From assembly GCA_009842675.1 (NCBI GenBank), contig VYEX01000012.1:1-42962 (forward strand): a stretch of DNA of 42,962 nt. Direction: 5' to 3'. Every line of letters begins with the position of its first letter. Position 1 is the first letter of the stretch. The translations under genes and the position numbers were made by a program. The notes under the pieces were generated by a model, which saw only the letters and a program-made list of their open reading frames with translations, did not search any database and was not told where the DNA came from. This document shows positions 1 through 42,962 of this stretch, one piece after another. Source of the stretch: Acidimicrobiia bacterium (lineage in GTDB: Bacteria > Actinomycetota > Acidimicrobiia > Acidimicrobiales > Bin134).

Positions 1-43
1 TGACCGGCCATTCTGGCCGATCTGTCGCGACCACCGATGGAGT

Positions 44-1054
44 TCACGCACCTTCAGTTTCGAGTTGGGCGAGCAAGGTTCCCGCCTGGCGAATTTGCTC
101 TCTGCCGACTCGTGCAAGAACGTCAGATCCGTTAATGAGCGCTCGTTGCTTCTGAACCAGATTCGTGTGGCGTTTCCGTTCTTTTTCCAGTTGCTGCGTT
201 CGATCAGCAAGATCTGATTCAAGTTTTCGGCGGTCAGCACCGCCAGCTGCAAGCGCTGAGTGTAGGGCGTCTTTGGCCTTACGTTTGCGACTGTCTGTCG
301 CCTGCCTGTCTTCATCGATCTGGCTCTTGGAGTCCTCCAATTCCTGCAACCGTTCATTCAGTTCAGCTTCTCGTGCTGCAAGCTGTTCGACGTCAGTGCC
401 AGCAGCGTCCTTTCGTACCGCGGAGACCGCCTCTTTACGGGCAACATCGACATGTCGTTCTGCCTCTTCGAGGATGTCCAGGCCAAGTAGCTGTCTCACG
501 GCCCGCTCCACCCGCTCTCGCTTTGCCGAGCGTTCGTCGGTCGCTTCGATGAAGGCCAACGCGCGGTCCCCATCTATGAAGAACACATCCTTGAGGCTTA
601 TGGGCAAAACCCGATTGGCGATGAAGGCGTTGGGATTTGGCACAGGTTGATCGCCAGTTGGCTTCTGCTCAAAGAGCATCAAATCCGATCCGTCTACTTC
701 GAAGGTTCCGGAGTTAGCTGGTCGCTCCCTCGTGACGCGGACTAGTTCATATGTGCGCTCCATGCCGGTCTCGTCATCGATAGTGGCAAATTTGATGGAG
801 ACCTCGATTGCACAGACCTTGCCATCCCTGTCGACAACCCAATCGAGGGGGTGTATTCGGTACGCCGTTCTCTTGCCGGGTAGAGCGTCATCGCCAAAGA
901 GTCCCCAAGTCAGCGCCGAGAGCAGTGTGGTCTTGCCTGTACCGTTCTCGGCACGGATCACGGTAAGAGGGCTGTCTGGGTCGCGAGCAAATGAGAGCTC
1001 GATGTTGCGGAGCTGCCTGAAGTTCTGGACTTTCGCCTGGACGAGCTTGATCAT
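44..1054 (-). CDS. DndD/SMC-like ATPase, SspH-like; C-terminal half missing
   Basis: The N-terminal half of an SMC/RecN-type ATPase of the DndD kind. Residues 1-50 form the ABC-ATPase head, with Walker A AENGTGKTT at 35-43. A charged, heptad-like stretch at about 195-300 is predicted coiled coil. The frame ends at 336 residues, where DndD-type proteins usually run to about 650, so the second half of the head (ABC signature and Walker B) is absent. The stop lies 43 bases from the window edge, and two of the three frames are open across it and up to the edge, so a nonsense mutation, a frameshift or a genuine short protein cannot be told apart. The ATG overlaps the stop of the preceding gene by one base (TGATG), which implies translational coupling. 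As the third gene after the SspD-like gene it matches the place of SspH in an SspFGH restriction module. That assignment is from family resemblance and order. Confidence 0.75.
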   Translation of the reverse strand: MIKLVQAKVQNFRQLRNIELSFARDPDSPLTVIRAENGTGKTTLLSALTWGLFGDDALPGKRTAYRIHPLDWVVDRDGKVCAIEVSIKFATIDDETGMERTYELVRVTRERPANSGTFEVDGSDLMLFEQKPTGDQPVPNPNAFIANRVLPISLKDVFFIDGDRALAFIEATDERSAKRERVERAVRQLLGLDILEEAERHVDVARKEAVSAVRKDAAGTDVEQLAAREAELNERLQELEDSKSQIDEDRQATDSRKRKAKDALHSALAAGGADRRKLESDLADRTQQLEKERKRHTNLVQKQRALINGSDVLARVGREQIRQAGTLLAQLETEGA

Positions 1055-1284
1055 CAGGATGGTTCCCAGCCAGCTTTGTGCAGAATCGTGCCCAATGCCT
1101 GCGCTTGGTCATTGATCTTCTTCTGAATCTGCGTCTTCGCTTCGAGATGCTCCTTCTCGAGGACAACGATCTGAGCGAGCGTCTCGAGTAGGTCTCTTCG
1201 ATAGCCAGGGACCCTGTCTGACTCGTCGATCTGGTCTACTCGGTCGCGGATTACTGAAAGGAGTTTCTGTTGGCTGACAGTCAC
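1054..1284 (-). CDS. small unknown protein between the helicase and the DndD-like gene (SspG-like position)
   Basis: A 76-residue, largely helical, charged protein with no domain I recognise. Its C-terminal half (LEKEHLEAKTQIQKK region) looks like a short coiled coil. I chose the GTG at 1284 because a GGAGG lies about 8 bases upstream; another GTG at 1299 is in frame but has no visible ribosome site. The frame stays open further upstream inside the helicase gene, but that part is the helicase read out of frame. Its stop overlaps the ATG of the next gene by one base. Size and position suit the small middle subunit of an SspFGH-like module. Function is not deduced from sequence. Confidence 0.65.
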   Translation of the reverse strand: MTVSQQKLLSVIRDRVDQIDESDRVPGYRRDLLETLAQIVVLEKEHLEAKTQIQKKINDQAQALGTILHKAGWEPS

Positions 1285-1313
1285 TTCGTCTACCTCCACC
1301 TGGGCAGCGGCGA

Positions 1314-3473
1314 TTATACGATGTACTCCAGCCGGACATCTTGGAGCACATCCCTTGGTCCGTCCTTGGAGGCACGGTTCCGAGCGAGATTCGCGAATTC
1401 GTCGCACCTTGCGAGTTCGCCGCCGATCAAGATTCTGATGTCGTCGTCTCTGGGTTCCCCCGGTGGTGGGAGGACCAGAAAGTCGTGAATCGTGGCGTAT
1501 TCCTTTCCTATCGCTGCACACATGCGCAAGACCCGGCCGCGGCGCTGTACCCACTGTCGCTCGACGGTTGTGCTCGCGAGGATGATCGCTGTCGAGATTT
1601 CCGGGACATTCAATCCTTCGTCAAGAACTCGCTTGGCTGTGAGTATTTTGAGCCCTCCACTTCTAAAGGCATCTAGCACAGCGTCAACTAGTTTGGCGTT
1701 TCCTGTCTCCTGGGCGGTGATCTGGTGGAATCTCAACCCAGTCGACCGGATGATGTCGTTCACGGCGTCAAGCTGCCCGGGGTCCTTGTCCGTTGCGTAG
1801 ACGAGCGTGTGCTGAACTTGCCCTGCTGAGCCTTGCAGGAGCAGCGATTCGAGGACATCTAGCTTCCCTTTCGCAGCCTCCAAGATCAACCGTCGTTGGT
1901 TCCGAAGTAGTTGGAGTCGCTCCTCATCTTCTGTGCTTGGATCTCGTCCTGCAGCGAGCCTAAGGCGTCGAATCCGATCACTCAGATGCCTGTAGTCCTC
2001 AAGTTCGTGGTGGCTGAGCTCGACTAGGTGCAGGTGGTAGTCGTAAGGCACAAGACAGACGCCAATCGCATCGCCAAGGCTGAACTCGAATACGACGTTG
2101 CCGAAGTACTCCACCAACCGATCCGATACTTCAGGTTCGTATTGCCTTTCCGGGGTAGCTGACAGACCGAGGCGGTATGCGATCTGATTGGGCGGTGTGT
2201 TGAGAAAGGCGTCGGTCCCGAGATTGTGCACCTCGTCAGCGATCAGCATTAGTGGGCCCTGGAAACGGTCGATTAGCTCGCGAAACTCAGCGTCATTCAA
2301 GAAGTTGTTGGTCACAATTAGGACCTCAACCCCACGATTACCCCGCTCAATGCGTTGGAGTCTCTCGTCGATCTCTCTGAGGCGCCTTCTTCTGTTGTGG
2401 CTGCCTGCGACATACGGCGTGAGAGCGAAGTTCTGACATTCATCCGCCCACTGTGCGATGAGGGGGAGTGTTGGAGCGGCCACGACTACAACCAAGCGTC
2501 GAACTTCACGCCAGAGTCGCCAAGCGCAGAGGAGAGCGGTGATGGTCTTCCCCGAGCCAGTGGCCATTGCCAGGATCCCGCGTCGCCCGGCACCTTCCCA
2601 CCTGAATACTGCCTTTCCCTGATGAGAGAATGGCCCTGCCTCCCAAACGAGATCAGAAGGGGGAGCGAATCGCTCAAGGTTGACGCTGGCCTCGACCGAG
2701 CTTCCAAGATCGCTCCTGTACACCCTTCCTTCAAGATCGAGGGCTTTGCGATAGTCAGCCTCGGTTGGAGGCCGAGTTGTGTCATAAGAATCAACTAAGT
2801 CCTCTTGCAGCGCTAGTGGAAGATCGACAGCAACTGCGTGGGGCTTAGAGTTCGTCCAGTAGGCCTCGAATTCGTCAACGGCATCACGACATGCGGTTTC
2901 GCTATCCCCATCACGCCAGCTGCGATGGAGATTGAGCCGCTCGACATTTCCCAGGAGAGCTTGGCCGGTGAAGTTCGCCGACCCCGAAAGTACAGCTACG
3001 TCTTTGCCGGCTCGAAATATCCACTCCTTTAGGTGGAATGTCGCATCCCGCACCAGCACGATCTTCATTTGCAGTCGACGCGTGGCGAGCAAGTACGCCA
3101 AGCACTGTTGCGTATGTTGCGCTAGCGCGCTGGCAAGCGCTGTTTCGTCGGTGAATGCAATCTTGATCGCGTCCGTGAGGGCGTCAGGGGGTGTCCTGAC
3201 CCCCAGGCGAATTGCTTCCTGGTCGGCCTCGGATAGCACGGGACTGACAAGGAGGCGCAGTGGCTGATCGCTTCGCAGGATGTACGCCGCCAACCCATGC
3301 GACAACTCTCGCAACGCGGCACCACCGAAGTAGCCGACCATGCATTCGAATCGATCTGATACCTGTAGCGCAGGAACGATCACATCTTCGACAACCTCGT
3401 CGTCGGGCCGTCGCCAGGTTGGCTTCCGGTCGTCTAGGCATCTCAGCCGCGACACTGATTGCCAGGCCGCCAC
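1314..3473 (-). CDS. PLD-type nuclease fused to SF2 DEAD/DEAH-type helicase (SspF-like)
   Basis: A 719-residue two-part protein. Residues about 25-210 are phospholipase-D-like, with a single HxK motif (HLK at 147-149) followed by GSAN at 164-167, the spacing of an HKD nuclease half. Residues about 280-660 are a superfamily 2 helicase: a Q-motif-like residue near 285, motif I ATGSGKT at 304-310, motif II DEVH at 413-416, motif III SAT at 438-440, and motif VI QRRGRVLR at 643-650. The start is GTG, one base after the stop of the SspD-like gene, with no clear ribosome site, so coupling to upstream translation is likely. PLD-helicase fusions are common in antiphage loci. Here it follows the phosphorothioation genes and probably supplies the effector that acts on unmodified DNA. 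That role is an inference. Confidence 0.88.
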   Translation of the reverse strand: MAAWQSVSRLRCLDDRKPTWRRPDDEVVEDVIVPALQVSDRFECMVGYFGGAALRELSHGLAAYILRSDQPLRLLVSPVLSEADQEAIRLGVRTPPDALTDAIKIAFTDETALASALAQHTQQCLAYLLATRRLQMKIVLVRDATFHLKEWIFRAGKDVAVLSGSANFTGQALLGNVERLNLHRSWRDGDSETACRDAVDEFEAYWTNSKPHAVAVDLPLALQEDLVDSYDTTRPPTEADYRKALDLEGRVYRSDLGSSVEASVNLERFAPPSDLVWEAGPFSHQGKAVFRWEGAGRRGILAMATGSGKTITALLCAWRLWREVRRLVVVVAAPTLPLIAQWADECQNFALTPYVAGSHNRRRRLREIDERLQRIERGNRGVEVLIVTNNFLNDAEFRELIDRFQGPLMLIADEVHNLGTDAFLNTPPNQIAYRLGLSATPERQYEPEVSDRLVEYFGNVVFEFSLGDAIGVCLVPYDYHLHLVELSHHELEDYRHLSDRIRRLRLAAGRDPSTEDEERLQLLRNQRRLILEAAKGKLDVLESLLLQGSAGQVQHTLVYATDKDPGQLDAVNDIIRSTGLRFHQITAQETGNAKLVDAVLDAFRSGGLKILTAKRVLDEGLNVPEISTAIILASTTVERQWVQRRGRVLRMCAAIGKEYATIHDFLVLPPPGEPRDDDIRILIGGELARCDEFANLARNRASKDGPRDVLQDVRLEYIV

Positions 3474-3474
3474 G

Positions 3475-4323
3475 TCACAGCGCGCACACTGTGCAGGGGG
3501 TTGTGTCGTCGTCCTCGTTCAAGACATCGGCCAAGGAATCCACCAAGGGGAGGTTTGGCCGGGTGCTGGCGGTACGGGCGATGGCTGCTTCGTGGCGTTC
3601 GAGGATTTCATCTCGCCTAGCGCGGAGTTGTACGAGTGTCTCACCGCCCGACCAGGTGTACTGGCGGCCTTTCATTGCCTGCTTGCCGAAGTCCGCATCG
3701 CCGTCTACCCCGGCGTCCTGGAGGACTTTCTGCTCGATGGCGACGGCTCGCTCAAATAGGTCGGGGTGGCGGTCGGCGAGGCCGATCCATTCCGCTTTGC
3801 GCTGGTAGAAGCAGAAGTAGCACCCCGAACGTGTTCGCCACTCGTAGTATGCCGGGAGGCCGATGCCAGCATCGTCGAGTATCCGCATCACGCCGGCGTG
3901 GTCGATGCTGTCTTCGACGAACGGGAAGCGGCTCTCGATATTCGGCTTGGTAGAGACGTAACCCTTGCGATTGGCCTCGTCGGATCGTATGGCGACATAG
4001 GAGATTGCTGGATCGTCGCCGATCCACTGCTCCAGCGGCTTTATCTTCATGTTCTTGGTGCACCAGCGCATCTGGGGTGATGGTAGGGCACCCCTGAAGA
4101 TCTCGAACCAGTGGTCGAATCCCCGATCAGCATTCAGCCGGGCAATTGGCTTGGCCAATATCACCTCTAGCCGGGTTAGGAACTCGTAGGTCTCGGGAAG
4201 TTCGGCGCCGGTGTCGCAGAAGAAGTACTCCATCTCAGGCACCCGGTCCTTCAGGTACACCGCCAATGCACTGGAGTCCTTGCCTCCCGAGATGCCGCAG
4301 ATATGCCGGATTTCCTCAGGCAA
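3475..4323 (-). CDS. sspD: PAPS-reductase/DndC-like PP-loop protein (SspD-like)
   Basis: A 282-residue protein of the phosphoadenosine phosphosulfate reductase family. The PP-loop SGGKDS is at 12-17. Cysteines at 88 (RWCT motif), 168 and 171 (GCYFC), and a C-terminal CxxC at 277/280 could hold an iron-sulfur cluster, as in DndC. In phosphorothioation systems this protein activates the DNA backbone by adenylation so that sulfur replaces a non-bridging oxygen. It is much shorter than DndC (about 500 residues), which favours the Ssp branch. The start is a TTG with a strong GAGGAGG six bases upstream, and the gene overlaps the preceding ATPase gene by 8 bases. The C-terminal CxxC is an addition worth noting. 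Confidence 0.88.
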   Translation of the reverse strand: MPEEIRHICGISGGKDSSALAVYLKDRVPEMEYFFCDTGAELPETYEFLTRLEVILAKPIARLNADRGFDHWFEIFRGALPSPQMRWCTKNMKIKPLEQWIGDDPAISYVAIRSDEANRKGYVSTKPNIESRFPFVEDSIDHAGVMRILDDAGIGLPAYYEWRTRSGCYFCFYQRKAEWIGLADRHPDLFERAVAIEQKVLQDAGVDGDADFGKQAMKGRQYTWSGGETLVQLRARRDEILERHEAAIARTASTRPNLPLVDSLADVLNEDDDTTPCTVCAL

Positions 4324-7300
4324 TTTGTGCCTCCTCTACTTGCTGAAGCTCAGCTTCAGTTGTGCCCGCACCTTCCTCGGACCTTCCTGTCGACAGCATC
4401 CGCTCACCTAGCAGTGCAAGAAGTGCGTGATCAGCACGCCGCTGGGAACCGGTCACTTCCGAGAGCTTGTCAAGAGCGTCATCGAGGACCTGCTCAAGCA
4501 TCTGACGACTGCTTTGGTCGATTCCAACAAGGCGAGCCAGTTCTGAGCCGTCAGCTTGGGTGACCGTCACACGTAGAGCATCGAATGGGCCACCTCCGTC
4601 AGCTCTGCGTTCTGCGTGAAGGGCCACTAGCCGGTGGAAGGCGGCAATGTGCTCGGGCATTACACGTTGGAATCGCGCCAAGTCATCATCGGTCCATTCG
4701 GCGGGAGCCTTTTCGGTTACCACCATCGCAATTGCCTTTATCCAATCGATGTCGTTGTGGAGGCTCTCGTTGGCGAGAGCAAAGACAAACGCCCGAACAT
4801 TCGGATCGAGCACTTCGTTCTCTAGAGCAGCGGCTTGCCCGACGACTGCGGTGCGGGAGCTCTCACAACACTCCTCAAGAAGCAGGTCGTATAAGTCACC
4901 GAGGAGATTGCCAAAGCAACCGGTGAGATCCTCAAGAGCCTTGCCGACACTGTCTGCGTAGTCTCGCGCCTTCGTGTATGTCTTGGTGTTTGCAGGCACC
5001 GGCCTGAATCCGAGTGCTTTTGGTAGAGCAGTGAACAGGAGTTCATCCGGCTCAACTGCGGTGACAAGTGCTTCCCGTGCCTTTGTGGCGGTTTCCGGGA
5101 GGTTCCCAGTCCGAAGTGTGTAGTTGTCGAGTCCGTTAACTTGGGAAACGAGATGGCCGACTATGGCAAGAACGTTGGCAACTCGGTGTTGGCGGAACGA
5201 TGGGCGAACTTCCAGCCGAGCTGCCAATTCGTCAATGACTTGCCGCCGCGCCCCTGTTGTGTTTGCAAAATGCTTGAATTCGAAGTGACTGGGGTTACGC
5301 ACCATTCGTTCTGAGAGCTCTGGACTAAGCAGCGGCTTGAACGTTCCGTGCTCGTAGATGGCCACATCGTCCGCGAATGCAAGCAAGCCGGCGGTTGCAA
5401 CCACCGGAATCACTGCTGCCTTCATCCCTATCGGTGGGGACATGAGCGCCGCGTACAGATCGTTGAGATTTACGCGCCGTTTTCTAGAGCGCCTGAATTC
5501 ATCCTCCATGGTCTTCCACGCCGGCAGCAGTGAGGGATCCTTGGGTCTGCTGAAAGCTGAAGCGTCATTCTGCGAATCGACCTGGTGTATGCCAGTTCGC
5601 TCGAGAACGGCCCGATACATCGCGACCTCTGGCCCATAGCCCTCAAATCCGAGATCGACTTCACTAGCGCGTTCGATCATCCCGGTCAGCAGCATGCCCC
5701 GCGCCTTTGCCCCTTGTGAGGTGAGTGCAGTGCGATTGATCATCTCATTTCCGACCCGCGGTGCTGACTGGTACGTCCTATCGGCGGCTGCCGACAGCGC
5801 TGCGGTCCCGCGACCACTAGTCAGAGGTTCTGCTCCGTCTTCCGTCAGAAGGAACCAAGCACAATTCTGCGGATCGAAAGTTGAGATGAAGGCTTCGTGA
5901 AAAAGCGTTTCAGCTTGCGCGAGCTGTTCCCCGAGCTCGCTGCGAACTACCCAGTCATTGATCACTTCGGGCAGTTCGAGAGCCTGGTGGATTGCAGCAA
6001 GATTCCGCGCTGACGTGTCCAAAGCCGTAAGGGATGTGGGAAGCGCAGCGACAATCGGCTTGCTCAATCCGGCTTCGGCGATGGCCGGACAACGGGATTC
6101 AGAATCGACTAGAAGCAACAACTCGCCATCAACCTCCGAGAATGGGCTGAGTGGCTTAACGACCTCCGATGTTGTTGCGTAGCGGCGGCCAAAGACGCGA
6201 AGCGTGTCGTGCTCAGCGGAGTGGCGGGCTGCTATCACCGGAGTGGGAGAATCGAAGCGCGAAAGAACCTCGATTAGGGGGAGCTTTGCCAGGGTCGCTG
6301 AGGCACCTTCAACGAGTGTGCGGACGTCCAGATCGCTTCCTTGCCATATTCGGTATTCGTCAGCGAAAGAGCGGTATGTGATGAGACCGCGCTGTTCTAG
6401 TTTCCGGAGTGTTGTCGTTGGTCGCTTCGCAACCTGTCCCAGAAGAGTCTTTGAAGCTCGTATCGTTCCCGAAGCTCCGACCAGATTCAGAATGGCGATT
6501 GACTTCGCCAAGGTCCATTCCTGTGCACTGAGGCCGTGCGCATCCCGCAGGCAAGTGGCGATTTCTCTCCACCGGCTCCCGTTAACGCCGGGAGATCCAG
6601 CAATTTCTCCTTCAATGAAGTAGTCGTATACCTCAGACAGCCCTAAGACGGGGAGTGGCTCCGTGTCGGCAAGTTCCTGTCGTGCAAGAACAGCTGGAAC
6701 TGCTGCGGCATCGCTTCCTGCAAGGAAAGAGAAGAGCGTTCGTTCGTTCTGCCCATACCGGCTGCACAACTCAGGAAGGATGGCCGCGGCGAGCGGGTGG
6801 AGCGGAAAGCAATCGGCGACAGCGTCCCTAGTGGACAGGTCCTCAAGACCCAGCTTTCCCATGGCCGTTGCCATGCCTGAAGCCCAGGAGTCGATCCGTT
6901 CACAAAGCGAGTCGTCAACTTCAAAGACGGTTTCGATCAGGGCTCGCGTCTCCGCTGGTGAATCCGCGAAGGGCACATCTTCGAATCGTCCTTGTACTTT
7001 GGCCCACTCACGATGTTCCAAGTTTCCAGCTGTTGCGAAGTAGTCCTCGAACGACAGATGTTGCAGAGTCAAGGTGAAAATTGGGATTTCACTTCCCTGC
7101 CCGGCCTCCGCGAGTTGCTGAAGGAGATAAGGGTCGGAATCGACCGAGCTGCTGATTGCCTCAAGGTTCTTCCCAAACTCGTCGATCACGATGAGGAGGG
7201 GTGCTGATTCAGCAAGGCACCGAGCGACAGCAAGGAGCGCTGCGGGAGATGGTCCAGTCCGACGAGGATCGTCAGAGGATTGGTCGGACAGGGCATCTGT

Positions 7301-7786
7301 GAGTGCCTGTGCGGCCTTGAACTTTGTGCGGGGTGGGATCCTGCCAAATCGGCGTATGACGGCCGAGTGAAGAGCTCGTAGGACTGTGTGGCTAATCGGC
7401 TCCCGGCTCGCTGTTGCTACTGCAAGACAAAAGCCCGACTGGCCTGTGCCATGAAGTTTGTGGGCATTGAGGATCTTCGCTCTTAGATCGGGGGAAGCAG
7501 ATCCAATGAGGTCTAGAGCCTTGTCGCGTACTTCCCCTTCTTCGCCGAATGCTCCATCAATCAGAAGAGCTAGCGAGGACTTTCCTGATCCATACGGTCC
7601 GGTGATTGACCACGCCCCACCCGCTGTGCTGCTTGTAGCTCGGGTGGCGAGACGATCTACTACATCTACAGCCCGTGCGGTAACGATGTAGCCGTCAAGG
7701 GGGTCGACGGAGGACACATCGCGCTCGAGATTCGCCGAGCGGGCGAAGCGCGCTGAGACAGACACAAGGTCGGCGAGAGTGGTCAT
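4316..7786 (-). CDS. sspC: large P-loop ATPase of phosphorothioation system (SspC-like)
   Basis: An 1156-residue protein with one clear nucleotide-binding site near the N-terminus: Walker A GPYGSGKSS at 63-71 and Walker B LLIVIDEF at 197-204. The rest is a long, mostly helical region without motifs I recognise. Size and a single N-terminal P-loop fit the ATPase subunit of SspABCD systems. The ATG overlaps the stop of the DUF4007 gene by four bases (ATGA), and GGAGG lies seven bases upstream. Other large ATPases of defence loci (PglY/BREX type) have a comparable layout, but the DUF4007 and DndC-like neighbours decide the call. It probably couples ATP hydrolysis to assembly or movement of the modification complex on DNA. 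Confidence 0.83.
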   Translation of the reverse strand: MTTLADLVSVSARFARSANLERDVSSVDPLDGYIVTARAVDVVDRLATRATSSTAGGAWSITGPYGSGKSSLALLIDGAFGEEGEVRDKALDLIGSASPDLRAKILNAHKLHGTGQSGFCLAVATASREPISHTVLRALHSAVIRRFGRIPPRTKFKAAQALTDALSDQSSDDPRRTGPSPAALLAVARCLAESAPLLIVIDEFGKNLEAISSSVDSDPYLLQQLAEAGQGSEIPIFTLTLQHLSFEDYFATAGNLEHREWAKVQGRFEDVPFADSPAETRALIETVFEVDDSLCERIDSWASGMATAMGKLGLEDLSTRDAVADCFPLHPLAAAILPELCSRYGQNERTLFSFLAGSDAAAVPAVLARQELADTEPLPVLGLSEVYDYFIEGEIAGSPGVNGSRWREIATCLRDAHGLSAQEWTLAKSIAILNLVGASGTIRASKTLLGQVAKRPTTTLRKLEQRGLITYRSFADEYRIWQGSDLDVRTLVEGASATLAKLPLIEVLSRFDSPTPVIAARHSAEHDTLRVFGRRYATTSEVVKPLSPFSEVDGELLLLVDSESRCPAIAEAGLSKPIVAALPTSLTALDTSARNLAAIHQALELPEVINDWVVRSELGEQLAQAETLFHEAFISTFDPQNCAWFLLTEDGAEPLTSGRGTAALSAAADRTYQSAPRVGNEMINRTALTSQGAKARGMLLTGMIERASEVDLGFEGYGPEVAMYRAVLERTGIHQVDSQNDASAFSRPKDPSLLPAWKTMEDEFRRSRKRRVNLNDLYAALMSPPIGMKAAVIPVVATAGLLAFADDVAIYEHGTFKPLLSPELSERMVRNPSHFEFKHFANTTGARRQVIDELAARLEVRPSFRQHRVANVLAIVGHLVSQVNGLDNYTLRTGNLPETATKAREALVTAVEPDELLFTALPKALGFRPVPANTKTYTKARDYADSVGKALEDLTGCFGNLLGDLYDLLLEECCESSRTAVVGQAAALENEVLDPNVRAFVFALANESLHNDIDWIKAIAMVVTEKAPAEWTDDDLARFQRVMPEHIAAFHRLVALHAERRADGGGPFDALRVTVTQADGSELARLVGIDQSSRQMLEQVLDDALDKLSEVTGSQRRADHALLALLGERMLSTGRSEEGAGTTEAELQQVEEAQIA

Positions 7787-8838
7787 GCAATTGCCTCCGT
7801 CCGATGCCGGGCACTGGCTTCGCGGAGCCTTGACATTGCTGGTGATTGCTCAAGCAGCAAATCTCGATCCACTGGTTCGTCACCGTCAGGACCGATGGCT
7901 GGAGCCTCGGGCTTCGTTTCGTAGTAGTCATTGAGGACAGCAACCGCAATCTCGGCAGCAGCGGTCTTCCATGCGACTTGTTGGGCGCCGGTAGTTGCCA
8001 GCAACTCCATCGAAGGTTGTTTCTTTGCGATCCGGTCCAGGGCGACATGGAGGTCCTGCTCGCCAAGTCTGAAGGCTCGGCCTGGACTGCCTGGCTCGTT
8101 AGCGAGGTGTGCCAGGGTGATCGTCCGCCCGCCTTGCCGGCAGCGAGACAGATAGTCCAGCACGGCAAAGGCCACGATCTCATCAGGCAATGTCGGTTTG
8201 GGTCCTAGTACAAATCGGTGATTGCCAGTGGCGGCAGAGTGGACGATTAGCCCAAGTTCGCGCATTGGACAGTCAAGTAGATCGTCGAAGCTCGTTCGTG
8301 AGGTTCGTACCGCAGGTGCGTAGGTGCGGAGGAGTGCAGAGACGTCCTTCTCGATCGCTGTGTGGTGAGGCATCGGCCATGCTCCGGCCGCCTCGATCTG
8401 GGCAGTTATGGCTCCAGCCAGCATGTCATCGTCGAAGTTGACGGCGTGCAGCTCATTGAAGGCAAGCCACCAGACAGGCAACAGAGATGGAGGGGCGAGA
8501 AGCATCCAGTGAAGGAGCCACACTGTCCCGGGGTCTTCCATGTAGGGGTCCCACCCATCTGGCCCGAAGAGGCTGTGGCCGAATCGGGTGGGAATCATGT
8601 CAGGGGAGCGCTTGTTGACTGATTCGGGATCCGAAGTGATGATCTTGGCCGCTAGGCCCCAGAACTTGATCGAGCGGACCATGTTCTTTCCGACGCCGAT
8701 TGCAACCGGAGCGTCATCGGCTGTGAACCCACGTTCATTCGCTGCTGCTGTGGCGTATGCCTTGCGGAACCATCCATAGCGGGGATGAAACGTCTCATGT
8801 CTGGCAAATACACCTTCAGCGGCATCGGCAAGCCTCAT
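7783..8838 (-). CDS. sspB: DUF4007 protein, phosphorothioation nickase subunit (SspB-like)
   Basis: A 351-residue protein that opens with the pattern typical of DUF4007: a conserved phrase about a target sequence (FARHETFHPRYGW at 11-23), then a VGKNMV-type segment at about 49-54. Family knowledge: SspB carries DUF4007 and nicks DNA in the single-strand phosphorothioation pathway. I cannot name the catalytic residues from the sequence alone. The ATG overlaps the SspA-like stop by four bases and the stop overlaps the next ATG by four bases, so it sits in the middle of a coupled operon. A DndB-type protein is the alternative, but that family looks different. Confidence 0.83.
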   Translation of the reverse strand: MRLADAAEGVFARHETFHPRYGWFRKAYATAAANERGFTADDAPVAIGVGKNMVRSIKFWGLAAKIITSDPESVNKRSPDMIPTRFGHSLFGPDGWDPYMEDPGTVWLLHWMLLAPPSLLPVWWLAFNELHAVNFDDDMLAGAITAQIEAAGAWPMPHHTAIEKDVSALLRTYAPAVRTSRTSFDDLLDCPMRELGLIVHSAATGNHRFVLGPKPTLPDEIVAFAVLDYLSRCRQGGRTITLAHLANEPGSPGRAFRLGEQDLHVALDRIAKKQPSMELLATTGAQQVAWKTAAAEIAVAVLNDYYETKPEAPAIGPDGDEPVDRDLLLEQSPAMSRLREASARHRTEAIA

Positions 8839-9998
8839 CGGTCATCGCTTCCGGTCATTGCACGGACGTACTCCACTGCTTTCACGGCCTGTCGAATGGC
8901 GGTCTCTATCTCGGCCTCGGTAGTGAACCGACCCAAGCTGAAGCGGACCGATTCGAATGCCTCGTCTCGTGAGAGCCCCATGGCCAAGAGAACTTGGGAG
9001 GGCTCAATGGAGCCCGAACTGCACGCAGAACCGGTCGAAATCGCTACCGGGTCCATGTTGAACACCACCGCCTCTGCATCAGCCCCTTCGAATCGCACAC
9101 TTGCTGTGTTGGGGAGACGTCTGTTCGGGTCTCCGTTCTCGTGGACTCCAGCGAGCTCTGAGCGCAAACCATCCACTAGCCGATCCCTTAGTGCTCTTAC
9201 CCTGGCTGATTCGGAGTCTCGTTCTTCTACGACCAGGTTGGCCGCAGCTCCGAGACCCACGATTCCGGCTACGTTCAACGAACCTGACCTCAGGCCTCGT
9301 TCATGCCCTCCTCCATGGGTCACGGGCCGAAGTTGAGGTAGCGATTGGCGTGTGCCGACCAGTGCACCCACTCCTCCCGGGCCGCAGATCTTGTGGCCGC
9401 TCATCGACAAGAAGCCAATAGGGGTGTCGCTCACCGAACATGGAAGTCGACCCACCATCTGGGTGGCATCACAGTGAAACACTGCCCCTATGGCTTGCAC
9501 TTGTTGCGCCACCTCCTCAATCGGATTCAGAACACCGGTTTCGCTGTTGGCGGCCATCACCGAAACAGCCAAGACGTCCGGTCCTAGCAGCGAATCGAGC
9601 TCATCTAGGTCTATATGTCCACCCGGGGTAACCCCGACTACATCCACCTTTGCCTTACCTTGCTTATGCAGCCATTGGGCCGGTTCGCGTACCGAGGCAT
9701 GCTCTACAGCCGAGACCACGATCCTGTTCCGCTCAGCAGGCGCGCCTTCAGCCAGTCCGATCAGTGCCAAGTTATTGGCTTCGGTGGCCCCAGCGCAGAA
9801 AATAACCCCTGATGGGGAGGCATCAGCGAGGGTGGCAACGCGTTCGCGTGCATCTTCCACTGCTGCTGCTTGTCGTTGACCGAAGCGATGAACTGAAGCA
9901 GCGTTGCCTACTCCGCTTGTTAAAGCAGGCATCATGGCATCGGCCACTCGTGGGTCGAGTGGTGCAGACCCGTTGTAGTCGAGGTAAACCTCGTGCAC
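8835..9998 (-). CDS. sspA: cysteine desulfurase (SspA/DndA/IscS-like)
   Basis: A 387-residue class V aminotransferase-fold enzyme that takes sulfur from cysteine with pyridoxal phosphate. Visible marks: GATEANN at 70-76, the aspartate of CDATQ near 177, the PLP lysine at 203 in SGHKICGPGG, and the active-site cysteine at 326 in STGSACSSGS. Length is normal. The start is GTG at 9998 with AGGAG five bases upstream; an ATG five bases earlier is out of frame. It is the first gene of the operon and would feed sulfur to the DndC-like protein. Many Ssp loci borrow a housekeeping IscS, so a dedicated copy here is notable. Read alone it could be a general IscS/NifS. The linkage makes SspA likelier. 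Confidence 0.88.
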   Translation of the reverse strand: MHEVYLDYNGSAPLDPRVADAMMPALTSGVGNAASVHRFGQRQAAAVEDARERVATLADASPSGVIFCAGATEANNLALIGLAEGAPAERNRIVVSAVEHASVREPAQWLHKQGKAKVDVVGVTPGGHIDLDELDSLLGPDVLAVSVMAANSETGVLNPIEEVAQQVQAIGAVFHCDATQMVGRLPCSVSDTPIGFLSMSGHKICGPGGVGALVGTRQSLPQLRPVTHGGGHERGLRSGSLNVAGIVGLGAAANLVVEERDSESARVRALRDRLVDGLRSELAGVHENGDPNRRLPNTASVRFEGADAEAVVFNMDPVAISTGSACSSGSIEPSQVLLAMGLSRDEAFESVRFSLGRFTTEAEIETAIRQAVKAVEYVRAMTGSDDR

Positions 9999-10174
9999 GC
10001 CATCTCCTAAGGGGCTGATTAGGGAATTACACCGCTGTCATTGACGGTAGTCCCGCTGACTCCCTAGATGATGGACATTGCCTATGACAGTTTCTCCAAA
10101 ACCCCAGGCCGCCGCAGGGTGGCTGGCACAAATTGTGCCAACCGTCCCCTGGGCGGATTCGGTGCTGGTTGGGG
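9999..10174. promoter_or_regulatory. spacer upstream of the ssp operon
   Basis: About 175 bases between the stop of the 5'-nucleotidase gene and the GTG of sspA; both are on the minus strand. It must hold the operon promoter if the operon has its own. I see the ribosome site AGGAG at about 10004-10008 and a dyad at 10121-10143 (separate entry), but no convincing -35/-10 pair. Confidence 0.4.
10121..10143. promoter_or_regulatory. operator-like or terminator-like palindrome
   Basis: A perfect 8-base inverted repeat TGGCACAA-A-TTGTGCCA (10124-10140), extended by two more pairs at each end across one mismatch. On the minus strand it lies between the nucleotidase stop (10175) and the ssp operon. 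An odd-centred dyad of this length suits a dimeric repressor. It could also be a terminator stem, but no T-run follows on either strand. Confidence 0.4.
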
Positions 10175-12166
10175 TTAGATGGTGAGGCGCTTGCTGCGGC
10201 GGGACAGGCTGGCCAGGAGGAGGCCAGCTAGGACGAGGGTGGCGGCGATGATGAAGAGCAGGCGGCTTTCCGCGCCGGTGGCGGGGAGTTCTTCGCCGGT
10301 CATGTCGTCCATGTCGTCAGCCATTCCATCGTCCATGTCATCGTCCATGTCGTCGGCCATGTCGTCCATGTCCGCGGCTACTGCCGTGATGCGGCCTTCG
10401 CCGCCTTCGGGGTAATCGACAGCAGTGATGGTGCCGCCGAGGCCGTCGGCGATGTAGGCGGCCAGGGACTGCTGGTCGGTCAGGCCCAGGTGGGTGCGGG
10501 TGCCGTCGCCAAACAGGTACTGGTCGCCGCCGTTGGCCAGGAAGTTGAGGGTGACCAAGGCGATGGTTGGGGCGCCATCCACCACGGCTCCGTCGCTCAC
10601 GATGGCGGTGCCGTCGTCCAGGGTGATTGACTGCACTCGGGAGCCCTCGGTGGTGACGGTGTCGTCTTCGCCGATCTCCTGGGGAGTGCCAGCGGGGTCG
10701 TAGACCAGGGTCATGCCCGCGATCTGGGCGAAGCGGCCGCTGGAGCTCTCCACCCTTGACACGGCGTTCTCGAAGATCACCTTCATCTGGGCGGGCGACA
10801 CGTCTTCGATCACGGTTACGAAGTTGCCGAACGGGGAGATGTTGAAGGTCTCCAGCTCGCTGATCGGGCCCACCGGGATCACCGAGTCGTTGCGGATGCC
10901 GCCACCATTTTGGAGGGCGACCACCGGCTCGGGCACGCCGAAGTCGTCGGCCAGCCGCTGTCCATTCCACAGCAGGGCGTCGGCCAGCAGGTTGCCTTGA
11001 TTGGTCTCGTGGGTGCGGATGCCGGGCGAGCGTCGTCCGTCTAGGGGCACCTCGGTGTTGCCCACCGGGGAGGCGGCCAGTTCTTCGAGCGCCGCGGCCA
11101 CCGGCTCGGTCACCTGCGTTACCACGTCGGGGTGGGGCTCCACAGCGTCGGGCTCGTCCCCGCCGGCCACCCGTCGCAGGCCGCTGGCCTCGTCGATGGC
11201 GGTCACGTTGCCGTCGGCGTCGACAGTCAAGATCAGCTGGCCAACGTAGGTGTAGTCGCCCGGTGTGGTCACGATCGGGACGCTGTTGCCGTCGGCCAGG
11301 GTGGCGGTGAGCGGGTAGGGGCCGTAGGGATCGCCGTCGCCGGGCAGCAGCACGGTGGTGTCGCCAGCCAATAGCGCCCCGCTGCCACCGGCCACGATGG
11401 CGTCCACGCCGGTGAGCTCAGCGGCCAGATCGGTCTCGCCGCTCAAGGCCTGCAAGTGGGTGGACAGCACGATGATGTCCACGCCGTCGCCGGTGAGCCG
11501 GTCAATCTCAGCCTGCACGATCTCGGCCACGTTCGACATCACCGCCACGTTTCGGGGACTGGAGATGTAGGAGAGCTCCGGGGTGGTGGCGCCGATGATG
11601 CCGATGCTCCGACCCTGCTTCTCCACCACTGCCGACGGGGCGATACGGCCCTCATCGACCAGCGCAGCCAGGGCCGGTTCGCCGGAGAAGTCCAGGTTGG
11701 CGCTGATGAACGGCGCAGTAGTCGTCTCGGTGATGAACCGGGCCAACAGGTCGGGGCCCAAGTCGAACTCGTGGTTGCCGATGGTCAAGGCGTCGTAGCC
11801 GATGAGGTTGAGGGCCAGGGCGTCGTAGAACGGGCTGTCGTCGCCGAGGCTCACCGACAGCTCGGGGCCGCTCAAGAAGTTGTCGCCCGAGGAGATGGTG
11901 ATCACCGCCGCGCCGTCATCGGCGGCCTGGGACCGAAGCTGGTGTACCAGGGAGGCGAAGCGGGCCACGCCGCCGTAATCGGGCAGATCCGACGACGCCT
12001 GCACCAACTGCGACTCACCGTCGTTGTGGTGCAGGATCACCAGTTGCAGTTCGCCGCTGTCACCGGCTGCATCACCGTCGTCTTGCGCATTGGCCGCCAC
12101 TGCGCCCAGCAGCGCGGTGACCAGTCCCAGGGTGATCAATGCCCACACGATCCGTCGAATGCTCAC
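10175..12166 (-). CDS. secreted, sortase-anchored 5'-nucleotidase/UshA-family metallophosphoesterase
   Basis: A 663-residue exported enzyme. The GTG at 12166 has GAAGGAG seven bases upstream; the frame runs open further but only as shadow of the next gene. Residues 1-27 form a signal peptide ending ANA. The catalytic metallophosphoesterase domain follows (ILHHNDGESQ near 45; ISSGDNFLSGP; IGNHEFDLGPD; a histidine in LSTHLQ), then the nucleotidase C-terminal substrate domain (ALQNGGGIRND; FNISPFGNF). The protein ends with an acidic Met-Asp-Asp stalk, LPATG (10274-10288), a hydrophobic helix and a basic tail RRSKR: a textbook sortase signal. It probably releases nucleosides and phosphate outside the cell. 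The histidine that usually follows the first aspartate (DxH) reads HHND here, the usual UshA style. Confidence 0.9.
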   Translation of the reverse strand: MSIRRIVWALITLGLVTALLGAVAANAQDDGDAAGDSGELQLVILHHNDGESQLVQASSDLPDYGGVARFASLVHQLRSQAADDGAAVITISSGDNFLSGPELSVSLGDDSPFYDALALNLIGYDALTIGNHEFDLGPDLLARFITETTTAPFISANLDFSGEPALAALVDEGRIAPSAVVEKQGRSIGIIGATTPELSYISSPRNVAVMSNVAEIVQAEIDRLTGDGVDIIVLSTHLQALSGETDLAAELTGVDAIVAGGSGALLAGDTTVLLPGDGDPYGPYPLTATLADGNSVPIVTTPGDYTYVGQLILTVDADGNVTAIDEASGLRRVAGGDEPDAVEPHPDVVTQVTEPVAAALEELAASPVGNTEVPLDGRRSPGIRTHETNQGNLLADALLWNGQRLADDFGVPEPVVALQNGGGIRNDSVIPVGPISELETFNISPFGNFVTVIEDVSPAQMKVIFENAVSRVESSSGRFAQIAGMTLVYDPAGTPQEIGEDDTVTTEGSRVQSITLDDGTAIVSDGAVVDGAPTIALVTLNFLANGGDQYLFGDGTRTHLGLTDQQSLAAYIADGLGGTITAVDYPEGGEGRITAVAADMDDMADDMDDDMDDGMADDMDDMTGEELPATGAESRLLFIIAATLVLAGLLLASLSRRSKRLTI
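10301..10369 (-). repeat. acidic Met-Asp-Asp codon repeat in the nucleotidase stalk
   Basis: Runs of ATG-GAC-GAC and variants (MDDMADDMDDDMDDGMADD pattern) just before the LPATG motif. It probably makes an extended negatively charged spacer between enzyme and wall. The same theme appears in two binding lipoproteins of this window. Confidence 0.85.
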
Positions 12167-12201
12167 TGGTTGTCTCCTTCGCGCTCGTACTGGAGTTGTG
12201 T

Positions 12202-12588
12202 TTAGGGGTTGATGACTTCGGGTGCCCAGTTGGACTCGAATCCAATGCCCGACAGCCAGGTCTCCACCAGCTTTCCGTTCTCGGCTCGGAAGGCTTGCAC
12301 CCAGTCCCATTGGTTGCCGTCCACCTTCCAGCTGCCGATGGCTACCACGTGGTCGTCCTCGGCGATGAGCCGGTAGCGCATGTCGGTGAACTCGGCCTGG
12401 CTGCACAGCGCGGCCACCTGCTGCTGGTACTCCTCGGCGGTCACCGAGCGGCTGCCCCCCATCTCGTGGCGCACATACACCGGTCCGGCCAGCTCCGGCA
12501 CTAAGTCCGGATTCTGCGCCCCCCACATCTCGTCGTACCACCGCCGCAGCACGGCCTTGGTTTCCTCAGCGGTATTGGTGTCACCCAT
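12202..12588 (-). CDS. SnoaL-like / NTF2-fold protein
   Basis: A 128-residue protein with the cone-shaped NTF2-like fold typical of the SnoaL polyketide-cyclase family: an N-terminal helix (VLRRWYDEMWG), a VRHEMGG-type turn, a central helix with YQQQVAALC, then strands (YRLIAEDDHVVAIGSW; GKLVETWL). Such proteins bind or isomerise small hydrophobic molecules, and many are catalytically undefined. The stop lies 35 bases before the nucleotidase start on the same strand, so the two may be co-transcribed. It faces the MFS gene divergently across 67 bases. No ribosome site stands out before the ATG. Substrate unknown. Confidence 0.72.
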   Translation of the reverse strand: MGDTNTAEETKAVLRRWYDEMWGAQNPDLVPELAGPVYVRHEMGGSRSVTAEEYQQQVAALCSQAEFTDMRYRLIAEDDHVVAIGSWKVDGNQWDWVQAFRAENGKLVETWLSGIGFESNWAPEVINP

Positions 12589-12655
12589 GGCCTGAACCTA
12601 CGGCAGCAGTACGGCAAGTGCCGCGTCGAAAGCTGATGGCCAGTACCGTCGCAGC

Positions 12656-13924
12656 GTGAGCGACGTCGCCCCTTCCTCTGTCACAGGGGTGTTCGCGTCG
12701 CTATCCAACCGGGCCTACGCGATGTTGTGGTGGTCGGGATTGGTGGCGTTCTTCGCCGTCGGGATGCAGATACTGGCTCGGGGCTGGCTTGCCATCGAGC
12801 TCACCGACAGCAACTCCAGTTTCGCTTTGGTGCTGTTGGCCTTCGGCATCGGCATGGTCACCGTCACCCCATTCGGAGGCGTGGCCGCCGACCGGTTCTC
12901 CCGCCGAGCGCTCATCCTTGGATCCCACTTCTCTCTCACCGTGAGCGCTCTTTGGCTCGGGATCATGATGGTGCTGAGCCTGGAGCAGTTCTGGATGCTC
13001 TTGGTGGCGTCGGTCATCCAGGGGGCGTCGTTCGCCTTCATGGGACCGGCCCGAATGGCCATGACCGGCGAGGTGGTGGAGCGGGAGCTGCTGTCCAATG
13101 CCATCTCCCTCACCCAGCTGACCGTGGCCAGTACCCAGACGATCGGGCCGTTCGCTGCCGGGCTTCTGGCCGACGCGCCCGGTTTTGGGCTGGCCGGGGT
13201 GTACTTGCTGAGCGCGGGTCTCACCGCAGTGGGAACGGTCCCGGTGTTGCTGCTGCCGACGTCGCGTCCCGAACAGCGCGAGGCCGTCAGCCCCCTGGAG
13301 GAGATTGCCGAGGGGGTGTCCTACGTGGCCCGAAGCCCTTACTTGCGGGTGGTGGTGATTTCCACCGCGCTCATGTTGCTGGTGGCTATGCCGTATCTGG
13401 CGTTTTTGCCCAAGTACACCGAGAGTGTGTTCGGCGTGGGCGTGCTGTGGCTGGGCATCCTCCAGGGGGCCAACGCCCTCGGCGGCACTGTCTCCGCGCT
13501 CCAAGTGGCCCGAATGCGGGACAACGCCCAGCTTTGGCGACTGCGAGTCGCCTGCTTGGCTGTGGTGGCCGCTGGAGTGGCTGCGTTGGCCGTCACGCCC
13601 AATCATCTGGCTGCGCTGCCGGTGCTGTTTGTGCTGGGCGGCGCGGCCACCACGTTCCAGACCACCAATATGTCGATGTCGCTGCTGTTGGCCGAGCCGG
13701 TCTATCACGGCCGAGTGCAGAGCCTGGTCATGATCTCCTTCAGCGCCCAGAGCTTGATCGCCTACCCGCTCGGCGCCCTGGCCGACCAGATCGGGCTGCG
13801 AGAGATGCACGCGTACATGGCCGTGGCCACGGTGCTCGTCCTGGTGTGGTCGGTGGTCGCCGGCCGCCGAGCCCGCCGCCAGACGGAAGCGGCTAGAGCC
13901 GAAACCCAGGTGGCCAGAAGCTAG
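12656..13924 (+). CDS. MFS transporter (EntS/MFS_3-like)
   Basis: A 422-residue membrane protein with about 12 hydrophobic segments. The MFS loop 2-3 signature appears as FGGVAADRFSRRALI near residues 75-90, and the second-half repeat as PLGALADQIGLREM near 365. It resembles the exporter type that includes EntS and macrolide or siderophore efflux pumps. The GTG start at 12656 has no clear ribosome site. The basic tail after the last helix is cytoplasmic. It is divergent from the SnoaL-like gene and convergent with the methyltransferase. Substrate cannot be told. Confidence 0.85.
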   Translation: MSDVAPSSVTGVFASLSNRAYAMLWWSGLVAFFAVGMQILARGWLAIELTDSNSSFALVLLAFGIGMVTVTPFGGVAADRFSRRALILGSHFSLTVSALWLGIMMVLSLEQFWMLLVASVIQGASFAFMGPARMAMTGEVVERELLSNAISLTQLTVASTQTIGPFAAGLLADAPGFGLAGVYLLSAGLTAVGTVPVLLLPTSRPEQREAVSPLEEIAEGVSYVARSPYLRVVVISTALMLLVAMPYLAFLPKYTESVFGVGVLWLGILQGANALGGTVSALQVARMRDNAQLWRLRVACLAVVAAGVAALAVTPNHLAALPVLFVLGGAATTFQTTNMSMSLLLAEPVYHGRVQSLVMISFSAQSLIAYPLGALADQIGLREMHAYMAVATVLVLVWSVVAGRRARRQTEAARAETQVARS

Positions 13925-13938
13925 AGCCCTCCGTCAGA

Positions 13939-13958
13939 GCCCGGCCCTAGGCCCGGGC
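13939..13958. terminator. possible bidirectional hairpin between convergent genes
   Basis: A six-base GC stem (GCCCGG/CCGGGC) with an eight-base loop, overlapping the stop of the methyltransferase and just after the MFS stop. There is no T-run. A weak candidate. Confidence 0.3.
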
Positions 13959-14789
13959 GCTGACCAGCCAGGCGGCGGCGCCCATGGTGATGCCGTCGGT
14001 GGTGCGGCGGCGCTCGACCATGGCCCCGAGGGCGGCTTTGACCCGGTCGATCACATGCACTTCGGCGTTCTCGGGGATGGCTGTGCCGGGCAGCAGGTCC
14101 ATGTAGTAGCGGACCAGCTCATCAGTGGTGCCGCCACCGATGTTCACCGGCAGGTCGTGGGGAGTGATGTCGATGTCCACCAGCCCGGCTCCGGTGAGGA
14201 TCGAGCTGATCCGATCGACCGAGGCCAGCGAGAACGGTCCAGGGGCATCGGGATCCATTGGATCGGGCGGGCCCAGCACCTCGGCTACCGCCCGGCCCGG
14301 TTCGGTAACCCAGGAGTTCTCCTCGGGCGACCGCCAGCAAACGAAGGTCAACCGTCCGCCGGGCCGCAGTGACCTGCGTAGGTTGGTGAAACCGGCCACC
14401 GGCTCGGCGAAGAACATGATCCCCATGCGAGAGAAGGCGGCGTCGAAGTGCCGGGGCTCGAATTGGTGAGAACCGGCGTCGGCTACCACGAATGTGGTGT
14501 TGTCCAAACCGGCGTCGGCGGCCCGTTTGCGGGCGTCGTCCAGCATGGGTGCCGAAACGTCCACCCCGGTCACGTGTCCTCCGCCTCCCACCAGTTGGGC
14601 CAATTCCAGGCTGGTGGTCCCGGTGCCGCAGCCGACGTCCAGCACGTGTTCGCCAGGGTCGGGATGCAGCCGGGCGATGGCCGCCTCTCCCAGAGGGGCC
14701 AGCATGCCGTCCAGCCTCTCCCGATGCTCGATCCACACCGGTCCTCGGTCGTTCCAGTAGGTGCGGAGCGCGTCGGCAACGTCGACCAT
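13947..14789 (-). CDS. SAM-dependent class I methyltransferase
   Basis: A 280-residue protein with the Rossmann-type SAM site: motif I VLDVGCGTG at about 49-57, the acidic end of strand 2 in VTGVDVS, and a later FSRMGIMFF segment at motif IV/post-I. The style is UbiE/Methyltransf_11 or _25. The N-terminal helix (ALRTYWNDRGPVW) is typical of small-molecule methyltransferases that act on lipids or quinones. The ATG is preceded directly by GGGGAG, an unusually short spacing, but no better start is visible. It ends convergently with the MFS gene and starts about 100 bases from the divergent CoxM-like gene. Substrate unknown. Confidence 0.85.
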   Translation of the reverse strand: MVDVADALRTYWNDRGPVWIEHRERLDGMLAPLGEAAIARLHPDPGEHVLDVGCGTGTTSLELAQLVGGGGHVTGVDVSAPMLDDARKRAADAGLDNTTFVVADAGSHQFEPRHFDAAFSRMGIMFFAEPVAGFTNLRRSLRPGGRLTFVCWRSPEENSWVTEPGRAVAEVLGPPDPMDPDAPGPFSLASVDRISSILTGAGLVDIDITPHDLPVNIGGGTTDELVRYYMDLLPGTAIPENAEVHVIDRVKAALGAMVERRRTTDGITMGAAAWLVSARA

Positions 14790-14890
14790 CTCCCCAGTCT
14801 GCCAGAACGGTCGGGCGAAAAGGGAGGCTGAAACCGCTGTGGCGAGTTGGTCTGCGCCCTTCCGGCCCAGCCGGGCTACAGTCCCCGGCG

Positions 14891-15775
14891 GTGAAACCTG
14901 CTCCTTTTGAATACCACGCTCCCGAGGCGGTGGCCGACGTGGTCAGCCTTCTCGCCGAGCACGGCGACGATGCCAAGCCACTGGCTGGAGGCCAGAGTCT
15001 GGTGCCCATGCTGGCCATGCGACTCACCCGCTTCGAACACATCGTGGACTTGAACCGGGTGGACGAGCTGTTCGGCGTGGAGTCCGACAACGGCGGAGTC
15101 CGAATCGGGGCTATGACCCGACAGGCGGCCGTGGAGACCGATGCAGCCGTGGCCGAACGGGTGCCGCTGCTGCACTTGGCCACTCCCCACATCGGCCACT
15201 TCCAGATCCGCAACCGGGGCACCATTGGCGGCTCGGTGGCTCACGCCGACCCGGCGTCGGAGTACCCCGCGGTGATGCTGGCACTGGACGGCACCGCCGA
15301 GATCGCCTCGGCATCGGGGACCCGTGAGGTGCCAGCAGCCGAGTTCTTCGAGTCCACCTTCATGACTGCGGTGGCCTCCGACGAGCTGTTGACCGCTCTG
15401 CGATTCCCAGCCTGGGACCAGCCGGCCGGATTCGCTTTCGACGAGATCGCCCGGCGCAGCGGCGACTTTGCGCTGGCCGGCGCCGCGGTGGGCATCGGCA
15501 CCGACGCGGAGGGGCGCATCAACCGAGCTGCGGTGGGAATGCTGGGTGTCGGGGCTATCCCGCTTCGGGCATCGTCGGTGGAGGCGGCGCTTATGGGGCT
15601 GGCCGCGGCCGACGCCGACCCCGCAGAGATCGGGCGTCTGGCCGCCGATGACATGGACCCGATCGGCGATGTCCACGCCAGTGCGGAATACCGCCGCCGG
15701 GCCGGCTCCACCTTGGTAGGCCGAGTCCTGGCCGATGCTCTGGCCCAGGTGACAACGGAGGATGGCAATGGCTGA
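14891..15775 (+). CDS. aerobic Mo hydroxylase, FAD-binding medium subunit (CoxM-like)
   Basis: A 294-residue subunit of the xanthine dehydrogenase/CO dehydrogenase family that carries FAD and passes electrons from the Fe-S subunit. Visible motifs are AGGQSLVPMLAMR at about 32-44 and IRNRGTIGGSVAHADPASEYP at about 103-123 (both FAD-contacting loops), then a CO_deh_flav_C-type C-terminal domain. GTG at 14891 is chosen because homologous sequence begins there; the open frame upstream is the shadow of the methyltransferase. The stop overlaps the start of the small subunit by 8 bases. The M-S-L gene order is the usual one. Confidence 0.88.
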   Translation: MKPAPFEYHAPEAVADVVSLLAEHGDDAKPLAGGQSLVPMLAMRLTRFEHIVDLNRVDELFGVESDNGGVRIGAMTRQAAVETDAAVAERVPLLHLATPHIGHFQIRNRGTIGGSVAHADPASEYPAVMLALDGTAEIASASGTREVPAAEFFESTFMTAVASDELLTALRFPAWDQPAGFAFDEIARRSGDFALAGAAVGIGTDAEGRINRAAVGMLGVGAIPLRASSVEAALMGLAAADADPAEIGRLAADDMDPIGDVHASAEYRRRAGSTLVGRVLADALAQVTTEDGNG

Positions 15776-16253
15776 TCAAATCCCCCTCTCCATGACCGTC
15801 AACGGCCGAACCCGACGAGGGACGGGCGAGCCCCGGCTGACGCTGGCCGACTTCTTGCGGGAGCAGGCCCAGTGCACCGGCGTTCATCTGGGCTGTGAGC
15901 ACGGCGTGTGCGGCTCGTGCACCGTGTTGATGGACGGCGAGGCCGTGCGGTCCTGTCTGCTGTTCGCGGTGCAGGCCGAAGGCGCCGATATCACCACCGT
16001 GGAGGGGCTTGCCCCCGACGACGAGACACTGCACCCGGTGCAAGAGGCCTTCCGCGACTGCCACGGCCTCCAGTGCGGGTTCTGCACCCCTGGCTTCGTG
16101 GTGTCGGTGGCCGCTTTCTTGGAGGCCAATCCCGATCCGTCCGACGCTGAGATCCGCCACGGGATTGCCGGCAACCTCTGCCGCTGCACCGGCTACCAGG
16201 GCATCGTGGCCGCCACCCGCCAAGCCGCCGCCGTCATGAGGGGAGGGGAGTAA
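15768..16253 (+). CDS. aerobic Mo hydroxylase, [2Fe-2S] small subunit (CoxS-like)
   Basis: A 161-residue protein with two [2Fe-2S] clusters. The N-terminal plant-ferredoxin cluster uses Cys 43, 48, 51 and 63; the C-terminal helical cluster uses Cys 103, 106, 138 and 140 (CGFC and CRC motifs). It relays electrons between the molybdenum centre and FAD. I prefer the ATG at 15768 because GGAGG (15757-15761) sits six bases before it; the ATG at 15762 directly abuts the ribosome site. The stop overlaps the next ATG by one base. All eight ligands are present, so it should be functional. Confidence 0.92.
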   Translation: MADQIPLSMTVNGRTRRGTGEPRLTLADFLREQAQCTGVHLGCEHGVCGSCTVLMDGEAVRSCLLFAVQAEGADITTVEGLAPDDETLHPVQEAFRDCHGLQCGFCTPGFVVSVAAFLEANPDPSDAEIRHGIAGNLCRCTGYQGIVAATRQAAAVMRGGE

Positions 16254-18571
16254 TGGCCAGCACAGCAGCCGCCGCCCGTTACGTCGGCCAGTCGGTAAAG
16301 CGACTGGAGGATCCCCGCCTGGTCACCGGCCATGGCCGGTATGTGGACGACATCATGCTGCCCGGCATGCTCCACGTAGCCTTCGGGCGCAGCGACCTGG
16401 CCCGGGCGACCATCACCCATCTCGACACCTCGGCGGCTGAGGCCCTCGACGGCGTCCACGCGGTGTTCACCGGTGTCGACCTCAACTCCTACAACGACTC
16501 TCTGCGGGCGTCGCTGCACCCGCCCGAGTCGCCCGCGCCCCCGGCGAACATGCTGGCCGACGGCGACGTGCGTTTCGTGGGCGACCCCTATGTGATGGTG
16601 GTGGCCGAGAGCCGCTACATCGCTGAGGACGCCCTCGACCTAGTGGAGGCGGAGTTCGAGCCGCTTGATCCGGTGGTGGACTACGAGACCGCGGCCGAAT
16701 CCGACAATCACGTCCATCCCGAACTGGGCGGCAACCTGGCCCACGACCTGCCGGTGCCCAATCCGGCTCAGCAGGAGGCCTTCGAAAGCGCCGCCCACAT
16801 CATCACCGAGACCTGGCACCAGCACCGCCAAACCAACGTCCCCATGGAGACCCGGGGCATCGTCGCCTCCTGGCAGCCCCACGCTGGGGTGATGGAGGTG
16901 TGGGCCTCCACCCAAAGCCCCCACGAGATGCAGTTGGTCGGAGCCCGGGTGCTGGGCATCGGCGAGCACAAGATGGTGGTTCACTTCGGTGACGTGGGCG
17001 GCGGCTTCGGCCAGAAGATGTTCTTGGGCCGAGAGGACATGGCAGTGCTGGTGGCGGCCAAGCTCTTGGCTGCCCCGCTGAAGTGGATCGAAGACCGCCG
17101 GGAGAACCTGCTGGCCTCCAACCACGCCCGCATCGAGCAGATGACTGTGTCCATGGCGGTGGACGAGGACGGCAATTTCTTGGCCGCCGACTTGGACCAG
17201 CTCGAAGACGACGGCGCCTACCCGCTGGGCGGTCCGGCCACCCCGGGCGCCATGGCCACCATGCTCTATCCCGGCCCGTACCGGATGGGGCCGGTGAGCT
17301 GGCGGGCCCGCACGGTGTACACCAACACCTGCGGCCGGGGGGCCTACCGGGGCCCGTGGCAGATGGAGAGCGTGGCCCGGGAGCAGATGATCGACCGGGT
17401 GGCCCGGGAGATCGGCATGGATCCCCTAGAGCTGCGCCGCCGCAACGTGTTGAAGCCCGACGACCTGCCCTACCAGGTGTCCACCGGCCTCTTCTTCGAG
17501 ACCACCATCTCGCCGGACCAGACCCTGGAGCAGGCCGCCGAGATGATCGGCTACGACGACTTCCGGGCCGAGCAGGCCAAGGCCCGCGAACAGGGCCGCT
17601 ATCTCGGCCTGGGCATGGCCCTGTACATCGAGCCCACTTCAATGGGCATGGGTCCTCTGGGCACCGAGTCGGCCATGTTACGGGTGGAGGTGGACGGCCA
17701 CGTCAACGTGTTCATGGGCACCGGCTCGCACGGCCAGAGCCTGGAGACCACCATCGCCCAGCTTGTGGCCGACGAGCTGGGGGTGCGCCCCGAAGACGTC
17801 ACCTTGCACCAGGGCCACGGCTCCGGATACGGGTTCGGCACCGGCGGCAGCCGCTCAGCGGTCATCGCCGGAAGCGCGGCCCGGGCCGCGGCGTCGGGAG
17901 TGCGGGACAAGGTGGTGGCCATTGCCGCCCACCTGATGGAGGCCTCGGCTGATGACCTGGAGGTGGCCGACGGGGTGATCTCGGTCAAGGGCACGCCAGC
18001 GGCCTCGATGACGATGGCCCAGGTTGCGGCCACCGCCTACCAGAACTCCGATGCACTGCCGCCGGGGACTGAGGCCGGCCTCGAACACACTGCCCGCTAC
18101 AAGGCCCCGCCCTCCACCCACTCCAACGCCTGCCACATCTGCACTTGCGAGCTGGATCCCGACACCGGCAAGGTCACGCTGCTGCGCTATGTGGTGAGCG
18201 AGGACTGCGGGGTGCTGATCAATCCGATGGTGGTCGACGGCCAGATCGCCGGGGGAGTGGTGCAGGGTATCGGCGGCGTGCTCTACGAGCACTGCGTCTA
18301 CGACGAAAGCGGCAATCCGCTGGCGTCCACCTTCCTCGACTATCTGGTGCCCACCGCAGCCGAAGTGCCCGATCTGGAGACCGGCCACGTGGTAGTCCCC
18401 TCAGACACCCCCGGCGGGCACAAGGGAACCGGTGAGGGCGGCGCCATCGGGGCGCCTCCGGCGGTGTTCAACGCGGTGGCCGATGCACTGGCCCCATTCG
18501 GGGTCTATCCCAACCGCCAGCCGCTCGACCCCAATGCGGTACTCGGCCTGATCGCCTCGGCTTCCGATTAG
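16253..18571 (+). CDS. aerobic Mo hydroxylase, molybdopterin-binding large subunit (CoxL-like, not form I)
   Basis: A 772-residue catalytic subunit. It has the N-terminal XDH hammerhead domain (about 20-130), GGGFGQK at 249-255, an active-site loop AYRGPW at 364-369, GTGGSRSA near 540, and the catalytic glutamate near 728 in GEGGAIG. Form I CO dehydrogenase carries AYxCSFR with the copper-binding cysteine, which is absent here, so CO oxidation is unlikely. The usual form II loop is AYRGAGR; here PW replaces AG. The protein should hydroxylate an organic, probably heterocyclic or aromatic, substrate. No XdhC/CoxD-type maturation gene lies nearby, so these must be elsewhere. The ATG has GGGGAGG-type sequence upstream. 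Confidence 0.88.
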   Translation: MASTAAAARYVGQSVKRLEDPRLVTGHGRYVDDIMLPGMLHVAFGRSDLARATITHLDTSAAEALDGVHAVFTGVDLNSYNDSLRASLHPPESPAPPANMLADGDVRFVGDPYVMVVAESRYIAEDALDLVEAEFEPLDPVVDYETAAESDNHVHPELGGNLAHDLPVPNPAQQEAFESAAHIITETWHQHRQTNVPMETRGIVASWQPHAGVMEVWASTQSPHEMQLVGARVLGIGEHKMVVHFGDVGGGFGQKMFLGREDMAVLVAAKLLAAPLKWIEDRRENLLASNHARIEQMTVSMAVDEDGNFLAADLDQLEDDGAYPLGGPATPGAMATMLYPGPYRMGPVSWRARTVYTNTCGRGAYRGPWQMESVAREQMIDRVAREIGMDPLELRRRNVLKPDDLPYQVSTGLFFETTISPDQTLEQAAEMIGYDDFRAEQAKAREQGRYLGLGMALYIEPTSMGMGPLGTESAMLRVEVDGHVNVFMGTGSHGQSLETTIAQLVADELGVRPEDVTLHQGHGSGYGFGTGGSRSAVIAGSAARAAASGVRDKVVAIAAHLMEASADDLEVADGVISVKGTPAASMTMAQVAATAYQNSDALPPGTEAGLEHTARYKAPPSTHSNACHICTCELDPDTGKVTLLRYVVSEDCGVLINPMVVDGQIAGGVVQGIGGVLYEHCVYDESGNPLASTFLDYLVPTAAEVPDLETGHVVVPSDTPGGHKGTGEGGAIGAPPAVFNAVADALAPFGVYPNRQPLDPNAVLGLIASASD

Positions 18572-18629
18572 CTCTTCACCCCCTGTCTCGGGGTCCGGCG
18601 CAGCCGGCGCGGCGTCGGCTAGGGCCGGG

Positions 18630-19472
18630 ATGGGCCTGGGAATGTGGTCGGCCGTTGTCGGCGTATTCTTGTTCAGCTGGGGGCCGGTGTTCGTCCGCGA
18701 CAACGAGTTCGGCGCGCTGCCGTTCGCGTTCTGGCGGTTGGTCGGGGCGGCGGCCTGGGCGGTGGCCGCGCTGTACCTGCGGGGCGGGCGGCTGGATCGC
18801 CGAGTGCTGCGCCACTCCCTGGCCGGGGGACTGGTGTTCACCGTCAACGCGGCTACCTTCTTCACTGCCATCAAGACCACCGCGGTGGCCAACGCCATGG
18901 TCGTCGGCGCCACCGCCCCCATCTTCCTGCTGTGGGCGGCCAGCCGGGTCTTCCAGGAGCGGATCAGCTTTCGGGTAGTCCTGGCCACTCCCATCGCGGT
19001 CGCCGGGATGATCTTGATGCTGGTTGGTCGCTCCGGCGGCAGCGGCGATGCATCGCTGACCGGCGATGTCCTGGCGGTGGTGGCCATGTTCGCGTTCGCC
19101 GGCTATTTGGTGGCGTCTCGCATCGCTCGGAATCACCTGAGCGCGTTGGAGTACCAGGCCGGATGGTCCACCATCGCCGCCGGGCTCATGCTGCCCATCT
19201 CGCTGTTGTCGTTCGACCCACTGGTGATCGCTGACGGCTGGAGCTGGGGGGTGGCTGCCACCATGGCGGTGACCGCCGGCCTGGCCCACCTGCTGTTCAA
19301 CTACAGCCACAGGTATGTGCCCATGCGGGCCCTCTCGCTGCTGAACATGGCTGCACCGGGCCTGGCCGTGGTATGGGCCTGGTTCTTGTTCGACGAGCAG
19401 CTCGGCGGGTTGCAGTGGCTGGGTATTCCCCTCGTGGTGATTTCGGTGCTGGCCGTCGTATTGGATGAGTGA
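18630..19472 (+). CDS. EamA/DMT-family transporter
   Basis: A 280-residue protein of ten hydrophobic segments arranged as two five-helix repeats, the EamA (RhaT/YdcZ-like drug/metabolite transporter) layout. The first repeat begins WSAVVGVFLFSWGPVFVRD, and the second has the MLPISLLSFDPL and HRYVPMRALSLLNMAAPGLA regions typical of the family. It starts 58 bases after the Mo hydroxylase large subunit and may be read from the same transcript. An in-frame ATG twelve bases later is an alternative start. Substrate unknown; amino-acid or metabolite export is usual for relatives. Confidence 0.85.
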   Translation: MGLGMWSAVVGVFLFSWGPVFVRDNEFGALPFAFWRLVGAAAWAVAALYLRGGRLDRRVLRHSLAGGLVFTVNAATFFTAIKTTAVANAMVVGATAPIFLLWAASRVFQERISFRVVLATPIAVAGMILMLVGRSGGSGDASLTGDVLAVVAMFAFAGYLVASRIARNHLSALEYQAGWSTIAAGLMLPISLLSFDPLVIADGWSWGVAATMAVTAGLAHLLFNYSHRYVPMRALSLLNMAAPGLAVVWAWFLFDEQLGGLQWLGIPLVVISVLAVVLDE

Positions 19473-19548
19473 GAAGGGCGAATTTCCCCCCTAGCCAGCC
19501 AATTGGATGAGTGAGCCAGCCTGCTTACAAGGTAAAATCTCAGGTCGA

Positions 19549-19624
19549 TCCGGGGTAGCTCAACCGGCAGAGCAAGCGGCTGTTAACCGCTAGGTTGTGA
19601 GTTCGAGTCTCACCCCCGGAGCCA
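19549..19624 (+). tRNA. tRNA-Asn(GTT)
   Basis: A full cloverleaf: acceptor TCCGGGG/CCCCGGA, D arm GCTC/GAGC, anticodon stem AGCGG/CCGCT with loop CTGTTAA and anticodon GTT at 19582-19584, T arm GTGAG/CTCAC with TTCGAGT loop, discriminator G and encoded CCA. Confidence 0.97.
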
Positions 19625-19666
19625 AACCAGCGCCAGTGCGGGAGGTCCGCCCAATAGGCTGTCGGC

Positions 19667-19739
19667 GGGCCCGTAGCTCAGTGGTCAGAGCAGGCGACTC
19701 ATAATCGCTCGGTCGCGGGTTCGATCCCCGCCGGGCCCA
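19667..19739 (+). tRNA. tRNA with CAT anticodon, probably tRNA-Ile2 (lysidine type)
   Basis: Acceptor GGGCCCG/CGGGCCC, D arm GCTC/GAGC, anticodon stem GGCGA/TCGCT with loop CTCATAA and anticodon CAT at 19700-19702, T arm GCGGG/CCCGC, discriminator A, CCA not encoded. The anticodon arm and GGTCGC variable region match E. coli tRNA-Ile2 better than elongator tRNA-Met as I remember them. Isoleucine (AUA) is therefore favoured, with methionine as the alternative. Confidence 0.9.
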
Positions 19740-19740
19740 C

Positions 19741-20595
19741 TTAGACCAGAACCTGCTCGGACCCCTGTGCCTCGCCCGCCGTGGCCGGCCCGGGTTCTTG
19801 AGCGGCGCACGTGCCCCCTTCGATCGGGTCGGTGCTCTGCTTGTCGGGTTGCTCCTGCCAGCGTCGAGTGAGCCAGCCCAGGCGGTGGGCGACGTACAGG
19901 CCGATCATCGCCAAGGCAATGCCCACGAACCCGTCAATAACCCAGTGGTTGCCGGTGAGCACCACCGCGATCGACATCAGCAGGGGGGAGGCCACCGCGA
20001 AGATGCGCACCGGAATCGATCGCACAGTACGGAACAGGATCACGCAGGCCAGAACGTTCCATCCCACGTGGAAGCTGGGCAGCGCGGCGTACTTGTTCAC
20101 CACCGACGGGGGCTGGAGGTATTTGTAGGAGGTGGACAGCTCGGTGACCGTGTCGGTGAAGCCATCGAAGAACCGGGGAGGAGCTACCGGGAAGAAGGCG
20201 AAGAACACCAGGCCCAGAGCACCGGACACGATCATGGCGTTGCGCATCAGCGTGTAGCGGCTCCGGTTGTAGTGGTACAGCAGCAGCAGAGCGCCGATGA
20301 TCACCGGCCAGTGCAGCCAGATGTATACCCAGTTGAAAAAGGTGACCAGCCAGTGGTAGTCGAGCACGGCCGACTGAGACCAAGCCTCCAAGTCCAACCC
20401 CAGAGTTGACTCGAATGTCAGCAGGTCATAGGCGTTCTTGAATGCGGCGACCTCAGCCCCTTTGGTGGCCATTCGCACACCGAAGTAGATGAGCGCGGCC
20501 ACCGTCACTATCAGCACTTGTCCGGGGAAATTGCGCCAGCTGCGCGCGTTGCCGTCGATTTCCGGCGCAACGATGAGCTTGAGCTGACGAACCAT
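19741..20595 (-). CDS. PAP2-superfamily membrane phosphatase/phosphotransferase
   Basis: A 284-residue membrane protein with about six helices. The PAP2 catalytic motifs are visible as PSFHVGW (C2, with the histidine) and GNHWVIDGFVG (C3: histidine and aspartate); C1 is weak. This pattern (PSFHVGW, N-terminal Trp-rich loop) is that of the inositol-phosphotransferase-like/AUR1-like PAP2_3 group common in actinobacteria. It probably acts on lipid phosphates or phospho-inositol lipid head groups at the membrane. Its stop touches the end of the CAT tRNA, which reads toward it. The C-terminal tail of about 45 residues is polar and probably disordered. Confidence 0.82.
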   Translation of the reverse strand: MVRQLKLIVAPEIDGNARSWRNFPGQVLIVTVAALIYFGVRMATKGAEVAAFKNAYDLLTFESTLGLDLEAWSQSAVLDYHWLVTFFNWVYIWLHWPVIIGALLLLYHYNRSRYTLMRNAMIVSGALGLVFFAFFPVAPPRFFDGFTDTVTELSTSYKYLQPPSVVNKYAALPSFHVGWNVLACVILFRTVRSIPVRIFAVASPLLMSIAVVLTGNHWVIDGFVGIALAMIGLYVAHRLGWLTRRWQEQPDKQSTDPIEGGTCAAQEPGPATAGEAQGSEQVLV

Positions 20596-20693
20596 GGGTA
20601 ATCAATGTTACCGATTCGTTACCGAAAATTTCCACCGGTTCAATTGGAGGCCCTGATTGGCTCTAGTGGTGTTTTGAATGCACCCAGATGTGC

Positions 20694-21266
20694 TCAGATG
20701 TCGCCCAGCCACGCCGGTGCCCGGTCCAACAGGAATTCGCTGATCTCGGCCACTTTGGGCATAACGCCGCCGAGGCACTCGTGGCCGGTGAACATGCCGC
20801 TGATCGACACCTCCACCCGCGCTGAGATGGTGACGCTCCGCTCCGGAGCGTCGGTGACCGCGGCATAGGCGTCGATGGCCGAAACGTCCAGGGGCAGCTC
20901 CATGCCGCCGATTCCGGCCAGTTCAGTGGCCAACAGCAGCAGGTCGGGTCCATCGGGTAGCGGCGGCAGGCTCCAAGACACCACCAGGGGCAGTTTGAAA
21001 TCATCCGAGGGATCCTCCCCTTCGGGCAGCTCCATCAGATGGTCCTCGAAACTCAGCATCACCCGGGGATCCACTTCCAGGGTGATGTGCACGTCCAGCG
21101 GGCCGCCACAGGCAACTGCGGGGTGCAGGTCCACCTCCCACGCCTGGCGCATGGAGTAGGTCTCCACGAAATGGCGATCATCGTGGACATGGAAGCCGTG
21201 ATCAGCGGCATGGTCCTTGAGATCGGCGACGAAGGTTGCGATATCGACGACAGCCAAGAGTTCCAC
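20694..21266 (-). CDS. conserved-looking acidic protein of unknown function
   Basis: A 190-residue, acidic, soluble protein with alternating strands and no family I recognise. It has no signal peptide and no cysteine motif. The GTG at 21266 is the most plausible start; a TTG at 21278 is an alternative, and the frame upstream overlaps the divergent phosphatase gene and is unlikely to be read. Coding quality is good (strong third-position GC). It may share a promoter region with the divergent inositol-phosphatase-like gene 52 bases away. Nothing in the sequence indicates its job. Confidence 0.6.
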   Translation of the reverse strand: MELLAVVDIATFVADLKDHAADHGFHVHDDRHFVETYSMRQAWEVDLHPAVACGGPLDVHITLEVDPRVMLSFEDHLMELPEGEDPSDDFKLPLVVSWSLPPLPDGPDLLLLATELAGIGGMELPLDVSAIDAYAAVTDAPERSVTISARVEVSISGMFTGHECLGGVMPKVAEISEFLLDRAPAWLGDI

Positions 21267-21318
21267 ACTGCCACGCAATGACTCATCATCGCTACCTGTT
21301 AGCGGTAGTTTCACCCCG

Positions 21319-22149
21319 GTGGACAATGACCGAATTCTGACGGTCTTCGACCAGGCTGCGGCCCGGGTGGCCGAAGCCGTGGCCCGGATCGACGAAGGGC
21401 GGCTCACCGGGGTCCGGGAAGGTCAGTACAACTTTGATGTAGCGGCCGACGACGCGGCCTGCGAAGTTCTCTTGGAGGCCGGCTTCGGGGTGTACAGCGA
21501 GGAGTCGGGATTGCACAACCCCGAGCGGGAGATGGTGGTGGTGCTCGATCCGGTGGACGGGTCCACCAATGCGGCCCGAGGCCTGCCGTGGTTCTCCACG
21601 AGCTTTTGCGCGGTTGACTCAGAGGGTATGCGGGCCGCGCTGGTGCTCAACCTGGAGAGCAACAAGGCCTACCGGGCCGTGAGAGGAGGGGGGGCCACCG
21701 TCGACGGCCGACCACTTGCCCCGCCGACTGGGGGCGACCGCGGTCGGGGATCAGGGCCGTCGGAACAGCAGAGTCTGGGGGAGGCCACGGTGGGGCTGAC
21801 CTATATTCCTCCCCGTCATCTGGGGTGGAGGCAATACCGAGTACTGGGGTCAATCGCCCTGGACATGTGCGCGGTGGCCGAAGGGGTGCTCGACGCCTAC
21901 ATCGACTGCACCAATGAGGGGCACTCCACCTGGGACTATCTAGGGGCCGCATTGGTATGTGCCGAGGCCGGGGTGGCCATGGGCGAGGCTTGGGGGCGAC
22001 CCCTTTTGCCCGAAGATCTGACAAAGCGGCGCTATCCGGTGGTGGCCGCCACCGCGCCGCTGCTCGACGAGGCCTTGGCTCAGCGCCGCACCTTTGGCGC
22101 AGATGATCCAGCCGCTATTGGTGCGGGTGAGGCCAAAGGACACCACTAG
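21319..22149 (+). CDS. inositol monophosphatase-family enzyme
   Basis: A 276-residue Mg-dependent phosphatase of the IMPase/CysQ/FBPase superfamily. Metal-binding motifs are VLDPVDGSTNAARG (about residues 76-89) and STWDYLGAALVCAEAGV (about 206-222), with the usual glutamate in YSEESG before them. It should remove phosphate from inositol phosphate, a bisphosphorylated nucleotide or a similar small molecule; the exact substrate cannot be read from the motifs. GTG at 21319 is chosen by alignment of the N-terminal helix. Actinobacteria make inositol for mycothiol and phosphatidylinositol, which would suit both this gene and the PAP2 neighbour. Confidence 0.85.
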   Translation: MDNDRILTVFDQAAARVAEAVARIDEGRLTGVREGQYNFDVAADDAACEVLLEAGFGVYSEESGLHNPEREMVVVLDPVDGSTNAARGLPWFSTSFCAVDSEGMRAALVLNLESNKAYRAVRGGGATVDGRPLAPPTGGDRGRGSGPSEQQSLGEATVGLTYIPPRHLGWRQYRVLGSIALDMCAVAEGVLDAYIDCTNEGHSTWDYLGAALVCAEAGVAMGEAWGRPLLPEDLTKRRYPVVAATAPLLDEALAQRRTFGADDPAAIGAGEAKGHH

Positions 22150-22164
22150 TCTGGCCGTCTCACC

Positions 22165-22238
22165 GGGCGCGTAGCTCAGATGGCAAGAGCGCTTCCCTTA
22201 CAAGGAAGAGGCCGGGGGTTCAAGTCCCTCCGCGCCCA
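22165..22238 (+). tRNA. tRNA-Val(TAC)
   Basis: Acceptor GGGCGCG/CGCGCCC, D arm GCTC/GAGC, anticodon stem CTTCC/GGAAG with loop CTTACAA and anticodon TAC at 22199-22201, T loop TTCAAGT, discriminator A, CCA not encoded. It lies 125 bases before the binding-protein gene; the region between holds no other gene I can support. Confidence 0.96.
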
Positions 22239-22362
22239 CCCATGCCCAAGTGTGCGGATTCTCACTTGTGGATGGCGAGCAAGTGGCGCGATGGGTAAGA
22301 CTGGCACCCGTTATACCGTCGGCCGCCAAATGAGAGCGCGTCGGTCCTTTGAAGGGGGAAAC

Positions 22363-23940
22363 GTGAAGCACTTCCGCTGGCTCATCTGCCTGTTGGCTGT
22401 ATTCGCACTGGTCGCCGCAGCATGCGGCGGTAACGACGACGATGATTCGGGCGCTGCCGCGCCCGATGTCGCGCCCACCGAGGCACCGGACGATGAGATG
22501 GACGACGACATGGACGATGAGATGGATGAGTCCATGGACGATGAGATGGACGACGACATGGACGATGAGATGGATGAGTCCATGGACGACGAGATGGACG
22601 ATGAGATGGATGAGTCCATGGATGACGACATGGACGACGATGAGCCCGAGCCGGTAGCCACCGAAGAGCCAGAAGTCGATCCGTGCGAGGCCGTGGATCT
22701 GGAGGCCACCGATATCGGAATCACCTCCGACACCATCACCGTGCTGGTCATGGCCGATGTCGGCTCCCCGCTGGCTCCCGGCCTGTTCCAGGGCTCCATC
22801 GACGGGGTCAAGGCTTGGGCCGACCATGTGAACTCTGAGGGGGGCTTGGCCTGCCGCCAGGTCGAGGTCATCGAGCATGACTCGGCCATCAACCCCACCG
22901 AGACCACCAACGGATTCCTAGTGGCTTGCGAGGAGGCTTTCGCTCTGGTGGGCACCACGGCGCTGTTCGCCCTCGACACCACCGATCTCCAGTCCTGCCC
23001 CGATGCAGCGGGCAACGACATCGGGGTGCCCGATTTCGCCTACATCACCACTGAGCCGCCTCACCAGTGCTCGGTGGTGACCTTTGCCACCAGCAGGCCC
23101 AACAGCGAGTGCCCCTACGCTGGCACGGGTCCCCGAGCCGTGCAGAGCCAGGTGGGCCACGTCCAGTGGCTGCTGGAAAATGTGGAGTCCAACCTAAACG
23201 GGGTCTACTTGGTGCCCTCCGACCTGCCCTCCACCATCGCCTCGACCATGCCTCAACTCAGGTCCTTCCAGGAGCTGGGCATCGTGATTGATGGCGAGCC
23301 CGGAGTGAGCGGCTTCACCACCCAGTCGGAGTACGGCGCCTACATCCAGGTCATGCGGGATGCCGACTCCAACTTCGCCTACACCGGATCTGACGACCAG
23401 TCCATGATCAAGTGGCGCAGTGAGGCCGAGGCACAAGGCCTGGATGTGGATTCCATTATCTGGATGTGCCAGCTGGCCTGCTACACCCCCAGCTTCCTCG
23501 AGGCTGGCGATGTAATTGAGAACACCTACATCTGGCTCTGGTTCCTGCCCTTTGACGAGGTCGATCACAACCAAGAGCTGGCCGACTTCATGGTGGCAAT
23601 CGACAACCCCTTCCCACCAGCTTGGGCCGCGGGTTCGTGGGCCGACGGCGTGTTGTTCGAGCAGGTGGTCAACGGCATCGTGGCTGAGGGCGGCCCCAAC
23701 GCCGTCACTCGCCAGGCGGTGTTGGATGGTGCCCGCAGCCTGACATCCTTCGACGTGAACGGCTGGTGGAGCCCGGCGGACTACTCCACCACCGAGAACA
23801 TCATGCCTTGCTTCATGCTGATGCAGGTGCAGAACAACGATTTCGTCCGGGTACATCCCACAGCCCCAGGCGAGCTGGACTGCGACGCGGACAACGTAGT
23901 TGGCCTGACCAAGGATTGGGGAGCGGAGTTCGGCGGCTGA
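22363..23940 (+). CDS. Liv-type ABC importer substrate-binding lipoprotein 1
   Basis: A 525-residue type I periplasmic-binding-fold protein (Peripla_BP_6/LivJ kind). Residues 1-20 are a signal peptide with lipobox VAAAC, so Cys21 would carry lipid. An Asp-rich linker with Met every fourth residue follows (about residues 46-93). The binding domain begins near ITVLVMADVGSPLAPGLFQG. GTG at 22363 has GGGGG four bases upstream; the longer frame begins inside the tRNA-Val gene and is rejected. It heads the operon with LivHM, LivG and LivF homologues and should deliver ligand to them. Ligand unknown: branched-chain amino acid, amide and aromatic-acid binders share this fold. Several cysteines in the binding domain suggest disulfides. 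Confidence 0.9.
   Translation: MKHFRWLICLLAVFALVAAACGGNDDDDSGAAAPDVAPTEAPDDEMDDDMDDEMDESMDDEMDDDMDDEMDESMDDEMDDEMDESMDDDMDDDEPEPVATEEPEVDPCEAVDLEATDIGITSDTITVLVMADVGSPLAPGLFQGSIDGVKAWADHVNSEGGLACRQVEVIEHDSAINPTETTNGFLVACEEAFALVGTTALFALDTTDLQSCPDAAGNDIGVPDFAYITTEPPHQCSVVTFATSRPNSECPYAGTGPRAVQSQVGHVQWLLENVESNLNGVYLVPSDLPSTIASTMPQLRSFQELGIVIDGEPGVSGFTTQSEYGAYIQVMRDADSNFAYTGSDDQSMIKWRSEAEAQGLDVDSIIWMCQLACYTPSFLEAGDVIENTYIWLWFLPFDEVDHNQELADFMVAIDNPFPPAWAAGSWADGVLFEQVVNGIVAEGGPNAVTRQAVLDGARSLTSFDVNGWWSPADYSTTENIMPCFMLMQVQNNDFVRVHPTAPGELDCDADNVVGLTKDWGAEFGG
22498..22641 (+). repeat. 12-bp tandem repeat, 12 units, coding MDDD/MDDE/MDES
   Basis: Twelve consecutive in-frame 12-base units, each beginning ATG-GA. 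Three unit types alternate (MDDE, MDES and MDDD) in a higher-order pattern. Unit gain or loss keeps the reading frame, so linker length could vary between strains. Confidence 0.95.
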
Positions 23941-23982
23941 TCTGAAGCAAAGCGAGCACTGGCTGGCTCAGGCTGAACTCCC

Positions 23983-26181
23983 ATGATTTTTGGGCTCCGC
24001 CGCTCCGTAGTGGCTGCCACGCTGTTGGCGACCCTCGGAGCGGTGGTGCTCGCCGTGCTCACCTGGAAGGGTTCCCAGGTAACCAGCGAGTCCTTCCTGG
24101 TCACCACCTACATCGGACTCTTCCTCGGGGCGCTGTGGGCGATGTACGCCACCGGGCTGGTGGTGGTCTACACCACTACCGGGGTGTTCAACTTCGCCCA
24201 AGGCGCCATCGGGGTGTTCTCGGCGTTCCTGTACTGGGAGCTCCACGTGAACCGGGGCTGGCATTCCATCCTCGCCCTGTTCGTGGTGGTCTGCCTGTTC
24301 GCCCCTGCGCTGGGAGTGACGCTTGATGCGGTGATCATGAGGCGGCTGCGCACCGCTTCCCTCGTGGTGCAGCTCATGGTCACGGTGGCGATCATGGTGC
24401 TGTTGCTGTCGGTGGTTGGCGACATCTGGGAAGCCGACACACCACGACGAGTGCCTTATCTGTTCGGCATCAACAACGGCATCGACTTGGGTCCTTCGCA
24501 GCTTCCCTGGCACCGGCTCATCGTGTTCGCGGTGGCGATCGCCATTGCCGTGTCTATGCGTTTCCTGCTGCGCCGCACCCGTATCGGCACGGCAATGCGG
24601 GCGGTGGTGGACAACCGGGAACTGGCCGCCCTCAACGGCGCCCGCCCCAACGTGGTGTCGTCCACGTCGTGGGCGCTGGGTTCCATGATGGGGGCGCTGG
24701 GAGGCATCCTCATCGCCCCCGAGCTGGGACTCGATCCCGCCACCCTCAACAACGTGGTGATCATCGCATTCGCGGCCGCCGCCTTCGGTGCCCTGCGGAA
24801 CCTGCCCATGGCCGTGATCGGGGCCATGTTGATCGGGCTGTTGCGGGCCCACACCGGGGCATGGCTCGACTTCGGGCCCGACTTCCGCTTTGCTCACTTG
24901 GCTGTCGCTCCGCTGATCTTGCTGTTTGTGGTTGTCGCCTTGCCCCAGGCCCGCCTGGAGGTGGGTCGGTTGGCCCACCATCTCCGGCGTCACGAGCGCT
25001 ACACCAAATGGTGGGAGGGGCTCTTCGGCTGCGGAGTGGTCATCCTGCTGGCGGTGGTGTTTTCCGGCGGGTGGCTGGACTTCGGCATTTGGGATCCAGG
25101 GGCTTGGGGGAGCAGAGAGCTGAACTCGGCCAACGAGGCCATGGCACTGGCCTTGATCGGCCTGTCCCTGGTTCCATTGATCGGCTGGGCCGGGCAGATC
25201 AACTTCGCGCCCTTGGCCTTTGCCGGATTCGGCGCGTTCGTCTACCTCAAGCTGGCCGGTGACACTGGCAACGGCTACTGGATTCTGCTGGTGGGCTTGC
25301 TGTGCGCCCCCCTGGGAGCGCTTGTGGCCCTGCCGGCTGCTCGATTACGGGGTTTGTACCTGGCCCTCATGACCATGGCTTTCGCCCAGGCCATGTCGCT
25401 GATCTTCTTCCCCCACCCGTGGGTCATGCCCATCATCGGTACCGGACGGCAGTTCCCCCATATTGAGCTGTTCGGGGTCACGTTCGACGATCGCCGGGGC
25501 TTCTTCTTGTTGATGGTGTGCGTCTTCGCCATCTTTGTGTACGGATTGGTGCTATTGCGAAGATCCCGATACGGCCGAAGATGGATGGCCATCAACGACT
25601 CTCAGGCTGCATCCGCCACCCTAGGCGTGCCAGTGGTGTGGACCAAGGTGGTGGTATATGCCGTATCCGCCTCCATGGCCGGAATCGCCGGAGTGTTCTG
25701 GGCCACGGTTTCGGGCAATGTCGACAGCGTGCAGGGGTTCGACCTGCTCATCGGATTCAACATCGTGCTGTTGGTCGCCGCTGCGGGGGTTTCCATCCCC
25801 ATGGCCGGCATCTTCCTAATTTTCATCCCGCTGTTCAAAGGATTCGGGCTGCGACTAGAAGATGCTGGGAACGTCGACTTCCTGGTAACGCTGCTCGACA
25901 TAATGACCACCTACGGTCCTGGGCTGATGGTGCTGGGCATGGTGTTCAACCCCAGAGGGGCCATATTCGAGATGGGCCGGGGCTTCTCACCCATCTTGCC
26001 GTGGCGCAGCGATGCCCGAGCCGAGATTGCCGCCGAAAACGCCCAGAAACGCGAGCCGGAAATCGGCGAGTTGGGCCTGGAGCGGCCCTTCAACCCCGAA
26101 GAGGTGATCGCCATCGACCGCCGACTGGGGATCTTGGACGACGTGGTACCAAAGGAGGGCTATGGCACTGCTCGAAGCTGA
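23983..26181 (+). CDS. fused LivH-LivM ABC permease
   Basis: A 732-residue membrane protein made of two ABC importer permeases in a row. Residues about 40-320 are LivH-like (TTTGVFNFAQGAIGVFSAF near 65; a GTAMRAVVDNRELAALNG coupling region near 205). Residues about 380-690 are LivM-like (LIGWAGQINFAPLAFAGFGAF near 400; YGRRWMAINDSQAASATLG coupling region near 530). Usually these are separate genes. A last stretch of about 60 polar residues is cytoplasmic. No strong ribosome site precedes the ATG; it follows the binding protein by 42 bases. It overlaps the LivG start by 20 bases, in line with coupled translation. Confidence 0.9.
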   Translation: MIFGLRRSVVAATLLATLGAVVLAVLTWKGSQVTSESFLVTTYIGLFLGALWAMYATGLVVVYTTTGVFNFAQGAIGVFSAFLYWELHVNRGWHSILALFVVVCLFAPALGVTLDAVIMRRLRTASLVVQLMVTVAIMVLLLSVVGDIWEADTPRRVPYLFGINNGIDLGPSQLPWHRLIVFAVAIAIAVSMRFLLRRTRIGTAMRAVVDNRELAALNGARPNVVSSTSWALGSMMGALGGILIAPELGLDPATLNNVVIIAFAAAAFGALRNLPMAVIGAMLIGLLRAHTGAWLDFGPDFRFAHLAVAPLILLFVVVALPQARLEVGRLAHHLRRHERYTKWWEGLFGCGVVILLAVVFSGGWLDFGIWDPGAWGSRELNSANEAMALALIGLSLVPLIGWAGQINFAPLAFAGFGAFVYLKLAGDTGNGYWILLVGLLCAPLGALVALPAARLRGLYLALMTMAFAQAMSLIFFPHPWVMPIIGTGRQFPHIELFGVTFDDRRGFFLLMVCVFAIFVYGLVLLRRSRYGRRWMAINDSQAASATLGVPVVWTKVVVYAVSASMAGIAGVFWATVSGNVDSVQGFDLLIGFNIVLLVAAAGVSIPMAGIFLIFIPLFKGFGLRLEDAGNVDFLVTLLDIMTTYGPGLMVLGMVFNPRGAIFEMGRGFSPILPWRSDARAEIAAENAQKREPEIGELGLERPFNPEEVIAIDRRLGILDDVVPKEGYGTARS

Positions 26182-26926
26182 GCATGTGGTCATGCGCTTC
26201 GGCGGCGTGGTGGCCCTCGACAACGCCTCGGTGGATGTCGATCCCGGATTGGTGACCGGCCTTATCGGTCCTAACGGCGCGGGCAAGACCACTTTGTTCA
26301 ACGTGGTCACCGGCTTGCTACCCCCCACCAGCGGGGCGGTGAAATTCGACGGCGTCGACATCACTCGGGCCACCGTGGCCAAGCGGTCGCAGATGGGCAT
26401 CGCCCGGACCTTCCAGAAGCTGGAGGCATTCAACACGCTTAGCGCATTCGACAACGTCCGGGTGGCGGTGGAGCAGAACCATCGCGCCAAGTGGAAGCAC
26501 CGTCGGGTCAGCGACGTGGCCCATGAGATGTTGGGCAAGGTGGGCCTCGACGATGTAGCCGATGTGACCGTGGGCACCCTTCCCACTGGCAGCGCCCGCC
26601 TGGTCGAGTTGGCCCGGGCCTTGGCCTGTCGGCCCCGGGTGCTGTTGTTGGACGAGCCGTCGTCTGGTCTGAACGAAGAGGAGACCTCTTCCATTGGCCA
26701 GCTTCTTCTGGAACTGGTGGCCGACAAAGACAACGATCTCGCGGTGTTGCTGGTGGAGCACGATATGAGCTTTGTGATGGGGGTGTGCGCTCGCATCCAT
26801 GTTCTGGACTTCGGCAAGATCATCGCGGTGGGCACCCCCTTCGAGGTCCAGGGCAACGAGGCCGTGAGGGCCGCCTACCTGGGCGGCGACGAATTTCGGG
26901 GTGCCTATGCGGAGATGGACGAATGA
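26162..26926 (+). CDS. livG: LivG-type ABC ATPase
   Basis: A 254-residue ATP-binding subunit. Walker A GPNGAGKT at about 39-46, Walker B LLLDEPSSGL near 161-170 and the switch histidine in LVEHDMSF near 199 are clear. The ABC signature is degenerate (LPTGSARLVELARAL instead of LSGGQ...), a little unusual even for LivG, which often has LPYGxQR. GGAGG lies shortly before the ATG. It should pair with LivF to power the LivHM permease. Its stop overlaps the LivF start by four bases (ATGA). Confidence 0.92.
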   Translation: MALLEAEHVVMRFGGVVALDNASVDVDPGLVTGLIGPNGAGKTTLFNVVTGLLPPTSGAVKFDGVDITRATVAKRSQMGIARTFQKLEAFNTLSAFDNVRVAVEQNHRAKWKHRRVSDVAHEMLGKVGLDDVADVTVGTLPTGSARLVELARALACRPRVLLLDEPSSGLNEEETSSIGQLLLELVADKDNDLAVLLVEHDMSFVMGVCARIHVLDFGKIIAVGTPFEVQGNEAVRAAYLGGDEFRGAYAEMDE

Positions 26927-27639
26927 GCCCAGAATCGGCAAACCCGCTGCTGGAGCTGGTCGGCATCCGGGCTGGCTACGGCACCATCGACGTGCTCCAC
27001 GGGGTGGACCTCCGGGTAATGCCGGGTCAGGTGTACGCCCTTCTGGGTCCGAACGGCGCGGGCAAAACCACCACTCTTGGGGTGGCAAGTGGTCAGATTC
27101 AGCCCCACGCGGGCTCGGTGCTGCTCGACGGACACGAGGTGAACGGGGTCTCCCCCGATCGATTGGCCCGGGCCGGGGTGTGCCTAATCCCCGAGGGCCG
27201 GGGCATATTCCCCAATCTCACCGTGGCCGAGAACCTGCGGATGAGCACTTACGCCGGTGTGTCCTACAAGGAGGTGCAGGAACGGGCATTCGCCCAATTC
27301 CCCCGCTTGCAGGAGCGCCGCAACCAGATGGCGGGCACCCTGTCGGGGGGCGAGCAGCAGATGCTGGCTATGTCCCGGGCGCTGTCGACCGACCCGGCCA
27401 TCCTGATGCTGGACGAACTATCCATGGGGTTGGCGCCCATCATCGTGGAGGAGCTCTACGAGCAGGTTGCCACCCTGGCTGAAGCCGGACTGTCCATCCT
27501 GATTGTGGAGCAGTTCGCCCAAGCGGTTCTTGGTGTGGCCAACGAGGCCGCCATAATGCTCCATGGCAAAATCCTGCGCACCGGCCCGCCCGAAGAGATC
27601 GCTGAAGAATTGACCGCCGCCTATCTAGGCATGTCCTGA
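26923..27639 (+). CDS. livF: LivF-type ABC ATPase
   Basis: A 238-residue ATP-binding subunit. Walker A GPNGAGKT near 41-48, signature LSGGEQQ near 138-144, Walker B ILMLDEL near 158-164 (the usual DEP reads DEL here), and LIVEQ where other ABC proteins have the switch histidine, as is normal for LivF. The ATG at 26923 overlaps the LivG stop; the longer frame upstream is a shadow of LivG. It should dimerise with LivG under the fused permease. Confidence 0.92.
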   Translation: MSPESANPLLELVGIRAGYGTIDVLHGVDLRVMPGQVYALLGPNGAGKTTTLGVASGQIQPHAGSVLLDGHEVNGVSPDRLARAGVCLIPEGRGIFPNLTVAENLRMSTYAGVSYKEVQERAFAQFPRLQERRNQMAGTLSGGEQQMLAMSRALSTDPAILMLDELSMGLAPIIVEELYEQVATLAEAGLSILIVEQFAQAVLGVANEAAIMLHGKILRTGPPEEIAEELTAAYLGMS

Positions 27640-27648
27640 GGAGACACC

Positions 27649-28008
27649 ATGAGTGATGCAACCGACGCCGCCGGCGACAGCAGCCGCCTCGAAGAGTTCC
27701 ACCAAGAGGTGAGCAAGCTCCGGGCTTCCGGCGGTCGGGCCAACCCCGATCGCTGGGTGTTCCGCATCGGGTTGATCTTTACCATTGTCGGGCTGGCCTT
27801 CACCTTGGTCTCGTTCGTCATGACCGGCGGGGCCTCGAACGCGGTCAACCACCTCGATCTTGTGGTCTCTGCCATATTCGGCCTCAGTCTCACCTTCATC
27901 GGCCTGGTGATGATCGCAGTCAGCTCATTTAAGCGTTTCATGCGCTACTGGCTAGTCCGCCTCGTCTACGAGTACCGCGAGCAGACCGACCGGGTGGTGG
28001 GCAGCTAG
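27649..28008 (+). CDS. small two-helix membrane protein at the end of the Liv operon
   Basis: A 119-residue protein: a polar N-terminal helix (about 10-35), two membrane helices (about 40-60 and 72-94), and a basic C-terminal tail (KRFMRYWLVRLVYEYREQ). No family recognised. GAGGAG is placed well before the ATG and the gene starts nine bases after livF, so it is surely translated with the importer. It might be an accessory or regulatory subunit, but that is only suggested by position. Confidence 0.75.
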   Translation: MSDATDAAGDSSRLEEFHQEVSKLRASGGRANPDRWVFRIGLIFTIVGLAFTLVSFVMTGGASNAVNHLDLVVSAIFGLSLTFIGLVMIAVSSFKRFMRYWLVRLVYEYREQTDRVVGS

Positions 28009-28024
28009 CCCAGCCGGATACCGC

Positions 28025-29128
28025 TCAGAGCTCGTCAAGCAGGGCTCTGAGGCAGTCAGACGACGGGTTCTCCAGCCAGAATGGATTGTCGGCCGGCATA
28101 TCGCCTCGCAATACGGTGCGGTTCATAACCCTCACCACGATGGCGGTGTAGCGGGCCGCAGCGAACACCTCATACCAGGTGGTATCTCCCGGATCGCGCC
28201 CTGAGTGAGCGGCGTACAGGTCACGTTGCTCAGCCCGAGTCGGCTCGCCCTCGAGGCGGGGCTGGCTGCCCATGTGCTCGTGCGACCATCGGTCGAACAT
28301 CAGCCACCAGCCCAGATCTACCAGCGGCGAGGCAATGCAGGCCGCCTCGAAGTCGGTAACGCAGGCCGGCTCGAAGGCCTGCCAGATGATGTTGCCGGGC
28401 CGTCCGTCGCCCCAGTTCAGACAGAGGCCGTCGCCGACCGGCATGTTCTCGAAGAGGTAGGCGAACCCGGCCTCTAGAACGGGATGATCGCGGCCGTCGA
28501 GCTCCCGATCGGAGTAGTCCCGCCAAATCCGCACCTGGGTGGCGGTGCCCGGCTGGTCGCCGGAAGCCACTAGCCAGTCGAGCCCGGCGGCCTGCCAGTC
28601 GATGCCGTGGATTTGGGCCATGGTCCGCAGCCCCCGGTCCACCAGTTGGCGGCGCTGGTCGGGCTGGGCGTCGAAGAAGAAGCCGGCACTGGTGTAGATG
28701 GGATCTTCTCGGGGTATGTCGCCGCCGACGAAGCCCATCACGAAGAACGGCCCGCCTAGCACCGAATCATCAGCTTCGTACCCCACCTGTGGGGCGATGG
28801 GGGCGTCGCTGTGGTCGGCCACCGCCGACATGACCCGGTACTGGATGTCCACCTCCACATCTAGCTCGCCGGGCGCCTGCTGGGGGTATACCGGCGGCTC
28901 GGGCAGCTCCCGGCGGAGCACATAGCGCTCGACCGCCGAACCCGCCCCCCGGTCCACCTCGGCGTCGAACAGCAGAGTCTCTGCCGAGTAGCCCCCCGAC
29001 GGCACCTCGAAGGGTCCAATGTCCACGTTCTGAACGCCGAGCCGATCGGCCAGCCACCTGGCCAGTGGTTCTCGCAGCTCGGATCGGTCGCTTCTTGCTC
29101 CCAGAATGTCTGGGCCGTCGTCGCTCAT
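28025..29128 (-). CDS. APH/ACAD10-like phosphotransferase-family protein
   Basis: A 367-residue kinase-fold protein of the aminoglycoside-phosphotransferase family. The catalytic loop reads LNWGDGRPGNIIW (aspartate and asparagine present; the usual histidine before the aspartate is replaced), and the metal-binding motif reads VTDFEAA. Relatives in actinobacteria often sit among acyl-CoA and aromatic degradation genes and are usually not drug-resistance genes. It lies eight bases after the flavin oxidoreductase gene on the same strand, so the two are surely one transcript. Substrate unknown. Confidence 0.82.
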   Translation of the reverse strand: MSDDGPDILGARSDRSELREPLARWLADRLGVQNVDIGPFEVPSGGYSAETLLFDAEVDRGAGSAVERYVLRRELPEPPVYPQQAPGELDVEVDIQYRVMSAVADHSDAPIAPQVGYEADDSVLGGPFFVMGFVGGDIPREDPIYTSAGFFFDAQPDQRRQLVDRGLRTMAQIHGIDWQAAGLDWLVASGDQPGTATQVRIWRDYSDRELDGRDHPVLEAGFAYLFENMPVGDGLCLNWGDGRPGNIIWQAFEPACVTDFEAACIASPLVDLGWWLMFDRWSHEHMGSQPRLEGEPTRAEQRDLYAAHSGRDPGDTTWYEVFAAARYTAIVVRVMNRTVLRGDMPADNPFWLENPSSDCLRALLDEL

Positions 29129-29136
29129 CTAGCCGT

Positions 29137-30330
29137 TTACTTGAATTCCTCAGCTCTGGGGACTTCGTACAGCGGGTCGGGGGTCATCTCCAGGGGGCCG
29201 CCGTATTCAATCCGCTGGCGGGTGCTGCGGTGCAACGGGTCTTTGTCCAGCTTGGGAATCACATGGGTGCCGAACAGCCGGATGGTCTCCAGGCAGACCT
29301 CGTGGTCTAGCTGAATGGGGAGGCCGAACGACACCTGATCGCAACCGATCTCGTCATAGCGCTTCACCTGCTCCAGCACCTCGTCGGGGTCACCGCACAG
29401 CAGGAACCCCGCGGCGATGCGCTCCTCCACGTCCTCGATGGTCGGCTCGGGGACCAGCTCGGGGTACACCGGCAGGCCTTCGGGCTTGGGGAAGGTGTCG
29501 TGGTACTTGAACACCAAAGACTGGAGGTAGCTGAGCTGCATCTGCTCGCACACCACCCGGCGGGCCTCCTGGCCGTCTTCTAGGCACACCAGGCCGTTGG
29601 CGATCATCACGTTGTCGTTCACGTACTCGCCAGCGGGCTCGGCATGGGGAATGGCGTTCTTGTAGGCCTCCACGTGGGGGGCCATGTCGTAGATGGCCGA
29701 CACGTTGAACCCCAGCACGCCCAAGCCGTGGCGGGCGGCCTTCTCATAGGTGGGGGTGTTGCCCGCCGCTACCCACATGGGCGGGTGGGAGTGGCAGTAG
29801 GGCTTGGGGAGCACGTTGAACGTGCCCCAGGTGCCGGTCTCGGGGGTCTGGAAGGCGGCGCCGTCGGGGTGGGAGTAGGCGGTGCTGCCCCATATTTTCT
29901 TGAATTCCCAGATCACCTCGTCCCAGTTGGCCTTGGTCTCCGACGGATCGATGCCGAAGCCGCCGATCTCGTGGCTGCCCGCCCCCCGGCCGGTGCCGAA
30001 TTCGAACCGGCCCTTGCTCATGTGGTCGAGCATGGCCACCCGCTCGGCCAGCTTGAGCGGATGGTTCACGATGGGATTCAGGTTGAAGATGCCCGATCCC
30101 ATGTGGATCTGGGAGGTCTGGGCAAAGGAATAGGCCATAAACACCTCGCTGGCCGAGGTGTGGGAGTAGTCCTCCAGGAAGTGGTGCTCGCTCACCCAGA
30201 TGTACTTCCAATTGTTCTGGTCGGCGACCCGCACCATCTCCAATTCATTCTCAAAGGCCTGGTGCTCCCAATAGGGGCTGCGGGCTCCACCCCGCCTAGG
30301 CGATCCCTGCAAGAAAATGGCGAATTCCAC
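29137..30330 (-). CDS. LLM-class flavin-dependent oxidoreductase
   Basis: A 397-residue luciferase-like monooxygenase-family TIM barrel. Visible: VSEHHFLEDY (the EHH strand near 48-57), GSGIFNLNPIVNHPLKLAERVAMLDHMSKGRFEFGTGRGAGSHE split over about 80-125, and LCGDPDEVLEQVKRYDEIGCDQ near 325, the usual end-of-barrel motif. These enzymes use reduced FMN or F420. GTG at 30330 with AAGGGAG nearby is the start; the open frame before it is not conserved in style. It is the middle gene of a three-gene minus-strand cluster with the MDR and APH-like genes. Substrate unknown. Confidence 0.88.
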   Translation of the reverse strand: MEFAIFLQGSPRRGGARSPYWEHQAFENELEMVRVADQNNWKYIWVSEHHFLEDYSHTSASEVFMAYSFAQTSQIHMGSGIFNLNPIVNHPLKLAERVAMLDHMSKGRFEFGTGRGAGSHEIGGFGIDPSETKANWDEVIWEFKKIWGSTAYSHPDGAAFQTPETGTWGTFNVLPKPYCHSHPPMWVAAGNTPTYEKAARHGLGVLGFNVSAIYDMAPHVEAYKNAIPHAEPAGEYVNDNVMIANGLVCLEDGQEARRVVCEQMQLSYLQSLVFKYHDTFPKPEGLPVYPELVPEPTIEDVEERIAAGFLLCGDPDEVLEQVKRYDEIGCDQVSFGLPIQLDHEVCLETIRLFGTHVIPKLDKDPLHRSTRQRIEYGGPLEMTPDPLYEVPRAEEFK

Positions 30331-30395
30331 GATGTGCTCCCTTGATTCCCTTGGTAGCTGCGATTCGCAGAATACTCGTCGGCTTCTCAGCAATC

Positions 30396-31385
30396 TCAGC
30401 CCGACGAGAGGTCCAGCACCACCCGGCCGATCACCTGGCGGGATTCCAGAGCGGACATGGCCTCGGGAAGCTCCTCGAGCGGGTAGGCGGCGCTGACCAC
30501 CGAGGAGATGCTGCCCGCGTCCCACAGGGCGCTCAGTTCGTGGTGGTCGGCCAGCCGCTCCTCCCGGCTATAGCGGGCCGGGATGGCCCCCACCACCGAG
30601 TAGTTGCGCTGCACCACGTGGCGGACGTTCACCGGCGCCCACTCGCCGCTGGCGAACCCGATGAGCACGATGCGGGCGTCGCGGGCCACGCACCGGGTGG
30701 CGGCGGTGTAGGCGTCGCCTCCTACCGGGTCGTACACCACATCCACCCCCCGTCCATCGGTCAGCTCCATGACCGCGGAAGCGATGTCGCCCTCTCGATG
30801 GTCCACGGTCTGGTGGGCGCCGAATGAGGCTGCCGTGGCGCAGCGCTCTGGTCCTCCGGCCACTCCGATCACCCTTGCGCCCAGCGCGGCCCCCAACGAG
30901 CACGCCGCCGCCCCAGTGCCTCCCGCCGCGCCCAGCACCAGCAAGGTCTCGGCTGCCTTCAGCCCGCCCCGTCGGACCAGGCCTATCCAGGCCGTGTGGT
31001 AGGGGATCAGGAATCCGGCCGCGGTGGCGTCGTCCATGGAGTCGGGCACGGTGAACCAGGAGTGGCCCAGGCCCAGGCACTGTTCGGCAAAACCACCATC
31101 GCCGGTTTGGAAGGAGGTGACGGTCATCACCCGCTGACCGGGCTCCAGCCCCACGCCGTCGCTCGCCTGGACCACCGTCCCACACACCTCTTGGCCAGAA
31201 GTGAACGATCCTTCCTTCGGAGCGAGTGGGTACGTCCCCTTGCACATGAAGACGTCGGGCAGGCCGACACCCACCGCGCCTACCTCCATCAGAAATGTCC
31301 CTTCCCGAAGATCGGGCACGGGCTTGTCGATCAGCCGAAGCACTTCGCCCGGCGCCCCCGTACCTTCAACCACCCAAGCTCTCAT
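30396..31385 (-). CDS. zinc-independent MDR oxidoreductase (quinone-oxidoreductase-like)
   Basis: A 329-residue medium-chain dehydrogenase/reductase. The N-terminal GroES-like domain is followed by a Rossmann domain with VLGAAGGTGAAACSLG (dinucleotide loop near 145-160). It lacks the cysteine/histidine zinc ligands, so it belongs with NADPH:quinone or enoyl reductases. The ATG at 31385 (MRAW) gives a typical family N-terminus; an in-frame ATG at 31397 is possible. It starts 66 bases from the divergent enoyl-CoA hydratase gene and 65 bases before the flavin oxidoreductase on its own strand. Confidence 0.87.
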   Translation of the reverse strand: MRAWVVEGTGAPGEVLRLIDKPVPDLREGTFLMEVGAVGVGLPDVFMCKGTYPLAPKEGSFTSGQEVCGTVVQASDGVGLEPGQRVMTVTSFQTGDGGFAEQCLGLGHSWFTVPDSMDDATAAGFLIPYHTAWIGLVRRGGLKAAETLLVLGAAGGTGAAACSLGAALGARVIGVAGGPERCATAASFGAHQTVDHREGDIASAVMELTDGRGVDVVYDPVGGDAYTAATRCVARDARIVLIGFASGEWAPVNVRHVVQRNYSVVGAIPARYSREERLADHHELSALWDAGSISSVVSAAYPLEELPEAMSALESRQVIGRVVLDLSSG

Positions 31386-31451
31386 GGCCCCCAGCATTCC
31401 CCACCCGGCCTGAAGTCCACCAGCCGACCACCGAAGTGCCAAGCTACCCCT

Positions 31452-32264
31452 ATGGCTGACCGCTATGGACTGGAGACCATCGCCACCGGGCTAGAAGGCG
31501 GGGTGCTCACCGCCACGTTGAATCGCCCCGATCGGGGCAATGGACTCAACAAGCAAATGCACCTGGATCTGAGGGACCTGTATCGCCGTATCGCCGAGGA
31601 CGCTGATGTGCGTGTGGTGGTGCTCACCGGGGCGGGCCGGTCGTTCTGCGTGGGGGCCGATTTTGCGGTCATGGAGGAGAATCTGGAAACCGGCTATCCC
31701 GAGGGCCGGCCCGACCTGCTCGACGACGGCATCGACATCGCCCGGGGGGCGCTGCGGGTCCGCCAGCCTATGGTGGCCGCGGTCAACGGCCACGCCATCG
31801 GGCTGGGGGCGTCGCTGGCCCTGTTCTGCGACATCGTTTACATGAGCGATGCGGCCCGCATTGGCGACCCCCATGTGAACGCTGGGTTAGTGGCCGGCGA
31901 CGGCGGTGCGGTGCTGTGGCCGCTGTTGGTGGGGCTCAACCGGGCCAAGGAGCTGCTTATGACCGGCGACCTGTTGGACGCCCATCAGGCCGAGCGCTAC
32001 GGGTTGGTCAATCACGTGGTCCCGGCCGATGAGGTGCTGGCGTCGGCTGTTGCCTTGGCCCAGCGGCTGGCCGCCGGACCCCGCCACGCCATCGAGTTCA
32101 ACAAGCGGTTGTGCAACAAGGAGCTGGAAGACCGGGTCAACCGCCTATACGACCTGGCTTTCGCGCTGGAGGCCATCACTTTCGACACCGACGACCACCG
32201 GGAGGCGGTGGACGCCTTCTTGAACAAGCGCACTCCCGACTTTGACCGCGGCGACAAGGGCTGA
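31452..32264 (+). CDS. enoyl-CoA hydratase/isomerase-family protein
   Basis: A 270-residue crotonase-fold protein. Oxyanion-hole segments are SFCVGADFAVM (near 65) and GHAIGLGASLALF (near 112). The general-acid/base region reads HVNAGLVAGDGGAVLWPLLVG: an aspartate-glycine-glycine follows where hydratases have a second glutamate, so isomerase or hydratase chemistry is not settled. The frame extends upstream only as shadow of the MDR gene. No strong ribosome site. The following gene starts two bases after its stop. Confidence 0.88.
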   Translation: MADRYGLETIATGLEGGVLTATLNRPDRGNGLNKQMHLDLRDLYRRIAEDADVRVVVLTGAGRSFCVGADFAVMEENLETGYPEGRPDLLDDGIDIARGALRVRQPMVAAVNGHAIGLGASLALFCDIVYMSDAARIGDPHVNAGLVAGDGGAVLWPLLVGLNRAKELLMTGDLLDAHQAERYGLVNHVVPADEVLASAVALAQRLAAGPRHAIEFNKRLCNKELEDRVNRLYDLAFALEAITFDTDDHREAVDAFLNKRTPDFDRGDKG

Positions 32265-32266
32265 CT

Positions 32267-33007
32267 GTGGCCAACGAGAAGCTCTACATTCACGAGTTCA
32301 TCGACATCATCGGCCACCACCGGGCCAGCTACATGCACCACATGACGGCCAATTGGTCGCCCATCGCCCAAGACGAGCGCGACCAGCTCTGTTATGGGGT
32401 GTGGGCCATCGTCGGCACCACGAGGGGCTGGCCGCAAGTGCTGAACCTGTGGGAGGAGGACGGCTGGGACGGCATGGCCACTTCGTTCCGCCACGAGTGC
32501 CAGGGTGCTGGTGCCCAAGATCCCAAGCTGGCCAAGTGGTGGGCGCAGGCGGCGAACTATCGCCGCGGGGGCACCGACCGGCTGCTGGTGCCCGCCCCAT
32601 GGACCCGGACCATCGAGGAGCTGTGCGCTGATGGGGTGACCGGCGAGTGCTACGCCCACGAGCAGGTGAGCCTCAAGCGGGGCACGTCTGCAGAATTCTT
32701 GGAGCGGGTGTGCACCGACGCCATTTCTGCCCATGAGACCTTCGGCTGGGAGCTGGCCGGAGCGTGGGAGACGGCCATGGTGGCCGACGACGAGGCCTTC
32801 CTGTTGTGGGCCATCCCCACCTGGGAGGCGTGGGCCGACTTCGAAAAGGCCCAGGGCACTGATCAGGGTTTGTTCCGGTGGCGGACCGCGGTGGACGACC
32901 TGGTGGAAGGCTGGCACCGGTTCCTGCTGGTAGACGCCCCGCTAAGTCCGTTCCGCACCGGCCGCCAACCGGCTCGCAGCGACCGGATCGACTACGAAGA
33001 TCTTTAG
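32267..33007 (+). CDS. NIPSNAP-like/ferredoxin-fold protein of unknown function
   Basis: A 246-residue soluble protein with two similar halves; each has a His/Trp-rich strand-helix pattern (IGHHRASYMHHMTANW; WELAGAWETAMVADDEAFLLWAI then PTWEAWADFEK). This style is that of dimeric alpha-beta barrel (NIPSNAP) proteins. GTG at 32267 starts two bases after the enoyl-CoA hydratase stop, so the pair is co-translated. A role in the same catabolic step is likely but not shown. Confidence 0.65.
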   Translation: MANEKLYIHEFIDIIGHHRASYMHHMTANWSPIAQDERDQLCYGVWAIVGTTRGWPQVLNLWEEDGWDGMATSFRHECQGAGAQDPKLAKWWAQAANYRRGGTDRLLVPAPWTRTIEELCADGVTGECYAHEQVSLKRGTSAEFLERVCTDAISAHETFGWELAGAWETAMVADDEAFLLWAIPTWEAWADFEKAQGTDQGLFRWRTAVDDLVEGWHRFLLVDAPLSPFRTGRQPARSDRIDYEDL

Positions 33008-33010
33008 GAC

Positions 33011-34192
33011 TTAGACCGCGATCTTGTAGAGCTCGGCGGCGTTGTCCTGGAGCACCTTGCGGGCCACGTCCTCGCCCACGTCGCTCAACGCATCGGTGGC
33101 TTGGGCTAGGCCGAAGGGGTACAGGCAGGTGGGGTGGGGGAAGTCGGTCTCGAACAGCACGTTTTCGGGACCGACTTGGTTGATGAGTTTGTCGGGGGAC
33201 AGGTCCTCGAACCAGTAACAGCCGTACATCTGGCGGCGAAAGTACTCGCTGGGGCTCAGGCTGAACTGGGCCTGCACGTCGGTGCGCAGCTGCTCCATCT
33301 GGTAGTCGAGCGACTCCAGCACGAACGGGATCCAGCCGACTCCCGACTCCACCGACACGATCTTGAGCGTCGGATGGCGCTCCAGCACACCGGAGAAGAT
33401 CAGGTTGGCCAGCACCCGGGCGTTGGTCAGATACATCATGGCCGAGCCGATGGCCAGCTTCTCGTCGTCGCCCTGCGAGGGCCATGGCGAGGTGCCGAAC
33501 CAGCCCATCGAGCTCTCGCTGGCCCCGATGTGGAAGTTCACCGGCAGCTCGTGATCGCAGCAGAACTCCCACAGCGGTCGCCACGGCTCCTCGCCCAGAT
33601 CGGGCAGACCTCGGAGCTGGGGATCGCTGCACATCACGATCCCTCGCAAGCCCAAATCCACGATGCGCTCGGCCTCGGCCAGCGAACCCTCGATGTCCCA
33701 CCACGGGATCAGCCCCATCGGGAACAGGCGCTCTCCGGAGTTCTCTTGGATCTCGGCCATGGCGTCGTTGTACACCGACACGCACAGGCGCTTGAGCTCC
33801 ACGTCCTCGATCTGGCCGAACTTCTGGCTGCCGAATCCAGCCAGGTTGGGGTAGATGATCTGGGCGTGAATGCCGACCTGGTCCATGACCTCCACCCGGG
33901 CGTCCATGTCGTAGGCACCGGGATGGACTTCGTCGATGGTCCAGCCCATGAAGTCGGTGCCCAGCGCTTTGGAGCCGTCGGGGCGCACCACCCCGCTGGC
34001 GGTGGCGAAACCCAAGGGCTCCCCGTCGAGGATCCAGTGGGGCCGTCCGTCCACATCGGCCACCCTCGGGAGGCGGTCGACGTAGTCCGCGGGCGCCCGG
34101 CTGCTCCACAGGTCGTGGGGTTCAGTCAGGTGGGTATCGACGTCGATTACTCGGATCTGATCTCGCGTTGCGGCCATGTCGAATTTTGCCAT
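33011..34192 (-). CDS. amidohydrolase-2 family (metal-dependent TIM-barrel) protein
   Basis: A 393-residue protein of the ACMSD/2-pyrone dicarboxylate lactonase group. Visible: DVDTHLTEP at about 17-25 (strand 1 metal site, with Thr-His in place of HxH), FHIGAS near 220 (metal histidine), and FETDFPHPT near 340 (final aspartate and histidine). Such enzymes hydrolyse or decarboxylate ring-cleavage products. It ends convergently four bases from the NIPSNAP-like gene. An in-frame ATG at 34177 is an alternative start. Substrate unknown. Confidence 0.86.
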   Translation of the reverse strand: MAKFDMAATRDQIRVIDVDTHLTEPHDLWSSRAPADYVDRLPRVADVDGRPHWILDGEPLGFATASGVVRPDGSKALGTDFMGWTIDEVHPGAYDMDARVEVMDQVGIHAQIIYPNLAGFGSQKFGQIEDVELKRLCVSVYNDAMAEIQENSGERLFPMGLIPWWDIEGSLAEAERIVDLGLRGIVMCSDPQLRGLPDLGEEPWRPLWEFCCDHELPVNFHIGASESSMGWFGTSPWPSQGDDEKLAIGSAMMYLTNARVLANLIFSGVLERHPTLKIVSVESGVGWIPFVLESLDYQMEQLRTDVQAQFSLSPSEYFRRQMYGCYWFEDLSPDKLINQVGPENVLFETDFPHPTCLYPFGLAQATDALSDVGEDVARKVLQDNAAELYKIAV

Positions 34193-34219
34193 GTTTTTGT
34201 TGGCCTCGGCGTGCCGGGG

Positions 34220-34954
34220 CTATGCCCCATCCGACAGGTAGGCGCGGGCGACGGCTAGAACTGACTGGGCCAGAGGGCCGGTGGCGAATAGGTCGGAGTC
34301 TTCAGCAGCCATGCGGCGGGTGGCTACTCGGCACCAGTGGGCGGCTGAGCCGGTGATGGATTGAGGGGCAACTTCTTCGCCGTAAGTCCAGAGTTGGCCC
34401 GACGGCGAGGACAGTTCCAAGCGAAGCTCGGAGAGGGGGGCGGGAGGGTTCACGCCTTGGCTGCGGAAGGCGTAGGGGAGGGCGCGGTAGCCGATGTGGG
34501 CGACGTGGCGAAGCCTGTCGGTGTCGATCGGCTCGACTCCAAGAGTGGTGAAGCAGTCGAGCCCGTGGGCCCAGGTCTCCATGAGCCGGGAGGTGGCGAA
34601 GGAACGGCAGGTCATGGGGCCGTCGCCCCAGATCACCGGTGATTTGGCGTCCAGCCCGGCCATTGCCTCAAAACTGGCCGTCCGAGAAGACCGCCAGTTG
34701 TCCAGCACTTCGGTGGGATCGTCCGGCAGAGGGCGGTCGGGCCAGCGGCCGGTGGGGGCGAACACTTGGTCGCTGTGGCCGGTCAACGCCAGCAGGGCCG
34801 CGCCCTCGCTCACATCTAAGTGGTGGATCTGGTGGGCCAGCGTCCACCCCGGCGACGGCGACGGCTTCGTCCACGATTCTTGAGGCAGCCGGGCTACCAG
34901 GTCGTCCAATACCTTGTGTTCGGCAGCGAGGTCGTCTAACAGCACTTCATCCAT
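34220..34954 (-). CDS. mycothiol-dependent maleylpyruvate isomerase-like (TIGR03084-type) protein
   Basis: A 244-residue DinB/MDMPI-fold protein. The N-terminal four-helix bundle carries the metal-site pattern PSPGWTLAHQIHHLDVSE (histidines near 45-49) and a later SRLMETWAHGLDCF with another histidine near 145. The family is found mostly in mycothiol-producing actinobacteria. ATG at 34954 gives a typical N-terminus; the GTG at 34984 would add ten residues and has no better ribosome site. It is followed on the same strand by the amidohydrolase and is divergent from the LivHMF fusion. Confidence 0.8.
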   Translation of the reverse strand: MDEVLLDDLAAEHKVLDDLVARLPQESWTKPSPSPGWTLAHQIHHLDVSEGAALLALTGHSDQVFAPTGRWPDRPLPDDPTEVLDNWRSSRTASFEAMAGLDAKSPVIWGDGPMTCRSFATSRLMETWAHGLDCFTTLGVEPIDTDRLRHVAHIGYRALPYAFRSQGVNPPAPLSELRLELSSPSGQLWTYGEEVAPQSITGSAAHWCRVATRRMAAEDSDLFATGPLAQSVLAVARAYLSDGA

Positions 34955-35025
34955 GGGACGAATGTACCGATCAGAGCGGGCCACTAGAGTGGCGCAGGTC
35001 GAATAGTCCAGGGGGAAATTGTCGG
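34955..35025. promoter_or_regulatory. divergent promoter region before the second Liv-type importer
   Basis: 71 bases between two divergent starts. It contains a small dyad CCACT-AG-AGTGG at 34981-34992 and the ribosome site AGGGGG of the fusion gene (about 35010-35015). No clear -35/-10 pair is seen. Confidence 0.35.
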
Positions 35026-38025
35026 GTGGGCGAGTTCATCCAATTGCTAGTGAGCGGGGCCATCGCTGGCTCCATCTACTCGCTGATCGCCGCCGGGCTC
35101 ACGCTGAGCTACACCTCCACCGGAATCTTCAACCTGGCCTATGGGGGCATCGCCTACACCTCGGCCATGCTCTATTTCCAGCTGATCAACGCTCTGGGCA
35201 TAGAGAGCCTGGGCATGCGGCTGCTGTCGTTCTTCCTCGTGGTGCTGGTGTTTTGCCCGTTGCTTGGCCAACTCCTGAACGTGGCGGTATTCCGTCCCCT
35301 GGCCCGGGCCAACGACGCGGCCAAAGTCATGGCCACCATCGGAATTCTGGTGGCATTACCCGCGCTCACCGACTTGATTGTCGACTTGGGTACCAAGACG
35401 TGGGACTGGGGCCTGCAATCCACCGACTACGTGTTCCTCACCCCCGGGGTGTGGAAAGTGCCCAGCGAAACCTGGACCTACGACCTCGGGAGCTTCGACC
35501 TGCGCATCAGCAGCAATCAGTGGGCGGTACTGGTTGTGGCCGTGGTCGTCGCCGTTGGACTGTGGGCGCTGATGCGCCACACCCGTATGGGGCTTCAAAT
35601 GCGGGCAGTGGTGGACCGACCCGATTTGGCCGGGCTGCGGGGGGTCAGCGAAAAGTTCACCTCGTCGGCCGCTTGGATCATCGGCACCATGCTGGCCGGG
35701 ATGGCCGGAGTGGTCGGCGCCCCGGTGTTCAATTCGCTGGAGTCCAATCAATACAACGTGTTCATGTTCATCGCCACCGCCGCCGCGGTGGTTGGCGGGT
35801 TGCGCTCCATTCCGCTGGCTTTCGCCGGGGGCGTGGCCTTGGGAGTGGTCACCAGCTGGGTGGGCCGGTACGCCACCTTTGCCCAGGACATTCGGGGATT
35901 CGAGAGCTCAGTGCCGTTCGTAGTTCTGTTGGTGGGGCTGTTGTTTATGGCCCGGGAGCGGACTCGCCGCAGCGGGGTGGTCGCCGACGCCCCTCCGGCC
36001 ACCGTCTACACGGACGACCTGCCGGCGTGGCGGGTTCGACTGCCGTGGTTCCTGGGCGCGGCGTTCATCGTGCTTCAGGTTTTCGTCTTTGCCGACCAGT
36101 TCTGGCTCGGGCTGTGGGTCACCGGCTTGGCCTTTGGCCTGGTGTTCATGTCCTGGGTGCTGCTTACCGGCCTCGGGGGCATGGTCAGCTTGGCCCAAGC
36201 GGCCTTCGTGACCATGGCGGCCATGACCGCTGGTCTGATCTTGGACAAGACCGGGCTGCCGTTCATTCCCGCGCTGATCGTGGGCGTGATTGTTGCCGGA
36301 GTGCTGGGCGTAGTCGTGGCACTTCCCGCCCTGCGGCTGGGGGGTTTGCCGTTGGCATTGGCCACCCTGGCGCTGGCTTTCATGAGTGAGCGGGTGCTGT
36401 TCGAGTGGAGCTGGTTCAAGAACGGCCAAGGCTCCAAGGGATGGGATATCCCCCGCCCACAACTGGGGCCGTTCGACTTGGAAGACGAGAAATCCCTTGC
36501 CGTGCTGTTAGTGATATTGGTGTTGGCCGCGGGCTGGTTGGTGCGAAACCTCCAGCGCTCGGTCACCGGACGGGCCATCATCGCGGTGCGCAACTCCGAG
36601 CCCGCCGCAGCCACCTCTGGCCATTCCATCGTTCGCACCAAGCTGGCGGTGTTTGCCCTGTCGGCATTGCTAGCCGGGTTCGGTGGGGTGTTTTTCGCCA
36701 CCTTCATCGGCAATGTGACTCCGTTCACCGCCACCACCCAGGCCGGTCTGTTCTGGCTGGCCGTGGTGATCTTGGTCGGCATCCGCCGGCCTGGGGCCGC
36801 GGTAATGGCCGGCATCATGGTGGCGGCCAGCGGACACACATTCGGCACTGGCTGGCACTGGGATTGGATGGAGTCGTGGCACGTGGTGCTGGTGGCCTCG
36901 GTATTCGGGGCGGCGGCATTGTTCACCGCCATCCGAGACAGGCAAGTGGGGCTGCCGTTCTCGCCGCCCATTCTCGGAGTGCTGGCGGTGCTGGCCTTTA
37001 TCTGCCTGGCACGCGTGTATTCCTGGTATCCCATCGACTGGGACGGGTTCGACCAGTACGACGAGGCCCGCAACATCACCGCCTTCATGTTCGGCCTCGG
37101 CGCCATGCAACTCGCCCGCGAGCCCGATGGAATCCTCGCGTTCACCGCCGCCCAAAACCGGGTTCGCCGCGATGCTTGGCGTCGGCGGCTCGCTGCCTGG
37201 CGGGGAGAGGTCGAGATTGCCAGTTCGAGTCGGATTGCTGAATCGGTCCCGGCCGCACCGGCGGCGTCAGAGACTCCTGCGGTTGCCGAGGAGATGGGCG
37301 ACCAATACATCGGCGATCACCCGCCTGCCCTCGAACTCGTGGGGGTGAGGGCCAGTTACGGATTGGTGGAGGCCCTGCACGGAATTGACTTGTCAGTACC
37401 CCGGGGTGAGATCACTGCACTCTTGGGTCCCAACGGCGCCGGCAAGTCCACCACCTGCGCGGTGGCCTCCGGCCTACTGGCTGCCACCCACGGCATCATC
37501 CGGTTCGACGGGGAGGACATCACGGCGCTGCGCAGCCACCGCCGGTCCCGACGGGGCGTAGTGCTGGCCCCAGAGGCCCGGGGTATTTTCAGCGGTCTGA
37601 CCGTGCGGGAGAATCTGCAACTCTGGCTGCCCAAACCAGAGGACCGCGACCTGTGCTGTGATCGGTTCCCCATCCTGGGCGAGCGCCAGAACCAGCTGGC
37701 TGGCAATCTCTCAGGGGGCGAGCAGCAGATCCTTACCCTGGCTCCGCTGCTGGCCCACCCGCCCGAAGTGCTAATCGCCGACGAGCCGTCGCTGGGTTTG
37801 GCCCCGCTCATCGTGAATCAGATCCTTGAACTGTTCATTGAGTTCAAGGAGCGGGGCGTGGCCTTGCTCTTGGTAGAGGAGAAGGCCCGCGACGTGCTGG
37901 AGATTGCCGACTCGGTGGCGTTCATCAGCTTGGGCCACATCACCTGGCACGGCCCCCGCTCCGAGGTGGATCACGACCAGCTCGACGCCGCCTATCTGGG
38001 AGAGGTAACGGCCAACTCAGACTGA
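35026..38025 (+). CDS. LivH-LivM-LivF triple fusion ABC transporter
   Basis: A 999-residue protein that joins three importer parts. Residues about 1-300 are LivH-like (TGIFNLAYGGIAYTSAM near 28; RMGLQMRAVVDRPDLAGLRG near 190). About 345-700 are LivM-like (LTGLGGMVSLAQAAFVTMAA near 385; TGRAIIAVRNSEPAAATSG near 515). A linker of about 60 Ala/Glu-rich residues leads to a LivF-like ATPase at 769-999 (Walker A GPNGAGKS at 801-808, LSGGEQQ at 895-901, Walker B LIADEP near 916-921). GTG at 35026 is chosen because the LivH homology begins there; AGGGGG lies about ten bases upstream. LivG is not found next to it. The binding lipoprotein follows after 66 bases. A long open frame upstream is shadow. 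Confidence 0.9.
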   Translation: MGEFIQLLVSGAIAGSIYSLIAAGLTLSYTSTGIFNLAYGGIAYTSAMLYFQLINALGIESLGMRLLSFFLVVLVFCPLLGQLLNVAVFRPLARANDAAKVMATIGILVALPALTDLIVDLGTKTWDWGLQSTDYVFLTPGVWKVPSETWTYDLGSFDLRISSNQWAVLVVAVVVAVGLWALMRHTRMGLQMRAVVDRPDLAGLRGVSEKFTSSAAWIIGTMLAGMAGVVGAPVFNSLESNQYNVFMFIATAAAVVGGLRSIPLAFAGGVALGVVTSWVGRYATFAQDIRGFESSVPFVVLLVGLLFMARERTRRSGVVADAPPATVYTDDLPAWRVRLPWFLGAAFIVLQVFVFADQFWLGLWVTGLAFGLVFMSWVLLTGLGGMVSLAQAAFVTMAAMTAGLILDKTGLPFIPALIVGVIVAGVLGVVVALPALRLGGLPLALATLALAFMSERVLFEWSWFKNGQGSKGWDIPRPQLGPFDLEDEKSLAVLLVILVLAAGWLVRNLQRSVTGRAIIAVRNSEPAAATSGHSIVRTKLAVFALSALLAGFGGVFFATFIGNVTPFTATTQAGLFWLAVVILVGIRRPGAAVMAGIMVAASGHTFGTGWHWDWMESWHVVLVASVFGAAALFTAIRDRQVGLPFSPPILGVLAVLAFICLARVYSWYPIDWDGFDQYDEARNITAFMFGLGAMQLAREPDGILAFTAAQNRVRRDAWRRRLAAWRGEVEIASSSRIAESVPAAPAASETPAVAEEMGDQYIGDHPPALELVGVRASYGLVEALHGIDLSVPRGEITALLGPNGAGKSTTCAVASGLLAATHGIIRFDGEDITALRSHRRSRRGVVLAPEARGIFSGLTVRENLQLWLPKPEDRDLCCDRFPILGERQNQLAGNLSGGEQQILTLAPLLAHPPEVLIADEPSLGLAPLIVNQILELFIEFKERGVALLLVEEKARDVLEIADSVAFISLGHITWHGPRSEVDHDQLDAAYLGEVTANSD

Positions 38026-38091
38026 CTCCGTCGGGGTGACAGTAGAAAGCACTTGGCCTACTATGTCGCCAATCCAACTATCGGAGGGGAA

Positions 38092-39579
38092 ATGAGACGA
38101 TCACTGTTGCACAAGCTTCTCGCGCTCTTGGCCGCGCTGGCGTTGGTGGTTGCTGCCTGCGGCAACGACGACGATGACGCTCCGGCCCCAGACGCTGCTC
38201 CGGCCCCGGCTGATGAGCCTGCTGAGGAGCCCATGGATGACGACGACGACCATGAGCACGAGGACGACGACGACCATGCGCACGAGGACGACGACGACCA
38301 CGAGCACGACGAAGAGCCCATGGATGACGAGCCTATGGACGACGAAGAGCCGATGGATGACGCCGAGCCCATGGACGACGAGGAAATGGCAACCTCCCGC
38401 ACTTGGGGTGCCTACACCTACGAGATTGACTTCGAGCCATCCACTCGGGGTGTGAGCGACGACACGGTGCGCCTGGGTGCCATGACTCAGGATGCTCTGT
38501 ACGGGGGATTCACCGACGGCATCAACGCCCGACTCGGTCGGGCCAACCGCGACGGCGAGCTGCCCGGCGGTCGGCAAGTCGAACTCGTGCAATACGTGGA
38601 CGATGGCAGCGATCCACAGGCCAACTTCGAAGGTGCCCGCAGCATGGTGGAGAACGACGAGGTGTTCGGCATCATGGTCACCTCTGCGGTGTCGCTTCCC
38701 CAGACCACCGATTACCTGGCCGAGAACCAAGTGCCGTTCACCGGCTGGGGATTCATGCCCGGGTTCTGCGCCCCCAACGACTGGGGCTTCGGCTTCAACG
38801 GCTGCCTGAGCGGCTATGCCTTCGGAGTCGAGGGCGCCGATCCTCTGGTGTCAGTCCAGAACATTTGGTACGACTTCTTCGGCACCGAGGACATTGTGGT
38901 CGGCATCTTCAACAGCGACGACGACGCTGGTCGCGCCGGCCACGCGCTGTACGAAACGCTGTGGGCCGGCAAGCTGGCGTTCAACGATTTCGTTCCTACT
39001 GCAAGTGCAGGCGGCATCACCGATCCCACTCGGTTCGTAAACACAGTGCTGGAGCACGAGCCCGATTTGGTGATCCTGTCCACCGACTTCGCCGGAGCCA
39101 TCACCCTGAAGGCGACCATCGCCGCTTCGGGATATGAAGGCCCGGTGGCCGATTATCTGACCTATGTTCCTGGCCTTCCCGGGTCGAGCCCTGACTTGGG
39201 TCAGGCCCTGGAGGGCGGCTACGCCGTGACCCAGGTGCCCCCTGTTGAAGATGCTTCGCAGCCGGCCATTCAGCAGCTCTTGGCTGACTACGAGGCAGTT
39301 GGGGCCTTCCCCGGCTTCGGCAGCTTGGTGGGCTATTGGTCGGCCGATTTGATGATCCAGATGATCGCCGCCGCCGGCGAGGATCTGAACACCGCCAGCT
39401 TCTACCAGGCGGTCAACATCGACGGCTTTGCGACCACCCAGCAGTCCGGCGGTCTCGGCTCGGTGAAGTGGCCGGCCGACCACGTCATTGCCCCCGACTG
39501 CACCGGCATGGTGCAGGTGGTGGACGCCGAATATGCGGTGGCCTACGAATTCGTTTGCTACGGCGACCCCGACCGGTAA
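38092..39579 (+). CDS. Liv-type ABC importer substrate-binding lipoprotein 2
   Basis: A 495-residue type I periplasmic-binding protein. The signal peptide ends with lipobox VVAAC, so the mature protein would be lipid-anchored. A linker of about 80 residues follows, rich in Asp, Glu and His and then in MDDEEP-type repeats. The binding domain starts near DDTVRLGAMTQDALYGG. The ATG has GGAGGGG shortly upstream. It is the natural partner of the triple fusion transporter just before it. The ligand is unknown; the CoA-transferase and CoA ligase that follow suggest an organic acid. Confidence 0.9.
   Translation: MRRSLLHKLLALLAALALVVAACGNDDDDAPAPDAAPAPADEPAEEPMDDDDDHEHEDDDDHAHEDDDDHEHDEEPMDDEPMDDEEPMDDAEPMDDEEMATSRTWGAYTYEIDFEPSTRGVSDDTVRLGAMTQDALYGGFTDGINARLGRANRDGELPGGRQVELVQYVDDGSDPQANFEGARSMVENDEVFGIMVTSAVSLPQTTDYLAENQVPFTGWGFMPGFCAPNDWGFGFNGCLSGYAFGVEGADPLVSVQNIWYDFFGTEDIVVGIFNSDDDAGRAGHALYETLWAGKLAFNDFVPTASAGGITDPTRFVNTVLEHEPDLVILSTDFAGAITLKATIAASGYEGPVADYLTYVPGLPGSSPDLGQALEGGYAVTQVPPVEDASQPAIQQLLADYEAVGAFPGFGSLVGYWSADLMIQMIAAAGEDLNTASFYQAVNIDGFATTQQSGGLGSVKWPADHVIAPDCTGMVQVVDAEYAVAYEFVCYGDPDR
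38233..38388 (+). repeat. low-complexity Asp/His then Met-Asp-Asp coding repeat
   Basis: Repeated GACGACGAC, CATGAGCAC and ATGGAC motifs encode DDDDDHEHEDDDD-type blocks, then PMDDE-type blocks. It resembles the repeat in binding protein 1 in its Met-Asp-Asp part, but the His-rich part is unique to this gene. Confidence 0.85.
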
Positions 39580-39603
39580 GCCAACTGAACCAATAGCGAC
39601 TGT

Positions 39604-39648
39604 GCCGGGCCCGATCGGCTGCCCTTTCGGCGGCGGGTCGGGCCCGGC
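39604..39648 (+). terminator. strong GC stem-loop after binding protein 2
   Basis: A perfect 11-base inverted repeat (GCCGGGCCCGA/TCGGGCCCGGC) around a 23-base loop, 24 bases after the binding-protein stop. There is no T-run. It may end or attenuate transcription before the CoA-transferase gene, or protect the 3' end of the message. Confidence 0.6.
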
Positions 39649-39663
39649 CGCGTCCTGTAGGCC

Positions 39664-40821
39664 ATGAAAAACGGGCCGCTCGACGGCATCAGGGTGGTAG
39701 ACCTCACCCGGATCTTTTCCGGACCGATTTGCGGGCGGGTCCTGGCCGACTTGGGCGCCGATGTGATCAAGGTCGAGCCCCCCACCGGCGACCTCACCCG
39801 ACCGGTTCCCCCGGTGGACGAAGACGGCATTGGGGTCACGTTCAGCCACATGAATGCAGGCAAGCGCAACATCTGTGTAGACCTCAAAGCTGAGGGCGCC
39901 CCCGAGCTGGTGGCTGCGCTGGCCGACCGGGCCGACGTGCTGTTGGAGAACTACCGCCCCGGCGTCATGGTCCGCTACGGGCTGTCGTATGAGGAGCTGT
40001 CGGCCCGCAACCCCCGACTGGTGTTCTGCTCCATCACCGGGTTCGGCCAAACCGGCCCGTGGACCCATCGCCGGGCCCACGCTCCCATGATGCACGCTGT
40101 AGCCGGCACCATCGAGTTGGCCGCTCGTCTCCGGGAGGCCGAGCCGCTCCAGGAGATCCACCAGCACGGTGATCTCTACGCCGGGTTCATCTCGGTGTCT
40201 GCGGTGTTGGCGGCGCTATACCAGCGGGAGCACACCGGCACCGGCCAGCACCTCGACGTCGCCATGGCTGAGACCCTCGTCTACGCCAATGACCAGGCGG
40301 GCAACGACCTCTCTGGCTACGACGGACCGAGGGATTTCGACACGTGGAACTATGCCGTCGCCCGCACCGCCGACGGCCAGGCGGTTTCGCTGATCGGCAA
40401 TCCCGAACACATGTTGCCCCGGTGGGTGGCCGCGCTAGGAGGCAGTGCCGACGACTGCCCCGACCAGCCCACCCGGGAAGAGGCCCTTGCCCTGCTTCGA
40501 GGCCTGGTGGCCGGCTTCTCAACCTACGAGGAATTGGCCGAAGTGGTGGAGCGCCAGCCGCTGCCCGCAGCCCGCATCAGCTCGGTAGCCGAGCTAGCCG
40601 CCTCCGACTGGGCTGCCGACCGGGGGCTGATAGCCGAGATCCGTCCCGGCATCCCGGTGCCAGCCAAGCCATTCGCCATGGGCGACGCCACCGTGGGAGT
40701 CACTCACCGATCTGCCCGACTAGGCGAGGACACCCGCTCGGTATTGGCCGACGATCTGGGTCTCAGCGACAACGAAATCGCCGATCTCATCGCTCAGGGA
40801 GCAGTCCAAGCCGCTGACTGA
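39664..40821 (+). CDS. class III (CaiB/BaiF) CoA-transferase
   Basis: A 385-residue protein of the family III CoA-transferases. The N-terminus reads PLDGIRVVDLTRIFSGP, then the LADLGADVIKVEPP strand typical of CaiB. The catalytic aspartate lies in the QEIHQHGDLYAGFI region (about 163-176). These enzymes move CoA between carboxylic acids without ATP. It lies between the importer and the acyl-CoA ligase on the same strand, which points to CoA activation of an imported acid. The initial ATG has no strong ribosome site. Confidence 0.88.
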   Translation: MKNGPLDGIRVVDLTRIFSGPICGRVLADLGADVIKVEPPTGDLTRPVPPVDEDGIGVTFSHMNAGKRNICVDLKAEGAPELVAALADRADVLLENYRPGVMVRYGLSYEELSARNPRLVFCSITGFGQTGPWTHRRAHAPMMHAVAGTIELAARLREAEPLQEIHQHGDLYAGFISVSAVLAALYQREHTGTGQHLDVAMAETLVYANDQAGNDLSGYDGPRDFDTWNYAVARTADGQAVSLIGNPEHMLPRWVAALGGSADDCPDQPTREEALALLRGLVAGFSTYEELAEVVERQPLPAARISSVAELAASDWAADRGLIAEIRPGIPVPAKPFAMGDATVGVTHRSARLGEDTRSVLADDLGLSDNEIADLIAQGAVQAAD

Positions 40822-40867
40822 GCGGCCAACTCCGAAGTGGCCAAAGCAGTGAATTAGGGTCGCAGCC

Positions 40868-42445
40868 ATGTCGGATGCTCCGTGGACCACCATCTGCGAG
40901 TTGGTTGACGACGCCGCCCGCCGGTTCCCCGACTTGGAGGCCCTAGTGGACGGCGATGTGCGCTGGACCTTCCCAGAGCTGCGCGATCGCATCCGGGACT
41001 CGGCCCGGGCGCTAATGACCTCGGGCATAGAGCCGGGAGACCGGGTGGCGGTTTGGGCGCCCAACATCTGGGAGTGGGTGGTGGTTGGGCTGGGAGTTCA
41101 TCTGGCCGGCGGTGTGCTGGTGCCAATCAACACCCGATTCAAGGGACGCGAAGCCGATTTCATCCTCCAGAAGTCGGGGGCCCGCATCCTGTTCACCGTC
41201 ACCGATTTCTTGGACACCGACTACGTGGCGCTGCTCAGCGAAGCCGACGGCGGCCACGGTCTCAACGAGATTGTGGTGTTGCGGGGATCTGTCCCGGATG
41301 GCACCACCGGCTTTGCCGAATTTCTCGAGCGGGCCCAGCAGGTGACCGAGGCCGACGGCGACGCCCGGGCCGCATCGGTGAGCGGCGACGATCTGTGCCA
41401 CATCATGTTCACCTCGGGCACCACCGGCCTGCCCAAGGGGGCCATGCTGGTCCACGCCGCCATCTGCCGGGGCTTCAAATCGTGGTGCGATGTGATCGGC
41501 CTGCGGGCTGGCGACCGCTACCTGATTGTCAACCCCTACTTTCACGCATTCGGCCTCAACTCAGGCATCTTGGCCTGCCTGATGACCGGAGCCACCAACA
41601 TCCCCCACGCAGTGTTCGATGTGCCTGCGGTGATGGCGCGCGTACCCGAGGAGCGCATCTCCATGCTCCCCGGACCGCCGGCTATCTACCAGACCATCTT
41701 GAACCATCCCGATCTGGACAGCTTCGACATGTCCACCCTGCGCCTGGCGGTAACCGGAGCCGCCGCCATCCCGGTGGAGATGATCCTCCAGATGCGGGCC
41801 CGCCTGGGGTTCGAGACCATCGTCACCGGCTATGGCCTCACCGAAGCGTCGGGCATCGCCACCATGTGTCGCCACGATGACGACCCCGAGACCATCGCCA
41901 ACACCTCGGGTCGGGCCATTCCCGACGTAGAGGTGCAGATCACCGATGACGATGGCAATGAGATGCCCCGGGGCGAGCCCGGCGAGATCGTGGTGCGGGG
42001 CTACAACGTGATGCTTGGCTACCTGGACGATCCCGACCAGACCGCCGAGACCATCGACGCCGACGGCTGGCTTCACACTGGCGACATCGGGGTGATGGAC
42101 GAGGAGGGCAACATCGACATCACCGACCGCAAGAAGGACATGTTCATCGTGGGGGGTTTCAACGCCTACCCGGCCGAAATCGAGAACATCATGCTGGCCC
42201 ACCCCCAAATCGGGCAGGTGGCGGTGATCGGGATGCCCGACGGCCGACTGGGAGAGGTGGCGGTGGCCACGGTGGTGCCCGCCCCTGGGGCCGACCTCGC
42301 CGAGGCCGACGTCATCGCCTGGTGCCGCGACCAGATGGCCAATTACAAGGTGCCCCGTCGGGTGCGATTTACTGACGCCCTTCCCCTCAACGCCTCTGGC
42401 AAGGTGCTGAAGTACGTTCTCCGCGAGCAGGCAGCCGCCGAGTGA
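40868..42445 (+). CDS. acyl-CoA synthetase/AMP-dependent CoA ligase (FadD-like)
   Basis: A 525-residue ANL-superfamily ligase. The P-loop-like motif FTSGTTGLPKGAM is near 178-190, the aromatic/acyl pocket and GYGLTEASG motif near 322-330, the hinge DGWLHTGDIG near 398-407, and the catalytic lysine near the end in NASGKVLK. It should make an acyl-AMP and then an acyl-CoA from a fatty or aromatic acid. It starts 46 bases after the CoA-transferase and is probably co-expressed. Chain length or substrate cannot be read. Confidence 0.9.
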   Translation: MSDAPWTTICELVDDAARRFPDLEALVDGDVRWTFPELRDRIRDSARALMTSGIEPGDRVAVWAPNIWEWVVVGLGVHLAGGVLVPINTRFKGREADFILQKSGARILFTVTDFLDTDYVALLSEADGGHGLNEIVVLRGSVPDGTTGFAEFLERAQQVTEADGDARAASVSGDDLCHIMFTSGTTGLPKGAMLVHAAICRGFKSWCDVIGLRAGDRYLIVNPYFHAFGLNSGILACLMTGATNIPHAVFDVPAVMARVPEERISMLPGPPAIYQTILNHPDLDSFDMSTLRLAVTGAAAIPVEMILQMRARLGFETIVTGYGLTEASGIATMCRHDDDPETIANTSGRAIPDVEVQITDDDGNEMPRGEPGEIVVRGYNVMLGYLDDPDQTAETIDADGWLHTGDIGVMDEEGNIDITDRKKDMFIVGGFNAYPAEIENIMLAHPQIGQVAVIGMPDGRLGEVAVATVVPAPGADLAEADVIAWCRDQMANYKVPRRVRFTDALPLNASGKVLKYVLREQAAAE

Positions 42446-42485
42446 CTGCTGTTATAGCCCCTGACACTGCAATCATCGCTATGTC

Positions 42486-42962
42486 ATGAACAAGTCGAAA
42501 TGGGGCATCAACTCGAAGTGGGGGTCGATCGGGGTTGGGGTGGCTACGGGCTTTTTGTCCGGGCTGTTCGGTGTTGGCGGCGGGATTCTCATGGTTCCCT
42601 GCCTAGTGCTGCTGCTGGGCATGGAGCAGCGTCGAGCCCACGGCACCTCGCTGGGGGCCATGGTGCTCATCTCCGCGTCGGCGCTGGGCGGCTTCCTGCT
42701 GGAAGGGTCGGTGGCCTGGCTGCCTGGCCTTCTGATCTTTGCCGGCTCATCGGTGGGGGTAACCGCTGGAACGTCATTGCTCAACGAAGTCCCCATCCGA
42801 TCGCTCCGGATTGGATTCGCCCTACTTCTTCTGGCCACTGCGGCCCGCTTCTTGGCTTTCGCCCCTGACACCGACGGCCACGGTGACATAACCGTCGCCT
42901 TGGCATTTGCCTATGTTGCGTGCGGCCTGGCCACCGGTTTGTTATCGGGGACAATGGGGGTG
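42486..42962 (+). CDS. TauE/SafE (TSUP) family permease, N-terminal part
   Basis: The first 159 residues of a membrane protein that runs past the window edge. The first repeat has the family signature SGLFGVGGGILMVP near 24-37, and the second repeat is just beginning (LLSGTMGV) at the edge. TSUP proteins move sulfite, sulfoacetate or other small anions. The ATG at 42486 is followed by a short polar stretch and then the first helix. It is incomplete only because the window ends. Confidence 0.85.
   Translation, partial: MNKSKWGINSKWGSIGVGVATGFLSGLFGVGGGILMVPCLVLLLGMEQRRAHGTSLGAMVLISASALGGFLLEGSVAWLPGLLIFAGSSVGVTAGTSLLNEVPIRSLRIGFALLLLATAARFLAFAPDTDGHGDITVALAFAYVACGLATGLLSGTMGV

Follow-up and report, generated by a model that had tools for sequence, protein, structure and literature searches.

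A conserved LivH-LivM-LivF fusion and a candidate unlinked LivG partner in an Acidimicrobiia genome

The fused gene and its neighbours

We analysed a 42,962-nucleotide stretch of an Acidimicrobiia bacterium genome, hereafter the window. It harbours a gene coding for a LivH-LivM-LivF fusion (HMF), with its neighbours, and a second Liv locus. The features of the window are listed below.

35026..38025, + strand: LivH-LivM-LivF fusion (HMF), 999 aa, GTG start
35026..35985, + strand: LivH-like permease domain, residues 1-320
36013..37170, + strand: LivM-like permease domain, residues 330-715
36889..37095, + strand: genus-specific insert of ~70 residues in LivM, with hydrophobic stretches, residues 622-690
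37171..37323, + strand: flexible Ala/Pro/Glu-rich linker, residues 716-766, low pLDDT
37324..38013, + strand: LivF-type nucleotide-binding domain (NBD), with GPNGAGKST, LSGGEQQ and IADEP; VEEK replaces the switch-His motif
38053..39579, + strand: lipoprotein substrate-binding protein (SBP, Peripla_BP_6, E 2.3e-27)
39664..40821, + strand: CaiB-type CoA-transferase, a conserved neighbour named by sequence inspection
40868..42445, + strand: acyl-CoA synthetase, a conserved neighbour named by sequence inspection
23983..26181, + strand: LivH-LivM fusion of the second Liv locus, 732 aa
26162..26926, + strand: LivG of the second Liv locus, 254 aa, outside the clade of HMF-linked LivGs
26923..27639, + strand: LivF of the second Liv locus, ~238 aa, outside the clade of HMF F domains

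Translation of the window revealed no internal stop in the HMF frame (35026-38025, + strand). The frame is open upstream as far as 34639, and the GTG at 35026 is likely to be the start, as the compared orthologues align from VGEF/MGEF. Two BPD_transp_2 (PF02653) stretches were found with Pfam, the best of them at residues 364-622 (E 8.8e-57), and a single ABC_tran stretch at residues 784-922. The first-pass annotation had described the three domains as sharing one frame with intact motifs, and indeed the Walker A, signature and Walker B motifs are intact in the 999-residue chain. Its assignment of the protein to importers by homology also holds. The best NCBIfam models of the ATPase are UrtE and LivF, with scores under the equivalog cut-offs, and in a tree the NBD clusters with LivF rather than LivG domains. 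A structure prediction from seven sequences yielded a mean pLDDT of 59 and a pTM of 0.57, too weak for testing NBD docking; the PDB matches listed were ATPase domains throughout (1ji0, LptB). A larger HMF alignment, in which rows of unfused LivM matched the LivH half, was set aside.

By inspection, the SBP likely starts at ATG 38092, which follows GGAGG, and its signal ends in LVVAACG. A long Asp/His/Glu/Met-rich repeat (38092-38450; DDDDHEHE, EPMDDE) separates the lipobox from the binding domain, and both its length and its motif differ among orthologues. The CoA-transferase and acyl-CoA synthetase genes are probably part of the HMF operon, the gaps that precede them being 84 and 46 bases, respectively. 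The acyl-CoA synthetase gene adjoins HMF in the genus and is found near it in G232, G161 and three Streptomyces. These gene neighbours suggest a carboxylate substrate, which would make carboxylic acids the substrate class of the HMF importer.

Conservation and origin of the fusion

Orthologues of HMF are present in 17 of the 21 other genomes of the genus, with 82-95% identity. Fifteen copies from the genus, of 995-1008 residues, are full length and devoid of stops, and a codon-by-codon comparison of these copies showed that the linker indels preserve the frame in all intact orthologues. The dN/dS values calculated from the same copies were 0.085 for H, 0.10 for M, 0.31 for the linker and 0.06 for F. 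Every domain is under purifying selection, and the constraint on the linker is weaker but clear. The LivM insert, missing from the HMF proteins of other families, has a dN/dS of 0.084 within the genus, which indicates purifying selection as well. A frameshift hidden near the linker, the caveat attached to the first-pass annotation, is excluded by the 15 orthologues, their in-frame indels and the dN/dS values.

The HMF copies of G020 (TGA; L083 ~5834) and G001 (TAG; L085 ~4543) each harbour a single stop. These genomes are fragmented, and the stops may represent a pseudogene or a sequencing error. They could be taken to indicate that the fusion itself stems from an error of sequencing or assembly, or that the gene has decayed. 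This is extremely improbable in view of the intact orthologues, the in-frame linker indels and the low dN/dS, and of the presence of the same fusion in distant families. In G010, HMF and the SBP appear to form a single 1434-residue fusion, which we rejected as a probable misassembly in which the SBP signal peptide is absent and the join is inside the Asp-rich repeat.

At least 12 loci from other families encode the same H-M-F order, with 43-56% identity. HMF is encoded in 31 of 397 genomes sampled from the order (~8%), three F-only matches having been excluded, and in about three of the 296 genomes of a phylum sample (~1%), one of these genes being cut by a contig end. In a scan of the contigs of named genomes, most of the matches listed were ordinary unfused Liv loci. 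The named holders of HMF include Streptomyces longisporoflavus, S. albiflavescens, Streptomyces sp. B-S-A8, Sphaerisporangium fuscum, Nocardioides sp. LHD-245, Nonomuraea gerenzanensis and Embleya sp. NBC_00888. Conservation of the fusion in the genus, in other families and in named Actinomycetota excludes chance or an assembly error. Judged from sequence, HMF is thus a real, conserved fusion that represents a variant of the LivFGHM importer, and the H-M-F arrangement is a conserved variant across Actinomycetota. A literature search, with subscription papers outside its coverage, returned no description of this fusion.

In phylogenetic trees, a single clade (support 100/100) unites the F domains of every HMF protein; the H-M-F fusion therefore most likely arose once. 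The HM parts of HMF are sister to the HM-only type of contig C58 (100/98), and a single fused-HM clade (100/99) comprises both of these and the second window locus. The window HMF is sister to that of G033 (100/99), and the H-M-G and H-M-F-G proteins described below form another HM clade (100/100). The two loci of the window had been proposed to display stages of fusion side by side. The second locus does have the HM fusion only, with LivG and LivF as separate genes, and both HM proteins of the window belong to one clade. However, the nearest HM-only relative of HMF is the C58 protein, and the HM tree indicates that the window holds two members of one HM lineage rather than consecutive steps.

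A candidate second ATPase encoded outside the operon

LivG is absent from the HMF locus in the window and in all genus genomes examined, the sole ATPase there being of the LivF type, a point that the first-pass annotation had not raised. In other families, the genes for SBP, HMF and LivG are side by side at a dozen or more loci, and they are also found together in Streptomyces, Sphaerisporangium, Nocardioides, Nonomuraea and Embleya. The genome to which the window belongs has an orphan LivG on another contig.

C52:52215-53033: orphan LivG, unlinked to the HMF operon

No permease or LivF was found within ~7-10 kb of this gene, and the same holds for two single-contig relatives. By inspection, its surroundings (L088, C52:42000-60000) harbour acyl-CoA dehydrogenase, LLM-type oxidoreductase and CoA-transferase-like genes, reminiscent of a ring-degradation cluster.

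In a LivF-rooted tree of 52 LivG rows, the orphan LivG and all HMF-linked LivGs grouped in one clade (100/99), in which no other LivG of the same genome included in the tree was placed. Within this clade, G033 provides the sister LivG of the orphan (99/98). The LivG tree thus mirrors the HM tree, as in both the copy of the window genome is sister to that of G033. HMF and a LivG of the HMF type are jointly present in 28 of the 397 order genomes, HMF alone in three and the LivG alone in one, uncorrected counts that are inflated by phylogeny and operon linkage. Within the genus, the co-occurrence is not significant (counts 16, 2, 2, 2; Fisher p 0.14). In G329, LivG is on the HMF contig but 26 kb away, which represents another unlinked case, and G019 has kept the orphan LivG with HMF absent. 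In the genus, the gene for the second ATPase LivG appears to have moved out of the HMF operon.

The F domain of HMF has GPNGAGKST, a canonical LSGGEQQ and IADEPSLGL, but VEEK and a PE Q-loop. In the compared Liv loci, LivF domains have Q or E at the position of the switch His and mostly P-E or P-G in the Q-loop, and LivG domains combine a Q-loop Gln with VEH, IEH or IDH. The orphan LivG harbours an FQ Q-loop, a VEHD switch and an unusual signature, ELPIARARM. As these motif sets are complementary, a LivG core and a LivF signature would form a canonical composite site, with the other site degenerate, and an F/F or G/G pair would be devoid of canonical sites. In heterodimeric ABC exporters, degenerate sites are an accepted design (PMC7756269), and by analogy this design might apply to an HMF/LivG importer.

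We consider it likely that HMF, the unlinked LivG and the lipoprotein SBP make up an asymmetric ABC importer of the LivFGHM/HAAT type, probably for a carboxylic acid. The HMF chain would supply both membrane domains and a LivF-type ATPase on a flexible linker, and the separate LivG (C52) would be the second ATPase. One HMF, one LivG and the SBP would thus constitute an importer with two transmembrane domains (TMDs) and two NBDs. Its working ATP site would combine the Walker A, Q-loop, Walker B and switch His of LivG with the LSGGEQQ of LivF, and the second composite site would be degenerate. The imported carboxylic acid would then be converted to a CoA ester by the adjoining acyl-CoA synthetase or CoA-transferase.

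HMF might instead need no LivG, if the F domains of two HMF chains paired in a LivF-homodimer importer or if F acted alone. The LivG-less HMF locus of every genus member examined is consistent with this, and no LivG of the partner type was detected in the HMF-bearing genomes G001 and G005 (drafts, 88-92% complete) or G375; G001 and G005 are also devoid of the gene neighbouring LivG. Nevertheless, F has neither the switch His nor the Q-loop Gln, so that both sites of an F/F pair would be degenerate, and two HMF chains would bring together four membrane domains. Furthermore, LivG is kept next to HMF in other families, and the dedicated LivG clade is still present in the genus, which makes an HMF importer free of LivG very unlikely. 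Alternatively, HMF could borrow the LivG of the second window locus (26162-26926), or that of any other Liv system of the genome. Sharing of ATPases is known for some ABC importers, and the second locus, with its separate LivG, is 8 kb off on the same strand. However, this LivG groups with those of HM+G+F loci, not with the HMF-linked LivGs, and it has its own adjoining HM and LivF; we deem such borrowing quite unlikely. More generally, it is unlikely that the one-NBD chain is the whole committed motor, with F energised by F/F pairing or by several cellular LivGs instead of a dedicated one.

With the HMF/LivG importer as the preferred reading, the relocated, phylogenetically matched LivG is the most useful new point. 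The gene for a likely obligate subunit is outside the operon, and operon-based annotation would thus call the importer incomplete. Owing to the asymmetry of the NBD motifs, the question of which ATP site drives transport can be put to the test.

Other Liv fusions of the genome and known systems

We collected the architectures of the Liv loci of this genome on the stretches that were retrieved. Six LivH-M-G fusions of 940-1008 residues were found among them (C5, C14 twice, C47, C64, C70), as well as a single LivH-M-F-G chain of 1284 residues (C1:1660-5514, L021, - strand) and an M-G fusion in C22 whose M part is a weak match. The H-M fusions are those of the second window locus and of C58, and several loci are unfused. 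Thus, three-domain Liv fusions are common in this genome, with H-M-F as the exception. The first-pass annotation had considered the union of all three domains rarer than two-domain fusions, which is not the case in this genome; only the F-type version is uncommon. Together, these proteins provide a natural covalent map of how ATPases are tethered to LivHM, with F attached in one lineage, G in another and both in a third protein, all within one genome.

The C1 chain comprises the complete set of membrane and ATPase components of the importer, four in number. Its conservation is 90-96% in six further genomes of the genus, and G022 and G040 have full-length counterparts at 45-48%. Beside each of the six H-M-G fusions, a protein of 733-784 residues with a C-terminal LivF is encoded. 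In the two tested proteins of this kind (L024:3538-5790, L029:2975-5233), an N-terminal MFS_1 domain was detected, making up an unusual MFS-ABC chimera, and the LivF-ending partners in L025, L026, L032 and L033 are likely to be of the same kind. In L276, L277 and L279 (from G024, G031 and G028, respectively), frames of 977-1053 residues code for LivF and LivG fused behind an N-terminal part of ~450-510 residues.

By domain content, HMF belongs with the LivFGHM/HAAT importers, a type whose substrates are hydrophobic or branched-chain amino acids or related compounds. Shared with them are two BPD_transp_2 domains, a LivF-type ATPase and a Peripla_BP_6 binding protein. LivFGHM/HAAT systems also have a LivG-type ATPase, whereas the HMF locus is devoid of it and the orphan encoded elsewhere is the candidate, their pairing being putative. 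A further difference is that H, M and F form one polypeptide, with LivG separate and, in the window genus, unlinked. The LivH-M-G fusions of the same genome resemble HMF in having two permease domains and one ATPase per chain. However, their fused ATPase is LivG, LivF being on the separate 733-784-residue protein, and their HM parts and NBDs represent a lineage apart from HMF. The C1 LivH-M-F-G protein shares the order H-M-F with HMF but includes LivG, and thus both ATPases, and it belongs to the H-M-G lineage. Lastly, class 1 ABC exporters are IM-ABC fusions (PMC2821768) and, like HMF, have membrane and ATPase domains in the same chain. The resemblance to a full exporter proposed earlier does not extend to the architecture, as a full exporter has two NBDs (TMD-NBD-TMD-NBD) and the HMF chain has a single ABC_tran stretch. 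Class 1 exporters have one NBD per membrane domain, whereas HMF is an IM-IM-ABC protein with importer-type permeases and a binding protein.
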